A stretch of DNA of 38,250 nucleotides, taken from positions 1 to 38,250 of the IMG/VR virus record IMGVR_UViG_3300025322_000086; one strand, written 5' to 3'. Positions within the stretch are counted from its first letter, which is position 1; every line of letters starts with the position of its first letter. The DNA comes from a virus. Below are positions 1-38,250 of this stretch, piece by piece. The notes beneath the pieces are model-generated. The model ran no database searches. It saw only the letters and a program-made list of their open reading frames with translations, and was not told the DNA's origin. A program made the position numbers and the translations under genes.

Positions 1-56
1 TGTCGCCGAGGATTTACTTACCAAGGATTTACCCTCCCCTACCACTTACAACAACT

Positions 57-272
57 TCACAACTCAATACAGGGGACCCATAACTCAATACCGGCATCCT
101 TCCTACGTTCATCGTAAGGCTTACCAATCCCCTGCATACAAGCGTCGTGGCATCCCTGCGAGCATAGGGCTGGATAGATTGGAAGACCAAGACAAGCGCA
201 GTCAGTACCACCACAACAGTATTCCGGTTTGTAATCGGGCATTGGCTGCGCACATATGATACAGGTCCACAT
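57..272 (-). CDS. Cys-rich small protein, possible zinc binder
   Basis: Unrecognised 71-residue protein with ten cysteines, including a CxxC pair at residues 4-7, a CC pair at 19-20 followed by CxxxxCxC, and three more spaced four to eight apart. This pattern suggests metal binding, probably zinc, but I match no named family. The start lies five bases after the stop of the 33-codon gene upstream and has no clear ribosome binding site, so translation is probably coupled. A 74-codon reading frame in another phase covers the same DNA but has no coupling signal and a less protein-like composition. Confidence 0.55.
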   Translation of the reverse strand: MWTCIICAQPMPDYKPEYCCGGTDCACLGLPIYPALCSQGCHDACMQGIGKPYDERRKDAGIELWVPCIEL

Positions 273-276
273 CTAA

Positions 277-378
277 TTAGCTGCTAGTTAGCTGCATGAG
301 CAACGAGGCCCAGAACAGCAGGCCGATAGTGCATGAGACAACAACAGCCCGCACGAATAGGAATGGATTGGTTAGCAT
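277..378 (-). CDS. 33-residue single-pass membrane protein
   Basis: A short gene whose ATG is preceded by a near-perfect ribosome binding site (AAGGAGGT, five-base spacer). The product begins MLTNPFLFVRAVVV and has one hydrophobic stretch covering roughly residues 5-29, ending MQLTSS. It therefore looks like a small inner-membrane protein. The quality of the ribosome binding site and the fit between the neighbouring genes are the main support. The function is unknown. A single span this short could be a lysis or superinfection-exclusion peptide, but nothing shows that. Confidence 0.6.
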   Translation of the reverse strand: MLTNPFLFVRAVVVSCTIGLLFWASLLMQLTSS

Positions 379-396
379 GGGTTACCTCCTTACAGT

Positions 397-669
397 CTAA
401 TCATGGCGTGAAAAACGTATTGTGGATTTTATAGCTGGGTGTGCAACAATCGGCAGCGCTGTACATTCCTTTAAGGCTAACTCAAGGGCGTATGGCCCCG
501 CGTGCTTGTGGCACAAGTTATGACCATCAATCCATACCCGCGCGATGTGGCAGCAACGCTCATTCGTTGGCCGATTGTATGAATCGTTGACCAACGCCTC
601 ACACCTAATATAATCCTTGTTTGACTTCGAGATATGAATCCACTGCCGATTTCTTTTCTGCGAATCCAT
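397..669 (-). CDS. Hypothetical protein with Cys/His cluster
   Basis: Unrecognised 90-residue protein. The middle contains RCEAL, then ERCCH, then NLCHKH, giving four cysteines and three histidines that could bind a metal in a treble-clef or zinc-ribbon manner. A strong AGGAGG ribosome binding site sits seven bases before the ATG. It lies nine bases downstream of the 70-residue gene in the same operon of small unknown genes. No further function can be read. Confidence 0.6.
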   Translation of the reverse strand: MDSQKRNRQWIHISKSNKDYIRCEALVNDSYNRPTNERCCHIARVWIDGHNLCHKHAGPYALELALKECTALPIVAHPAIKSTIRFSRHD

Positions 670-678
670 ATTTGCCTC

Positions 679-891
679 CTACTCTTGTTCCGGCGGGGTG
701 GATAGCCACGATGCAAGCATCGTAACGACAGGGCGCTTAGGCTCCTCACGAAGCTTAAGCGGATGATAAGCCAGCGGCTCATTCGACAGGTATATCCTTC
801 CGCTGCTATCGGCTGTCAGCCCTAATCCCAGTTGGCGGGCGAGTGTTTCCCACACCGAGAACGGGCACCGCGGGTGCATATAAATCCTCAT
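679..891 (-). CDS. Hypothetical protein, 70 residues
   Basis: Small soluble protein beginning MRIYMHPRCPFSVWETLARQ, with no recognisable domain. It starts eleven bases after the stop of the 124-residue gene, with an AAGGCGG-like ribosome binding site in the gap. An earlier ATG in the gap runs straight into a stop, which fixes this start. The stop precedes the strong ribosome binding site of the next gene. It probably belongs to the operon of accessory genes at the left end. Confidence 0.55.
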   Translation of the reverse strand: MRIYMHPRCPFSVWETLARQLGLGLTADSSGRIYLSNEPLAYHPLKLREEPKRPVVTMLASWLSTPPEQE

Positions 892-902
892 TTCATACCG
901 CC

Positions 903-1277
903 TTATGAGCCCTCTTCATCTCGACGCTTGGGAGGCAATCCACACCGGTAGCGTCTATTCCACTTATCCATCTCGGCGCTATCTGCGGTACTTCTTGCCT
1001 CATCATGCTCTATGTAACGCCATGCAAGCACGCCACGCATACGTTCAGCCTCACTGATTGGCAAGAACTCGTTAAATTGGAAAACGCAGCGCACCCTCTT
1101 CATGTCCTTAGTGAGCACCATCACCAAGTCGCCCTCGTTATCGGGCATCGTTTGTTCTATCCACCCAAGAGCAAACAGGCGGAAAAAAGCCGCCTTCATA
1201 AACGCAATAGCTGCGTCCTCAGTGGGTATAAGGCGGTCAATCTGTACAGTAACCTGTACGTCATTCTCAGTTGTCAT
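903..1277 (-). CDS. Hypothetical acidic protein, 124 residues
   Basis: Unrecognised soluble protein with an acidic N-terminus (MTTENDVQVTVQIDRLIP) and a charged C-terminal tail. The start has a strong ribosome binding site (AAGGAGG, four-base spacer to the ATG) located inside the end of the upstream gene. The two genes overlap by four bases (ATGA), so they are translationally coupled. No signal peptide or membrane segment is visible. Confidence 0.65.
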   Translation of the reverse strand: MTTENDVQVTVQIDRLIPTEDAAIAFMKAAFFRLFALGWIEQTMPDNEGDLVMVLTKDMKRVRCVFQFNEFLPISEAERMRGVLAWRYIEHDEARSTADSAEMDKWNRRYRCGLPPKRRDEEGS

Positions 1278-1537
1278 AAAACCTCCTTTCGCATTTCATA
1301 TTGGATAGCATGAAGGAACCGCCTGAATTGCACGATATCCCTAATCGCAGCGATTGTCTCTGCGCTTGGCGCATCGACGTAACGCTCGCGCAGTAGTTCC
1401 AACTCGCGATGCAAATGCGAGCGCATGCGGTCGACCGATACATCGCATTGGATGATTAGGGATTTGAGAACCACAAAGCGCCGGTCATACACATCATGCC
1501 GGGGCTGCCTTACTAATGCTGCTGTCTGTGCTGTCAT
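1274..1537 (-). CDS. Hypothetical helical protein, 87 residues
   Basis: Arg- and Leu-rich protein predicted to be mostly helical (for example HLHRELELLRERYV). There is no recognisable family. The ribosome binding site is an AGAGGG-like stretch nine bases before the ATG. It overlaps the downstream 124-residue gene by an ATGA junction and lies 26 bases after the HNH gene. The function is unknown. Confidence 0.6.
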   Translation of the reverse strand: MTAQTAALVRQPRHDVYDRRFVVLKSLIIQCDVSVDRMRSHLHRELELLRERYVDAPSAETIAAIRDIVQFRRFLHAIQYEMRKEVL

Positions 1538-1563
1538 AGCTTCGCCCTCTAATTAAACGCTCA

Positions 1564-1953
1564 CTAAAACGGTGGGTCAATCAGCGCCCTCTGCTTAACA
1601 GGGGAATTGAGCAACCGGCCTACATAAGGATCCTCACCATCGTCGCCATTGTTCTTGTACTTGCGCCTCTCTGCAAGATTAGCACTCAAGGTGTCAACTC
1701 GCAGGTGCTCAGGATTCACGCACTGGTGATTGAAACAGTTGTGGCACACCTGAAGCCCATTAGGTATTGGACCGTAGAATAATTCATACACTACACGATG
1801 CACCGCAAGGCCCAGGTGCTTGCCATCTTTGCGGATGTTGATGCGGCCATAACGTCCGTGTCCGTCATCGCGTCCAAGCCAGTACCAACACCCACGAGTG
1901 ACATAAGTCCTAGCAAGGATTCTATCGAGTAGCGATATATACTTGCGGCTCAT
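1564..1953 (-). CDS. HNH endonuclease (HNH_3-like)
   Basis: A 129-residue free-standing HNH nuclease. It has the typical layout of phage HNH_3 proteins: a CWYW.G N-terminal patch, a YGRI strand, AHR-like VHRVVYELFYGPIP, then GLQVCHNCFNHQCVNPEHL, where the paired cysteines and histidines form the beta-beta-alpha metal core. Such proteins usually act as homing or nicking endonucleases and may be selfish. It overlaps the second HNH gene by ATGA. Two HNH genes of different types side by side suggests insertion of mobile nuclease genes downstream of the methylase. Confidence 0.85.
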   Translation of the reverse strand: MSRKYISLLDRILARTYVTRGCWYWLGRDDGHGRYGRINIRKDGKHLGLAVHRVVYELFYGPIPNGLQVCHNCFNHQCVNPEHLRVDTLSANLAERRKYKNNGDDGEDPYVGRLLNSPVKQRALIDPPF

Positions 1954-2252
1954 TTGTGCCAGTGATGCGCCTTGTCAATCGGAATGCCGCGCACGTCGCA
2001 GCCAGGGATGTTGCGGCCAGTGCCAAATTGGTCCCTATTCGTTTTGCGCCCATGACAGATGGCGCAAAGGCCTTGCAAGTTGGATAGCTTCCAATTCCAC
2101 TTATTGCCATCGATGTGATCGCACTGCCTCGAAGGCCTGCGCGAGCACATCCTGCAGATAGGGTCCCTAGCCAGCACAAGCTTAGAGAGCCTGCGCCACG
2201 CCCGCAGTGAGTATGGGTCGCGTCTGCCTTTAGAGTAGTGCGTTGAATACAC
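1950..2252 (-). CDS. HNH endonuclease (classic CxxC / DH / CxxCH type)
   Basis: HNH nuclease with WRRLSKLVLARD, then CRMCSRRPSRQCDHIDGN, and LQGLCAICHGRKT. The paired CxxC motifs bracket the DH catalytic core. The reading frame is open back to an ATG at 2321, but that start would overlap the methylase by 92 bases and has no ribosome binding site. I prefer the GTG at 2252, which overlaps by 23 bases. It could be a homing endonuclease, or an HNH packaging partner such as those acting with HK97-type terminases. The long distance from the terminase genes here argues for the former. Confidence 0.75.
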   Translation of the reverse strand: MYSTHYSKGRRDPYSLRAWRRLSKLVLARDPICRMCSRRPSRQCDHIDGNKWNWKLSNLQGLCAICHGRKTNRDQFGTGRNIPGCDVRGIPIDKAHHWHK

Positions 2253-3513
2253 TATGTCGATCCAAATAAGCAAGGATGTGTTGGTCAAGAGTAATCGGTT
2301 TGCCACCCTTGCGCCACACAAAGATAGGCTCGCAAAAGAGTGTGCGCCGTTTATCCTGGCTCTTAACTATCGAAGTGCCGGGCCGTGTTCCCAACCGCAT
2401 ACCGAGCACGCCCATAAAGTGAGCCTCGGGAAAAGTACCATTGACGTGATTAACAACCTCACGACAAAGCGAAGGAGAACCAGGAGCTAGGATTTTTCCT
2501 AAGTCACTAAGGTTAACCAGCATATAGCCCTCGTGGTATAACGCATTCCAAGCGGTGCGCAGGGTAACAAATAAGAAATCATACAACCATGAATGCAACG
2601 TTTGGTAACGCCGCCAGGATTGGTCTGGGTGGTCGCTATAACGCTCTGTATCGAAGTAAGGCGGCGACGTAAACAGCAGATTAAACCACTGATGGGTCTT
2701 CCACTTCTCAGCACGCACGCATTGAACCCACAATGGTTTCGTTACTCCAAATCCTCTATAGGCTTTTATCTGTGCAGCGTAGCCTTCAGCCAAATTAGGA
2801 TTTGGGTCTAACCCACGATATGACTTGACAGAGGGCGAACAGGCGGCCGCGGCTAACCGGTCACCCCAGCCGGCTGACGTGTCAAGCACATCACCGCCAC
2901 CGAACAATTCATAAACCGCCTTAGCGGTTGCAGGGCGAAACTGCGAAGCGATATAACCTCCACGCAAGTTAATCGCCGTCTCGATAGTCTTTGCGGTTAT
3001 CGCTTTCGACGCCATCAAGCTTGATGTAACTAGCATCCGGGCGGACATCTTGAATAAGCGCCTATCATTCCAATGCTCCACAAGGCTCTTGAATCTGTGC
3101 GTCGAGACTTGCGCCCGTTGTGCGTTGTGAAAGGGTGCAGAGCAACCCATACCCACTGAACTGGGCTTGATGCACCACGTAGGCACCAAGTCCTTGCCCT
3201 TATCGTTCGTGCGCCACACAGCGCGGCCGTCAGCCCGCTGCAACAAGCTATCGATGTTGAGGGCCCGCAATGCCTGCCTATCAGCACGTAATCTAGGACC
3301 CAGTTGTTGCGCCGCCTGGCTAGGGGTGATTGTGGTCATTGGCGGCCTGATGTTGTGTTCAGTCACGACGCGCCACAGCGCCCGAGTTAATTGCGGCACG
3401 CGATAGGCCGTCGTCAGGCGGCGCCATTCATCCGCAGAGATATACAAATCAGGCAAGCCCGTTGCCTTGTGCTTAAAGACGTATACAGCCAGATTTGGGT
3501 AGTCTATTTTCAT
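2230..3513 (-). CDS. DNA methyltransferase-like protein (TSPPY type)
   Basis: A 427-residue protein with a Rossmann methyltransferase core in the second half. The AdoMet motif is DVLDTSAGWGDRL (residues 208-220), the acidic ribose-binding position is in GLDPN (about 236), and the catalytic loop is FTSPPYF (281-287). The SPPY form is typical of amino-methyltransferases acting on exocyclic amines of cytosine or adenine. About 200 N-terminal residues precede the core and are not a recognised target-recognition domain. The gene overlaps the PLP-enzyme gene upstream by ATGA, so the two are probably made together. It may protect phage DNA from restriction or take part in a more complex base modification; that second idea is inference. 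Confidence 0.8.
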   Translation of the reverse strand: MKIDYPNLAVYVFKHKATGLPDLYISADEWRRLTTAYRVPQLTRALWRVVTEHNIRPPMTTITPSQAAQQLGPRLRADRQALRALNIDSLLQRADGRAVWRTNDKGKDLVPTWCIKPSSVGMGCSAPFHNAQRAQVSTHRFKSLVEHWNDRRLFKMSARMLVTSSLMASKAITAKTIETAINLRGGYIASQFRPATAKAVYELFGGGDVLDTSAGWGDRLAAAACSPSVKSYRGLDPNPNLAEGYAAQIKAYRGFGVTKPLWVQCVRAEKWKTHQWFNLLFTSPPYFDTERYSDHPDQSWRRYQTLHSWLYDFLFVTLRTAWNALYHEGYMLVNLSDLGKILAPGSPSLCREVVNHVNGTFPEAHFMGVLGMRLGTRPGTSIVKSQDKRRTLFCEPIFVWRKGGKPITLDQHILAYLDRHSVFNALL

Positions 3514-4241
3514 GACGCAACATTCCAGAATAAAGCCCCATTAATAGCATCCTGTTCGACAAATTGCCACACTTTAGCGTCATACCAAGGACAAGAAGGA
3601 AAGGGCGGTGGGCGCTTGGCACGTTCGTTAAACGCTTCAGGTGCGCGGTAGAGTTTGTGCAAGCGGCCCCTTTGCAGGGAAGAGGGTTCGTGGCCTACGC
3701 AGACACCGCGGAACTCAGCCCATGGCCATGCTTGCTGGAGACCACACGAGAGGGTCCCGGAAGAAATCGCAGTCCATACTTGCTTGGGTCGCAACTCCAA
3801 TGAGCGGGCAACCTGCGCTATCTTGTCGAGGACTTCAGGGCAGCGGGCCCCAAAGGGCACCAAGGCTGCATGCTTGCTACGCGCCACGATTGCGCGTGCT
3901 TTCGCTGTGCAGTTGCTCAGCATGCCATTAGCGATGGGCATAATTTCCGCGCCGTGCTCGCGGGCAAGCCTCGTATACTCAGAATACTCCTTGCGCTTCG
4001 GCACGAGGATAACCGCTGTTAGACCCTCTTGTTTACAGGCTGCGGCAATCACGCATTGTGCGTGCCCATACGTTGCTGAGGCATATACCAGCGCAGTGAC
4101 GCCCAACTTTTTCTGCTTGCGGACCCACACGGGCAAGTAACGTAGTTTCGTTCCTTCTCTTATCAGGTCATCCCGAACAACCCTAATAACGCGACCATCC
4201 GGAAGTTTGTATTTCATAATGAAGGGTGGAGGCAGTACCAT
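3510..4241 (-). CDS. PLP-dependent enzyme, fold type II (ACC deaminase / cysteine synthase-like)
   Basis: A 243-residue protein resembling the tryptophan synthase beta superfamily. Lys32 in EGTKLRYLP sits where ACC deaminases and D-cysteine desulfhydrases carry the Schiff-base lysine (NK.R). YASATYGHAQCVIAAACK matches the conserved 'S..GNHA' helix region, and ISSGTLSCGL (159-168) resembles the phosphate-binding glycine loop. It is about 80-100 residues shorter than typical family members. The start has TAGGAG eight bases upstream. Its ATGA overlap with the methylase suggests a two-gene functional unit. The substrate is unknown; amino-acid metabolism and DNA base hypermodification are both possible. 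Confidence 0.75.
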   Translation of the reverse strand: MVLPPPFIMKYKLPDGRVIRVVRDDLIREGTKLRYLPVWVRKQKKLGVTALVYASATYGHAQCVIAAACKQEGLTAVILVPKRKEYSEYTRLAREHGAEIMPIANGMLSNCTAKARAIVARSKHAALVPFGARCPEVLDKIAQVARSLELRPKQVWTAISSGTLSCGLQQAWPWAEFRGVCVGHEPSSLQRGRLHKLYRAPEAFNERAKRPPPFPSCPWYDAKVWQFVEQDAINGALFWNVAS

Positions 4242-4254
4242 TTTTTCAGCTCCT

Positions 4255-4294
4255 AAAAAAGCCGGGGTGGCAGTGGACGGACTGACACCCCGGC
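4255..4294 (-). terminator. Strong intrinsic terminator (minus strand)
   Basis: Nine-base inverted arms GCCGGGGTG (4261-4269) and CACCCCGGC (4286-4294) are extended inward by CAGT/ACTG after one mismatch. Reading the minus strand, the hairpin is followed by six T (4260-4255). It lies directly after the Lys/Glu-rich gene and just before the ribosome binding site of the PLP gene, so it would separate the replication genes from the modification genes. Confidence 0.85.
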
Positions 4295-4322
4295 AATGGG
4301 CTCCAAGGTGGAGCGACGTCCC

Positions 4323-4880
4323 TTACTTTTCGAGTGCCGCGCCGGCGATAACCACCGCAACGTCACAAACCAGCTTCGCGTATCCAGAGGCCGCTACATC
4401 GTGGCCGGCCTCGGTGACGCGTTCAATCAAGTCCTCTTTGCTGATTGAAGGCTTCTTGCGGATGATGCCGGCGACGACAGACAGGATTCCATCAGCCTTG
4501 CGCGAGCGCTCCTTGCGCTCATGTTTGGCCTCCTTCACTGCCTTGCCGCCCTTCTTCTTGGGCTTCTCGTCGTCGCCGCCATTCTTTGCAAATGCAGGGG
4601 CGCCGTCCGGCAGTTCCAACATGTCAAGGTTATCATCATTGATGAATGCCGCAGCCGCATCATACCAAACCGAGACGTCATCGCCCAACTCATCAAACTC
4701 CTCGGTGGGCAAGCGATTGAGTCCTTCACACGCCATAGTAATCCATTCCGTAGGGGTCAACTTACCCACCCGCATCTTGAGCGCCTTGCTGATGCGCTCA
4801 AACACCGATGTCTCTGCGGACGCCGGGGCTTTGCTCGTAATCGGGGTCTTGCCTTTCACCACTTTCTTTGCCTTAGCCAT
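4323..4880 (-). CDS. Hypothetical Lys/Glu-rich protein, 185 residues
   Basis: Unrecognised protein with a basic, disordered-looking N-terminus (MAKAKKVVKGKTPITSK). A folded segment follows at roughly residues 25-95, then a highly charged linker rich in Lys and Glu (about 103-130), and a helical C-terminal segment (KKPSISKEDLIERVTEAGHDVAASG) that looks like a small helical or SAP/winged-helix-type unit. The ribosome binding site is AGGAG, and the gene overlaps the sigma-like gene by eight bases. DNA binding is plausible from the charge and layout but not shown. Confidence 0.7.
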   Translation of the reverse strand: MAKAKKVVKGKTPITSKAPASAETSVFERISKALKMRVGKLTPTEWITMACEGLNRLPTEEFDELGDDVSVWYDAAAAFINDDNLDMLELPDGAPAFAKNGGDDEKPKKKGGKAVKEAKHERKERSRKADGILSVVAGIIRKKPSISKEDLIERVTEAGHDVAASGYAKLVCDVAVVIAGAALEK

Positions 4881-5358
4881 TGCAGTCTCCTAGTATCAGT
4901 TGAAGTTTAAAGAACGCGTCACGACGTAATGCGGACGATTTGCTGGAGTCCTTAGAGCAACGCAACCGCTTTCCAGTATTCGGCGACGTGTAGATTTCCA
5001 GCAAGTCACGTACATTAGGAGCCAGTTCGCACAACTGCACGAGTCTGAACCCGGCAACGTCGGCGCCCTCATCGGGCGGTTGTTCCAGCATTTCGCATTC
5101 GTGCGCCATCACCAAGTTATACTTCTTGACGGATGTCACTAGCGTTAAGAACCTATTACGTAGACAATGGGAGTAATACCCCATGAACCATCGCGCTGAA
5201 GTCGCACGGCTTCGCTCTTTGCAGCGAGCGAACACCAGATAGGCCTCTTGTAGTAGGTCGTCGATGTCGTAGAGAGGCACAAGCGATGGAGCAAAACTGC
5301 GGCAGAGATTCACCGCGTGCCCAAATAGGACACCTTCAAATTTGGGTTCGTGTTTCAT
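4873..5358 (-). CDS. Sigma factor region 2-like protein
   Basis: A 161-residue protein with a sigma70 region-2 signature: DIDDLLQEAYLVFARC (residues 31-46) matches the region 2.1/2.2 helix that docks on the RNA polymerase clamp, and FMGYYSHCLRNRFLTLV (58-74) matches region 2.3/2.4. I do not see a convincing region 4 helix-turn-helix in the C-terminal half. It may redirect host RNA polymerase to phage genes, act as an anti-sigma mimic, or be a divergent extracytoplasmic-type sigma factor. The start has GGAGG, and the gene has an ATGA overlap with its upstream neighbour. Confidence 0.6.
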   Translation of the reverse strand: MKHEPKFEGVLFGHAVNLCRSFAPSLVPLYDIDDLLQEAYLVFARCKERSRATSARWFMGYYSHCLRNRFLTLVTSVKKYNLVMAHECEMLEQPPDEGADVAGFRLVQLCELAPNVRDLLEIYTSPNTGKRLRCSKDSSKSSALRRDAFFKLQLILGDCNG

Positions 5359-5642
5359 GGCCGCCTCCGCAACTTGAGTTTGGGCTTGGGCGCCTCAGTT
5401 GCCCGTCTCAGTCTGAGCTTGAGCTTGGGCTTGTCTCCTTGCTCTTGCTTAGGAGGAGTAAGTTTGTCAAACCACTGTTTCGGGTTTGCCATGCGGGCAC
5501 CATCAGGGTAATAGCACCCATAGGTTTTTTCCTCGCCGATATCATAAACCTCTATGACCTGATTTGGCCCGTAAAACGGATAGGGAATCGTGCCCAGGCA
5601 CTTCCCATGCCGCCCAAAATTTACAAATGCCTGCGTTGACAT
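5355..5642 (-). CDS. Hypothetical protein with repeated basic tail
   Basis: A 95-residue protein with an aromatic N-terminal half (residues 1-60, with YPFYGPNQ and YGCYYPDG) and a C-terminal tail in which KPKLKLRLRR is followed by a second copy, KPKLKLRRRP. The basic repeats suggest nucleic-acid binding or an internal duplication. A GGAGATAA ribosome binding site precedes the ATG. The function is unknown. Confidence 0.65.
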   Translation of the reverse strand: MSTQAFVNFGRHGKCLGTIPYPFYGPNQVIEVYDIGEEKTYGCYYPDGARMANPKQWFDKLTPPKQEQGDKPKLKLRLRRATEAPKPKLKLRRRP

Positions 5643-5687
5643 AAGTTATCTCCATATTATTGAGTTAAGTTAAAACTGCGCGAACCA

Positions 5688-6698
5688 TTATACCGTAGTT
5701 TTTAGGAAATAACAAACACGCAAAAAATCAGTCACTTGAGGCGGAGTTAGTTGTCCTGGGTCCTTCACACCGAATTTCCGCAAAACACCCGTTGCGGCTA
5801 TCACGCCCTGTCTGTGTTCTGCGAGTTGCGAGGCCAAATTGCACGCGCCAGTAAGGCCCACGTCGTCATCATCAAACAAAACCACTACCCGCTTGTTCTT
5901 TGTAATCGCCACGAGCGCCGCAAACTGTTCCTGCGTCCATGCCAGCCCCATCACCGCAACAATACCGATAAAACGTGATGAGTAAAAATCCAATTTCATT
6001 GCGTCTAATGGACCCTCAGTGATAAGTACCACCTCAGCATCGGTGCAGCTATCGCAGTTAAACAAATAGGACTTGGATAAATTTGCTGAGGTCAAATACC
6101 GGACCTCGTGGCCAATAATCGAACGTGCAGTAAAACCAACACGGCATCCGCCAACAACAAAGGGAACAATCAAACGATGCGCAAAGCGCCCCGATAGGCA
6201 GTACTCAAGTTGGTAGTGTTGCGCAACTTGGAATGGCTTATCAAAACCACGGAACATCAAATAATTAAGGAAACGCGCCTTGTATTTGTTTACGGGGTAC
6301 TCCCCAAGGGGCTTAGCATCTTGTGCGTACAATTCAGGCGTGGCGTCCTGCGTTATAGGCGCTTCTTCTTCATCTTTTAGTTGCTGCACGAGGACTTCAA
6401 AGGCGTCGATAGGGGCCCCTTCTTGTTGTTGCGCCTCACACAGTAAGCGCGCCTGGGACAATGAAATGTTGAGTAAGCGCTTGACCAAGTACCAAGGCAA
6501 TCGGCCGCTATGGTTAGCATTCCTAAAGCACCCCCAAACAGGATTACGCGCGTCCAGGGATAGGCCCATGTGCTCGCTAGGGTCATCACCACACATCGGG
6601 CATGATACCGAGATATTACCCTTTGCTGTATTCGGCCCATGGTCCACAAACGGAATTTTGTGGTCGATACAAAACCGCTGCCAATCAAACCGAACCAT
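5688..6698 (-). CDS. DNA primase (zinc finger plus Toprim)
   Basis: A 336-residue bacterial-type phage primase. The N-terminal zinc-binding domain has CPMC at residues 33-36, Cys57 and His63. The Toprim domain has the LITEGPLDAMKLD glutamate strand and the VVLFDDDDVGLTGA acidic strand, which bind catalytic metals for RNA primer synthesis. I chose the ATG at 6698, which has GGGAGG six bases upstream, over the in-frame codon at 6731. It overlaps the SNF2 helicase gene by 14 bases. There is no helicase domain, so it probably works with the DnaB-like helicase two genes upstream. Confidence 0.88.
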   Translation of the reverse strand: MVRFDWQRFCIDHKIPFVDHGPNTAKGNISVSCPMCGDDPSEHMGLSLDARNPVWGCFRNANHSGRLPWYLVKRLLNISLSQARLLCEAQQQEGAPIDAFEVLVQQLKDEEEAPITQDATPELYAQDAKPLGEYPVNKYKARFLNYLMFRGFDKPFQVAQHYQLEYCLSGRFAHRLIVPFVVGGCRVGFTARSIIGHEVRYLTSANLSKSYLFNCDSCTDAEVVLITEGPLDAMKLDFYSSRFIGIVAVMGLAWTQEQFAALVAITKNKRVVVLFDDDDVGLTGACNLASQLAEHRQGVIAATGVLRKFGVKDPGQLTPPQVTDFLRVCYFLKTTV

Positions 6699-8262
6699 CA
6701 GCAACCTCCCCCAGCGCTTCACTACCATCAAGGATTGATTTGAGGAGGTCGCGCCCCTCGGTAACGTACTGCAAAATCTTTTCCTCGACAGTACCCCGCA
6801 TTAATAGGTCATAGATAAAGACCGGATGCTTTTGCCCAGGGCGTACTAAACGCTTAATCAGCTGTTGACGGCGAATGGATTCAATCGGGCACTCATAGAC
6901 GATTGCACGCGAGCACGCATGTTGCGGATTAATGCCTTCAGTACCCAAACGATTGTTCAACAACAGTACGCGGCAAAATCGGTTACTGAGGAAGTATTCA
7001 AACGTGCCAGGGACATCCTTAGCACCGCCCCAAATGCGGCCGTAGCTAATTTTCATTTCATCAAGTAACTGACTTAGGAAAAGTCCACTGGCGTTGTACT
7101 CGTAAAAAACCAACCATTTAGAGTTAATGGGACTATCCAATAGCAGCTGCCGCACAGCCTCGATTTTGGGGTTCTCACCAAAGCGTACCTCAATCCTAGA
7201 ATCGTCATCGGCAGCCAAGCTAAGGAACCCACTCGCACATTGCCGCATACGCAGGAAAACAGCATCAAGGCTCTTGTAATCACCGCGCACTTCCCGCAAG
7301 CGCTGCACAATGCGGTTATAGTATGTAAGGCCTTCCTGTGACAGGTCCAAATGGATTGGAATGACTTGCAGCGGTGGCAACTCCAAATCTAATTCCGCCT
7401 CGTTGTAACGCAGACTGCGATTGCGCATCAAGCGGCGCAGCTGGGGTTCCATCTTATCGTTATAGACGTATTCAATGCCTTTCCAGTAATGGTCCCGTGC
7501 CGTGAAAAACGCCGCACGAAACAACCCAAGATAAGGACCGAATGTCAGCCCACGGTCGACTAACTTAAACAATGCCCACAATGGCGTTGGGTCCCGCCCA
7601 AATGGTGTACCCGTCAGAGCGTAACGGCGGTCAATAGTAGAGCTGAGGATAGAGCATAGAGAGTAGCCTAATGAACGATAGTTGCCGACACGGTGACCCT
7701 CATCATAGACAACCATGGAGAACTTCGACGCGAAGCTTTTCGCGGCATCCCATTCAACCACACGCTTATGCCTATCTGAATCCAACCGCGACATCAACAC
7801 CTCAAGGCCTTTGTAGAGCATCACATACACAGAACACTTACGCGCTAACAAGGACAAGCGGCGCTCCCTAGCACCATCCAGCACAGCGTAATCGAGGTCA
7901 GGGGCGTCTACGCGTATCTGTTCGACCCACGAGACGATGTGCAGCTGTTCAGGCACGAGAATCAATACACTTTTAGGCAAGGCCTTTTGGGCCTTCTCGA
8001 CGCGAATCAAATCCAGTATTGACTTGCTCTTGCCTCCGCCCATGTCGACAAAGAATAGATAGCCAGGGTACACCAAGCCGGCTGTGATGCACGCTATTTG
8101 AGACGGTCTAGGCTCGCGCAGGTATTTGTACCCGAGCTCGCGCAGGCCTTCGAGCAACCCTTTTGAGGGCGCGTGTTTCAATTCATCAGAATCCTCAAGC
8201 ACACGATTGAGGTATTTAGCCACCGCAGTTTTTGAAATCAGTCCTTGCCGCCACCTAGTCAT
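6685..8262 (-). CDS. SNF2-type superfamily 2 helicase
   Basis: A 525-residue SF2 ATPase. Motif I is DMGGGKS (residues 73-79), motif II is DEGH (187-190) in place of the usual DEAH/DEGH set, motif III is LTGTP (216-220), and motif VI is the QLIKRLVRPGQ arginine-finger segment near the C-terminus. This matches phage SNF2/RapA-like helicases, which remodel protein-DNA complexes or replication forks. The ATG at 8262 is chosen because it has GGGGA upstream and overlaps the replicative helicase by only eight bases; an upstream in-frame start at 8289 is weaker. Confidence 0.85.
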   Translation of the reverse strand: MTRWRQGLISKTAVAKYLNRVLEDSDELKHAPSKGLLEGLRELGYKYLREPRPSQIACITAGLVYPGYLFFVDMGGGKSKSILDLIRVEKAQKALPKSVLILVPEQLHIVSWVEQIRVDAPDLDYAVLDGARERRLSLLARKCSVYVMLYKGLEVLMSRLDSDRHKRVVEWDAAKSFASKFSMVVYDEGHRVGNYRSLGYSLCSILSSTIDRRYALTGTPFGRDPTPLWALFKLVDRGLTFGPYLGLFRAAFFTARDHYWKGIEYVYNDKMEPQLRRLMRNRSLRYNEAELDLELPPLQVIPIHLDLSQEGLTYYNRIVQRLREVRGDYKSLDAVFLRMRQCASGFLSLAADDDSRIEVRFGENPKIEAVRQLLLDSPINSKWLVFYEYNASGLFLSQLLDEMKISYGRIWGGAKDVPGTFEYFLSNRFCRVLLLNNRLGTEGINPQHACSRAIVYECPIESIRRQQLIKRLVRPGQKHPVFIYDLLMRGTVEEKILQYVTEGRDLLKSILDGSEALGEVADGSV

Positions 8263-9676
8263 CTGAATCCCCATCATCAATAGGAACATCAGGCTTTAGC
8301 TGTGCAACCATATTGAAATACTGGTCAGACATGCGCACGGATTCCAAACAAAATTGGCCCATCTTGTAACTCTGATTGATAAGCACAACAAAACGGTCAT
8401 TGTCACCCACGCGAGTATTGCTCACAAACAACCGGGCCAGGCCAAGTTCTTTTTCGGGCAGTGTTTGGGTGTAGGTAATCGCCGTGTCAACTGTACCTAT
8501 CTTGGAATAGTCCTCGGCGGTGTGGATGTCCGTGACGAGCAATGCTTTGGCCGCCTGCCTATTGGCCTGCGATGCGCTCACCAACGCGAAGCGCCGCACG
8601 TCAGCCAAGCCACGCAGGTCCTTGTACAGCACACCCAAATCAATCCGGTAATTCTTGGAATCGATAGTCATCAAGTCCGCGTAATCGATTAGCACAACAT
8701 TAGGAATGAAGCCGGCGGATTGTTCAAGCGATTCAAGATACGCCTCGAGGGCGGCAACAGTGAGCCTACCCGCAGGAAAAGACTTGATGATTAGATTTGA
8801 ATGGCCGTGGAACCCCTTAAGCTTGCGGAAAAGTTGCTTGTGCTTTGTCGGGTCATCCAGGCTATCAACCTTGATAGATTCACGTGTAAGGCCAACCAAA
8901 CGGCCTAAATCATCCAAAGTAAAGTTGGTCAATTCTGTTTTTGCTGTGTGGCGGCTCAGAGAAAATAGGGCTTGCATCAACCGGGTGGCAATCTGTACGT
9001 CGGAGATTTCTAAAGTGACATAAAGAACACGAGCCCGCTGCAACAACAACTGCTTTGCAAGATGCACGAGCCACCAGGATTTTCCACGTTTTGGTGGTGC
9101 GATGAAAAGCAAAAACTCACCCACAGCGGGACCAAGCCGTTCTTCATCGAGTTCCCTAATCCCTATGTTGTAACACTTGCGAGCATCGCCTGCAGCTACG
9201 GTGGGCCACGCTTGCTCTAGCGTAATGCCAGGGGAAAAATTCACTGGCAATTCCTTTAGCGATTGTCTCCAAACACGCTCAGCAGTCGTTAAGTCATCCT
9301 GCTGCAAGGCCTCTGAGGCTTCGATAATACTGAGTTTCAAGCGCTGGCGGCGCGTAAAGGACTCAAGCTGTTGTAGCACATAAGCGCGGTCGATAGTGCT
9401 AGCCAGTTGGTGGATTGTATCCAGGGCGGTCTCAAACAGTTCGGAGGTCTTACTCTTAGCACGCAGCTGCTCCTCAAATAGGTCCAGGGTATGTTCTTTA
9501 GGCGGGCGCTTGTACTGGTCGACGAATGAAAAAACGGTTGCGACTATCTCACGGTACACTTCAGACATGAACATCGAGGGCGTTACTGAGTTGCGCACCA
9601 GCAAGTATGCCGCGTCATCAAAACAAAGCAACGCTAATAAATTTTGTTGCAGTGTGGTTTTCAACCTGTCATCCAT
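8255..9676 (-). CDS. DnaB-like replicative helicase
   Basis: A 473-residue RecA-fold hexameric helicase. The N-terminal helical domain (about residues 1-150) resembles DnaB-N. The ATPase domain has Walker A APPKRGKSWW (193-202), the catalytic glutamate in YVTLEIS (about 223), Walker B VVLIDYADL (327-335) and the sensor segment LVSASQANRQAA with Gln370. It should unwind DNA at phage forks and recruit the primase encoded two genes downstream. The start overlaps the upstream gene by eight bases (ATGGATGA). Confidence 0.88.
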   Translation of the reverse strand: MDDRLKTTLQQNLLALLCFDDAAYLLVRNSVTPSMFMSEVYREIVATVFSFVDQYKRPPKEHTLDLFEEQLRAKSKTSELFETALDTIHQLASTIDRAYVLQQLESFTRRQRLKLSIIEASEALQQDDLTTAERVWRQSLKELPVNFSPGITLEQAWPTVAAGDARKCYNIGIRELDEERLGPAVGEFLLFIAPPKRGKSWWLVHLAKQLLLQRARVLYVTLEISDVQIATRLMQALFSLSRHTAKTELTNFTLDDLGRLVGLTRESIKVDSLDDPTKHKQLFRKLKGFHGHSNLIIKSFPAGRLTVAALEAYLESLEQSAGFIPNVVLIDYADLMTIDSKNYRIDLGVLYKDLRGLADVRRFALVSASQANRQAAKALLVTDIHTAEDYSKIGTVDTAITYTQTLPEKELGLARLFVSNTRVGDNDRFVVLINQSYKMGQFCLESVRMSDQYFNMVAQLKPDVPIDDGDSDD

Positions 9677-10208
9677 GGGTAGGCCTGCTGGTCAGTGTGA
9701 GGTAAAGCAACCCTGATTCCAGATACCCAGGAAATGCTTGGTGCAAAATCATGGGGGCGTTAGCCAGCATCGCCGTGACGGTTTGAATAGAAACCATCCT
9801 ATTTATCTGAGACATGTAGGCAATCACCAGCTTTATGATGAGCCGCAATAAGGCGTGCTTAGTTGCTCGCGAATGCTGCGCGGGCAATGCCCGCTCACAT
9901 AACGCAGCAATCACCCTAACCCCATCACCAAATTGCCGATAGCAGCGCTGCAATTTGAACCGAGCAAATGGAAAAGGCCGTGCGCCGGTAGTCTCACGCA
10001 ATACCTCACCCAAGACATAATACAGATGTTCCTCCAAATCATGGGACACTACATCGCTGCCAATAGGCCCCACAGGTGAAGATGCAACACCGCGCAGCGC
10101 GAGCAGCATCAGCACGTGTTGGTTGACCGCCACCAACTCATCAGCAGTGCAGTTAGTAAGCAATTCCACAACCTTCTTTGGAGCAACAACGCCCTGAAAC
10201 TGGCGCAT
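9669..10208 (-). CDS. Hypothetical protein, possible helicase partner
   Basis: Unrecognised helical protein of 179 residues, rich in Leu, Val and Ala, with no clear membrane helix and no P-loop. I start at the ATG at 10208, which shares one base with the preceding stop (TGATG) and has a GGGG stretch upstream; a TTG one codon earlier is less likely. Its position directly before the DnaB-like helicase is one often held by helicase loaders, but the sequence itself does not show this. Confidence 0.6.
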   Translation of the reverse strand: MRQFQGVVAPKKVVELLTNCTADELVAVNQHVLMLLALRGVASSPVGPIGSDVVSHDLEEHLYYVLGEVLRETTGARPFPFARFKLQRCYRQFGDGVRVIAALCERALPAQHSRATKHALLRLIIKLVIAYMSQINRMVSIQTVTAMLANAPMILHQAFPGYLESGLLYLTLTSRPTHG

Positions 10209-10438
10209 CAACTACCCCGCGGTGCTCGATGCGATTGTGTCGCTCCAAAGAATTGTTCTGGATGGGATAGGACTTCAAGCACGAGTCTAGCCGCTGGCGC
10301 GTCCCCTAACTCTGCTTGCCGTAGTAGGGCGTCATAGATACGATTGACACGACGCGATGCACGCCAAACAAAAGAACTATCGACAGCACCGCTGGGCCGG
10401 CCGCCCGCACTTGCACCTCTCTTTGCTCGTTTGCGCAT
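10208..10438 (-). CDS. Small basic protein, first gene of the left operon
   Basis: A 76-residue protein with a very basic N-terminus (MRKRAKRGASAGGRPSG). It is followed by a helical segment (LLRQAELGDAPAARLVLEVL) that loosely recalls the A..GD..AA motif of DUF5681-like phage proteins. That resemblance is too short to rely on. A TAGGAGTT ribosome binding site lies about ten bases before the ATG. It is the first gene after the divergent promoter region, so it is presumably expressed early. It could bind nucleic acid. Confidence 0.65.
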   Translation of the reverse strand: MRKRAKRGASAGGRPSGAVDSSFVWRASRRVNRIYDALLRQAELGDAPAARLVLEVLSHPEQFFGATQSHRAPRGS

Positions 10439-10459
10439 AGAGATTTAACTCCTAAAATG

Positions 10460-10475
10460 TGTGACAGAAATCACA
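10460..10475. promoter_or_regulatory. CRP-like palindrome (TGTGA-N6-TCACA)
   Basis: A perfect match to the CRP/Vfr-family half sites, TGTGA (10460-10464) and TCACA (10471-10475), with the canonical six-base spacer. It lies in the leader of the leftward operon, just downstream of a TATAAT box, where a bound protein would block leftward transcription. Whether a host factor or a phage regulator uses it is unknown. Confidence 0.5.
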
Positions 10476-10489
10476 AAGTCTACATAGAA

Positions 10490-10518
10490 ATTATACTTTT
10501 CCTCTAAGTGCTTGTTTC
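10490..10518 (-). promoter_or_regulatory. Candidate leftward promoter of the replication operon
   Basis: The minus strand carries a perfect TATAAT (10495-10490), and 17 bases upstream GAAACA (10518-10513), which is a weak -35 with only three of six consensus bases. It sits 52 bases before the first leftward start codon, in an AT-rich intergenic stretch. The weak -35 may mean that an activator is needed. Confidence 0.45.
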
Positions 10519-10556
10519 CTCTATTAAAAAGGAATGCACAAAGAACTAAATAAAAC

Positions 10557-10585
10557 TTGATACTAGCAGATAAAATAACTATACT
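10557..10585 (+). promoter_or_regulatory. Rightward sigma70-type promoter
   Basis: TTGATA (10557-10562), a 17-base spacer and TATACT (10580-10585): five of six consensus bases in each box. The predicted start at about 10592 gives a 38-base leader ending in an AGGAG ribosome binding site before the first rightward gene. It is the strongest promoter I see in the window. Confidence 0.75.
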
Positions 10586-10597
10586 ACTATCATAGTA
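10585..10597. promoter_or_regulatory. 13-bp palindrome over the rightward start point
   Basis: TACTATCATAGTA is a perfect palindrome around a central C. It begins on the last base of the -10 box and covers the predicted transcription start, a usual place for a repressor operator. The protein that would bind it is not identified. Confidence 0.4.
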
Positions 10598-10629
10598 AGT
10601 AAGTACAACACACACAGGAGACAGACATC

Positions 10630-10860
10630 ATGAACAAGACACAGCTACAACAATACAACACACGCACGCAGCGCTTTGAAGTCGTCAAAGATATATGCGC
10701 CGCGCAATTAGGACCAGTTGTTAAATTGTATTGGTGCAATCAAGCAAGTGACTACGTGTCGATTCCCGGCCAATCGTTATTCAACATTGAGGAAACACAA
10801 CTCAGTGTCGGCGGAGCATCAATTTCAATTCGCGCGCTAATTGCGCAGCAAGACGATTAA
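10630..10860 (+). CDS. Hypothetical early protein, 76 residues
   Basis: Small, polar, Gln-rich protein (MNKTQLQQYNTRTQRFEVV) without a recognised domain. It is the first gene after the rightward promoter. It has a good ribosome binding site in a cacacaggaga leader that is nearly repeated before the next gene. The position suggests an early host-takeover gene, but no function can be read. Confidence 0.7.
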   Translation: MNKTQLQQYNTRTQRFEVVKDICAAQLGPVVKLYWCNQASDYVSIPGQSLFNIEETQLSVGGASISIRALIAQQDD

Positions 10861-10877
10861 CACACAGGAGACTTACG

Positions 10878-11138
10878 ATGAAGATTAAAAAGTATCACCA
10901 AACTAACCTGGGAGCCTTCGCCCCGAAGGGGCTCGCGGATGATGCAGGCTACATCCGATACCACGACGACCCTCGTTATGCCTTAGCCAGTGATGAACGG
11001 CTCAAAGAATGGGCAGGGTCGTTTTATGTAAAACCAGTACGCGCCGCCGCAGTCATAGAGCAATGCAAGCGCGAACTAGCCGCTTGGCGGCGCAGCCACC
11101 ACACACCCACGTTTGAGGAGACAACTATCGATAAGTAA
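10878..11138 (+). CDS. Hypothetical early protein, 86 residues
   Basis: Small soluble protein (MKIKKYHQTNLGAFAPKG) with Tyr/Asp-rich middle residues and a helical C-terminal segment with several Arg and Lys. No family is recognised. Its ribosome binding leader (cacacaggagac) copies the one before the previous gene, so the two are probably expressed at similar levels from the same promoter. Confidence 0.65.
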   Translation: MKIKKYHQTNLGAFAPKGLADDAGYIRYHDDPRYALASDERLKEWAGSFYVKPVRAAAVIEQCKRELAAWRRSHHTPTFEETTIDK

Positions 11139-11152
11139 AAATAACCTGCGAA

Positions 11153-11199
11153 ACACGGACACACACGTCCGTGTCTCGGTGCGGCTGATTACCCACCGA
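11153..11199 (+). other. Two tandem hairpins in the leader of the DUF932 gene
   Basis: ACACGGAC (11153-11160) pairs with GTCCGTGT (11167-11174) around a six-base loop, and TCGGTG (11176-11181) pairs with CACCGA (11194-11199). No T-run follows, so this is not an intrinsic terminator. It may be an RNA processing or stabilising structure in the 115-base gap between two genes. Confidence 0.4.
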
Positions 11200-11253
11200 C
11201 TGATGAGCAAATCACAGACCCACATACACACACTACTTAGTAGGAGATTGAAG

Positions 11254-12240
11254 ATGTCACATGAACTTACAATCCGCAGCAACGGCAAAGCAGAAATGGC
11301 GTATCTCAACACGAATGAGGCACCTTGGCATGGACTTGGAAACCCCCTTGAGCGGGGCCTGAGCATCGAGCAATGGACAATAGCCGCGGGCATGGACTTC
11401 CGCATCCAGCGCTCGAAAGTCCGCTACTTCACGGACCGCATAGGCGTTAACCAGCTCGAATGGCCGGAGAAGCATGTGCTATTCCGTGGCGACACCCACG
11501 AGCCGCTGGGCGTCGTATCAGCGAAGTACAAGGTAGTGCAACCCAGGGAGGTGTTGGAGTTTTTCCGTGACCTGTGTGAATCGAATCACTTCGAGCTATC
11601 GACCGCAGGGACACTCTTTGGCGGCGCAAAATATTGGGCGCTGGCCAAAGTCGGCGATGAGAGTTACATCGCCGACAAAAAGGACAAAGTAGTAGGCAAC
11701 CTGTTACTCACTACCGCAGCGGACGGAAGTTCAGCAACCGTCGCCAAGTTCGTTGCAACCTGCGTCGTCTGCAACAACACACTAGCCGCCGCGATTGGTG
11801 AGAAGACCAAAGAGGTTGTTGTCAGCCATCGCTCACGGTTCAATGAGCGCAAGGTCAAATTCAGCCTGGGCGTTGTTCATGACCAGTTTGGCCAGTTCAT
11901 CAATGCCTCACGCGAACTTGCCCACACGGAAATGGACGCGCCGGCAGCGTCTCTGTTCTTTGCTGAGCTGCTTAACACGCAAAAAGATAGGGGCGTTGAT
12001 GTTCTAGAAACCAGCGCGCACAAGCTGATGATGAGCTTATTCAACTCGCAGATGATGGGCATCAACCTGGCGGGCAGACACAACACCGCCTGGGGTGCCG
12101 TCAACGCGGTTACTGAGTATGTTGACCACCACGCACGAGCACACAACGCGGAGAACCGGCTCAACTCTGCATGGTTTGGTCGCGGCGACGCCCTAAAGAC
12201 CGCAGCGCTGAATAAAGCAGTTGCGATGGCTATCAGCTAA
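11254..12240 (+). CDS. DUF932 phage/plasmid-like protein (TIGR03299 family)
   Basis: A 328-residue protein with the family hallmark APWHGLG near the N-terminus (residues 23-29). A central region with FGGAKYWALAKVGDESYI and ATCVVCNNTL follows, also typical of the family. Members occur in phages and plasmids and are highly expressed, but their biochemical role is not established. The reading frame extends upstream to 11113, but the ATG at 11254 has a TAGGAGA ribosome binding site and is the natural start. A strong terminator follows, so this gene ends the first rightward transcript. Confidence 0.85.
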   Translation: MSHELTIRSNGKAEMAYLNTNEAPWHGLGNPLERGLSIEQWTIAAGMDFRIQRSKVRYFTDRIGVNQLEWPEKHVLFRGDTHEPLGVVSAKYKVVQPREVLEFFRDLCESNHFELSTAGTLFGGAKYWALAKVGDESYIADKKDKVVGNLLLTTAADGSSATVAKFVATCVVCNNTLAAAIGEKTKEVVVSHRSRFNERKVKFSLGVVHDQFGQFINASRELAHTEMDAPAASLFFAELLNTQKDRGVDVLETSAHKLMMSLFNSQMMGINLAGRHNTAWGAVNAVTEYVDHHARAHNAENRLNSAWFGRGDALKTAALNKAVAMAIS

Positions 12241-12266
12241 CAACCGGTCATAATGCACAACAACTC

Positions 12267-12296
12267 AACCAGGGGCCCCTCCCCTGGTTTCTTTTT
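12267..12296 (+). terminator. Intrinsic terminator after the DUF932 gene
   Basis: Nine-base perfect arms AACCAGGGG (12267-12275) and CCCCTGGTT (12281-12289) flank a five-base loop. The T-rich tail TTTCTTTTT runs to 12296. It should end the early transcript begun at 10557-10585, which is consistent with a new promoter before the clamp gene. Confidence 0.85.
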
Positions 12297-12308
12297 GAAG
12301 GACAAACC

Positions 12309-12452
12309 ATGACAAAGGAAGAACTCTACAGCATCCTAGAGATTCTTGCAGCGCTGCCCGTCGTCGAGCAAGAGACAAGCAACCACGCCCTAATCCGCAT
12401 CATTAGGAATATCTGCGAAACCCTACTCTCTGAATCACAAGAGAAGAAGTAA
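12309..12452 (+). CDS. 47-residue hypothetical protein
   Basis: Small helical protein starting MTKEELYSILEILAALPVVE and ending QEKK. It has an AAGGA ribosome binding site seven bases before the ATG, placed directly after the terminator. It is probably expressed by read-through. It is too short for family assignment, and the acidic/leucine pattern suggests a helical hairpin. Confidence 0.6.
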   Translation: MTKEELYSILEILAALPVVEQETSNHALIRIIRNICETLLSESQEKK

Positions 12453-12484
12453 TTCGATTTCAACTTCTAGCGCGCCTCAGGGAC

Positions 12485-12530
12485 AGCGCCTCTTATAGCA
12501 CACGTAGTGTGCATAAGGAGGCGAGGCGCT
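12485..12530 (+). other. Large structured non-coding element
   Basis: An extended hairpin: CGCCTCTTAT (12487-12496) pairs with ATAAGGAGGCG (12513-12523) with one bulged G. Inside it GCACAC (12498-12503) pairs with GTGTGC (12507-12512) around a GTA loop. A competing outer pairing, AGCGCCT with AGGCGCT (12485-12491 with 12524-12530), is also possible. There is no T-run directly after it. The 166-base gap between genes (12453-12618) otherwise holds only the clamp promoter. Confidence 0.5.
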
Positions 12531-12556
12531 GGAACTGTAAGGGGTGCGCTTGCTTT

Positions 12557-12585
12557 TTGCTTAGGAAGTGCTCGTTGTGTATAAC
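12557..12585 (+). promoter_or_regulatory. Predicted promoter of the clamp/polymerase operon
   Basis: TTGCTT (12557-12562), a 17-base spacer and TATAAC (12580-12585). Transcription would begin near 12592, 27 bases before the clamp ATG. The preceding terminator makes a new promoter here necessary or read-through obligatory. The spacer and the -10 box are overlapped by the left arm of the inverted repeat at 12566-12614. Confidence 0.55.
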
Positions 12586-12614
12586 TTGATAGCTGACACA
12601 CACAACGAGCACTT
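12566..12614. repeat. 15-bp perfect inverted repeat spanning the clamp promoter
   Basis: AAGTGCTCGTTGTGT (12566-12580) and its exact reverse complement (12600-12614) are separated by 19 bases. The left arm sits between the promoter boxes and the right arm ends four bases before the ATG. Because the predicted transcript begins between the arms, a two-site DNA operator is more likely than an RNA hairpin. Confidence 0.7.
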
Positions 12615-12618
12615 GCTT

Positions 12619-13689
12619 ATGACTACAATCTCTAAACCTGACCTTGCCAAGACCCTCTCAATCCTTGCGCCCGCACTGCTGACTGACAAAACAGTTTTGC
12701 AGCCTGCGTTAACGCATTTCTGCTTTTGCGGCGACGCTGGCGTGTTCAGCTATGACGGGGTGACTTTCATCATCAGTGCGGACTCTAACTTTGGCTTTGA
12801 CGGCGGCGTGCCAGGGCAGCTGCTATTGGATTTGCTGCCGTATCTGCCTGAGCACATCAGCACTACAACAGTGGCACCAACGGGAACCGTAACATTCACA
12901 GGCAAAGGCACGAAGCAAACACTTGCACTTATCCCACCCGACGATTTCATCCTTGACCTACCGCTGCAAATGAAGCCTGACTTATCTATTGATTGTGATG
13001 CCACCTTTTTGGATAAGCTCATCTTGTGCCGGTCTATTGTTCCTACTCAGACATTGATTGAGAACCGTGGCGTCGTCACTTATCAGCCCGGCAATGGCTT
13101 GCTTTGGGCCACGAGCGGCAGTGCTTTAATTCGTGCCGCAGTCGGGGCCACCAAGAGCAAGAAGACACTGAACTACCTAATCCCCGTCAGCGTGATTGAC
13201 CAGTTGGCGGCCGTGAAGTCTACAACCAACACTGAGACTCTCCTATTAAACTTCAGCGAAAAGCACCTGGTCGTGAGATTCGAGGGCGGGATAAAGCTGG
13301 TCAGTAAGTTGGTGACGGTTGCACCGCCCAATTATCAGCAGGTCATCGATAGCCTAGAGAAAGCCCCACGGGCCTATCACCTGCCAGAAGGCCTTAGAGC
13401 CAGTCTGAAAAAGGCCAAACTGCTTGACGAGACGAACAGCGCAACAACGCTAACGCTCGACCACGCGTCGCTCGAAGTCAACAGTAACGGAAGCCTTGGC
13501 ACACTAAACGACAAGCACAAAATCGCCGCAGTAGCCTCTGAAGTAGAGGCAACAATGAGCGTACGGATAAACCCTGACTTGGTCCTTGATATGCTGGAGC
13601 ATGCCAATGAGATTGCGTTTAGTGAGCGCTACGTCGTTCTGACGAACAAGGACACCGGCTTGCTTTACATCGCGGCAACCTTTGCATGA
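12619..13689 (+). CDS. DNA polymerase sliding clamp-like protein (DnaN-type)
   Basis: A 356-residue protein whose length and alternating strand/helix pattern fit a three-domain beta clamp, with an ending (TGLLYIAATFA) at the position where bacterial clamps carry their terminal strand. Overall similarity is weak. The assignment rests partly on context: the next genes encode polymerase and clamp-loader ATPase. A GTG at 12568 keeps the frame open, but it lies upstream of the predicted transcription start, so I use the ATG at 12619, which has no good ribosome binding site. It would tether the phage polymerase to DNA. Confidence 0.6.
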   Translation: MTTISKPDLAKTLSILAPALLTDKTVLQPALTHFCFCGDAGVFSYDGVTFIISADSNFGFDGGVPGQLLLDLLPYLPEHISTTTVAPTGTVTFTGKGTKQTLALIPPDDFILDLPLQMKPDLSIDCDATFLDKLILCRSIVPTQTLIENRGVVTYQPGNGLLWATSGSALIRAAVGATKSKKTLNYLIPVSVIDQLAAVKSTTNTETLLLNFSEKHLVVRFEGGIKLVSKLVTVAPPNYQQVIDSLEKAPRAYHLPEGLRASLKKAKLLDETNSATTLTLDHASLEVNSNGSLGTLNDKHKIAAVASEVEATMSVRINPDLVLDMLEHANEIAFSERYVVLTNKDTGLLYIAATFA

Positions 13690-13739
13690 ACACAAGATGC
13701 GTAGAGTGTGGGAGGTTTTGTGTTCCAAAAGAAGTCTAG
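13686..13739 (+). CDS. 17-residue Cys-rich microprotein (tentative)
   Basis: The clamp stop codon overlaps an ATG (ATGA) that opens a 17-codon frame, MNTRCVECGRFCVPKEV, with a CxxC and a third Cys. It resembles half of a zinc ribbon. The gene ends six bases before the polymerase ATG. It may be a real microprotein or simply a coupling peptide that carries ribosomes on to the polymerase gene. Confidence 0.3.
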   Translation: MNTRCVECGRFCVPKEV

Positions 13740-13745
13740 GACTAA

Positions 13746-16241
13746 ATGATTAAGCTAAAGCAGCCAAGCAATCCGTGTACTAATTGTCCTTTAGACAAGG
13801 CGCAATTACATCATCCCAAGATGTTGCCAACCGGCAGCCCAACACCCATCTGGTATATTTTGGGTGAGGCGCCTGGCGAAGTCGAGGATAAGCATGGCGA
13901 GCAATTCATCGGCAAGTCCGGCACGTTAATCCGCGACCGAATCAAAAGCCGTTGGCTGAAGTCCATAAGATGGAATAACACTATCCGCTGTAGACCGCCG
14001 GGCAATCGAGACCCAAGCGCCAAAGAGCTCGCCTGTTGTCGCTCGCTGCAAGTGCGCGACATCGAGCAATCAAAGCCGTGGGCGGTGCTGGCTGTTGGTC
14101 GGCTCGCGTTGCAGTGGTTTCTAGGTGACACGTTCAGCGAAAAGGAATTGAAGATTAGCGATTGGAGCGGCAAGCGCTTCATCGCCACGATAGGCAAGCA
14201 CACGTGTTGGGTTTATGTTGTCACGCACCCCGCGGCAATCCTGTACATCCAGCATGAGGCGAAGAAAGGCCCCGCGTATCTGCGCACATTCCAAGTCCAC
14301 CTACAGCGGGCATTTCTTGATTACGAACGGGAAGCAACACCCAAGGACTCGATTGATTATGAGCGTGAACCAAAGCCCGCCGTAGCACAACTTCCAGAGC
14401 TTGGTCGTGGCCGGTATCTGTTCGTCTTCGAGAAGTCCAAAATAATTGGGGCGCTGCAAGAATTGAAATCCAACAAGGACATATCGATTGACCTTGAGAC
14501 GAACAGCCTAAGACCCTACAGCATTAACCGCAAACTGCTGACAATCGCAGTCAGCACAGCAGAACGCACGATAGCATTTCCCTTTGAGCACCCAGAACGA
14601 CCATTGGACGCGGACGCACAAGCAGCGGTCGGCGCTTGCTTGTGCAGACTCTTGGCCCACAAAGCCCGAAAGGTGTGGGCCCATAAAGTACAATTTGAGA
14701 TTGAATGGTTATTGCCCTACCTAAACGAACAAACACTAACGACAGCGATTAACTGGCAGTGCACGCTTGCCCAAGCGTACGTCATCGACAGCAGGCCGGG
14801 GAATTCGCTAGGAGCATTGACCCAACGCTATTTAGGATTTAATGTCAAAGCGTACAGCCGCCTAGATGTCCATAATTTAGAGTATGCACCACTGCAAGAC
14901 GTGTTAATGTACAACGCCCTTGATGCCCAGGTCATAGAGCCGCTTGCCGGTATCCAAGGGCAGTATATCCGCCGTGAGAAGTTGGAGGCCATTTACTCAC
15001 TGATAAAGGACACCAGCGTGTCCTTTGCGTTGATGCAGGCAAAAGGAATCGAGCGTGACATTGAAACGGTAGACCTGCTGTCGCAGCAATACAAAGACAA
15101 GAAGGCCGCTATAGTCAAGCAGATTGCCACTGACCCTGACGTCCAGCGCCACTGTAAGCCAAATTTCAATCCGCTGTCCCCGGCCCAATTAGCTGTGTTC
15201 CTGTTCGATAAATTAGGCATCAGGACACAAGCACGCTCAACGAGTGAGGGCCTGTTAAAAACAATCAAGCACCCTGTTGCTAAGTTGGTACTTAAATTGC
15301 GCACACTCGCGAAGTTGAGGAGCACCTACTTAACGCCCTTCGCTGCAGGTGGTGCGCAAGTATTCGATGATGGGAAAATCCATACCGAGTATAGCGCAAC
15401 GACAACCGCCACAAGCCGCGGCTCATCGAGCAATCCCAACCTACAAAACTTCCCTGCCAGGAACCACCCTGAAATCCGTTCAATCATCAGGGCGCCAAAG
15501 GATTGCTGGTTGGTGAAATGTGACTACGGCCAGCTTGAGGCCCGCTGTATCGCAATGGCGAGTAAGGACAAAACACTGGTTGCTGAGTGCGTCGCTAACC
15601 AAGACATTCATCAGGACTGGACCCTCGTGCTAGCAGGAGAATTTCATCCAAAGATTATCAGCAACGAGAAGGCACTAAAGGAGTATAGGAATGCAGTCAA
15701 AAACAGCTGGACGTTTCCCATATTCTACGGTGCGAGTGTTGGCGCCGTAGCTTCATACCTAGAGGTTGACGAGCACAGACTAGCACCATTCTATAATCAG
15801 TTCCTCGACAAATATGGCGGCGTTAAACAATGGCAAGAAGCTGTCTGTTCCTTCTATCAGGCCCACAATTATTGCGAAACGCTCTTGGGCTTTCGTCGTT
15901 ACGGACCACTGAGCCGCAACGAGATAATCAACACACCAATCCAGGGTACTGGCGCCCACTTAACGTTCGAGGCGCAGAACAAGCTAAGCATGATGGCAGC
16001 GCAAGCAGACGAGCCTTGGTTGCGCCCCGTGATGAATGTCCATGACGACCTGACCTTTTATCTGCCAGATGATAAGATGGACGACGCAGTAGGCTTGATT
16101 GCCCGCATTATGTGTTGCTCTACTTTTCCTTGGGTCAACGTGCCCTTGTGTGTCGAACTGAGTGCGGGCAAAGCCTGGCATCCTGTCGAGCAAATCGCCA
16201 AATTCTATACCACTGATTTCATCCAAACGGAATTTACATGA
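13746..16241 (+). CDS. Uracil-DNA glycosylase family domain fused to family A DNA polymerase
   Basis: An 831-residue fusion. Residues 1-200 match family 4-type UDGs: Cys11, Cys14, Cys82 and Cys97/98 for an iron-sulfur cluster, GEAPGEVED (40-48), RCRPPGNR (81-88) and THPAAIL (160-166). Residues about 240-400 form a 3'-5' exonuclease with IDLET (Asp249, Glu251) and YNALD. The polymerase domain has motif A DYGQLEAR (Asp593), motif B with Arg648 and Lys652, and motif C VHDD (His766 to Asp768), where most family A enzymes have HDE. Phage SPO1 polymerase is a known example of a UDG domain joined to family A polymerase. It is the replicative polymerase here. Confidence 0.9.
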   Translation: MIKLKQPSNPCTNCPLDKAQLHHPKMLPTGSPTPIWYILGEAPGEVEDKHGEQFIGKSGTLIRDRIKSRWLKSIRWNNTIRCRPPGNRDPSAKELACCRSLQVRDIEQSKPWAVLAVGRLALQWFLGDTFSEKELKISDWSGKRFIATIGKHTCWVYVVTHPAAILYIQHEAKKGPAYLRTFQVHLQRAFLDYEREATPKDSIDYEREPKPAVAQLPELGRGRYLFVFEKSKIIGALQELKSNKDISIDLETNSLRPYSINRKLLTIAVSTAERTIAFPFEHPERPLDADAQAAVGACLCRLLAHKARKVWAHKVQFEIEWLLPYLNEQTLTTAINWQCTLAQAYVIDSRPGNSLGALTQRYLGFNVKAYSRLDVHNLEYAPLQDVLMYNALDAQVIEPLAGIQGQYIRREKLEAIYSLIKDTSVSFALMQAKGIERDIETVDLLSQQYKDKKAAIVKQIATDPDVQRHCKPNFNPLSPAQLAVFLFDKLGIRTQARSTSEGLLKTIKHPVAKLVLKLRTLAKLRSTYLTPFAAGGAQVFDDGKIHTEYSATTTATSRGSSSNPNLQNFPARNHPEIRSIIRAPKDCWLVKCDYGQLEARCIAMASKDKTLVAECVANQDIHQDWTLVLAGEFHPKIISNEKALKEYRNAVKNSWTFPIFYGASVGAVASYLEVDEHRLAPFYNQFLDKYGGVKQWQEAVCSFYQAHNYCETLLGFRRYGPLSRNEIINTPIQGTGAHLTFEAQNKLSMMAAQADEPWLRPVMNVHDDLTFYLPDDKMDDAVGLIARIMCCSTFPWVNVPLCVELSAGKAWHPVEQIAKFYTTDFIQTEFT

Positions 16242-17167
16242 CCGAACCACTACACGTCAGGTTACGCCCAAGCACTCTCGATGAAGTCATCGGCCAAGAT
16301 GCCGCGGTCAAATCACTGCGGGCATTATTCAAAGATAGGGATAAGCTCCCGCATACGTTTTTGTTCCATGGACCCAGCGGTGTTGGCAAGACCACGCTTG
16401 CCAGGATGATTGCTTTATATCTCAAGTGTGAGCGGGCAAACCTGCTTGAGCTCGACGCTGGATTGTTGGGCGGTGTCGATGCAACACGTTCCCTAATTGA
16501 ACAGGCTCAATATCAGGCATTAGGCAGTAACCCAATCCGGTTCATTATCATCGATGAGTGCCACGCCCTCAGCCGCCAGGCATGGAACTCCCTACTCTTA
16601 AGTACCGAGGAGCCGCCACCGCACATATATTGGGCATTCTGCACGACGGATCCAGATAAGATACCTGCGACTATTAAGACGCGCTGTCATGCGTACCAGT
16701 TGCGTCCAGTTAAATGGGATGTGCTTTACGCACACCTTAAATCGGTCGCGGCCACATATAAACCCAGTGTCTCTGATGATGTGCTGAAACTCGCGGCACG
16801 CCAAGCAGATGGCAGCGTCAGGCAAGCCCTCGTCTACTTGTCTATGGTCAGCAGTATAATTTCAGTGAGTGAAGCAAAAGAGCTATTCGCACACGCACAG
16901 ACAGCAGAGGACACAACGATTGCATTGGTGCGTGACTTGGTTGCAGGCAGGCTCACATGGGCGAAGGCAGTTTCCTACGTGCAGGCATTAGATGAAAACG
17001 TCGAAGGCGTCAGACTTGTAGTCCTAAACTATGTCACGAGTTGCGTCCTTAACCAGGGCAGTGAGAAGCAAGCAGAACGCTTGCTTGCAGTGCTTGCCCA
17101 GTTCGATGTGCCATTCCAAAATAAAAAGGCTTCACTACTGCTTGCCCTCGGGCAACTATTACTATGA
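16238..17167 (+). CDS. Clamp-loader ATPase (DnaX/RFC-like)
   Basis: A 309-residue AAA+ protein. Walker A is GPSGVGKTT (residues 45-53), Walker B IIIDECHAL (103-111), the arginine-finger segment is KTRC (147-150, like the SRC motif), and sensor 2 lies in GSVRQAL. Unlike bacterial DnaX there is no four-cysteine zinc module. It overlaps the polymerase gene by ATGA. It should open the phage clamp-like protein and load it on primed DNA, and I see no second loader subunit, so it may act as a homo-oligomer or use a host or uncharacterised phage partner. Confidence 0.88.
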   Translation: MTEPLHVRLRPSTLDEVIGQDAAVKSLRALFKDRDKLPHTFLFHGPSGVGKTTLARMIALYLKCERANLLELDAGLLGGVDATRSLIEQAQYQALGSNPIRFIIIDECHALSRQAWNSLLLSTEEPPPHIYWAFCTTDPDKIPATIKTRCHAYQLRPVKWDVLYAHLKSVAATYKPSVSDDVLKLAARQADGSVRQALVYLSMVSSIISVSEAKELFAHAQTAEDTTIALVRDLVAGRLTWAKAVSYVQALDENVEGVRLVVLNYVTSCVLNQGSEKQAERLLAVLAQFDVPFQNKKASLLLALGQLLL

Positions 17168-17370
17168 AGAAGCAAGCCTTACTCGATTGCTTGGCTATTG
17201 GCGGCTTCTGTTTGCTGCTATATGGGCTTTGGCTAGTACACCCGGCAGCCGCCTTCATTGTCGGAGGCGCGTTGCTTATCACTTACGCTTTAATTACTAC
17301 GTACCAAAATCCCCATGACCCTGAAATTAAAAAAGCCCCAAGATTCCCACCAGGACCTCCCGGACGTTAG
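17164..17370 (+). CDS. Small two-span membrane protein
   Basis: A 68-residue protein with two hydrophobic segments (about residues 7-23 and 28-46) and a proline-rich, charged C-terminus ending PPGPPGR. It is joined to the clamp-loader gene by an ATGA overlap. Two-span topology and size match some holins, but a position inside a replication operon is unusual for a lysis gene. A role in attaching the replisome to the membrane is equally possible. Confidence 0.6.
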   Translation: MKKQALLDCLAIGGFCLLLYGLWLVHPAAAFIVGGALLITYALITTYQNPHDPEIKKAPRFPPGPPGR

Positions 17371-17848
17371 CCAGCTGGTGGCCTTCGAGCGCCAATTAGT
17401 GCTAGATAAAAACGCACTAGACGAGGCCGCCTGCCGGCAGGCTGAGCTCTATTACCACGTAGCACGGGAGGCCGCGCTGGCATTCAGCCTGAAGGACTCG
17501 GCGAAGGAACAACTAATCCGCATCGACGCCGAACTATCCAGCAAGTACCGCAAAGAAATGGAGCACAGCGGCACCCGCCCTACAGACAGCAGGGTTAACG
17601 ATGCAGTATTGGGAGACCTACGACACCGCACTGCCGCCGATTTGGTTAACACATTAGCCCTCAAGGCCGCGCAATGGTTCGCGTTGCAGACCGCATTTGA
17701 GCAACGTAGCCGGATGCTGGTGAAGCTTGCTGACATGTTCCAATCAGGGTATTGGAGTGACCGTGGGGCCGACACCGCATCAACCAGCGGCCTCGCACGG
17801 CAAGGCTATTTGCGGCAACGCGATGCTGTGAAAAAGGCCCGACGTTAA
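17315..17848 (+). CDS. Hypothetical helical protein, replication operon
   Basis: A 177-residue, largely helical protein with likely coiled-coil segments (about residues 20-80 and 105-145) and no recognised motif. The gene begins 56 bases inside the previous gene, in another frame, without a strong ribosome binding site, and no better internal start is present. It lies between the clamp loader and SSB genes, so a replication or recombination mediator role is plausible by position only. Confidence 0.65.
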   Translation: MTLKLKKPQDSHQDLPDVSQLVAFERQLVLDKNALDEAACRQAELYYHVAREAALAFSLKDSAKEQLIRIDAELSSKYRKEMEHSGTRPTDSRVNDAVLGDLRHRTAADLVNTLALKAAQWFALQTAFEQRSRMLVKLADMFQSGYWSDRGADTASTSGLARQGYLRQRDAVKKARR

Positions 17849-17850
17849 AA

Positions 17851-18027
17851 ATGGAAAGCTTCACTAAGACGGCTATCATCGTGGGCGTAATGATTGCCGC
17901 GCCCGTTGTAATTTACCTCTACGCCCGAGCTATATTCTTGGCATGGTTTCACGTGAAACGTGATTATTTCTTCCCCACATTTAGGAGATCCAGCAATGGC
18001 ACTAAAACTACGCAAGACAAAGACTGA
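17851..18027 (+). CDS. 58-residue membrane protein overlapping the SSB gene
   Basis: A short frame beginning MESFTKTAIIVGVMIAAPVV with one long hydrophobic span (about residues 8-33) and a polar tail. It starts three bases after the previous stop and runs 32 bases into the SSB gene. The ribosome binding site is poor. The frame contains a parS-like palindrome, so part of its sequence may be constrained by a DNA function and not only by coding. Confidence 0.45.
   Translation: MESFTKTAIIVGVMIAAPVVIYLYARAIFLAWFHVKRDYFFPTFRRSSNGTKTTQDKD
17946..17959. promoter_or_regulatory. parS-like palindrome
   Basis: GTTTCACGTGAAAC is a perfect 14-bp palindrome identical to the centre of the bacterial chromosomal parS consensus (TGTTTCACGTGAAACA); only the two outermost bases differ here. 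ParB-family proteins load at such sites. No ParA or ParB gene is present in the window, so any reader would be host-encoded or encoded elsewhere. Confidence 0.5.
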
Positions 18028-19162
18028 ATCTATTGCTTCGCGCAAGTTCGTTTATCGAGGCCGCACGGCTGAGGATATCAGGGAGCGGCAACAACGCCGC
18101 GGCCTATCGCAAGAAAGCTTTGTCCTTTCGCATGTTCCGTTTTTCTCACCGGACAAGGGCGACAATACTATCCGGTTTCTACCACCGGCCAGCACAAGCG
18201 AGTCCAGGTATTACGGACTCGACTTGGCCATCCACTACGGCATCGGGCCCGACAATAACGCGTACCTCTGCCCCAAGGTAATGAAGGATGAGCCTTGTCC
18301 CATGTGCGAAGAACGCAAGCGTGCCGCGGCTGCCGGTGAAACTGAATACGCGGCGGCGCTGGCACCGAGGGACCGTGTAGGCGTGTACCTCGTTGACCGA
18401 GGCAAAGAGGGCAAGGGCCCTATGTTCTGGTCGATGCCCTGGGGCCTTGATAAGGACCTCATCAACATCAGCCAGGACAAAAAGACGAAGAGGGTCTACC
18501 AAATCGACCACCCAGAGGAGGGTTACGACGTGTCATTCACCAAGGAAGGCGAGAAAAAACGCACCAAGTACGTGGGCGTGCAAATCCTACGCGAATCGTC
18601 GCCGCTTTCTGATGATGAGGAGACCCAAGCCCGCTGGTTGCAATGGCTTGAGGACAATCCCATAGAGTCCGTGCTTATCTTCTATGATTATGACCACCTT
18701 GCTGAGGCCTTCAGCGGCGGCTTAACCGAGGACGTCAAAGAAGAGGAAGAAGTGCCACCGAAAAAGGTGAAGCTTGAGCCACGAGGGAAAAAGCCCGCCG
18801 TACGACAACAGGAGGAGGAACAGGAGGAGGAACAGGAGGAGGAACAGGAGGAGGAACAGGAGGAGGAACAGGAGGAGGAACAGGAGGAGGAAAAGAGGGA
18901 CGTAGACCGGCTAGGTAAGCATCGACCAAAAAAGGCCAAGCTTCAAGACGCCATCACACTCGAAGAACTGCAAGAAATGAAGGAAGATGATTTGGTTGAC
19001 CTTGCCGAGTCCAAGGGGATAGAAATCCCCGACGACGTGGAATTTGATGCCCTGCCGGATTTCGTTGAATGGTTGGCCAAAAAGTTAGGCCTCAGCGCAG
19101 AGAAGAAGCCAAGCGGAGCAACTGACTACCGGCAACGGCTGCGCGCACTACGCACCAAGTAG
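17996..19162 (+). CDS. gp32-like single-stranded DNA-binding protein
   Basis: A 388-residue protein resembling T4 gp32-type SSBs. It has a basic N-terminus (MALKLRKTKT), then a core with FLPP, an HYG patch and a zinc-type cluster (YLCPKVMKDEPCPMCEERK). A long acidic segment follows, built from seven QEEE repeats. Unusually, after the acidic run there is a further helical unit (LEELQEMKEDDLVDLAESKGIEIP) resembling a SAP or LEM-like fold. The ATG at 17996 has TTTAGGAGATC upstream. Acidic SSB tails normally recruit replication and recombination partners. Confidence 0.8.
   Translation: MALKLRKTKTESIASRKFVYRGRTAEDIRERQQRRGLSQESFVLSHVPFFSPDKGDNTIRFLPPASTSESRYYGLDLAIHYGIGPDNNAYLCPKVMKDEPCPMCEERKRAAAAGETEYAAALAPRDRVGVYLVDRGKEGKGPMFWSMPWGLDKDLINISQDKKTKRVYQIDHPEEGYDVSFTKEGEKKRTKYVGVQILRESSPLSDDEETQARWLQWLEDNPIESVLIFYDYDHLAEAFSGGLTEDVKEEEEVPPKKVKLEPRGKKPAVRQQEEEQEEEQEEEQEEEQEEEQEEEQEEEKRDVDRLGKHRPKKAKLQDAITLEELQEMKEDDLVDLAESKGIEIPDDVEFDALPDFVEWLAKKLGLSAEKKPSGATDYRQRLRALRTK
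18809..18892 (+). repeat. Seven tandem copies of a 12-base unit (QEEE)
   Basis: Seven identical, uninterrupted copies of caggaggaggaa encode Gln-Glu-Glu-Glu repeats in the acidic region of the SSB. Perfect identity at third codon positions shows recent expansion by slippage or unequal recombination, and the copy number probably varies between related phages. Confidence 0.95.
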
Positions 19163-19168
19163 GCCATC

Positions 19169-20110
19169 ATGGCACGCCGTCAACTGTTGCTAAAGAGAAG
19201 GCCCGCCAACACTGGCGGGCTTTACTTCTCGTCAACCAAAACCAACATCGATTTCATTTCAAGCGGCTGCGCAGTACTTGATTGCGTCCTAGGTGGCGGT
19301 TGGCCCCTAGGGCGCATCGTCAACGTTGTTGGCGACAAATCGACTGGCAAAACTCTGCTTGCGATGGAGGCGATTGCTAACGCGTTCATCACATATCCCA
19401 GCATCGAAGCGCACTATATCGAAGCGGAATCCGCCTTCGATCCAGAATACGCCCGCGCGTTAGGAATACCCATCGATGCCGTTAATATGGCTGACTGTGC
19501 AACGGTGGAAGAGTTTTGTACCTACATAGAAGAACTGAAGGAGACCGATACCCCCAAGCTGGTAATCCTCGATTGCTTGGATGCCATCACTACACGAAAA
19601 GAACTTGAGCAAAAAATCGGCGCACCCAGCTACCATGCAGACAAGGCGGCGATGCTCAGCGAATTTTTCAGGCGCCAAACAAAGCACATCCGCGCAAGTA
19701 ATTGCTGTGTGATGATTGTCTCGCAAGTACGTGACGCTATCGGTATTACATTTGGCGAGCGCAACCGGCGCAGCGGTGGCCGTGCCCTCGATTTCTACGC
19801 CTCGCAGGTTTTGTGGTTATCACACACTCAGACAATTATGAGGACGATTAACAAGGTATCGAGGCCTGTAAGCATCCGAATCAAAGCGAAGTGCAAAAAG
19901 AACAAAATAGGATTGCCCTTCCGGGAGTGTGAATTCCTAATCCTCTTTGGCTACGGAATCAACGATGCCGCAGCATCGATAGACTTTCTTAAGAACGTGG
20001 GTGTGCCAGTACCCGCCGCAGCAAAGGACAAAGCAGTATTACGCGCAGCGGTAACAGCTGCTTGGAATGAAATCGAGGCCGCCTTTATTCCAACTGAGAG
20101 GAAATATTAA
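19169..20110 (+). CDS. RecA/UvsX-like recombinase
   Basis: A 313-residue RecA-fold protein. Walker A is GDKSTGKT (residues 55-62), Walker B is LVILDCLDAI, and a later segment RRSGGRALDFYASQVLWL matches the RecA 'GGNALKFYAS' region. It lacks RecA's usual C-terminal domain length. It should catalyse strand exchange for recombination-dependent replication and repair. An eight-base perfect hairpin with an ACAC loop (19201-19220), followed by a T-rich stretch, lies inside the early coding region and might attenuate transcription. The stop shares one base with the ATG of the next gene. Confidence 0.88.
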   Translation: MARRQLLLKRRPANTGGLYFSSTKTNIDFISSGCAVLDCVLGGGWPLGRIVNVVGDKSTGKTLLAMEAIANAFITYPSIEAHYIEAESAFDPEYARALGIPIDAVNMADCATVEEFCTYIEELKETDTPKLVILDCLDAITTRKELEQKIGAPSYHADKAAMLSEFFRRQTKHIRASNCCVMIVSQVRDAIGITFGERNRRSGGRALDFYASQVLWLSHTQTIMRTINKVSRPVSIRIKAKCKKNKIGLPFRECEFLILFGYGINDAAASIDFLKNVGVPVPAAAKDKAVLRAAVTAAWNEIEAAFIPTERKY

Positions 20111-20235
20111 TGCACGTCGCATTCATGCTCAGGATAGGCACCTGGATGCTAAACAACCGGGGACTTTGGCATCTAATCAAGGTATATGGTGCCAGTGGCA
20201 AATATACTTGGATGGATTGGAGACGCGTCTTATGA
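20110..20235 (+). CDS. 41-residue coupled small protein
   Basis: A short frame starting in the recombinase stop codon (TAATG) and ending in an ATGA overlap with the nuclease gene. An AGAGG ribosome binding site lies eight bases before it. The product is rich in Trp, Leu and Tyr (MHVAFMLRIGTWMLNNRG), moderately hydrophobic and basic. Perfect coupling at both ends is the best evidence that it is translated. The function is unknown. Confidence 0.55.
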   Translation: MHVAFMLRIGTWMLNNRGLWHLIKVYGASGKYTWMDWRRVL

Positions 20236-20759
20236 GGCCCGGTGGCGGCAAACTCAAGGGCGGCGCCTTTGAGCGGCACGTATGCAAACAGCTATCATTG
20301 TGGATATCGCAGGGTGCGCGGGAGGACATCTTCTGGCGTTCTGCGATGAGCGGCGGCCGGGCAACAGTGCGCAACCGCAGGGGCCAGAAGACCCAAAATC
20401 AATGGGGCGATGTTACCGCACTTGCCCATACTCCTGAAGATGGCCCCTCACTTACCGACCTTTTCATTATCGAATGCAAGCATATCAATAACGCTGGCTT
20501 GCTTAATTCGCTCATCAATCTAAGCACGACAGCGCCGTTAGCGACGCATTGGCAAAAACTGACCGCCCTGTGTGATTCGGTTGGCCGGATGCCCATGTTA
20601 ATCATTAAGCAGAACCGGATTAAAACCCTCGTATGCCTCTGTCCTAAAGGCAAGGATAAACTGATGCGGTTTGCGGGCCACCATGTCCATTCCGATTTCC
20701 TCAATATGTACATTTTTCCATCGGATTATTTTTTTGATTGGGCAGTCATACCAAAATGA
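20232..20759 (+). CDS. PD-(D/E)XK nuclease, possible Holliday junction resolvase
   Basis: A 175-residue protein with the motif order of the PD-(D/E)XK fold: KGGAFERHV with Glu14 in the first helix, a conserved GDVTA aspartate, and FIIECKH with the Glu-x-Lys catalytic pair. Similar phage proteins resemble archaeal Hjc resolvases or recombination endonucleases. The frame is open further upstream, but the ATG at 20232 is supported by the ATGA junction with the preceding small gene and a GGAG ribosome binding site. Its neighbours, RecA-like and SbcCD-like, support a recombination role. Confidence 0.7.
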   Translation: MRPGGGKLKGGAFERHVCKQLSLWISQGAREDIFWRSAMSGGRATVRNRRGQKTQNQWGDVTALAHTPEDGPSLTDLFIIECKHINNAGLLNSLINLSTTAPLATHWQKLTALCDSVGRMPMLIIKQNRIKTLVCLCPKGKDKLMRFAGHHVHSDFLNMYIFPSDYFFDWAVIPK

Positions 20760-21769
20760 CCTTATTGGTGGCAACAGATTTACATCTGACTAGCCGTGCA
20801 ATTGATGGCTCCCATTGGCTGGTATTCTTCCACCTTGAGGTATTGGCGCGTGCTGTGCAAGCTGAGCGCATTTACTTCCTAGGTGACCTCACCGACGCCA
20901 AAGACTACCACAGCAGCGAACTTGTTAATCGGCTCGTCGATGCTATGGTGTTGCTAAGCCGCCAATGTCCCATCGTCATTGTGCCTGGTAACCATGACAG
21001 CATTAACCCTGAGTGCCCCTATTTCAGTTTCATGCAGCACCTACCGAACATTGATTTTTGTACCCGCCCACGCCTCATGCAGGAATCAATCGGCTCAGTG
21101 CTGTTATTACCCCACACAAAGGACCCAACACAGGATTGGGATGCAGTCACCCTAAAGGCCGCTGATTATATTTTTATGCATGCGACGATACGTGGCGCAA
21201 CCGCAGAAAACGGCTACCAGCTCGACGCAGCATTAACACGCTCGTGGTTGGAATCAAGAACAAAGGCCCAGATATTCTCGGGTGATGTGCACATAGCGCA
21301 AACACTGGGAAGAATCACCTATATAGGCACCCCCTATCAAGTGAAGTTTAGCCATAACAAACAGTGTGGACGTGTATTAGTCCTAAGAAAGAACAAGGCT
21401 GAGTACATTGAACTGCCCGAATTTCCCCAGCGCCGCATCGTAGATATAACAAAGGTTGACGAGTTGGAAAAGCTTGACCTGAAAAAGAACGACCAAATCA
21501 AGGTACGCTTGAAGTTACCGCCCGCCGAATTTTGCGATTGGCAGCGCTACAAAAAGGACATCATCGAGCGCTGTACCGCCAAGCAGTGGATGTTATGTAG
21601 CGTCGAAGTGCTGCGCGTCGAATCCAACAAGCGACTACGATTACGCACAGCCGCAGGCAAACACGTTACCCATGAGTCGCAACTGGTTGAGTATTGCAAA
21701 CGGCATTCAATTCCTGATGCACTCAGCTCATTGGGTCTCGATTTCCTACGCCAGATAGAGAAATCCTAA
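20756..21769 (+). CDS. SbcD/Mre11-like nuclease subunit
   Basis: A 337-residue calcineurin-like phosphoesterase with the Mre11 metal-binding set in order: DLH (residues 8-10), GDLTD (43-47), GNHD (78-81), MHA in the middle and GDVH near residue 180. It pairs with the SbcC-like ATPase encoded next. The complex should open hairpins, remove protein-blocked ends and help recombination. I start at the ATG that overlaps the previous stop (ATGA), not at 20738. Confidence 0.87.
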   Translation: MTLLVATDLHLTSRAIDGSHWLVFFHLEVLARAVQAERIYFLGDLTDAKDYHSSELVNRLVDAMVLLSRQCPIVIVPGNHDSINPECPYFSFMQHLPNIDFCTRPRLMQESIGSVLLLPHTKDPTQDWDAVTLKAADYIFMHATIRGATAENGYQLDAALTRSWLESRTKAQIFSGDVHIAQTLGRITYIGTPYQVKFSHNKQCGRVLVLRKNKAEYIELPEFPQRRIVDITKVDELEKLDLKKNDQIKVRLKLPPAEFCDWQRYKKDIIERCTAKQWMLCSVEVLRVESNKRLRLRTAAGKHVTHESQLVEYCKRHSIPDALSSLGLDFLRQIEKS

Positions 21770-21852
21770 ACGTTTTAAATCGCTTCAGAGCATTTTTAGT
21801 GCTTGCGAGCGCAGTTGCACGACCACCAGCAGCAAAACAGAGCGTGAGCGCA

Positions 21853-23547
21853 ATGGCAAAGCTACAGCTAAAGGAACTAACAGTCTCTTACTTCAAGTCT
21901 TTCGGGCGGCAACAATCTATCGACTTTGAGCATCTTTCCTATGGCTTATACCACTTGACGGGCGTCAATCACGCAGAGCCAGAATTAGGTGCTAATGGTA
22001 TCGGCAAGTCATCCCTATTAGAAGCAATCCATTGGGCGCTATTTGGCGAAAGCACCGTCAGCGGGATTAGAAATCCACAACTAAAAAATTGGTCTGCGGC
22101 AAAGCCGCCGCGGGTGGTCCTCAAATTCACTCTTGACGGCGCAGAGCACCGCATCGAACGCGTAGCAAGTGAAATCACCCTTGATGGTGAAATTGTCGAC
22201 CAAGAATCGGTCGACAGGCTTCTGAACTTCCCAAGCGATGCGTTCACCGCAATCACTTACCACGCACAATTCGCGCCCACATTCGCTGACCTGAAGCCAG
22301 CCCAGCAAATGGAGGCCTTCTCTGCGGCCCTGAACCTACAAACCTGGGAACATGCAAGCTACAACGCAGGACGTCAGGCCTCAATCCATGAGAGCGAACA
22401 AACAAGCAAGCAGCTCGTGTTAGCCCAAGCAATAGGCAAGCTTGAGCAATTAGAAGTTGAAATGGGCGGATGTGAGCGGCGCATGCAACAGCATGACAAC
22501 AACGCAAAGCGCCAGCACACTGAACTTGCCACACAACTAAAGCAACTATTAAAGGACGCCCCAGCCAATCGAGACAAAGAACTGAACCAAGCAGAGCGGG
22601 CACTTATTGCCCTGCGGCAAGAATACACCAAGCGCTGTGAGTTGCGGGCAGTGCTAGCAGAAAAGGCTGCACACTATGACAACCACCCGCGAAAGTGCCC
22701 GACATGCGGGCGCCCGTGGGCCCTTAATAATAAGGCGGAACTTGGTGTAGCAAGACAAAAGCTGGCTGAAATAAACGCAGAGGTAAGCAGAGCTAAAAAG
22801 GACATAGACAGGGCGCAATCAGCAATCACAGCACTGCACCAACACGCTCAAGACGTAGTGCGCCATCAAGCACACGTCGAACAGCTCAGAAGCGATTTAA
22901 ATCAGCCCCAGACGAACCCCTACAAAAGCCAACTTGCCGCGTTGCACAAAACCATATTGACGCTCAAGCATGAAACGATAACGCCGCTTAAGGCCGCGGT
23001 CGCTGAATGTGCTCGCGCACAAGAGGCCGCCCTATTCTGGGCAAAGAACTTCAAGCTGTTGCGCCTGTCGTTGATTGAAGCGAGCCTTGCCCAGCTACAG
23101 TCGGCTACCAATCGCTACCTATACGATTTGGGCTTGCTCGACTGGACTGTTACCTTTGAAGTCGAGCGGGAGACAACAACAAAAAACATCGCTAGGAATT
23201 TCTACGTCACTGTCAATGCACCCCACGTGCAACGAGCGGTACCCTGGGGCGTGTGGAGCGGCGGCGAAGCCCAACGCCTACGCATTGCTTTAGCCCTCGG
23301 GTTCGCTGAGCTCGTCAGCGCATGCTTGGGCTACTCGTGTAATGTCGAGTTGTGGGATGAGCCAACTACATGGTTATCAATAGAAGGCAGAGAGCGCTTG
23401 TTATCGTGCTTAGCAGAACGGGCGCGTGATGAGCAACGCATTATCATTGTTGCTGACCACCGCGCCCTTGATTTTGGCGGCTTCACAGGCACAATATCGC
23501 TAACCAAAAACGAACATACCCAACTTACTGTACGACCACTAGCTTGA
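21853..23547 (+). CDS. SbcC/Rad50-like ATPase subunit
   Basis: A 564-residue SMC-family protein. Walker A is GANGIGKS (residues 46-53), the zinc hook CPTC is at 282-285 between two short coiled coils, the signature motif WSGGEAQRLR begins at 468, then Walker B VELWDEP and an H-loop VADHR. It is much shorter than bacterial SbcC, as in T4 gp46-type proteins. The frame is open to a GTG at 21799, but MAKLQLKELTVSYFKSFG is the standard family start. It partners the SbcD-like protein encoded upstream. Confidence 0.87.
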   Translation: MAKLQLKELTVSYFKSFGRQQSIDFEHLSYGLYHLTGVNHAEPELGANGIGKSSLLEAIHWALFGESTVSGIRNPQLKNWSAAKPPRVVLKFTLDGAEHRIERVASEITLDGEIVDQESVDRLLNFPSDAFTAITYHAQFAPTFADLKPAQQMEAFSAALNLQTWEHASYNAGRQASIHESEQTSKQLVLAQAIGKLEQLEVEMGGCERRMQQHDNNAKRQHTELATQLKQLLKDAPANRDKELNQAERALIALRQEYTKRCELRAVLAEKAAHYDNHPRKCPTCGRPWALNNKAELGVARQKLAEINAEVSRAKKDIDRAQSAITALHQHAQDVVRHQAHVEQLRSDLNQPQTNPYKSQLAALHKTILTLKHETITPLKAAVAECARAQEAALFWAKNFKLLRLSLIEASLAQLQSATNRYLYDLGLLDWTVTFEVERETTTKNIARNFYVTVNAPHVQRAVPWGVWSGGEAQRLRIALALGFAELVSACLGYSCNVELWDEPTTWLSIEGRERLLSCLAERARDEQRIIIVADHRALDFGGFTGTISLTKNEHTQLTVRPLA

Positions 23548-23560
23548 AAAGGAGGATGAA

Positions 23561-23827
23561 ATGAAAAATACCCAAGTAGGCAGGCTTGCATTCAGAAAGG
23601 AGGGAAAATACTGGAATTGTTATTACGCCTTACCCAACACCATGAAGAACGCCCTGCATTTAGGAAGTGTTCAATTGCAATATGTGGAAGACCCTGTAAT
23701 AAAGGATATGTTTATGGAACTAATGCGCTCGATAGCTCACCGTACCATCAAAGAGGCTCTTGGCGTCTCACTTGAATGGGGTGGCGCACAAACAGCGCCC
23801 GAATGTGAACGCTCTGGCCATGATTGA
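23561..23827 (+). CDS. Hypothetical protein ending the rightward operon
   Basis: Unrecognised 88-residue protein (MKNTQVGRLAFRKEGKYWNC) preceded by a strong AAGGAGGATGAA ribosome binding site. It is the last rightward gene. Its stop codon directly abuts the stop codon of the convergent tail gene with no space, and I find no terminator hairpin between them. Confidence 0.65.
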   Translation: MKNTQVGRLAFRKEGKYWNCYYALPNTMKNALHLGSVQLQYVEDPVIKDMFMELMRSIAHRTIKEALGVSLEWGGAQTAPECERSGHD

Positions 23828-25111
23828 CTATTGCACTGTCACTGTCTTGAGTCCAGTCGGCTGGTTGTAGGCCGTAACGGTAACAATATCCTTATCAAGG
23901 ACTAGGGTGCCTCCGTTCTGAGTTACTGCGGCCCACGTACGCGGCTCAGTCGAGCGGGTTCCATCGAGACGGCCGCCGTTCAACGTAACCCCAGTATTCG
24001 CATTGCCTCCTGACTTGATGTGATTATCAAGCACCTCGCCGCCATTCACCTGCAATGCCGTCGTAGTAAAGTCGCCCTCTATTAACAAATTGCCGCCGTT
24101 CACTTCGATGCCAGTAACCGTGGCAGCTGCTTGCAAGAGATTGTTGCCTCCGTTCTGGTCGTAGTTCGTTAGCGTGACGCCATCGCCGACAAACACCCGC
24201 GTGCTTGTTGATGGGTCACTGACGCTCAACTTGTTAAGGATCGAAGTCTCGCCAGGGGCGTCAACTCCGATACCGAAGCCGCCAGGGGCGCTGCGGATAT
24301 AAACATCAGATGCCGTATCGTTACATAGATACCTAAAGACCGGTTGGTTAGCATCGATGCTCGCTGCCGCCGTATTGTGTACGAGCAGCTTGGGCGCCCC
24401 TGCATCCGTGTTGTTGATTTTAACGCGAGCAGCACCGGCCGCAAGGGCGGGTGAGAAGTTTACACCCCATTCAATCAAGTCAATCGGGGCCTTGAAGTAG
24501 TGCGGACGGTACTCACTAACTTGCGTTGTCGAATACGTCCTACCGTCAGCACTAATGGCAAATTGGTTGCGGTCAAGACCAAACCTACCCGTGAATGATT
24601 GATAGCCAACAAGTTCAACGAGGTCAAGCGTGCTTTGGTCGAGGTCCCAGCAGATATCGGTAGCAAGGTCCTTGAGGAGTACCGTGTCACCATCAGCGGG
24701 CACAGCTCCATCAGACCAGTTATCCGCAGAACCCCAGTGATTTGGTCCTGCTGAGGTGGTTGCGGTCGTGAAGTCAGTTACCGTACCTGTGCCAGCACCC
24801 GTCTTAGTAAGCGCCGCGGTGAATGGACATCCTGAAATATCAGCAGTCCCACGAACCACCCCTGAGCCGGGAGCCGACCAAGTAACGGCAGCGAAGTATG
24901 GATGGGTTGAAGCATTTGCCGCGGCAACCAAGTCGATTGCCGTTTGGTTGGCGCTTGTATTGCCAGGCACCGACACCGCCTTGGTAAAAGGACTGATACC
25001 CACCGTTAAGATAAAGGTATTGTTTGCGGGCGTTGCGTCAACCGAATTGATGGTGGCATTTGAAATCTGCGCCACTTTCGTTGCATTGCCGGTGTAGTAT
25101 TTGGTAGCCAT
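23828..25111 (-). CDS. Beta-helix tail or receptor-binding protein
   Basis: A 427-residue protein rich in Thr, Asn, Ala and Gly. After an N-terminal segment it contains HWGSADNWSDGAVPADGDTVLL (residues about 128-149), a pattern common at the start of beta-helical surface proteins. The C-terminal half has repeated VNGG and LNGG turns (for example VNGGNLLIEGD) spaced like a right-handed beta-helix. It is probably a tail fibre or spike contacting the host surface. As the last gene of the structural operon, this is the usual place for a host-range protein. Confidence 0.65.
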   Translation of the reverse strand: MATKYYTGNATKVAQISNATINSVDATPANNTFILTVGISPFTKAVSVPGNTSANQTAIDLVAAANASTHPYFAAVTWSAPGSGVVRGTADISGCPFTAALTKTGAGTGTVTDFTTATTSAGPNHWGSADNWSDGAVPADGDTVLLKDLATDICWDLDQSTLDLVELVGYQSFTGRFGLDRNQFAISADGRTYSTTQVSEYRPHYFKAPIDLIEWGVNFSPALAAGAARVKINNTDAGAPKLLVHNTAAASIDANQPVFRYLCNDTASDVYIRSAPGGFGIGVDAPGETSILNKLSVSDPSTSTRVFVGDGVTLTNYDQNGGNNLLQAAATVTGIEVNGGNLLIEGDFTTTALQVNGGEVLDNHIKSGGNANTGVTLNGGRLDGTRSTEPRTWAAVTQNGGTLVLDKDIVTVTAYNQPTGLKTVTVQ

Positions 25112-25123
25112 TAATTTTCTCCT

Positions 25124-26296
25124 CTAAACTTGCAATCCGCCTAAGTTCAATATTGCATCAACTTGTAGGCCGGAATCAACGCCTGAACAAGACCCATTAA
25201 ATTGTTGCCACTGGGCACCTGTCCATTCAACGAAGTTCTTAAACCCAGTTACATCCGCGGTATCAGTATCGATATCGTAGCCAGCACGGTTGAATGACCC
25301 GCCAATAAGTAGGCTCGTACCCCAGGACTCAAATGATGTGACGGTGCCCTCATCGAGCGCAGCTGTATCGTAAAGGCCAACACGCGGCGGTGTGCCAAGC
25401 GCAGTTGCAGTTCCGGTAGTCACCACAGCGATGCTGTTAAGCCGGTCGCCGTAGCTACCAAACCCATCGCGATACGCGAGACCATAATTCCCGCCAAAGT
25501 AGATTTTTCCTCCATGAAAAATAATTGCGCGTCCGTTTTGATTCATGACCGCTGGGTCGGGGTCCGCGGGCGAGCCATCAACTGAGCCGCCTAAGCCAGT
25601 AAATGAATCGGCAGGTGTCCAGGTATAAGCACTAGAAAAATCCACCCCGTCCATTGATACGTTTAAATCCTTGATGCCATAAAACGAGCCAACACCATTG
25701 GGGTGCAACCACAGCACCCCCGCTCCGCCTGACCAGTCTTTCGTTGTTACCGTCCAGGAGCCATCGCCGGACCCGTAGGCTAAAAAATCGAAGCGGCTGC
25801 CGCTACGTGATATCGCAATGCCAACGCCGTCAGAGCAAACCTCGAGGACGCCAGCCCACCCAGAGGGCATCGTCACAGCACTCCAGGTTGCGCCATCGAA
25901 GCGGCGCAATTCAGTTGAGCGTGCCACATAGAGGTAGTCGCCCAACACGGCCAGCTTATTCGCGAATCCAACAGGTGCCCCGGTATCTACCCAAGCACTG
26001 CCATTCCACTTTCTCACACATTGCAAGGAGGCAGTACCACCACAAGCGTAAAGCTCATCATTGAAGATTGCAAAATCCACTGGGACAAAACTTGTTCCTG
26101 GATTACCGAGTGCTGACCATACGCCAGTTGCCTTACGGAAAATAGCAACACGATTAACCGAGATACCGTTAAACGTAGCAAAATCACCGCCAACCACGAT
26201 GTCACCTGCCAAATCAGCGCTGCCGCGGGCATGCAATGCGGACTCTATAAATGCGCCTAGTGGTGATTGATCGAAGCTATCGAAGGTGCTTACCAT
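25124..26296 (-). CDS. Beta-propeller-like tail protein
   Basis: A 390-residue protein with recurrent blade-like segments, such as VVGGDFATFNGISVNRVAIF and LLIGGSFNRAGYD, and many Trp, Gly and Asp residues. This resembles propeller repeats that read 'GG.F...G...v..ia.w'. It is likely a tail-tip or appendage protein, perhaps carbohydrate binding. The frame is open upstream to 26317, but the ATG at 26296 overlaps the previous stop (TGATG). Confidence 0.6.
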   Translation of the reverse strand: MVSTFDSFDQSPLGAFIESALHARGSADLAGDIVVGGDFATFNGISVNRVAIFRKATGVWSALGNPGTSFVPVDFAIFNDELYACGGTASLQCVRKWNGSAWVDTGAPVGFANKLAVLGDYLYVARSTELRRFDGATWSAVTMPSGWAGVLEVCSDGVGIAISRSGSRFDFLAYGSGDGSWTVTTKDWSGGAGVLWLHPNGVGSFYGIKDLNVSMDGVDFSSAYTWTPADSFTGLGGSVDGSPADPDPAVMNQNGRAIIFHGGKIYFGGNYGLAYRDGFGSYGDRLNSIAVVTTGTATALGTPPRVGLYDTAALDEGTVTSFESWGTSLLIGGSFNRAGYDIDTDTADVTGFKNFVEWTGAQWQQFNGSCSGVDSGLQVDAILNLGGLQV

Positions 26297-26832
26297 CACT
26301 GCGCCTTTTTCGCCCATGCGCGGCCATCGACGTTCAAGTCAAGCCAACCAACCGCAACATCAACATTATCCACAGTGCGAGTAACACTCGTGCCGCCTAC
26401 GATGTTGCTGGCTGCATAGATAATGTCGCCCTCAAGGTAACTAGGAACAATCACCTGGGTTTCGGTATCCGCCCCAAGAGTTGCAACCCGCTCGCTTGCT
26501 GATGTGTACGTGTAGGTGGTACTGCCGCGTTCATCTATCTCACGCAGTTGGTAGGGTTTTGCAACGGCAATGTCCTCTGCCGATTCCACCCCATCGATAA
26601 GCTGGCGGCAAATTAGGTAATCTGATGCAACGCTCTGCACAGCAAACTGTGCGATAGTGTTCTGTGCTTGACCGCGGGAGGCCACCTGACGGGGCCCAGC
26701 AGTGCCGCTCGTCAAAGCGTCGAGCGTCTTGGCCATCTGGTTTAGTTTGGTCGCGGTGAGTGGGTCGCCGCGCCGCCACTTCTCGACACGCCGCGTTACG
26801 TTCTGCCGTGAGTTGGTGGGCGGTGAAGGCAT
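26296..26832 (-). CDS. Tail-tip structural protein, 178 residues
   Basis: Soluble protein with WRRGDPLTATKLNQMAKTLDALT (residues about 19-41), a segment found near the N-terminus of many phage structural proteins. A beta-rich C-terminal domain ends VGWLDLNVDGRAWAK. It starts in a TAATG overlap with the upstream gene. It is probably part of the tail tip or fibre attachment, but no exact family is assigned. Confidence 0.6.
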   Translation of the reverse strand: MPSPPTNSRQNVTRRVEKWRRGDPLTATKLNQMAKTLDALTSGTAGPRQVASRGQAQNTIAQFAVQSVASDYLICRQLIDGVESAEDIAVAKPYQLREIDERGSTTYTYTSASERVATLGADTETQVIVPSYLEGDIIYAASNIVGGTSVTRTVDNVDVAVGWLDLNVDGRAWAKKAQ

Positions 26833-27644
26833 TACGGCAAGTTCAGGGTAGAAAAATCTATTTCAGGATACACCCGCGCAACCAATATACCATTAGCTGT
26901 GCGGCCGCTGCCCGGCAGCACCACCTGTTCGTGGGGCTGGCCTGTGCCCTCATCGATGTAAACCAACTGGGCATCCCACAGCTCACGCGCTAACTGTAGT
27001 TCATACTCGACATCCCAGCCCGTCTCTAAGTCGCGGAAGTTCCCCTCGATTCGTGTCATCAACCACGCCCTGGGAGGTTGGCTATAGAGATAGCCAGAAT
27101 TTACCTTACCAACAAAATTCAGGGCCTTCTGGAAGGGGCTGTACTTCTCTCTGCGTGAAATCCTAATAACGGGCAGCGGCACTTGCACATCAACCGTTGC
27201 CAACTGCTTTTTAACCGTTATCGCTTGCTGGCCCGCTGAATCTGTACTGCGTATGTCAATCGACACCTCAAGCGGATTATTGTCTTTGTCTCGCTGCCTG
27301 GACACTGACTGCAATGTTGCACCCACAGTGATAGAGCCGCTCTGTTCGCCCGTGCCACCTGTCGTGCTATCAGGCGAAGATTCAGTGATGGAAGGTGGGC
27401 GATAAGTGCAAGAAATCTCCGCGCTAGTAGGGCCCTGCGGAGCAACATTTATCTCCTGCACCCGTAATGCGGTATCGTCTGGATGCGGGTCGCCGTACCT
27501 CGGCAACCGAGTGTCCTTCAGCGCAGTCAGTAGCCGGCCTGAAGCGCTGCCAGTAATTTCCGTCAGATAAAAAACACGGGTTACCTCTACGCCATTGGCC
27601 CCTTGCTTGGCAGATGAACCCTCAACACGTTCTGAAATTAGCAT
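26832..27644 (-). CDS. Structural protein following the tape measure
   Basis: A 270-residue beta-rich protein without a clear family. Its position directly after the tape measure gene is where distal tail, hub or tail-associated proteins occur. I choose the ATG at 27644 (MLISERVEGSSAKQG), which has AAAGGAAAATAGGA upstream and lies 13 bases after the tape measure stop. The open frame to 27716 would overlap the tape measure by about 60 bases. Confidence 0.6.
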   Translation of the reverse strand: MLISERVEGSSAKQGANGVEVTRVFYLTEITGSASGRLLTALKDTRLPRYGDPHPDDTALRVQEINVAPQGPTSAEISCTYRPPSITESSPDSTTGGTGEQSGSITVGATLQSVSRQRDKDNNPLEVSIDIRSTDSAGQQAITVKKQLATVDVQVPLPVIRISRREKYSPFQKALNFVGKVNSGYLYSQPPRAWLMTRIEGNFRDLETGWDVEYELQLARELWDAQLVYIDEGTGQPHEQVVLPGSGRTANGILVARVYPEIDFSTLNLP

Positions 27645-27657
27645 TCCTATTTTCCTT

Positions 27658-29268
27658 TTACGCTGCAACAGCAACCGTACTTGAAGTTTTACGACCAAGC
27701 ACGACGAGCTGAGCAAGCAACGCGTTGGTTACTTTCAATTGAGGGTCAGTGACTTCTTGCTTAGCCCGTTGTGAGGCCACCACGATGTCCTTAAAACTTA
27801 CCTGGCGGGCTTGGCCCTCAAGCCTGATTTGCTCAATCTCAGCAAGGCCGGCTTCTCGTGCTTGCCTGAATGCGTCGACCACTGCGCGTTCAAATGTCGT
27901 TGGGTCTATAACACCCGAGAGGCGCAATGCCTTTAATTTAATCAGCTCAGCAGTGAAGGCCTCAACCGGCGTCCGTGTCTGTTCAAATAGGCGCTTACCC
28001 TCCTCCAGTTGTTTTTTCTGCATCTCCATTGCACTGATATTCTGTAGTGCGGCGGCCGCCTGTTCCAATTGACTGCCTGTCGCACCCTTCAGACTCAATT
28101 TATACAGTTCAACTTGGGTACGGGCCTTGCCAAAAGTGAGGGCTTCGAGTTCCAATCCTTTGATGAGTTCATCTATCTGCGCCCCAGCCATGCTCGCAGA
28201 CTCACTAATCCCCTCAGCAAGGACGTCATTCGCCGCGAGCATCCCACCGCCCGCAGTTGTGCCACCACCCGCAGCCTGCCCCCACAATTTATCGAATGCT
28301 GTTCCAACGTCAGCAACGTCGGATTTTATGTCGCGTAGTGGGTCTAAGAAGGCGTTTGCAATGTCACCAAAACCCTTGCCCTGGAATATCGCCATCAACC
28401 CTTCTATTGGCGAGCGCAATATATCGCCCACAATCTCAAAGCTATTCTTTATCGCGACGACGCCAATCACCATGGCCTTAAGCGCTTGTGTAATGCCGTC
28501 GAAGGCCAGGCGAACCGCGTCACTTTGCGCTGCACCCTCAGCAAGTCCTTTAACCATCTCTGACAGTGGGGTCAGCAACGGCAGGACGGCCTTGGTCAGC
28601 AATCCCCTGGTCACCAATTGCAATTCGGCCATGCGGTCGCCAAACTCATCGGCCGCGCGGCCTGCATTATCGCTGAGTGATATGCCCAATGAAGTAAAGC
28701 GTGCCTCTAGTTTAGCGATTCCTGCCGCGCCTTCATTCAGCAGGGGCAGTAAGTCGGTGCCCGACCGCCCAAAGAATTTTACCGCTAACGCGGTTTCTCG
28801 CACACCAGGAGGCATCGCCTTGAAGCGTTCGGCAAGGTCACGCAGTAGTTGGGTCTGTGTCTTCGTGCGGCCTTGCGTGTCGGTGATAGATACGCCTACA
28901 TCAGCAAATGTTGCACGAGCCTCACGCATGCCACTTACCGCATCAAAGGCGACGCGCGCCATCCTGCGCATGCCGATTGCTAATGCTTCTGTCGTTACCT
29001 CTGACTGCTCAGCGGCAAAAGACAGTGCCTGGAATTCTGGGACAGTCAGGCCTAATTTCTGTGCCTGCTTTGCGGTTTGCTCTACGGCCCCGGCTATGTT
29101 GATTACGCTACCGACAATCTGCTGGCCAACAAATCCTGTAGCGAGTGTAGCAAAGCCCGTGCGTGCAGTTGCGATGAAGCCACCAACGCTGGACCGAGCT
29201 TGGTCCATGCCCGACAGGAAATTACTAAGTCGGGCAGTCAGACCAAAGCTAAGATTAGCGACAGCCAT
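27658..29268 (-). CDS. Tail tape measure protein
   Basis: A 536-residue helical protein with the usual N-terminal layout (LTARLSNFLSGMDQARSSVGGF), a hydrophobic Gly/Ala/Ile stretch (about 40-65), a middle PhageMin-like region (ALAIGMRRMARVAF) and a Gln/Lys-rich C-terminus. Tape measures set tail length. At roughly 0.15 nm per residue this one would give a tail near 80 nm, consistent with a short siphovirus tail. It follows the chaperone genes as in lambda-like and HK97-like phages. Confidence 0.88.
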   Translation of the reverse strand: MAVANLSFGLTARLSNFLSGMDQARSSVGGFIATARTGFATLATGFVGQQIVGSVINIAGAVEQTAKQAQKLGLTVPEFQALSFAAEQSEVTTEALAIGMRRMARVAFDAVSGMREARATFADVGVSITDTQGRTKTQTQLLRDLAERFKAMPPGVRETALAVKFFGRSGTDLLPLLNEGAAGIAKLEARFTSLGISLSDNAGRAADEFGDRMAELQLVTRGLLTKAVLPLLTPLSEMVKGLAEGAAQSDAVRLAFDGITQALKAMVIGVVAIKNSFEIVGDILRSPIEGLMAIFQGKGFGDIANAFLDPLRDIKSDVADVGTAFDKLWGQAAGGGTTAGGGMLAANDVLAEGISESASMAGAQIDELIKGLELEALTFGKARTQVELYKLSLKGATGSQLEQAAAALQNISAMEMQKKQLEEGKRLFEQTRTPVEAFTAELIKLKALRLSGVIDPTTFERAVVDAFRQAREAGLAEIEQIRLEGQARQVSFKDIVVASQRAKQEVTDPQLKVTNALLAQLVVLGRKTSSTVAVAA

Positions 29269-29597
29269 TAGGGCAGTACCGCCTTAGCGGCCATGAAGGC
29301 CTGCTTGAATAGTGCTTTCATTTGACGCCAGGATTGCTTCGGTTGGATTTTAGGGAAAAAGTCCTTGGGTTTAGTCCATGCACCCTTACGCAAACGGCCC
29401 GAGAAGTTGGCGACCGTTGATGCAACCATCGCATGGCGCCAGTTCTCGATGTCATAACCGAATGGCTCAACGTTCGCATAGAGCATCCATTGACGGAATT
29501 GTGTAGCTGAGATTGCGGCCAGCATCTTCTCAACGTCCACATGCCCGAGGGCGAGTGCGAGCCTATGAGCGAAAAGTAAATGCGGCCGCAACCTCAT
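29268..29597 (-). CDS. Tail assembly chaperone, T-like part (DUF4035-like)
   Basis: A 109-residue protein with ISATQFRQWMLYANVEPFG, typical of DUF4035 and lambda T-like chaperones, then a region (FFPKI) where related proteins have a conserved DFFP-like motif. It is likely made mainly as the C-terminal part of a -1 frameshift product of the gene upstream, and also possible from its own ATG at 29597. Together they would deliver and polymerise tail tube subunits around the tape measure. Confidence 0.8.
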   Translation of the reverse strand: MRLRPHLLFAHRLALALGHVDVEKMLAAISATQFRQWMLYANVEPFGYDIENWRHAMVASTVANFSGRLRKGAWTKPKDFFPKIQPKQSWRQMKALFKQAFMAAKAVLP

Positions 29598-29917
29598 TTT
29601 TTTGTTTCGTCCTCCTCGCCCTCAGCGGTCGCCTTGAACCCATTCACTTCCAAGGCAATCTCCGCCAGCTCATTCAGCTCCTTAAACGTAAGCTGTTTTA
29701 CAACCGCATCAAGGCCCTCGAAGTAAGGAACCATTACGCCTTCGCCACTATCCCTGTAAGCACATCGGTTGACCAGGTCACCTAGTAAAGCAGTGCGTTC
29801 CCTTAGTTCCTTTGGTACTTCCTGGAACTTCTCAGCCATCTCAACGTAGTCGATAGCCGCAAGTTCCAGGATAATCAGGCCTTCCAAAAGCCCACCCGCG
29901 TCTTGTCTCGCCCTCAT
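29594..29917 (-). CDS. Tail assembly chaperone, G-like part
   Basis: A 107-residue acidic, helical protein located between the tube gene and the tape measure, which is the lambda gpG position. It ends in EGEEDETKK over the slippery heptamer. The start has a strong AGGAGG ribosome binding site six bases before the ATG. The unshifted product would be abundant, and the shifted product joins the downstream T-like domain. Confidence 0.8.
   Translation of the reverse strand: MRARQDAGGLLEGLIILELAAIDYVEMAEKFQEVPKELRERTALLGDLVNRCAYRDSGEGVMVPYFEGLDAVVKQLTFKELNELAEIALEVNGFKATAEGEEDETKK
29597..29603 (-). promoter_or_regulatory. Programmed -1 frameshift site (A AAA AAA)
   Basis: In the minus-strand reading frame the last codons of the G-like gene are ACA AAA AAA TGA, forming a perfect X XXY YYZ slippery heptamer. 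Slipping back one base places the ribosome on ATG AGG, the exact start of the T-like gene, giving a 216-residue fusion. An AGGAGG stretch seven bases upstream could stimulate the shift, as in dnaX. Confidence 0.8.
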
Positions 29918-29944
29918 GATAGCCTCCTAAAAGTAAGTTGGTGA

Positions 29945-30328
29945 TTAGAATGTGATGCTGCCAGTCAGCTTAAACGTTGCAACGGCCTCCATGATTTCCT
30001 CATTCTCCAAGCTTATCTCGAAGCTTTGCAAGAAGGCCGCAGCTGCCCAAGTCTCAAGGTCAGGGAATGTGAGGGTCAGCGTCTCCTCAGCCCCGGTGAT
30101 AGGCACCGCTGCATCGGTATCAAACTGCATTGTCACTTGCAACGCACCAGGGTCGTAGTTATCGCCAGGCAGGAATGGCTTGCCACCGCTCGTTGCAAAC
30201 GTTGACGCGTCGACCGCGGCACGCTCGATTCCGCCCCAACTTAAACCTGTAATCCTGGATGCAAAGCCTGTAGAAAGCGATAGGGTAATCGCCGCACCGT
30301 GGCCCAAATCAGGTGTAATAGCTGGCAT
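29945..30328 (-). CDS. Major tail (tube) protein
   Basis: A 127-residue beta-rich protein matching small siphovirus tube proteins in length, sequence texture and position. It begins MPAITPDLGHGAAITLSLSTGF and has a GKPFLPGDNYDPGALQVTMQFD middle and an ETLTLTFPD strand segment. A strong TAGGAGG ribosome binding site precedes it. It would form the stacked rings of the tail tube. Confidence 0.75.
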   Translation of the reverse strand: MPAITPDLGHGAAITLSLSTGFASRITGLSWGGIERAAVDASTFATSGGKPFLPGDNYDPGALQVTMQFDTDAAVPITGAEETLTLTFPDLETWAAAAFLQSFEISLENEEIMEAVATFKLTGSITF

Positions 30329-30340
30329 TGATTTATCCTC

Positions 30341-30763
30341 CTATAAAGTAGGTAAAGATTCGCGATGCCATATCAGGTAATCTACAATCCGCCTCGATAA
30401 GGCTAACTCTGCCCCACTGCTAGGGCTCACGCTTAACCGTTGCTCATTCGCGAAACGAGCAAGCGATACAATAACACTTCCGAGTGTCCCACTTAATCCG
30501 TCAAGTTCGTTACGTAGGGCTTCGGCGATGGCTCGGGTCTCCTCTGACGTGGCGGCGTAAATATCAAACTGTATCCGGTAATCGGCCATGCCACTTGCCG
30601 CGGCGAAGTTGTGCGGACGTCGCGCGCTAACCACTGTGTAAGTAATATAAGGCCTTACGACGTTTTGCGGAATGGCATCCGGATAAATGCGTTGGCTCAC
30701 CAAGGCAGTGATGCCTGCCTGGGCGATAAGGTGAGAATACACCGCGGCCTCTAAGTCTGCCAT
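30341..30763 (-). CDS. Tail terminator / completion protein (DUF3168-like)
   Basis: A 140-residue protein with the DUF3168 pattern: LEAAVYSHLIAQAGITALV at the start, RIYPDAIPQNVVRPYITYTVV, and YRIQFDIYA. This family includes gpU-like proteins that cap the head-proximal end of the tail. The position between the HK97 gp10-like gene and the tube gene fits. Confidence 0.82.
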   Translation of the reverse strand: MADLEAAVYSHLIAQAGITALVSQRIYPDAIPQNVVRPYITYTVVSARRPHNFAAASGMADYRIQFDIYAATSEETRAIAEALRNELDGLSGTLGSVIVSLARFANEQRLSVSPSSGAELALSRRIVDYLIWHRESLPTL

Positions 30764-30764
30764 G

Positions 30765-31223
30765 TCAACGTCCCAACCTGCGTAGTTCTTGTTTGAGGAT
30801 GCGTTCCATTTCAGTCAATATGAGGGCCGCAAGTTCACCGCGGTGCTCATCAAGAGCAGGACGAATGAACGGGTACGGCGGCACCCCATCGTGGCCAAAT
30901 TCCAAAGCGTAGGGATAATAATTAGGGTCATCAGGAGGGATTTCTAGTTCCTCACGGGTAGGTGGTTCATAGCCAACCTTAATTACAGCACGGCGGCTGA
31001 TAACCCTAACCTTGGCATTAGCAAATGCCCGCCGGGTCTTACCCGTCACCTGACGCACTTTCGCCCCTGATAGATTTTGTACGACATACTGATTGGCTTG
31101 CTTCGCTGCTTGCTTCATGACTTTGCGCAGTTCCCTTACAAAACTTGCGCGTGCGATCGTATCCAGCTTTGTCAGCAGGGCGGAGAAGTCCGCAAAGTTT
31201 GCCTCGAATAGTGGTGATGGCAT
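30765..31223 (-). CDS. HK97 gp10-like tail component
   Basis: A 152-residue protein with the family's basic helical N-terminal half (KVMKQAAKQANQYVV) and the C-terminal hallmark YPYALEFGHDGVPPYPFIRPALDEH. Members act at the head-tail junction or in tail completion. The gene lies between head-tail joining and tail terminator genes, the normal order for HK97-type phages. Confidence 0.82.
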   Translation of the reverse strand: MPSPLFEANFADFSALLTKLDTIARASFVRELRKVMKQAAKQANQYVVQNLSGAKVRQVTGKTRRAFANAKVRVISRRAVIKVGYEPPTREELEIPPDDPNYYPYALEFGHDGVPPYPFIRPALDEHRGELAALILTEMERILKQELRRLGR

Positions 31224-31228
31224 GGACG

Positions 31229-31543
31229 TTAGCTCGCAAGTTCCTCGGCCATGATTTCTATGTAGCGGTTGCGCTCATCCACAATAGTCATTCCTTTAAC
31301 CTCGAAGATGCGACCGCAGAAATTCAACCGGTGCTTATGGGTCAGGGTCGCCGTATAACGCAACTCAATTAGATGAGTGACGCGCGCCTGTATCTGTTGG
31401 GCTCGCAGCTGCTCGTTAGCAGTCAACGGGCGCACACGAGCGTATGCAGTCTCTACGCATGCCCAAGACAGTATGGCGCTGCCATGAGCGCCGCGGGTCT
31501 CGGTCGCAGCCTCTATCTCAAGCTTGTGTGGGTAGCGCCGCAT
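31229..31543 (-). CDS. Head-tail joining protein (head closure, SPP1 gp16-like)
   Basis: A 104-residue protein matching the Phage_H_T_join family: it begins RRYPHKLEIEAATETRG, then SWACVETAYARVRPLTANE, a strand HLIELRYTATL, and GRIFEVKGMTIVDERNRYIEI. It closes the portal channel after packaging and provides the tail docking surface. It overlaps the upstream stop by one base. Confidence 0.82.
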   Translation of the reverse strand: MRRYPHKLEIEAATETRGAHGSAILSWACVETAYARVRPLTANEQLRAQQIQARVTHLIELRYTATLTHKHRLNFCGRIFEVKGMTIVDERNRYIEIMAEELAS

Positions 31544-31866
31544 TAATCCCTGCGCCTAACAGCAGTAAAGAATTTATCCCAACGGCCTTGCAAGCCCGCC
31601 CCAGTCGCGGTGTACACACCTAAATATTGCTTATCTACCACCATCGCTACTGTGTCCTCGAGGGTACCGCGGTAGTTCCCGTTGCTCGCGGCAACATAGG
31701 ACAGCGTAATCGACGTGCTGACAGCGGTCACTCCATCTAACTCATAGAGACGAAAGGCCACCGTAGCGTCATTGACATAAAGCCCGGTCGCGGGATTGTT
31801 CAGCCCAAGCAATTCAATAAAATTATCATTGCCTACATACAGCAGGTCATTAGCGCTACAAGGCAT
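31543..31866 (-). CDS. Small beta-rich virion protein, paralogue B
   Basis: A 107-residue protein clearly related to the one at 35029-35346. Both share NDNFIELLGL-like N-termini, ATG.YVNDA, the identical YVAASNGNYR, TLE.T, and VV..KY followed by a TA.G.GL ending. The fold is probably Ig-like or BppU-N-like. It may be a connector or an appendage adaptor. A GGAGG ribosome binding site lies inside the end of the RYF-repeat gene. Confidence 0.7.
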   Translation of the reverse strand: MPCSANDLLYVGNDNFIELLGLNNPATGLYVNDATVAFRLYELDGVTAVSTSITLSYVAASNGNYRGTLEDTVAMVVDKQYLGVYTATGAGLQGRWDKFFTAVRRRD

Positions 31867-32032
31867 TTAGTAATTCCTCCGCAGCTAATGCAGCGACCGC
31901 CCTCAAAGTTGTTACAGTCAACGCCGCTTGGGCTTGTACTGTAGCAACAAGCCAGCCTATAACCTCTAACCCGATTTGCGGAAAGTAACGGGGCGCAAAG
32001 TACCGGGCAGCAAAGTAACGGGCAGCAAACAT
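31856..32032 (-). CDS. RYF-repeat small structural-module protein
   Basis: A 58-residue protein whose N-terminus is a triple repeat of F-A-(A/P)-R-Y (MFAARYFAARYFAPRYFPQ), followed by a hydrophobic, Ala-rich helix. It begins one base after the fibre gene's stop and overlaps the next gene by eleven bases. Similar short RYF-repeat proteins occur, as I recall, in phage structural modules; their role is not known to me. Confidence 0.65.
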   Translation of the reverse strand: MFAARYFAARYFAPRYFPQIGLEVIGWLVATVQAQAALTVTTLRAVAALAAEELLNAL

Positions 32033-32033
32033 T

Positions 32034-33638
32034 CTAGGTAAGGTCCAGCGTCACCGCACTACGGTTGCCGCTCGCGTCGACGGTTGCCGTAACGCGGTTC
32101 TTTGTGTCGTCAATGTCGCGAATGGTAACGGTACTCGTCGCAGCGCCACTCAACTTAGACAACAGCGCAGAAGCAAAGCCGCGCAGCATCTGGCGCATGG
32201 TGCGCGTGCCCTCCACCGCCTCATCCAGAATATCATCAACACCCGTCGCAGAAAGGCGGTACCCAGTTTTATCTGCAACCGCAAGCGCGTTCGCATCAAC
32301 CTGATTGGCGACTGTGAATACTAACTGGTCAGTCTTGACCTTGATTGCGCCTACTTCGGTATCAATGAAGCCCAAGATTGAAGCAACCTCGGTATCAACG
32401 AAGTCATCAATGGTGTCGACACTTGTCTGTGATGCGCGGCTGCTGATGGCCGCATTTACGTTATCGACAAGCAGTTTACCGATTGACCCAACCGTGGTAA
32501 GCGCCGAGGTAAGGGCATCCCAAATTGCCTGCACTCCTGCGGATGAGAGTGAATAGCCGCTCTTGTCGCTGTTAGTGCCTACAGTAACCGAGAAGCCAAA
32601 CGCAGTCAGGGTGCGCGTCGCGACAGTCCATACGGCGTCGAAGGCGCCAGCGGCGAACTTTGCTGCGGTAAGGACCCCATTCGCAATTGACAGCGTGTTC
32701 GCATCAACCTGGTTAGCGGTTGTAAAGGTTAGCTGGTCAGTCTTGGCTTTGATTGCTGATACTTCGGTATCGACCGCGGCCAGGATTGCAGCAACCTCGG
32801 TATCAACGAAGTCATCAACCGCATCCACACTGGTTTGGGTGGCGCGGCTACTGATTGTCGCATTGACGTTATCTACCAGTAATTTACCAATGCTACCAAC
32901 TGTCGTCAACGCGGAGGTGAGCGCATCCCAAATCGCCTGCACACCCGCAGAGGAAAGGGTGTAGCCGCTCTTGTCGCTATTCGTTCCAACCGTCACAGAG
33001 AATCCAAACGCAGTTAGCGTCCGGGTTGCCACAGTCCACACGGCGTCGAAGGCCCCCGCAGCAAATTTGGCCGCGGTAAGGACCCCATCCGCTATTGATA
33101 GCGTGCTGGCGTCAATCTGGTTGGCAACCGTAAACGTCAGCTGGTCAGTCTTGGCTTTGATTGCTGATACTTCGGTATCCACGAAGTCATCAACCGCATC
33201 GACACTCGTTTGCGTAGCGCGGCTACTGATGGTCGCGTCAACGCGAGACAGCCCAAGCCCAGCGGCGTCCTGAACGTCGATGGCAACCAGCGGGATTTCC
33301 ATCACGACCGGCGCCATGTTAGTTGCTCCCTTTAATACCAGGACCACACTATCGACGCCCGAAGCAACAATCGCGTCGGACAAATCCAATCGATACACGC
33401 CAGGCATATTCGCAGAACTAACCTCGACAAAACCACCGTCGCTATGCGCACCAGTAACCGTTTGCGTAGCAAGCGTTAGCTGCGTCGCGCTGCCTAGCGG
33501 GCGCACGTAGTAACAGACGAGTCCGGCGGAATTGAAGACGAGCCCGGTTAATCCCGCGCCTGTAGTCACAGAGGAGTTTTGGATGAATATGTAGACCGTT
33601 TGGTCTACTGACCCAGCCTTGACTAGATTCTTTTTCAT
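32034..33638 (-). CDS. Fibre-like protein with long internal repeats
   Basis: A 534-residue protein. Residues 1-125 form a beta-rich BppU-like domain (VYIFIQNSS, GVYRLDLSD). Then come two near-identical long repeats, residues 137-261 and 262-397, and a partial third from 398, each starting ISSRA(T/S)QTSVD. Repeat 2 has an eleven-residue insertion. The C-terminal domain (about 480-534) has TVTIRDIDDTKNRVTATVDASGNR, found in other phage appendage proteins. It is probably a trimeric fibre with a repeated shaft, attached to head or tail. Confidence 0.65.
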   Translation of the reverse strand: MKKNLVKAGSVDQTVYIFIQNSSVTTGAGLTGLVFNSAGLVCYYVRPLGSATQLTLATQTVTGAHSDGGFVEVSSANMPGVYRLDLSDAIVASGVDSVVLVLKGATNMAPVVMEIPLVAIDVQDAAGLGLSRVDATISSRATQTSVDAVDDFVDTEVSAIKAKTDQLTFTVANQIDASTLSIADGVLTAAKFAAGAFDAVWTVATRTLTAFGFSVTVGTNSDKSGYTLSSAGVQAIWDALTSALTTVGSIGKLLVDNVNATISSRATQTSVDAVDDFVDTEVAAILAAVDTEVSAIKAKTDQLTFTTANQVDANTLSIANGVLTAAKFAAGAFDAVWTVATRTLTAFGFSVTVGTNSDKSGYSLSSAGVQAIWDALTSALTTVGSIGKLLVDNVNAAISSRASQTSVDTIDDFVDTEVASILGFIDTEVGAIKVKTDQLVFTVANQVDANALAVADKTGYRLSATGVDDILDEAVEGTRTMRQMLRGFASALLSKLSGAATSTVTIRDIDDTKNRVTATVDASGNRSAVTLDLT

Positions 33639-34783
33639 CCGCGCATTCCTCCTGCCATACCGGGATGTACCAATAGACCGCCTGCACCGCCCGCCCCATC
33701 GTCTATACTTCTAATCCTAACCCCGGCTAACGCTATTTCTGTAGTGCTGGCGGTGAATGCTCCGGTTTGGTCCGCTCTAGTGCCTTTCTGCGTCTTTATC
33801 CCACCGGGCCAACACTTCTTAAAAGCTTCCACATTAAATGTTATCACGTGGATATTGACGTTGTTTGCGGTTGTTGGCCGTACAGCTACGGCGTACTTAG
33901 TGTCCTTGCTCAAAGTCCTCAAGGCAGTTAATGGACAAAACATAAAGTCAGCGGCACCGGAAAGTTGAGTAGTATCCCCATCGATTGTTATTGTCTCTAT
34001 GACAGTAGGCGTACCCAGTGGATCGGAGTACAGGATTAGTTCAAAATCACCTCCAGCCGTATCCTCGCCTGCTCGTGCCCACAACGCGTCTACAGTTACC
34101 GGCCCAGGGACTTCAAAGATGCAACAGATTTCATCCGCCGCGCTATTCACATCAAAGGAAGTGTTAGTTGCTGATTGGTGCGCTGAACCATAATCCAAAA
34201 ACCCCAGCGTACCATCATCAAACGTTACAGCAACGCAAGGGGCCCCTGTAACAGCAGTCCACACACCCCCCAGGAAATTCGACACAAAGGGCAGCATGTA
34301 CGTGACATTGTTGTTGTTAGTTTTGTTGACGGTAACAGCATCAGCTCCATTCCTGACAGTGAGTTCAAAAACTATAGCGACCAAGTCGCCATGCGCGATG
34401 GTTTTCGTGCCAGTAGCCATCGCGGTGGAAACCCATGTAGCGTTAGCCAAACTATCTGTTCCCTGTACCAAATCCTTGTATACATCGAATGTGCCATCAT
34501 CCCTACCAGGAGGGCCATTTACCAAATCGACATCAGCAATACCAACCCGCAAAGTGCTCCCAGCAGTTGCCCAGGTTACTCCCGAAGCCGTCCTCCAATC
34601 AATCTTACCGCCAGCGGACGAAATCGTCTTCGACCCAGGACCGCCTTCTAAGTACATCCTGCCGATGAAAACTGCCTTCTCACCGACCGCATCTAAATTC
34701 CCAGATGAAGTCTGGCCATACCCGTTATACATTATCAATGGGTAATGTAGCCCAGAAATTCCACCAAACGCAGCCGCAGTCAT
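33635..34783 (-). CDS. Beta-rich virion appendage or decoration protein
   Basis: A 382-residue Gly- and Thr-rich protein with jelly-roll-like stretches (GDLVAIVFELTVRNG, VTVDALWARAGEDTAGGDFELILYSD, KYAVAVRPTT) that resemble carbohydrate-binding or decoration modules in uncultured phages. It ends in a Gly/Met-rich tail (GGMRG). ATGA overlaps couple it to both neighbours. Its exact role in the virion is unknown. Confidence 0.55.
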   Translation of the reverse strand: MTAAAFGGISGLHYPLIMYNGYGQTSSGNLDAVGEKAVFIGRMYLEGGPGSKTISSAGGKIDWRTASGVTWATAGSTLRVGIADVDLVNGPPGRDDGTFDVYKDLVQGTDSLANATWVSTAMATGTKTIAHGDLVAIVFELTVRNGADAVTVNKTNNNNVTYMLPFVSNFLGGVWTAVTGAPCVAVTFDDGTLGFLDYGSAHQSATNTSFDVNSAADEICCIFEVPGPVTVDALWARAGEDTAGGDFELILYSDPLGTPTVIETITIDGDTTQLSGAADFMFCPLTALRTLSKDTKYAVAVRPTTANNVNIHVITFNVEAFKKCWPGGIKTQKGTRADQTGAFTASTTEIALAGVRIRSIDDGAGGAGGLLVHPGMAGGMRG

Positions 34784-35025
34784 GCGCTCACCGTTGTCAC
34801 AGTAATCCCTGCGAGTAAAGCCGCGCGCATCTGTGCCCTAGTTTTGCCGGATGAATGTAATTTGAGCAGCACCTTAATTGCAGCTTCAATATCTGAGGGG
34901 GTTACAGGCTCCAACATCTCGTCAATCGAGGTACGAATAGTTGTGGACCTATCGCCTGAGACTGCAAGGGTAACATGGTTGTTTGCGGGGCATACTTGTG
35001 TACGCGTGATGGTGATGGTGGCCAT
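34780..35025 (-). CDS. Hypothetical protein, 81 residues
   Basis: Small protein with a beta-rich N-terminus (MATITITRTQVCPANNHVTLAV) and a helical C-terminal half (SDIEAAIKVLLKLHSSGKTRAQMRAALLAG). It has an ATGA overlap with the next gene and a three-base gap from the previous one. No family is recognised. It is probably an accessory part of the appendage cluster. Confidence 0.6.
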   Translation of the reverse strand: MATITITRTQVCPANNHVTLAVSGDRSTTIRTSIDEMLEPVTPSDIEAAIKVLLKLHSSGKTRAQMRAALLAGITVTTVSA

Positions 35026-35028
35026 CTC

Positions 35029-35346
35029 TCAACGTCTTTCAACTGCAATGAATTGCGTTTTGAATTTCGCATTTAAACCATTGCCGACCGCGGTGACCTC
35101 TGCGACGTATTTCTTCCCCACAACTAAAGAAAGAGTTTCCTCCAACGTCACTCGGTAATTCCCATTACTGGCGGCGACATACTGTAACGTCACAGGCCAA
35201 CTCTGCCCGCTCACATCCGCGCCAGTTTCATCCTTTAATCGCCCCGTCACAACGGCATCATTCACGTATGCCCCTGTTGCTTCATTCTTCAAACCGTTCA
35301 ACTGAAGCAGGTTATCGTTCTCTATGTAAATCACTTTGTGTGGCAT
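35029..35346 (-). CDS. Small beta-rich virion protein, paralogue A
   Basis: A 105-residue protein (from ATG 35346), paralogous to the one at 31543-31866, sharing YVAASNGNYR and the surrounding strands. The start has no ribosome binding site; instead a TATACT box lies nine bases upstream of the ATG, so a near-leaderless transcript is possible. An in-frame TTG at 35382 also lacks a ribosome binding site and is less likely. The pair of paralogues brackets the fibre-like genes. Confidence 0.65.
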   Translation of the reverse strand: MPHKVIYIENDNLLQLNGLKNEATGAYVNDAVVTGRLKDETGADVSGQSWPVTLQYVAASNGNYRVTLEETLSLVVGKKYVAEVTAVGNGLNAKFKTQFIAVERR

Positions 35347-35354
35347 ATATTTTA

Positions 35355-35382
35355 AGTATACTGCTAAACTTCTCGCCGCCAA
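35355..35382 (-). promoter_or_regulatory. Candidate promoter within the late operon
   Basis: On the minus strand, TTGGCG (35382-35377), a 16-base spacer and TATACT (35360-35355). Transcription would begin about 35348, within two bases of the ATG of paralogue A. The -35 is only a partial match and the spacing is tight. Confidence 0.35.
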
Positions 35383-35603
35383 ATTATTGGCATCCCAGTC
35401 TCCACCCCGCGCACCGCCATGTACCCTAACAACACACTACCATTAACCCATAGCGTCGCGCCAATCAATGTCACCACCGCACCCTCCGACATCACCCCCA
35501 ACCCCAATAGCGCAAACGGCAACAGCGAACAAATCGTCAAGCTCACAGCCGCCAACCGCACAATCGTGTTCCGCACTCGGTACAACTTCGGATCATCACT
35601 CAT
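35364..35603 (-). CDS. Two-span membrane protein, 79 residues
   Basis: A small protein with two hydrophobic segments (residues about 16-36 and 42-61 from the start used here) and a short charged N-terminus (MSDDPKLYRVRN). I choose the last of three consecutive ATG codons, because AGGAG is then correctly spaced. It overlaps the 58-residue gene upstream by eight bases. The size and topology allow a holin or a membrane-bound packaging or exclusion factor. Confidence 0.6.
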   Translation of the reverse strand: MSDDPKLYRVRNTIVRLAAVSLTICSLLPFALLGLGVMSEGAVVTLIGATLWVNGSVLLGYMAVRGVETGMPIIWRREV

Positions 35604-35772
35604 CATCATCTCCTGCCTTCGGCCTATCGTTATCCCCCCAATAGTGACCCCCTCGTCGAAACCACTTCCCGCCAATTCGCTCCGCTTCCTCCAGCGTCTT
35701 AAAGTACCAAGACGCTTCCCACCCCCACCCTTTAGGCAGGTCAGAAGGTGGCTCTTCTTTTTCCTTACTCAC
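35596..35772 (-). CDS. 58-residue Trp-rich protein after the terminase
   Basis: A short frame with a GTG start one base after the terminase stop and a GGAG ribosome binding site. The product (MSKEKEEPPSDLPKGWGWEA) contains six tryptophans and several short patterns such as FKTLEEAERIGGKWFRRGG that look like a small folded domain. The function is unknown. Conserved-looking composition and tight packing support it as real. Confidence 0.65.
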   Translation of the reverse strand: MSKEKEEPPSDLPKGWGWEASWYFKTLEEAERIGGKWFRRGGHYWGDNDRPKAGDDDE

Positions 35773-35773
35773 T

Positions 35774-37498
35774 TCAAATCACTCCGCGCGTCTCATAAAT
35801 GTTCTCAGCTTCACCTGACAACATCACACAACGCAGCGCCACCAACAACGCAACAACCCCGTCAATCTTTGCCGCATCACTTTCCTTGCGCGGATAAATG
35901 TTACCCTTCACATCTTCCTTTGCGGACACATTACCCGCCATCCATGCTAACACCGGGTCGCCGTCATGATGAAATCGCCCAGAGAGGATCGCAGCCTCCA
36001 ACTCTTTCATCGGCTCGCTAAAGTTTAGCGTAGATGGGCGAATTTCAATAGTAGTTAAGCCTGCCCCCTGCAGGTTATTCACCAAGTGCGTCGCCTGTGC
36101 CGGATCATACCCCACCTCCGCCAACTCATACCGCTCCGCATCCTCCAACACGTGTTGCTCGATAACGCGAAAGTCTATCACTTCGCCCGGCGACAAATTC
36201 AGCAACCCATCCGCTTCTGCCCACATCGCATAATTCTCATTATCCTCCACCCGCGCCTCCGGCAAATAATAACTCATCCGCACCCAATAGTGTCGCGCCC
36301 CATCCACATCTCGCCAGAACAACAGCGCCTTTGCCGCAATGTCGATCTTGCTCGCCAAGTCCAGCCCTATCTTCGCAGGTTCCCCCTCCCACTCCGACCA
36401 ATCAACCGCTTCCCGGCACCGTTCCCATGCCGCCAAATTGAGCCAGGCGAACGATGCCCCCACCCACACATCGAGGTGTTTCGTGAGGAACTTATTCCTT
36501 GCGCTCTTAATGCGCTGTGCGACGATGGACTTGCGCTTAAGGTCATCCAGCATCACCGACACCCCCAAATTCGGATTCGCCTTCCCCCAAACCCGCGGGT
36601 CAAACGGATCATCCTCCTTGTCGATGGTGTAGATGATGCCGAAAAAGGTATCATCCTCCACCGCATCTCCCTTCGGCTCTGGGCAAAGTTCGGGATGCTG
36701 ATAGAGAGTTGCGTTCAGAACCCGCTTAGTGTATTGGTGGACCTCGTAACAAATTCCGCTCGCGGAAACTCCCGCAGTAGTAATCGACCAAATCAACGGC
36801 TGTCCGCGACTTCCTGTCCCCGTATCCATCACATCATACACCTGCCGCGTCTTGTGCGCGTGCAACTCATCAATCAGCCCGCAGGAGATATTGAGCCCAT
36901 CCAACGTGTGCGCATCCGACGATAGCGGCTCGAAGCGTCCGCCTTCGCGTGGGGTGATGAGATGATGGGTATAGGGGATAAGGGCAAATCGCTCGCGTAA
37001 ACCGCTGTCCAATTCGGCCATTTGCCTTGCGATATTGAAAACAATCTTGGCTTGACCGCGAGTAGTAGCGGCGCTGTAGACCTCCGCGCCAATCTCGCCG
37101 TCCGCCGTTAGCATATACAATCCTATGCCAGCGAGCTTTGTGGTCTTCGCGTTCTTTCGCGGTATTTCCTCATAGACAACAATGAAGCGGCGAAAGTTAT
37201 TTTCCTTCCGCAACCATCCAAACACGCACATGATGATGAAGACTTGCCAGGGCCCTAGCACCAGGTGCTCGCGATTACGCGCCCAAATGCCCTTAACATG
37301 GCGTAACCGCTCAATATACGCGCACACCCTCGCTCCCGCAACCGGCTCAAAGTAAAAGGGATAGTCCTTGTCGCGCTGCGCTCGCGTTAAATCATCCAGA
37401 TGCCGCGCGCACGCCGCCTTCACCCAAACGCAAGTTGCCAGCTTTCGGCTGACGACATCGCGTGCATACTTAAGTGCTATTGCGGCATAATCTCTCAT
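35774..37498 (-). CDS. Terminase large subunit (HK97-type)
   Basis: A 574-residue packaging motor. The ATPase has an atypical Walker A, PRKNAKTT (residues 113-120), and Walker B CGLIDE (206-211), typical of Terminase_1 proteins. The RNase H-like nuclease has IGLDLASKIDIAA, GYDPAQA and a final Asp in AAKIDGVVAL. It cuts and translocates genome concatemers into the prohead. The frame is open to 37510, but the ATG at 37498 has the ATGA junction with the gene upstream. Confidence 0.92.
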   Translation of the reverse strand: MRDYAAIALKYARDVVSRKLATCVWVKAACARHLDDLTRAQRDKDYPFYFEPVAGARVCAYIERLRHVKGIWARNREHLVLGPWQVFIIMCVFGWLRKENNFRRFIVVYEEIPRKNAKTTKLAGIGLYMLTADGEIGAEVYSAATTRGQAKIVFNIARQMAELDSGLRERFALIPYTHHLITPREGGRFEPLSSDAHTLDGLNISCGLIDELHAHKTRQVYDVMDTGTGSRGQPLIWSITTAGVSASGICYEVHQYTKRVLNATLYQHPELCPEPKGDAVEDDTFFGIIYTIDKEDDPFDPRVWGKANPNLGVSVMLDDLKRKSIVAQRIKSARNKFLTKHLDVWVGASFAWLNLAAWERCREAVDWSEWEGEPAKIGLDLASKIDIAAKALLFWRDVDGARHYWVRMSYYLPEARVEDNENYAMWAEADGLLNLSPGEVIDFRVIEQHVLEDAERYELAEVGYDPAQATHLVNNLQGAGLTTIEIRPSTLNFSEPMKELEAAILSGRFHHDGDPVLAWMAGNVSAKEDVKGNIYPRKESDAAKIDGVVALLVALRCVMLSGEAENIYETRGVI

Positions 37499-37701
37499 GG
37501 CGCCTTCCACTGATACACAATCTTGGGCAAGTTATTGAGCGGATGACGGATGATGCGGCGCTGCGCCTTACCTTCCGCTCTTAACTTCGCCAGCAACTTC
37601 AAAGCGCAACTAGAAGTAACGCCCGCGCGTAACGCCACTGTGGCTGTGCTCTCAAACTGCGGCCTCAATGCGGCCAATACTTCATTCCTTGCACCCCTCA
37701 T
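37495..37701 (-). CDS. Small winged-helix-like protein between terminase genes
   Basis: A 68-residue basic protein whose middle (VLAALRPQFESTATVALRAGVTSSCALKLLAKL) reads like a winged helix-turn-helix, ending in a basic wing-like segment (QRRIIRHPLN). It starts in an ATGA overlap with the small terminase and ends in an ATGA overlap with the large terminase. It may help recognise the packaging site or regulate late genes. Exact function is inference. Confidence 0.65.
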   Translation of the reverse strand: MRGARNEVLAALRPQFESTATVALRAGVTSSCALKLLAKLRAEGKAQRRIIRHPLNNLPKIVYQWKAP

Positions 37702-38207
37702 TTGTAATCCCCCCAAGCTCCAAGTTCCTCCGCAGACTCCGCCTTTGTCTTAATGCGCGGAACTCCGACATCTGTGGCGCCCGCTTCGGCGGCGGCCTTG
37801 TTAAGTTTTTTGGCTCGCTCGCGTCGATTGTGGGGGGTGTGCCCGAACTCCCGCAACATATCGCGCACTGCTCGCCGCTCAAGTTCCAGCATCGTGTACA
37901 TCCTATCGCTCACTTCCTTACCGGCACGAAGAAGGTGCTTGATGTTACGCTCTAGGAGGGCAACATTTGTAACTGCCTCACAGTAACTTGCCACCATCTG
38001 CGCATCAACCTTGCTCACCCACCCACGCTTCACCAACTCAGGCACTGCCCGCTTCCACTCAGCAAGCGCCTCTGGCGATATGGTCTTTGGAGGTATTGGA
38101 ACATCAGCGAGGAACTCCTTAATTGATTCACTTGCCTCCGCTGCCTCCACAGCAGCCTTTTCCACTCTCAATGATTTTGGCTTTACCTTTGGCCCACGTA
38201 GTCCCAT
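37698..38207 (-). CDS. Terminase small subunit (P27 family)
   Basis: A 169-residue protein with the P27 layout: MGLRGPKVKPKSLRVEKA at the start, PPKTISPEALAEWKRAVPELVKRGWVSKVDAQMVASYC, then LELERRAVRDMLREFGHTPHNRRE. It recognises the phage packaging site and delivers DNA to the large subunit. A strong AAGGAG ribosome binding site precedes the ATG. The 43 bases beyond it hold a weak GATACT box and no other gene. Confidence 0.9.
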   Translation of the reverse strand: MGLRGPKVKPKSLRVEKAAVEAAEASESIKEFLADVPIPPKTISPEALAEWKRAVPELVKRGWVSKVDAQMVASYCEAVTNVALLERNIKHLLRAGKEVSDRMYTMLELERRAVRDMLREFGHTPHNRRERAKKLNKAAAEAGATDVGVPRIKTKAESAEELGAWGDYK

Positions 38208-38250
38208 AAGTGACTCCTTCCAAGTTTAAGTATCAAAATTTTTGCTCGAC

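What the first reader, a model, noticed from the sequence alone, without database searches (positions are those of the whole stretch)
3510..4241. Compact PLP enzyme coupled to a DNA methylase: candidate DNA-modification system
A fold-type-II PLP enzyme is translationally coupled (ATGA) to a TSPPY methylase in a phage genome with no other amino-acid metabolism in view. Lys32 and the SSGT loop suggest it is active. An isolated pair of this kind is more easily explained by joint action on DNA, or on a SAM-derived or amino-acid-derived group placed on a base, than by metabolism. Some phages are known to use PLP enzymes in base hypermodification; the specific chemistry here is my inference.
Basis: partly seen in the sequence, partly recalled or inferred. 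Interest (0 to 1): 0.85.

Follow-up and report, generated by a model that had tools for sequence, protein, structure and literature searches.

The report
Phage DNA-modifying enzyme pair with vitamin B6
Hundreds of bacterial viruses carry a small vitamin-B6-dependent enzyme beside, or fused into, a DNA methyltransferase-like enzyme, and its closest characterised relative belongs to a phage pathway that decorates viral DNA with amino-acid-derived groups, so the pair probably writes a still unknown modification on phage DNA.

Summary
Window 3510-4241 (-) encodes a 243-aa fold-type-II PLP protein with a good ribosome-binding site. Its stop overlaps the start of a TSPPY methyltransferase (2230-3513, -) by ATGA. 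The pairing is not local. Of 86 non-redundant PLP relatives from viral contigs, phages and prophages, 5 are fused to a (T/S)(S/C)PPY methyltransferase, 59 lie within 150 bp of one and 15 within 4 kb, all on the same strand. In Erythrobacter phages the PLP domain sits inside the methyltransferase domain. The predicted structure (pLDDT 96.5) covers a full ACC-deaminase/D-cysteine-desulfhydrase fold (Z 24), and the Schiff-base lysine is invariant. The closest characterised relatives are gp52 and orthologues of Pseudomonas phage M6, a gene of its thymidine-hypermodification cassette. All phage members form one clade apart from chromosomal PALP enzymes (100/98). The methyltransferase occurs without the PLP gene, even between near-identical phages, but the PLP gene almost never occurs without it; so the PLP enzyme probably acts second, on the product. 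Best reading: a two-step DNA base hypermodification module. Transfer of a SAM-derived amino acid followed by PLP decarboxylation is my inference. No nucleoside chemistry exists, and I found no published description of the pair.

The parts
3510..4241 (-). Compact fold-type-II PLP enzyme, 243 aa (M6 gp52 / phrog_7093 superfamily)
2230..3513 (-). Class I SAM methyltransferase homologue, 427 aa, motif I DTSAGWGD and motif IV TSPPYFDTERYS
3510..3513 (-). ATGA overlap: PLP stop / methyltransferase start
   Evidence: read directly from the sequence
4250..4254 (-). Ribosome-binding site AGGAG, 8 nt before the PLP start codon
   Evidence: read directly from the sequence
4146..4148 (-). Lys32 codon (predicted Schiff-base lysine), invariant in the family
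3753..3764 (-). SSGT glycine loop (predicted PLP phosphate-binding loop)
3573..3584 (-). Y220-D221-A222-K223, part of the C-terminal signature PPFPSxxxYDAKxW...FWN shared with M6 gp52; aligns with YEGK of an ACC-deaminase-like enzyme
2656..2670 (-). TSPPY (motif IV of exocyclic-amine methyltransferases)
2860..2883 (-). DTSAGWGD (motif I, SAM binding)

Best explanation
The pair is a two-step DNA base hypermodification module. Step 1 (inferred): the methyltransferase homologue transfers a group from SAM, or a SAM-like donor, to an exocyclic amine of cytosine or adenine at its recognition sequence. Step 2 (inferred): the PLP enzyme, a relative of M6 gp52, forms an external aldimine with an amino-acid group carried on the DNA and remodels it, most simply by decarboxylation. 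The specific form I favour is transfer of SAM's 3-amino-3-carboxypropyl group followed by decarboxylation to a cationic 3-aminopropyl group, which would give an end product like the aminoethyl group of M6 DNA (confidence about 0.3 for this form). Biological role (inferred): protection from host nucleases. Shown here: gene coupling, fusion, fold, invariant catalytic lysine, clade membership, and dispensability of the PLP gene for the methyltransferase. The confidence below is for the two-step DNA hypermodification reading, not for the exact chemistry.
For: (1) Coupling: 79 of 86 non-redundant PLP loci have the methyltransferase on the same strand (5 fused, 59 within 150 bp, 15 within 4 kb). Phages where it is not adjacent carry it elsewhere (L007, L013, L054, L064). 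(2) Domain insertion: in R6L, ZS04, L053, L021/L023, L068 and L011 the PLP domain splits the methyltransferase at the same point (profile positions about 138/139). (3) Kinship: phrog_7093 is the family of M6 gp52 and CN2 (CN2 521 bits; M6 81% identical to CN2). In CN2 the gene lies beside an amino acid:DNA transferase (PF18724), and the orthologue in SN1 is listed in the M6-type thymidine-hypermodification cassette (PMC9476957). All phage members form one group apart from 15 chromosomal PALP enzymes (100/98) and share the YD.K.W / FWN signature. (4) Activity: Lys32 is invariant; GSG/SSG loop; full-length fold-II match Z 24.0, 243/243 residues, 2.4 A. (5) Order of action: 37 of 80 methyltransferase loci lack a PLP gene in the fetched DNA, and 11 whole records checked with working controls lack it. 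PLP presence is interspersed on the methyltransferase tree (at least 4 forced changes), and L147/L153 differ by clean absence/presence of the PLP gene at 94% identity. (6) Another clade occurs with thymidylate-synthase-like, asparagine-synthetase-like and TSPPY genes.
Against: No nucleoside data exist for any carrier. M6 gp52 as a PLP-dependent decarboxylase rests on my memory of Lee et al. 2021 (NAR 50:3001), which the library does not hold. The closest folds of the PLP model are deaminases and lyases, not decarboxylases. The methyltransferase model resembles ordinary RNA N-methyltransferases (TrmN, Trm11), so plain methylation is possible. The methyltransferase is common without the PLP gene, which fits plain methylation as well as amino-acid transfer. 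In the fused proteins the PLP domain lies between helix B and strand 3, which in standard topology is the face away from the SAM site, so direct channelling is not implied.
Confidence: 0.6

Rival explanations
1. Cofactor tailoring. The PLP enzyme converts SAM, or a precursor, into an altered donor that the methyltransferase homologue transfers to DNA, by analogy with CmoA making carboxy-SAM for CmoX.
For: A phage precedent exists for a methyltransferase homologue with its own SAM-derivative synthase (PMC12783734). The tight coupling and fusion would serve delivery of a donor.
Against: The methyltransferase persists with little change when the PLP gene is lost (L147/L153), and few positions separate PLP+ from PLP- methyltransferases. 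M6 gp52, the nearest relative, belongs to a cassette that modifies DNA-borne groups, without a methyltransferase of this kind beside it.
Confidence: 0.15
2. Plain methylation plus a metabolic gene. The methyltransferase makes N4mC or N6mA, and the PLP protein is an auxiliary D-cysteine desulfhydrase or ACC-deaminase-like enzyme that merely travels with it.
For: The closest solved folds are D-cysteine desulfhydrase and ACC deaminase homologue. The methyltransferase has SAM and PPY motifs and often stands alone.
Against: Domain insertion inside the methyltransferase, near-exclusive pairing, separation from the sampled chromosomal enzymes, and no other recurrent metabolic neighbour.
Confidence: 0.12
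3. Amino-acid or sulfur donor. The PLP enzyme uses fold-II beta-replacement or desulfhydration to attach an aminoacrylate-derived alanyl group, or to supply sulfide, to a base prepared by the methyltransferase.
For: Beta-replacement and desulfhydration are typical fold-II chemistries. R6L also has a PAPS-reductase-like gene 1.4 kb away.
Against: No sulfur-transfer gene recurs among neighbours. The residue expected next to the pyridine nitrogen is Asp221, as Glu in ACC deaminase, rather than the Ser/Thr common in beta-replacing enzymes (the latter from general knowledge).
Confidence: 0.08
4. Non-catalytic PLP-like domain that acts as a scaffold or ligand sensor for the methyltransferase.
For: The domain is compact and inserted on the side of the fold away from the SAM site in fused forms (topology inference).
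Against: Lys32, the GSG loop, Tyr220, Asp221 and Lys223 are essentially invariant across very divergent members.
Confidence: 0.05

Closest known systems
M6 gp52 family (phrog_7093, annotated 'threonine dehydratase'), the PLP enzyme of M6-type thymidine hypermodification (5-(2-aminoethyl)deoxyuridine in M6, PMC6449724)
   Same: Same clade (100/98), nearly full-length profile match (6e-28), shared PF..(Y/W)DxK and FWN C-terminus, small size.
   Different: About 25% identical. The window has no amino acid:DNA transferase, radical-SAM enzyme or thymidylate synthase in view; it is paired with an amino-methyltransferase homologue instead.
CmoA/CmoX/CmoY 5-carboxymethylcytosine system (PMC12783734)
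   Same: Two-step logic in which a methyltransferase homologue places a handle and a second enzyme elaborates it; ParB-like proteins are often nearby.
   Different: CmoX is a C5-cytosine enzyme with an SPPC motif and uses carboxy-SAM. Here the motif is TSPPY or (S/T)CPPY and the second enzyme is PLP-dependent. The authors report no N4/N6 counterpart found in their search.
N4-cytosine / N6-adenine DNA methyltransferases (Pfam PF01555)
   Same: SAM motif I and PPY motif IV; relatives P0001 and P0003 exceed the Pfam cut-off.
   Different: Motif I precedes motif IV; a conserved PPYxxxExY extension; Cys in place of Asp/Ser/Asn before PPY in the large subgroup.
D-cysteine desulfhydrase / ACC deaminase (fold-type II)
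   Same: Whole-chain fold match, Z 23-24.
   Different: About 80 residues shorter; 15-20% identity; phage-specific clade and partner.

Membership tests
Fold-type-II PLP enzymes (PALP, PF00291) | PALP fold | tested here: met
   AlphaFold model pLDDT 96.5; VIA Z 24.0 to 1j0a over 243/243 residues
Fold-type-II PLP enzymes (PALP, PF00291) | Schiff-base lysine and glycine-rich phosphate loop | tested here: met
   Lys32 and SSGT align with GGNK and the TGST loop of a chromosomal ACC-deaminase-like protein; K32 and G162 invariant
Fold-type-II PLP enzymes (PALP, PF00291) | Pfam gathering score | tested here: not met
   Window protein 29 vs 35 bits; relatives P0001 and P0004 exceed it
M6 gp52 family (phrog_7093) | Full-length profile match and clade | tested here: met
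   E 6.4e-28, residues 18-242 to 17-278 of 279; common clade 100/98
M6 gp52 family (phrog_7093) | PLP-dependent decarboxylation of an amino acid carried on DNA | not testable with these tools
   Needs biochemistry; the activity of gp52 itself was not readable here
M6-type thymidine hypermodification system | Amino acid:DNA transferase (PF18724), thymidylate-synthase homologue and kinase in the genome | tested here: inconclusive
   None seen among the window genes scanned; genome search empty but no positive control rang; the record may be a fragment
Exocyclic-amine DNA methyltransferase (N4C/N6A) | SAM motif I and (D/N/S)PP(Y/F) motif IV in a class I fold | tested here: met
   DTSAGWGD and TSPPY; class I fold Z 15.3 to TrmN
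Exocyclic-amine DNA methyltransferase (N4C/N6A) | Transfers methyl to DNA cytosine N4 or adenine N6 | not testable with these tools
   Needs an in vitro assay or nucleoside mass spectrometry
CmoX carboxymethyltransferase | C5-cytosine methyltransferase motif SPPC | tested here: not met
   Motif is TSPPY or (S/T)CPPY
CmoX carboxymethyltransferase | CmoA encoded in the same phage | not tested
   No CmoA search was made

The most novel reading that the evidence does not exclude
A widespread route to DNA hypermodification that needs no 5-hydroxymethyl or carboxymethyl handle: a methyltransferase homologue puts a SAM-derived amino acid (3-amino-3-carboxypropyl) on an exocyclic amine of a DNA base in a sequence-specific way, and a fold-type-II PLP enzyme, sometimes inside the same polypeptide, decarboxylates it to an aminoalkylated base.
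Probability: 0.3. Interest if true: 0.92.

Novelty: new variant of a known kind. Interest (0 to 1): 0.78.

Why it matters
If true, at least several hundred sampled phages make an undescribed modified base with a two-gene, or single-polypeptide, machine, a second chemical entry to amino-acid-decorated DNA besides the hydroxymethyluridine route. Cultured carriers exist (Erythrobacter phages R6L and ZS04, Microcystis phage Mae-JY30), so one nucleoside analysis would test it. Enzymes that place an amine on chosen DNA sequences would also be useful labelling tools and may explain resistance of such phages to restriction.

Tried and rejected
A viral scan with the single window protein found nothing; the three-sequence profile was needed. 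Plasmid records: no match. A third recurrent modification gene next to the pair: none found by clustering; only packaging and replication genes recur. A replacement partner beside methyltransferases that lack the PLP gene: none; usually only a ParB-like gene. Residues separating PLP+ from PLP- methyltransferases: only two weak columns. Amino acid:DNA transferase in 15 carriers: none found, but no positive control rang. Methyltransferase fold search: general class I matches that do not decide the target base. Papers on M6 gp52 biochemistry are not held; searches for a paper describing the PLP-methyltransferase pair found none. The R6L paper annotates the fused protein only as a CcrM-like methylase. 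A direct read of domain geometry in the fused protein was not possible because models come without coordinates.

Full report
Observation. The window is a 38,250-base IMG/VR virus record. On the minus strand a 243-aa ORF (4241-3510) begins with ATG after AGGAG and ends in TGA; the ATG of the next gene (3513-2230, 427 aa) overlaps that stop as ATGA. The first protein has REGTKLR (Lys32) and SSGT, the second TSPPY. Pfam PALP matches the first at 9e-7, below its cut-off, and phrog_7093 matches it over residues 18-242 at 6e-28.

Relatives. tblastn against annotated phages found three carriers, each next to or inside a 'DNA modification methylase'. In Microcystis phage Mae-JY30 a ParB-like gene, an SCPPY methyltransferase and the PLP gene follow one another with overlaps. 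In Erythrobacter phages ZS04 and R6L a single protein of more than 800 aa carries a ParB-like start, the methyltransferase with motif I, the PLP domain, then the rest of the methyltransferase from SCPPY on. The three PLP domains share 60 invariant columns. A profile of these three found 485 relatives in viral contigs (80 kept) and 30 in bacterial genome contigs, mostly Alphaproteobacteria.

Census. Among 86 PLP loci that differ by more than 5%, 5 are fused, 59 lie within 150 bp and 15 within 4 kb of the methyltransferase, always on the same strand; 7 show none. Of these 7, L054 and L064 carry it elsewhere in the record; L028, L046 and L083 lie in short records or at contig ends; and L071/L076 instead have thymidylate-synthase-like and thymidylate-kinase-like genes next to the PLP gene. 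The gene order varies: methyltransferase upstream, downstream, or split around the PLP domain. Caveats: the loci were found by two short peptide patterns and the best 80 were kept, and the methyltransferase profiles were seeded from neighbours. An independent scan that started from the methyltransferase nevertheless found the PLP gene in 43 of 80 loci.

Structure. A 76-sequence alignment gave a model of the window protein with mean pLDDT 96.5 and pTM 0.92. VIA aligns all 243 residues with the ACC deaminase homologue 1j0a (Z 24.0, 2.4 A) and 241 with D-cysteine desulfhydrase (Z 23.9). Lys32, the GSG/SSG loop and Y220-D221-A222-K223 align with GGNK, TGST and YEGK of a chromosomal ACC-deaminase-like protein. 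From general knowledge of ACC deaminase, the residue after the tyrosine contacts the pyridine nitrogen of PLP; an acid there suits carbanion chemistry. That step is inference.

Kinship to a known hypermodification enzyme. phrog_7093 is the family of Bordetella phage CN2 gp11 (521 bits) and Pseudomonas phage M6 gp52 (81% identical to CN2). In CN2 the gene lies just downstream of an amino acid:DNA transferase (PF18724, 4e-38), and in both phages it precedes a gene annotated as a photolyase, which in CN2 gives a weak radical-SAM match. The SN1 paper lists the PLP enzyme in the M6-type thymidine-hypermodification cassette (PMC9476957), and M6 DNA holds 5-(2-aminoethyl)deoxyuridine (PMC6449724). 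In a maximum-likelihood tree the phage PLP proteins form one group (100/98) apart from 15 chromosomal PALP enzymes of two hosts; the only two 'cellular' rows inside it are prophage-type copies. Within it, the M6 clade joins a clade from large phages (96/90), and the window belongs to a third clade (99/97). All share the (Y/W)D.K and FWN C-terminus. That M6 gp52 is a PLP-dependent decarboxylase is recalled from Lee et al. 2021, which I could not read here.

The large-phage clade. The nearest relatives of the window methyltransferase (29-37% identical) are TSPPYFxxExYS proteins of large or T4-like phages, often in tandem. Of 28 such records, 13 carry a phrog_7093 protein. In L208, L242, L256, L264 and L269 the PLP gene sits with an asparagine-synthetase-like gene, usually also a thymidylate-synthase-like one, and the methyltransferase. 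This is a second, independent context that looks like base hypermodification.

Order of action. The methyltransferase often occurs without the PLP gene: 37 of 80 loci in the fetched stretch, and 11 whole records scanned with rings from four positive records. PLP presence is scattered on the methyltransferase tree, with 12 changes by parsimony and at least 4 forced by well-supported branches. L147 and L153 are close relatives in which 753 bp holding the PLP gene are present in one and absent in the other. The reverse, a PLP gene of this clade in a phage without the methyltransferase, was seen only in L071/L076 and in fragments. This asymmetry suggests that the PLP enzyme needs the methyltransferase's product, not the other way round, and it weighs against the PLP enzyme making an essential cofactor.

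Methyltransferase. It is a class I enzyme with motif I before motif IV. The window model (pLDDT 88.3, pTM 0.89) is closest to TrmN and Trm11, which methylate exocyclic amines in RNA (Z 15.3-14.7). Across 21 divergent members PPY, the Glu four residues after PPY and the Tyr six after it are invariant; in the large subgroup a Cys precedes PPY. These features point to transfer to an exocyclic amine but do not say which group is transferred.

Judgement. I put 0.6 on a two-step DNA base hypermodification by the pair, 0.3 on the specific aminocarboxypropyl-then-decarboxylation route, 0.15 on cofactor tailoring, and 0.12 on plain methylation with an unrelated metabolic gene. No chemistry was or could be measured. 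The finding is a new variant of a known kind (phage DNA hypermodification); I found no description of the PLP-methyltransferase pair in the papers searched, which cover open-licence papers only.

Noticed in passing
L208, L242, L256, L264, L269 (e.g. L242:910-5221): Recurrent cluster in large or T4-like phages: asparagine-synthetase-like protein, fold-II PLP protein of the phrog_7093 family and TSPPY methyltransferase, in most of them also a thymidylate-synthase-like protein; looks like another base-hypermodification locus.
   Followed up: partly
L071 and L076, PLP gene at 5899-6825 and neighbours: Members of the window's PLP clade lie next to thymidylate-synthase-like and thymidylate-kinase-like genes with no methyltransferase of this kind found in the record.
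   Followed up: partly
L205, L208, L244, L247, L264: Two to four tandem TSPPY methyltransferase paralogues in one phage, perhaps different recognition sequences.
   Followed up: no
window 13746-16241 (+): Family A DNA polymerase with an N-terminal uracil-DNA-glycosylase superfamily domain in one 831-aa protein.
   Followed up: no
window 1564-2321 (-): Two HNH endonuclease genes overlap each other directly downstream of the methyltransferase.
   Followed up: no
window 17960-19162 (+): 400-aa protein with a long acidic EEEQ repeat in its C-terminal part.
   Followed up: no
L110, L113: In these Rhodobacterales contigs the PLP reading frame appears broken across frames; possible decayed prophage copies or assembly errors.
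   Followed up: no
L001 2323-3366 (Erythrobacter phage R6L): PAPS-reductase-like gene about 1.4 kb from the fused methyltransferase-PLP gene.
   Followed up: no
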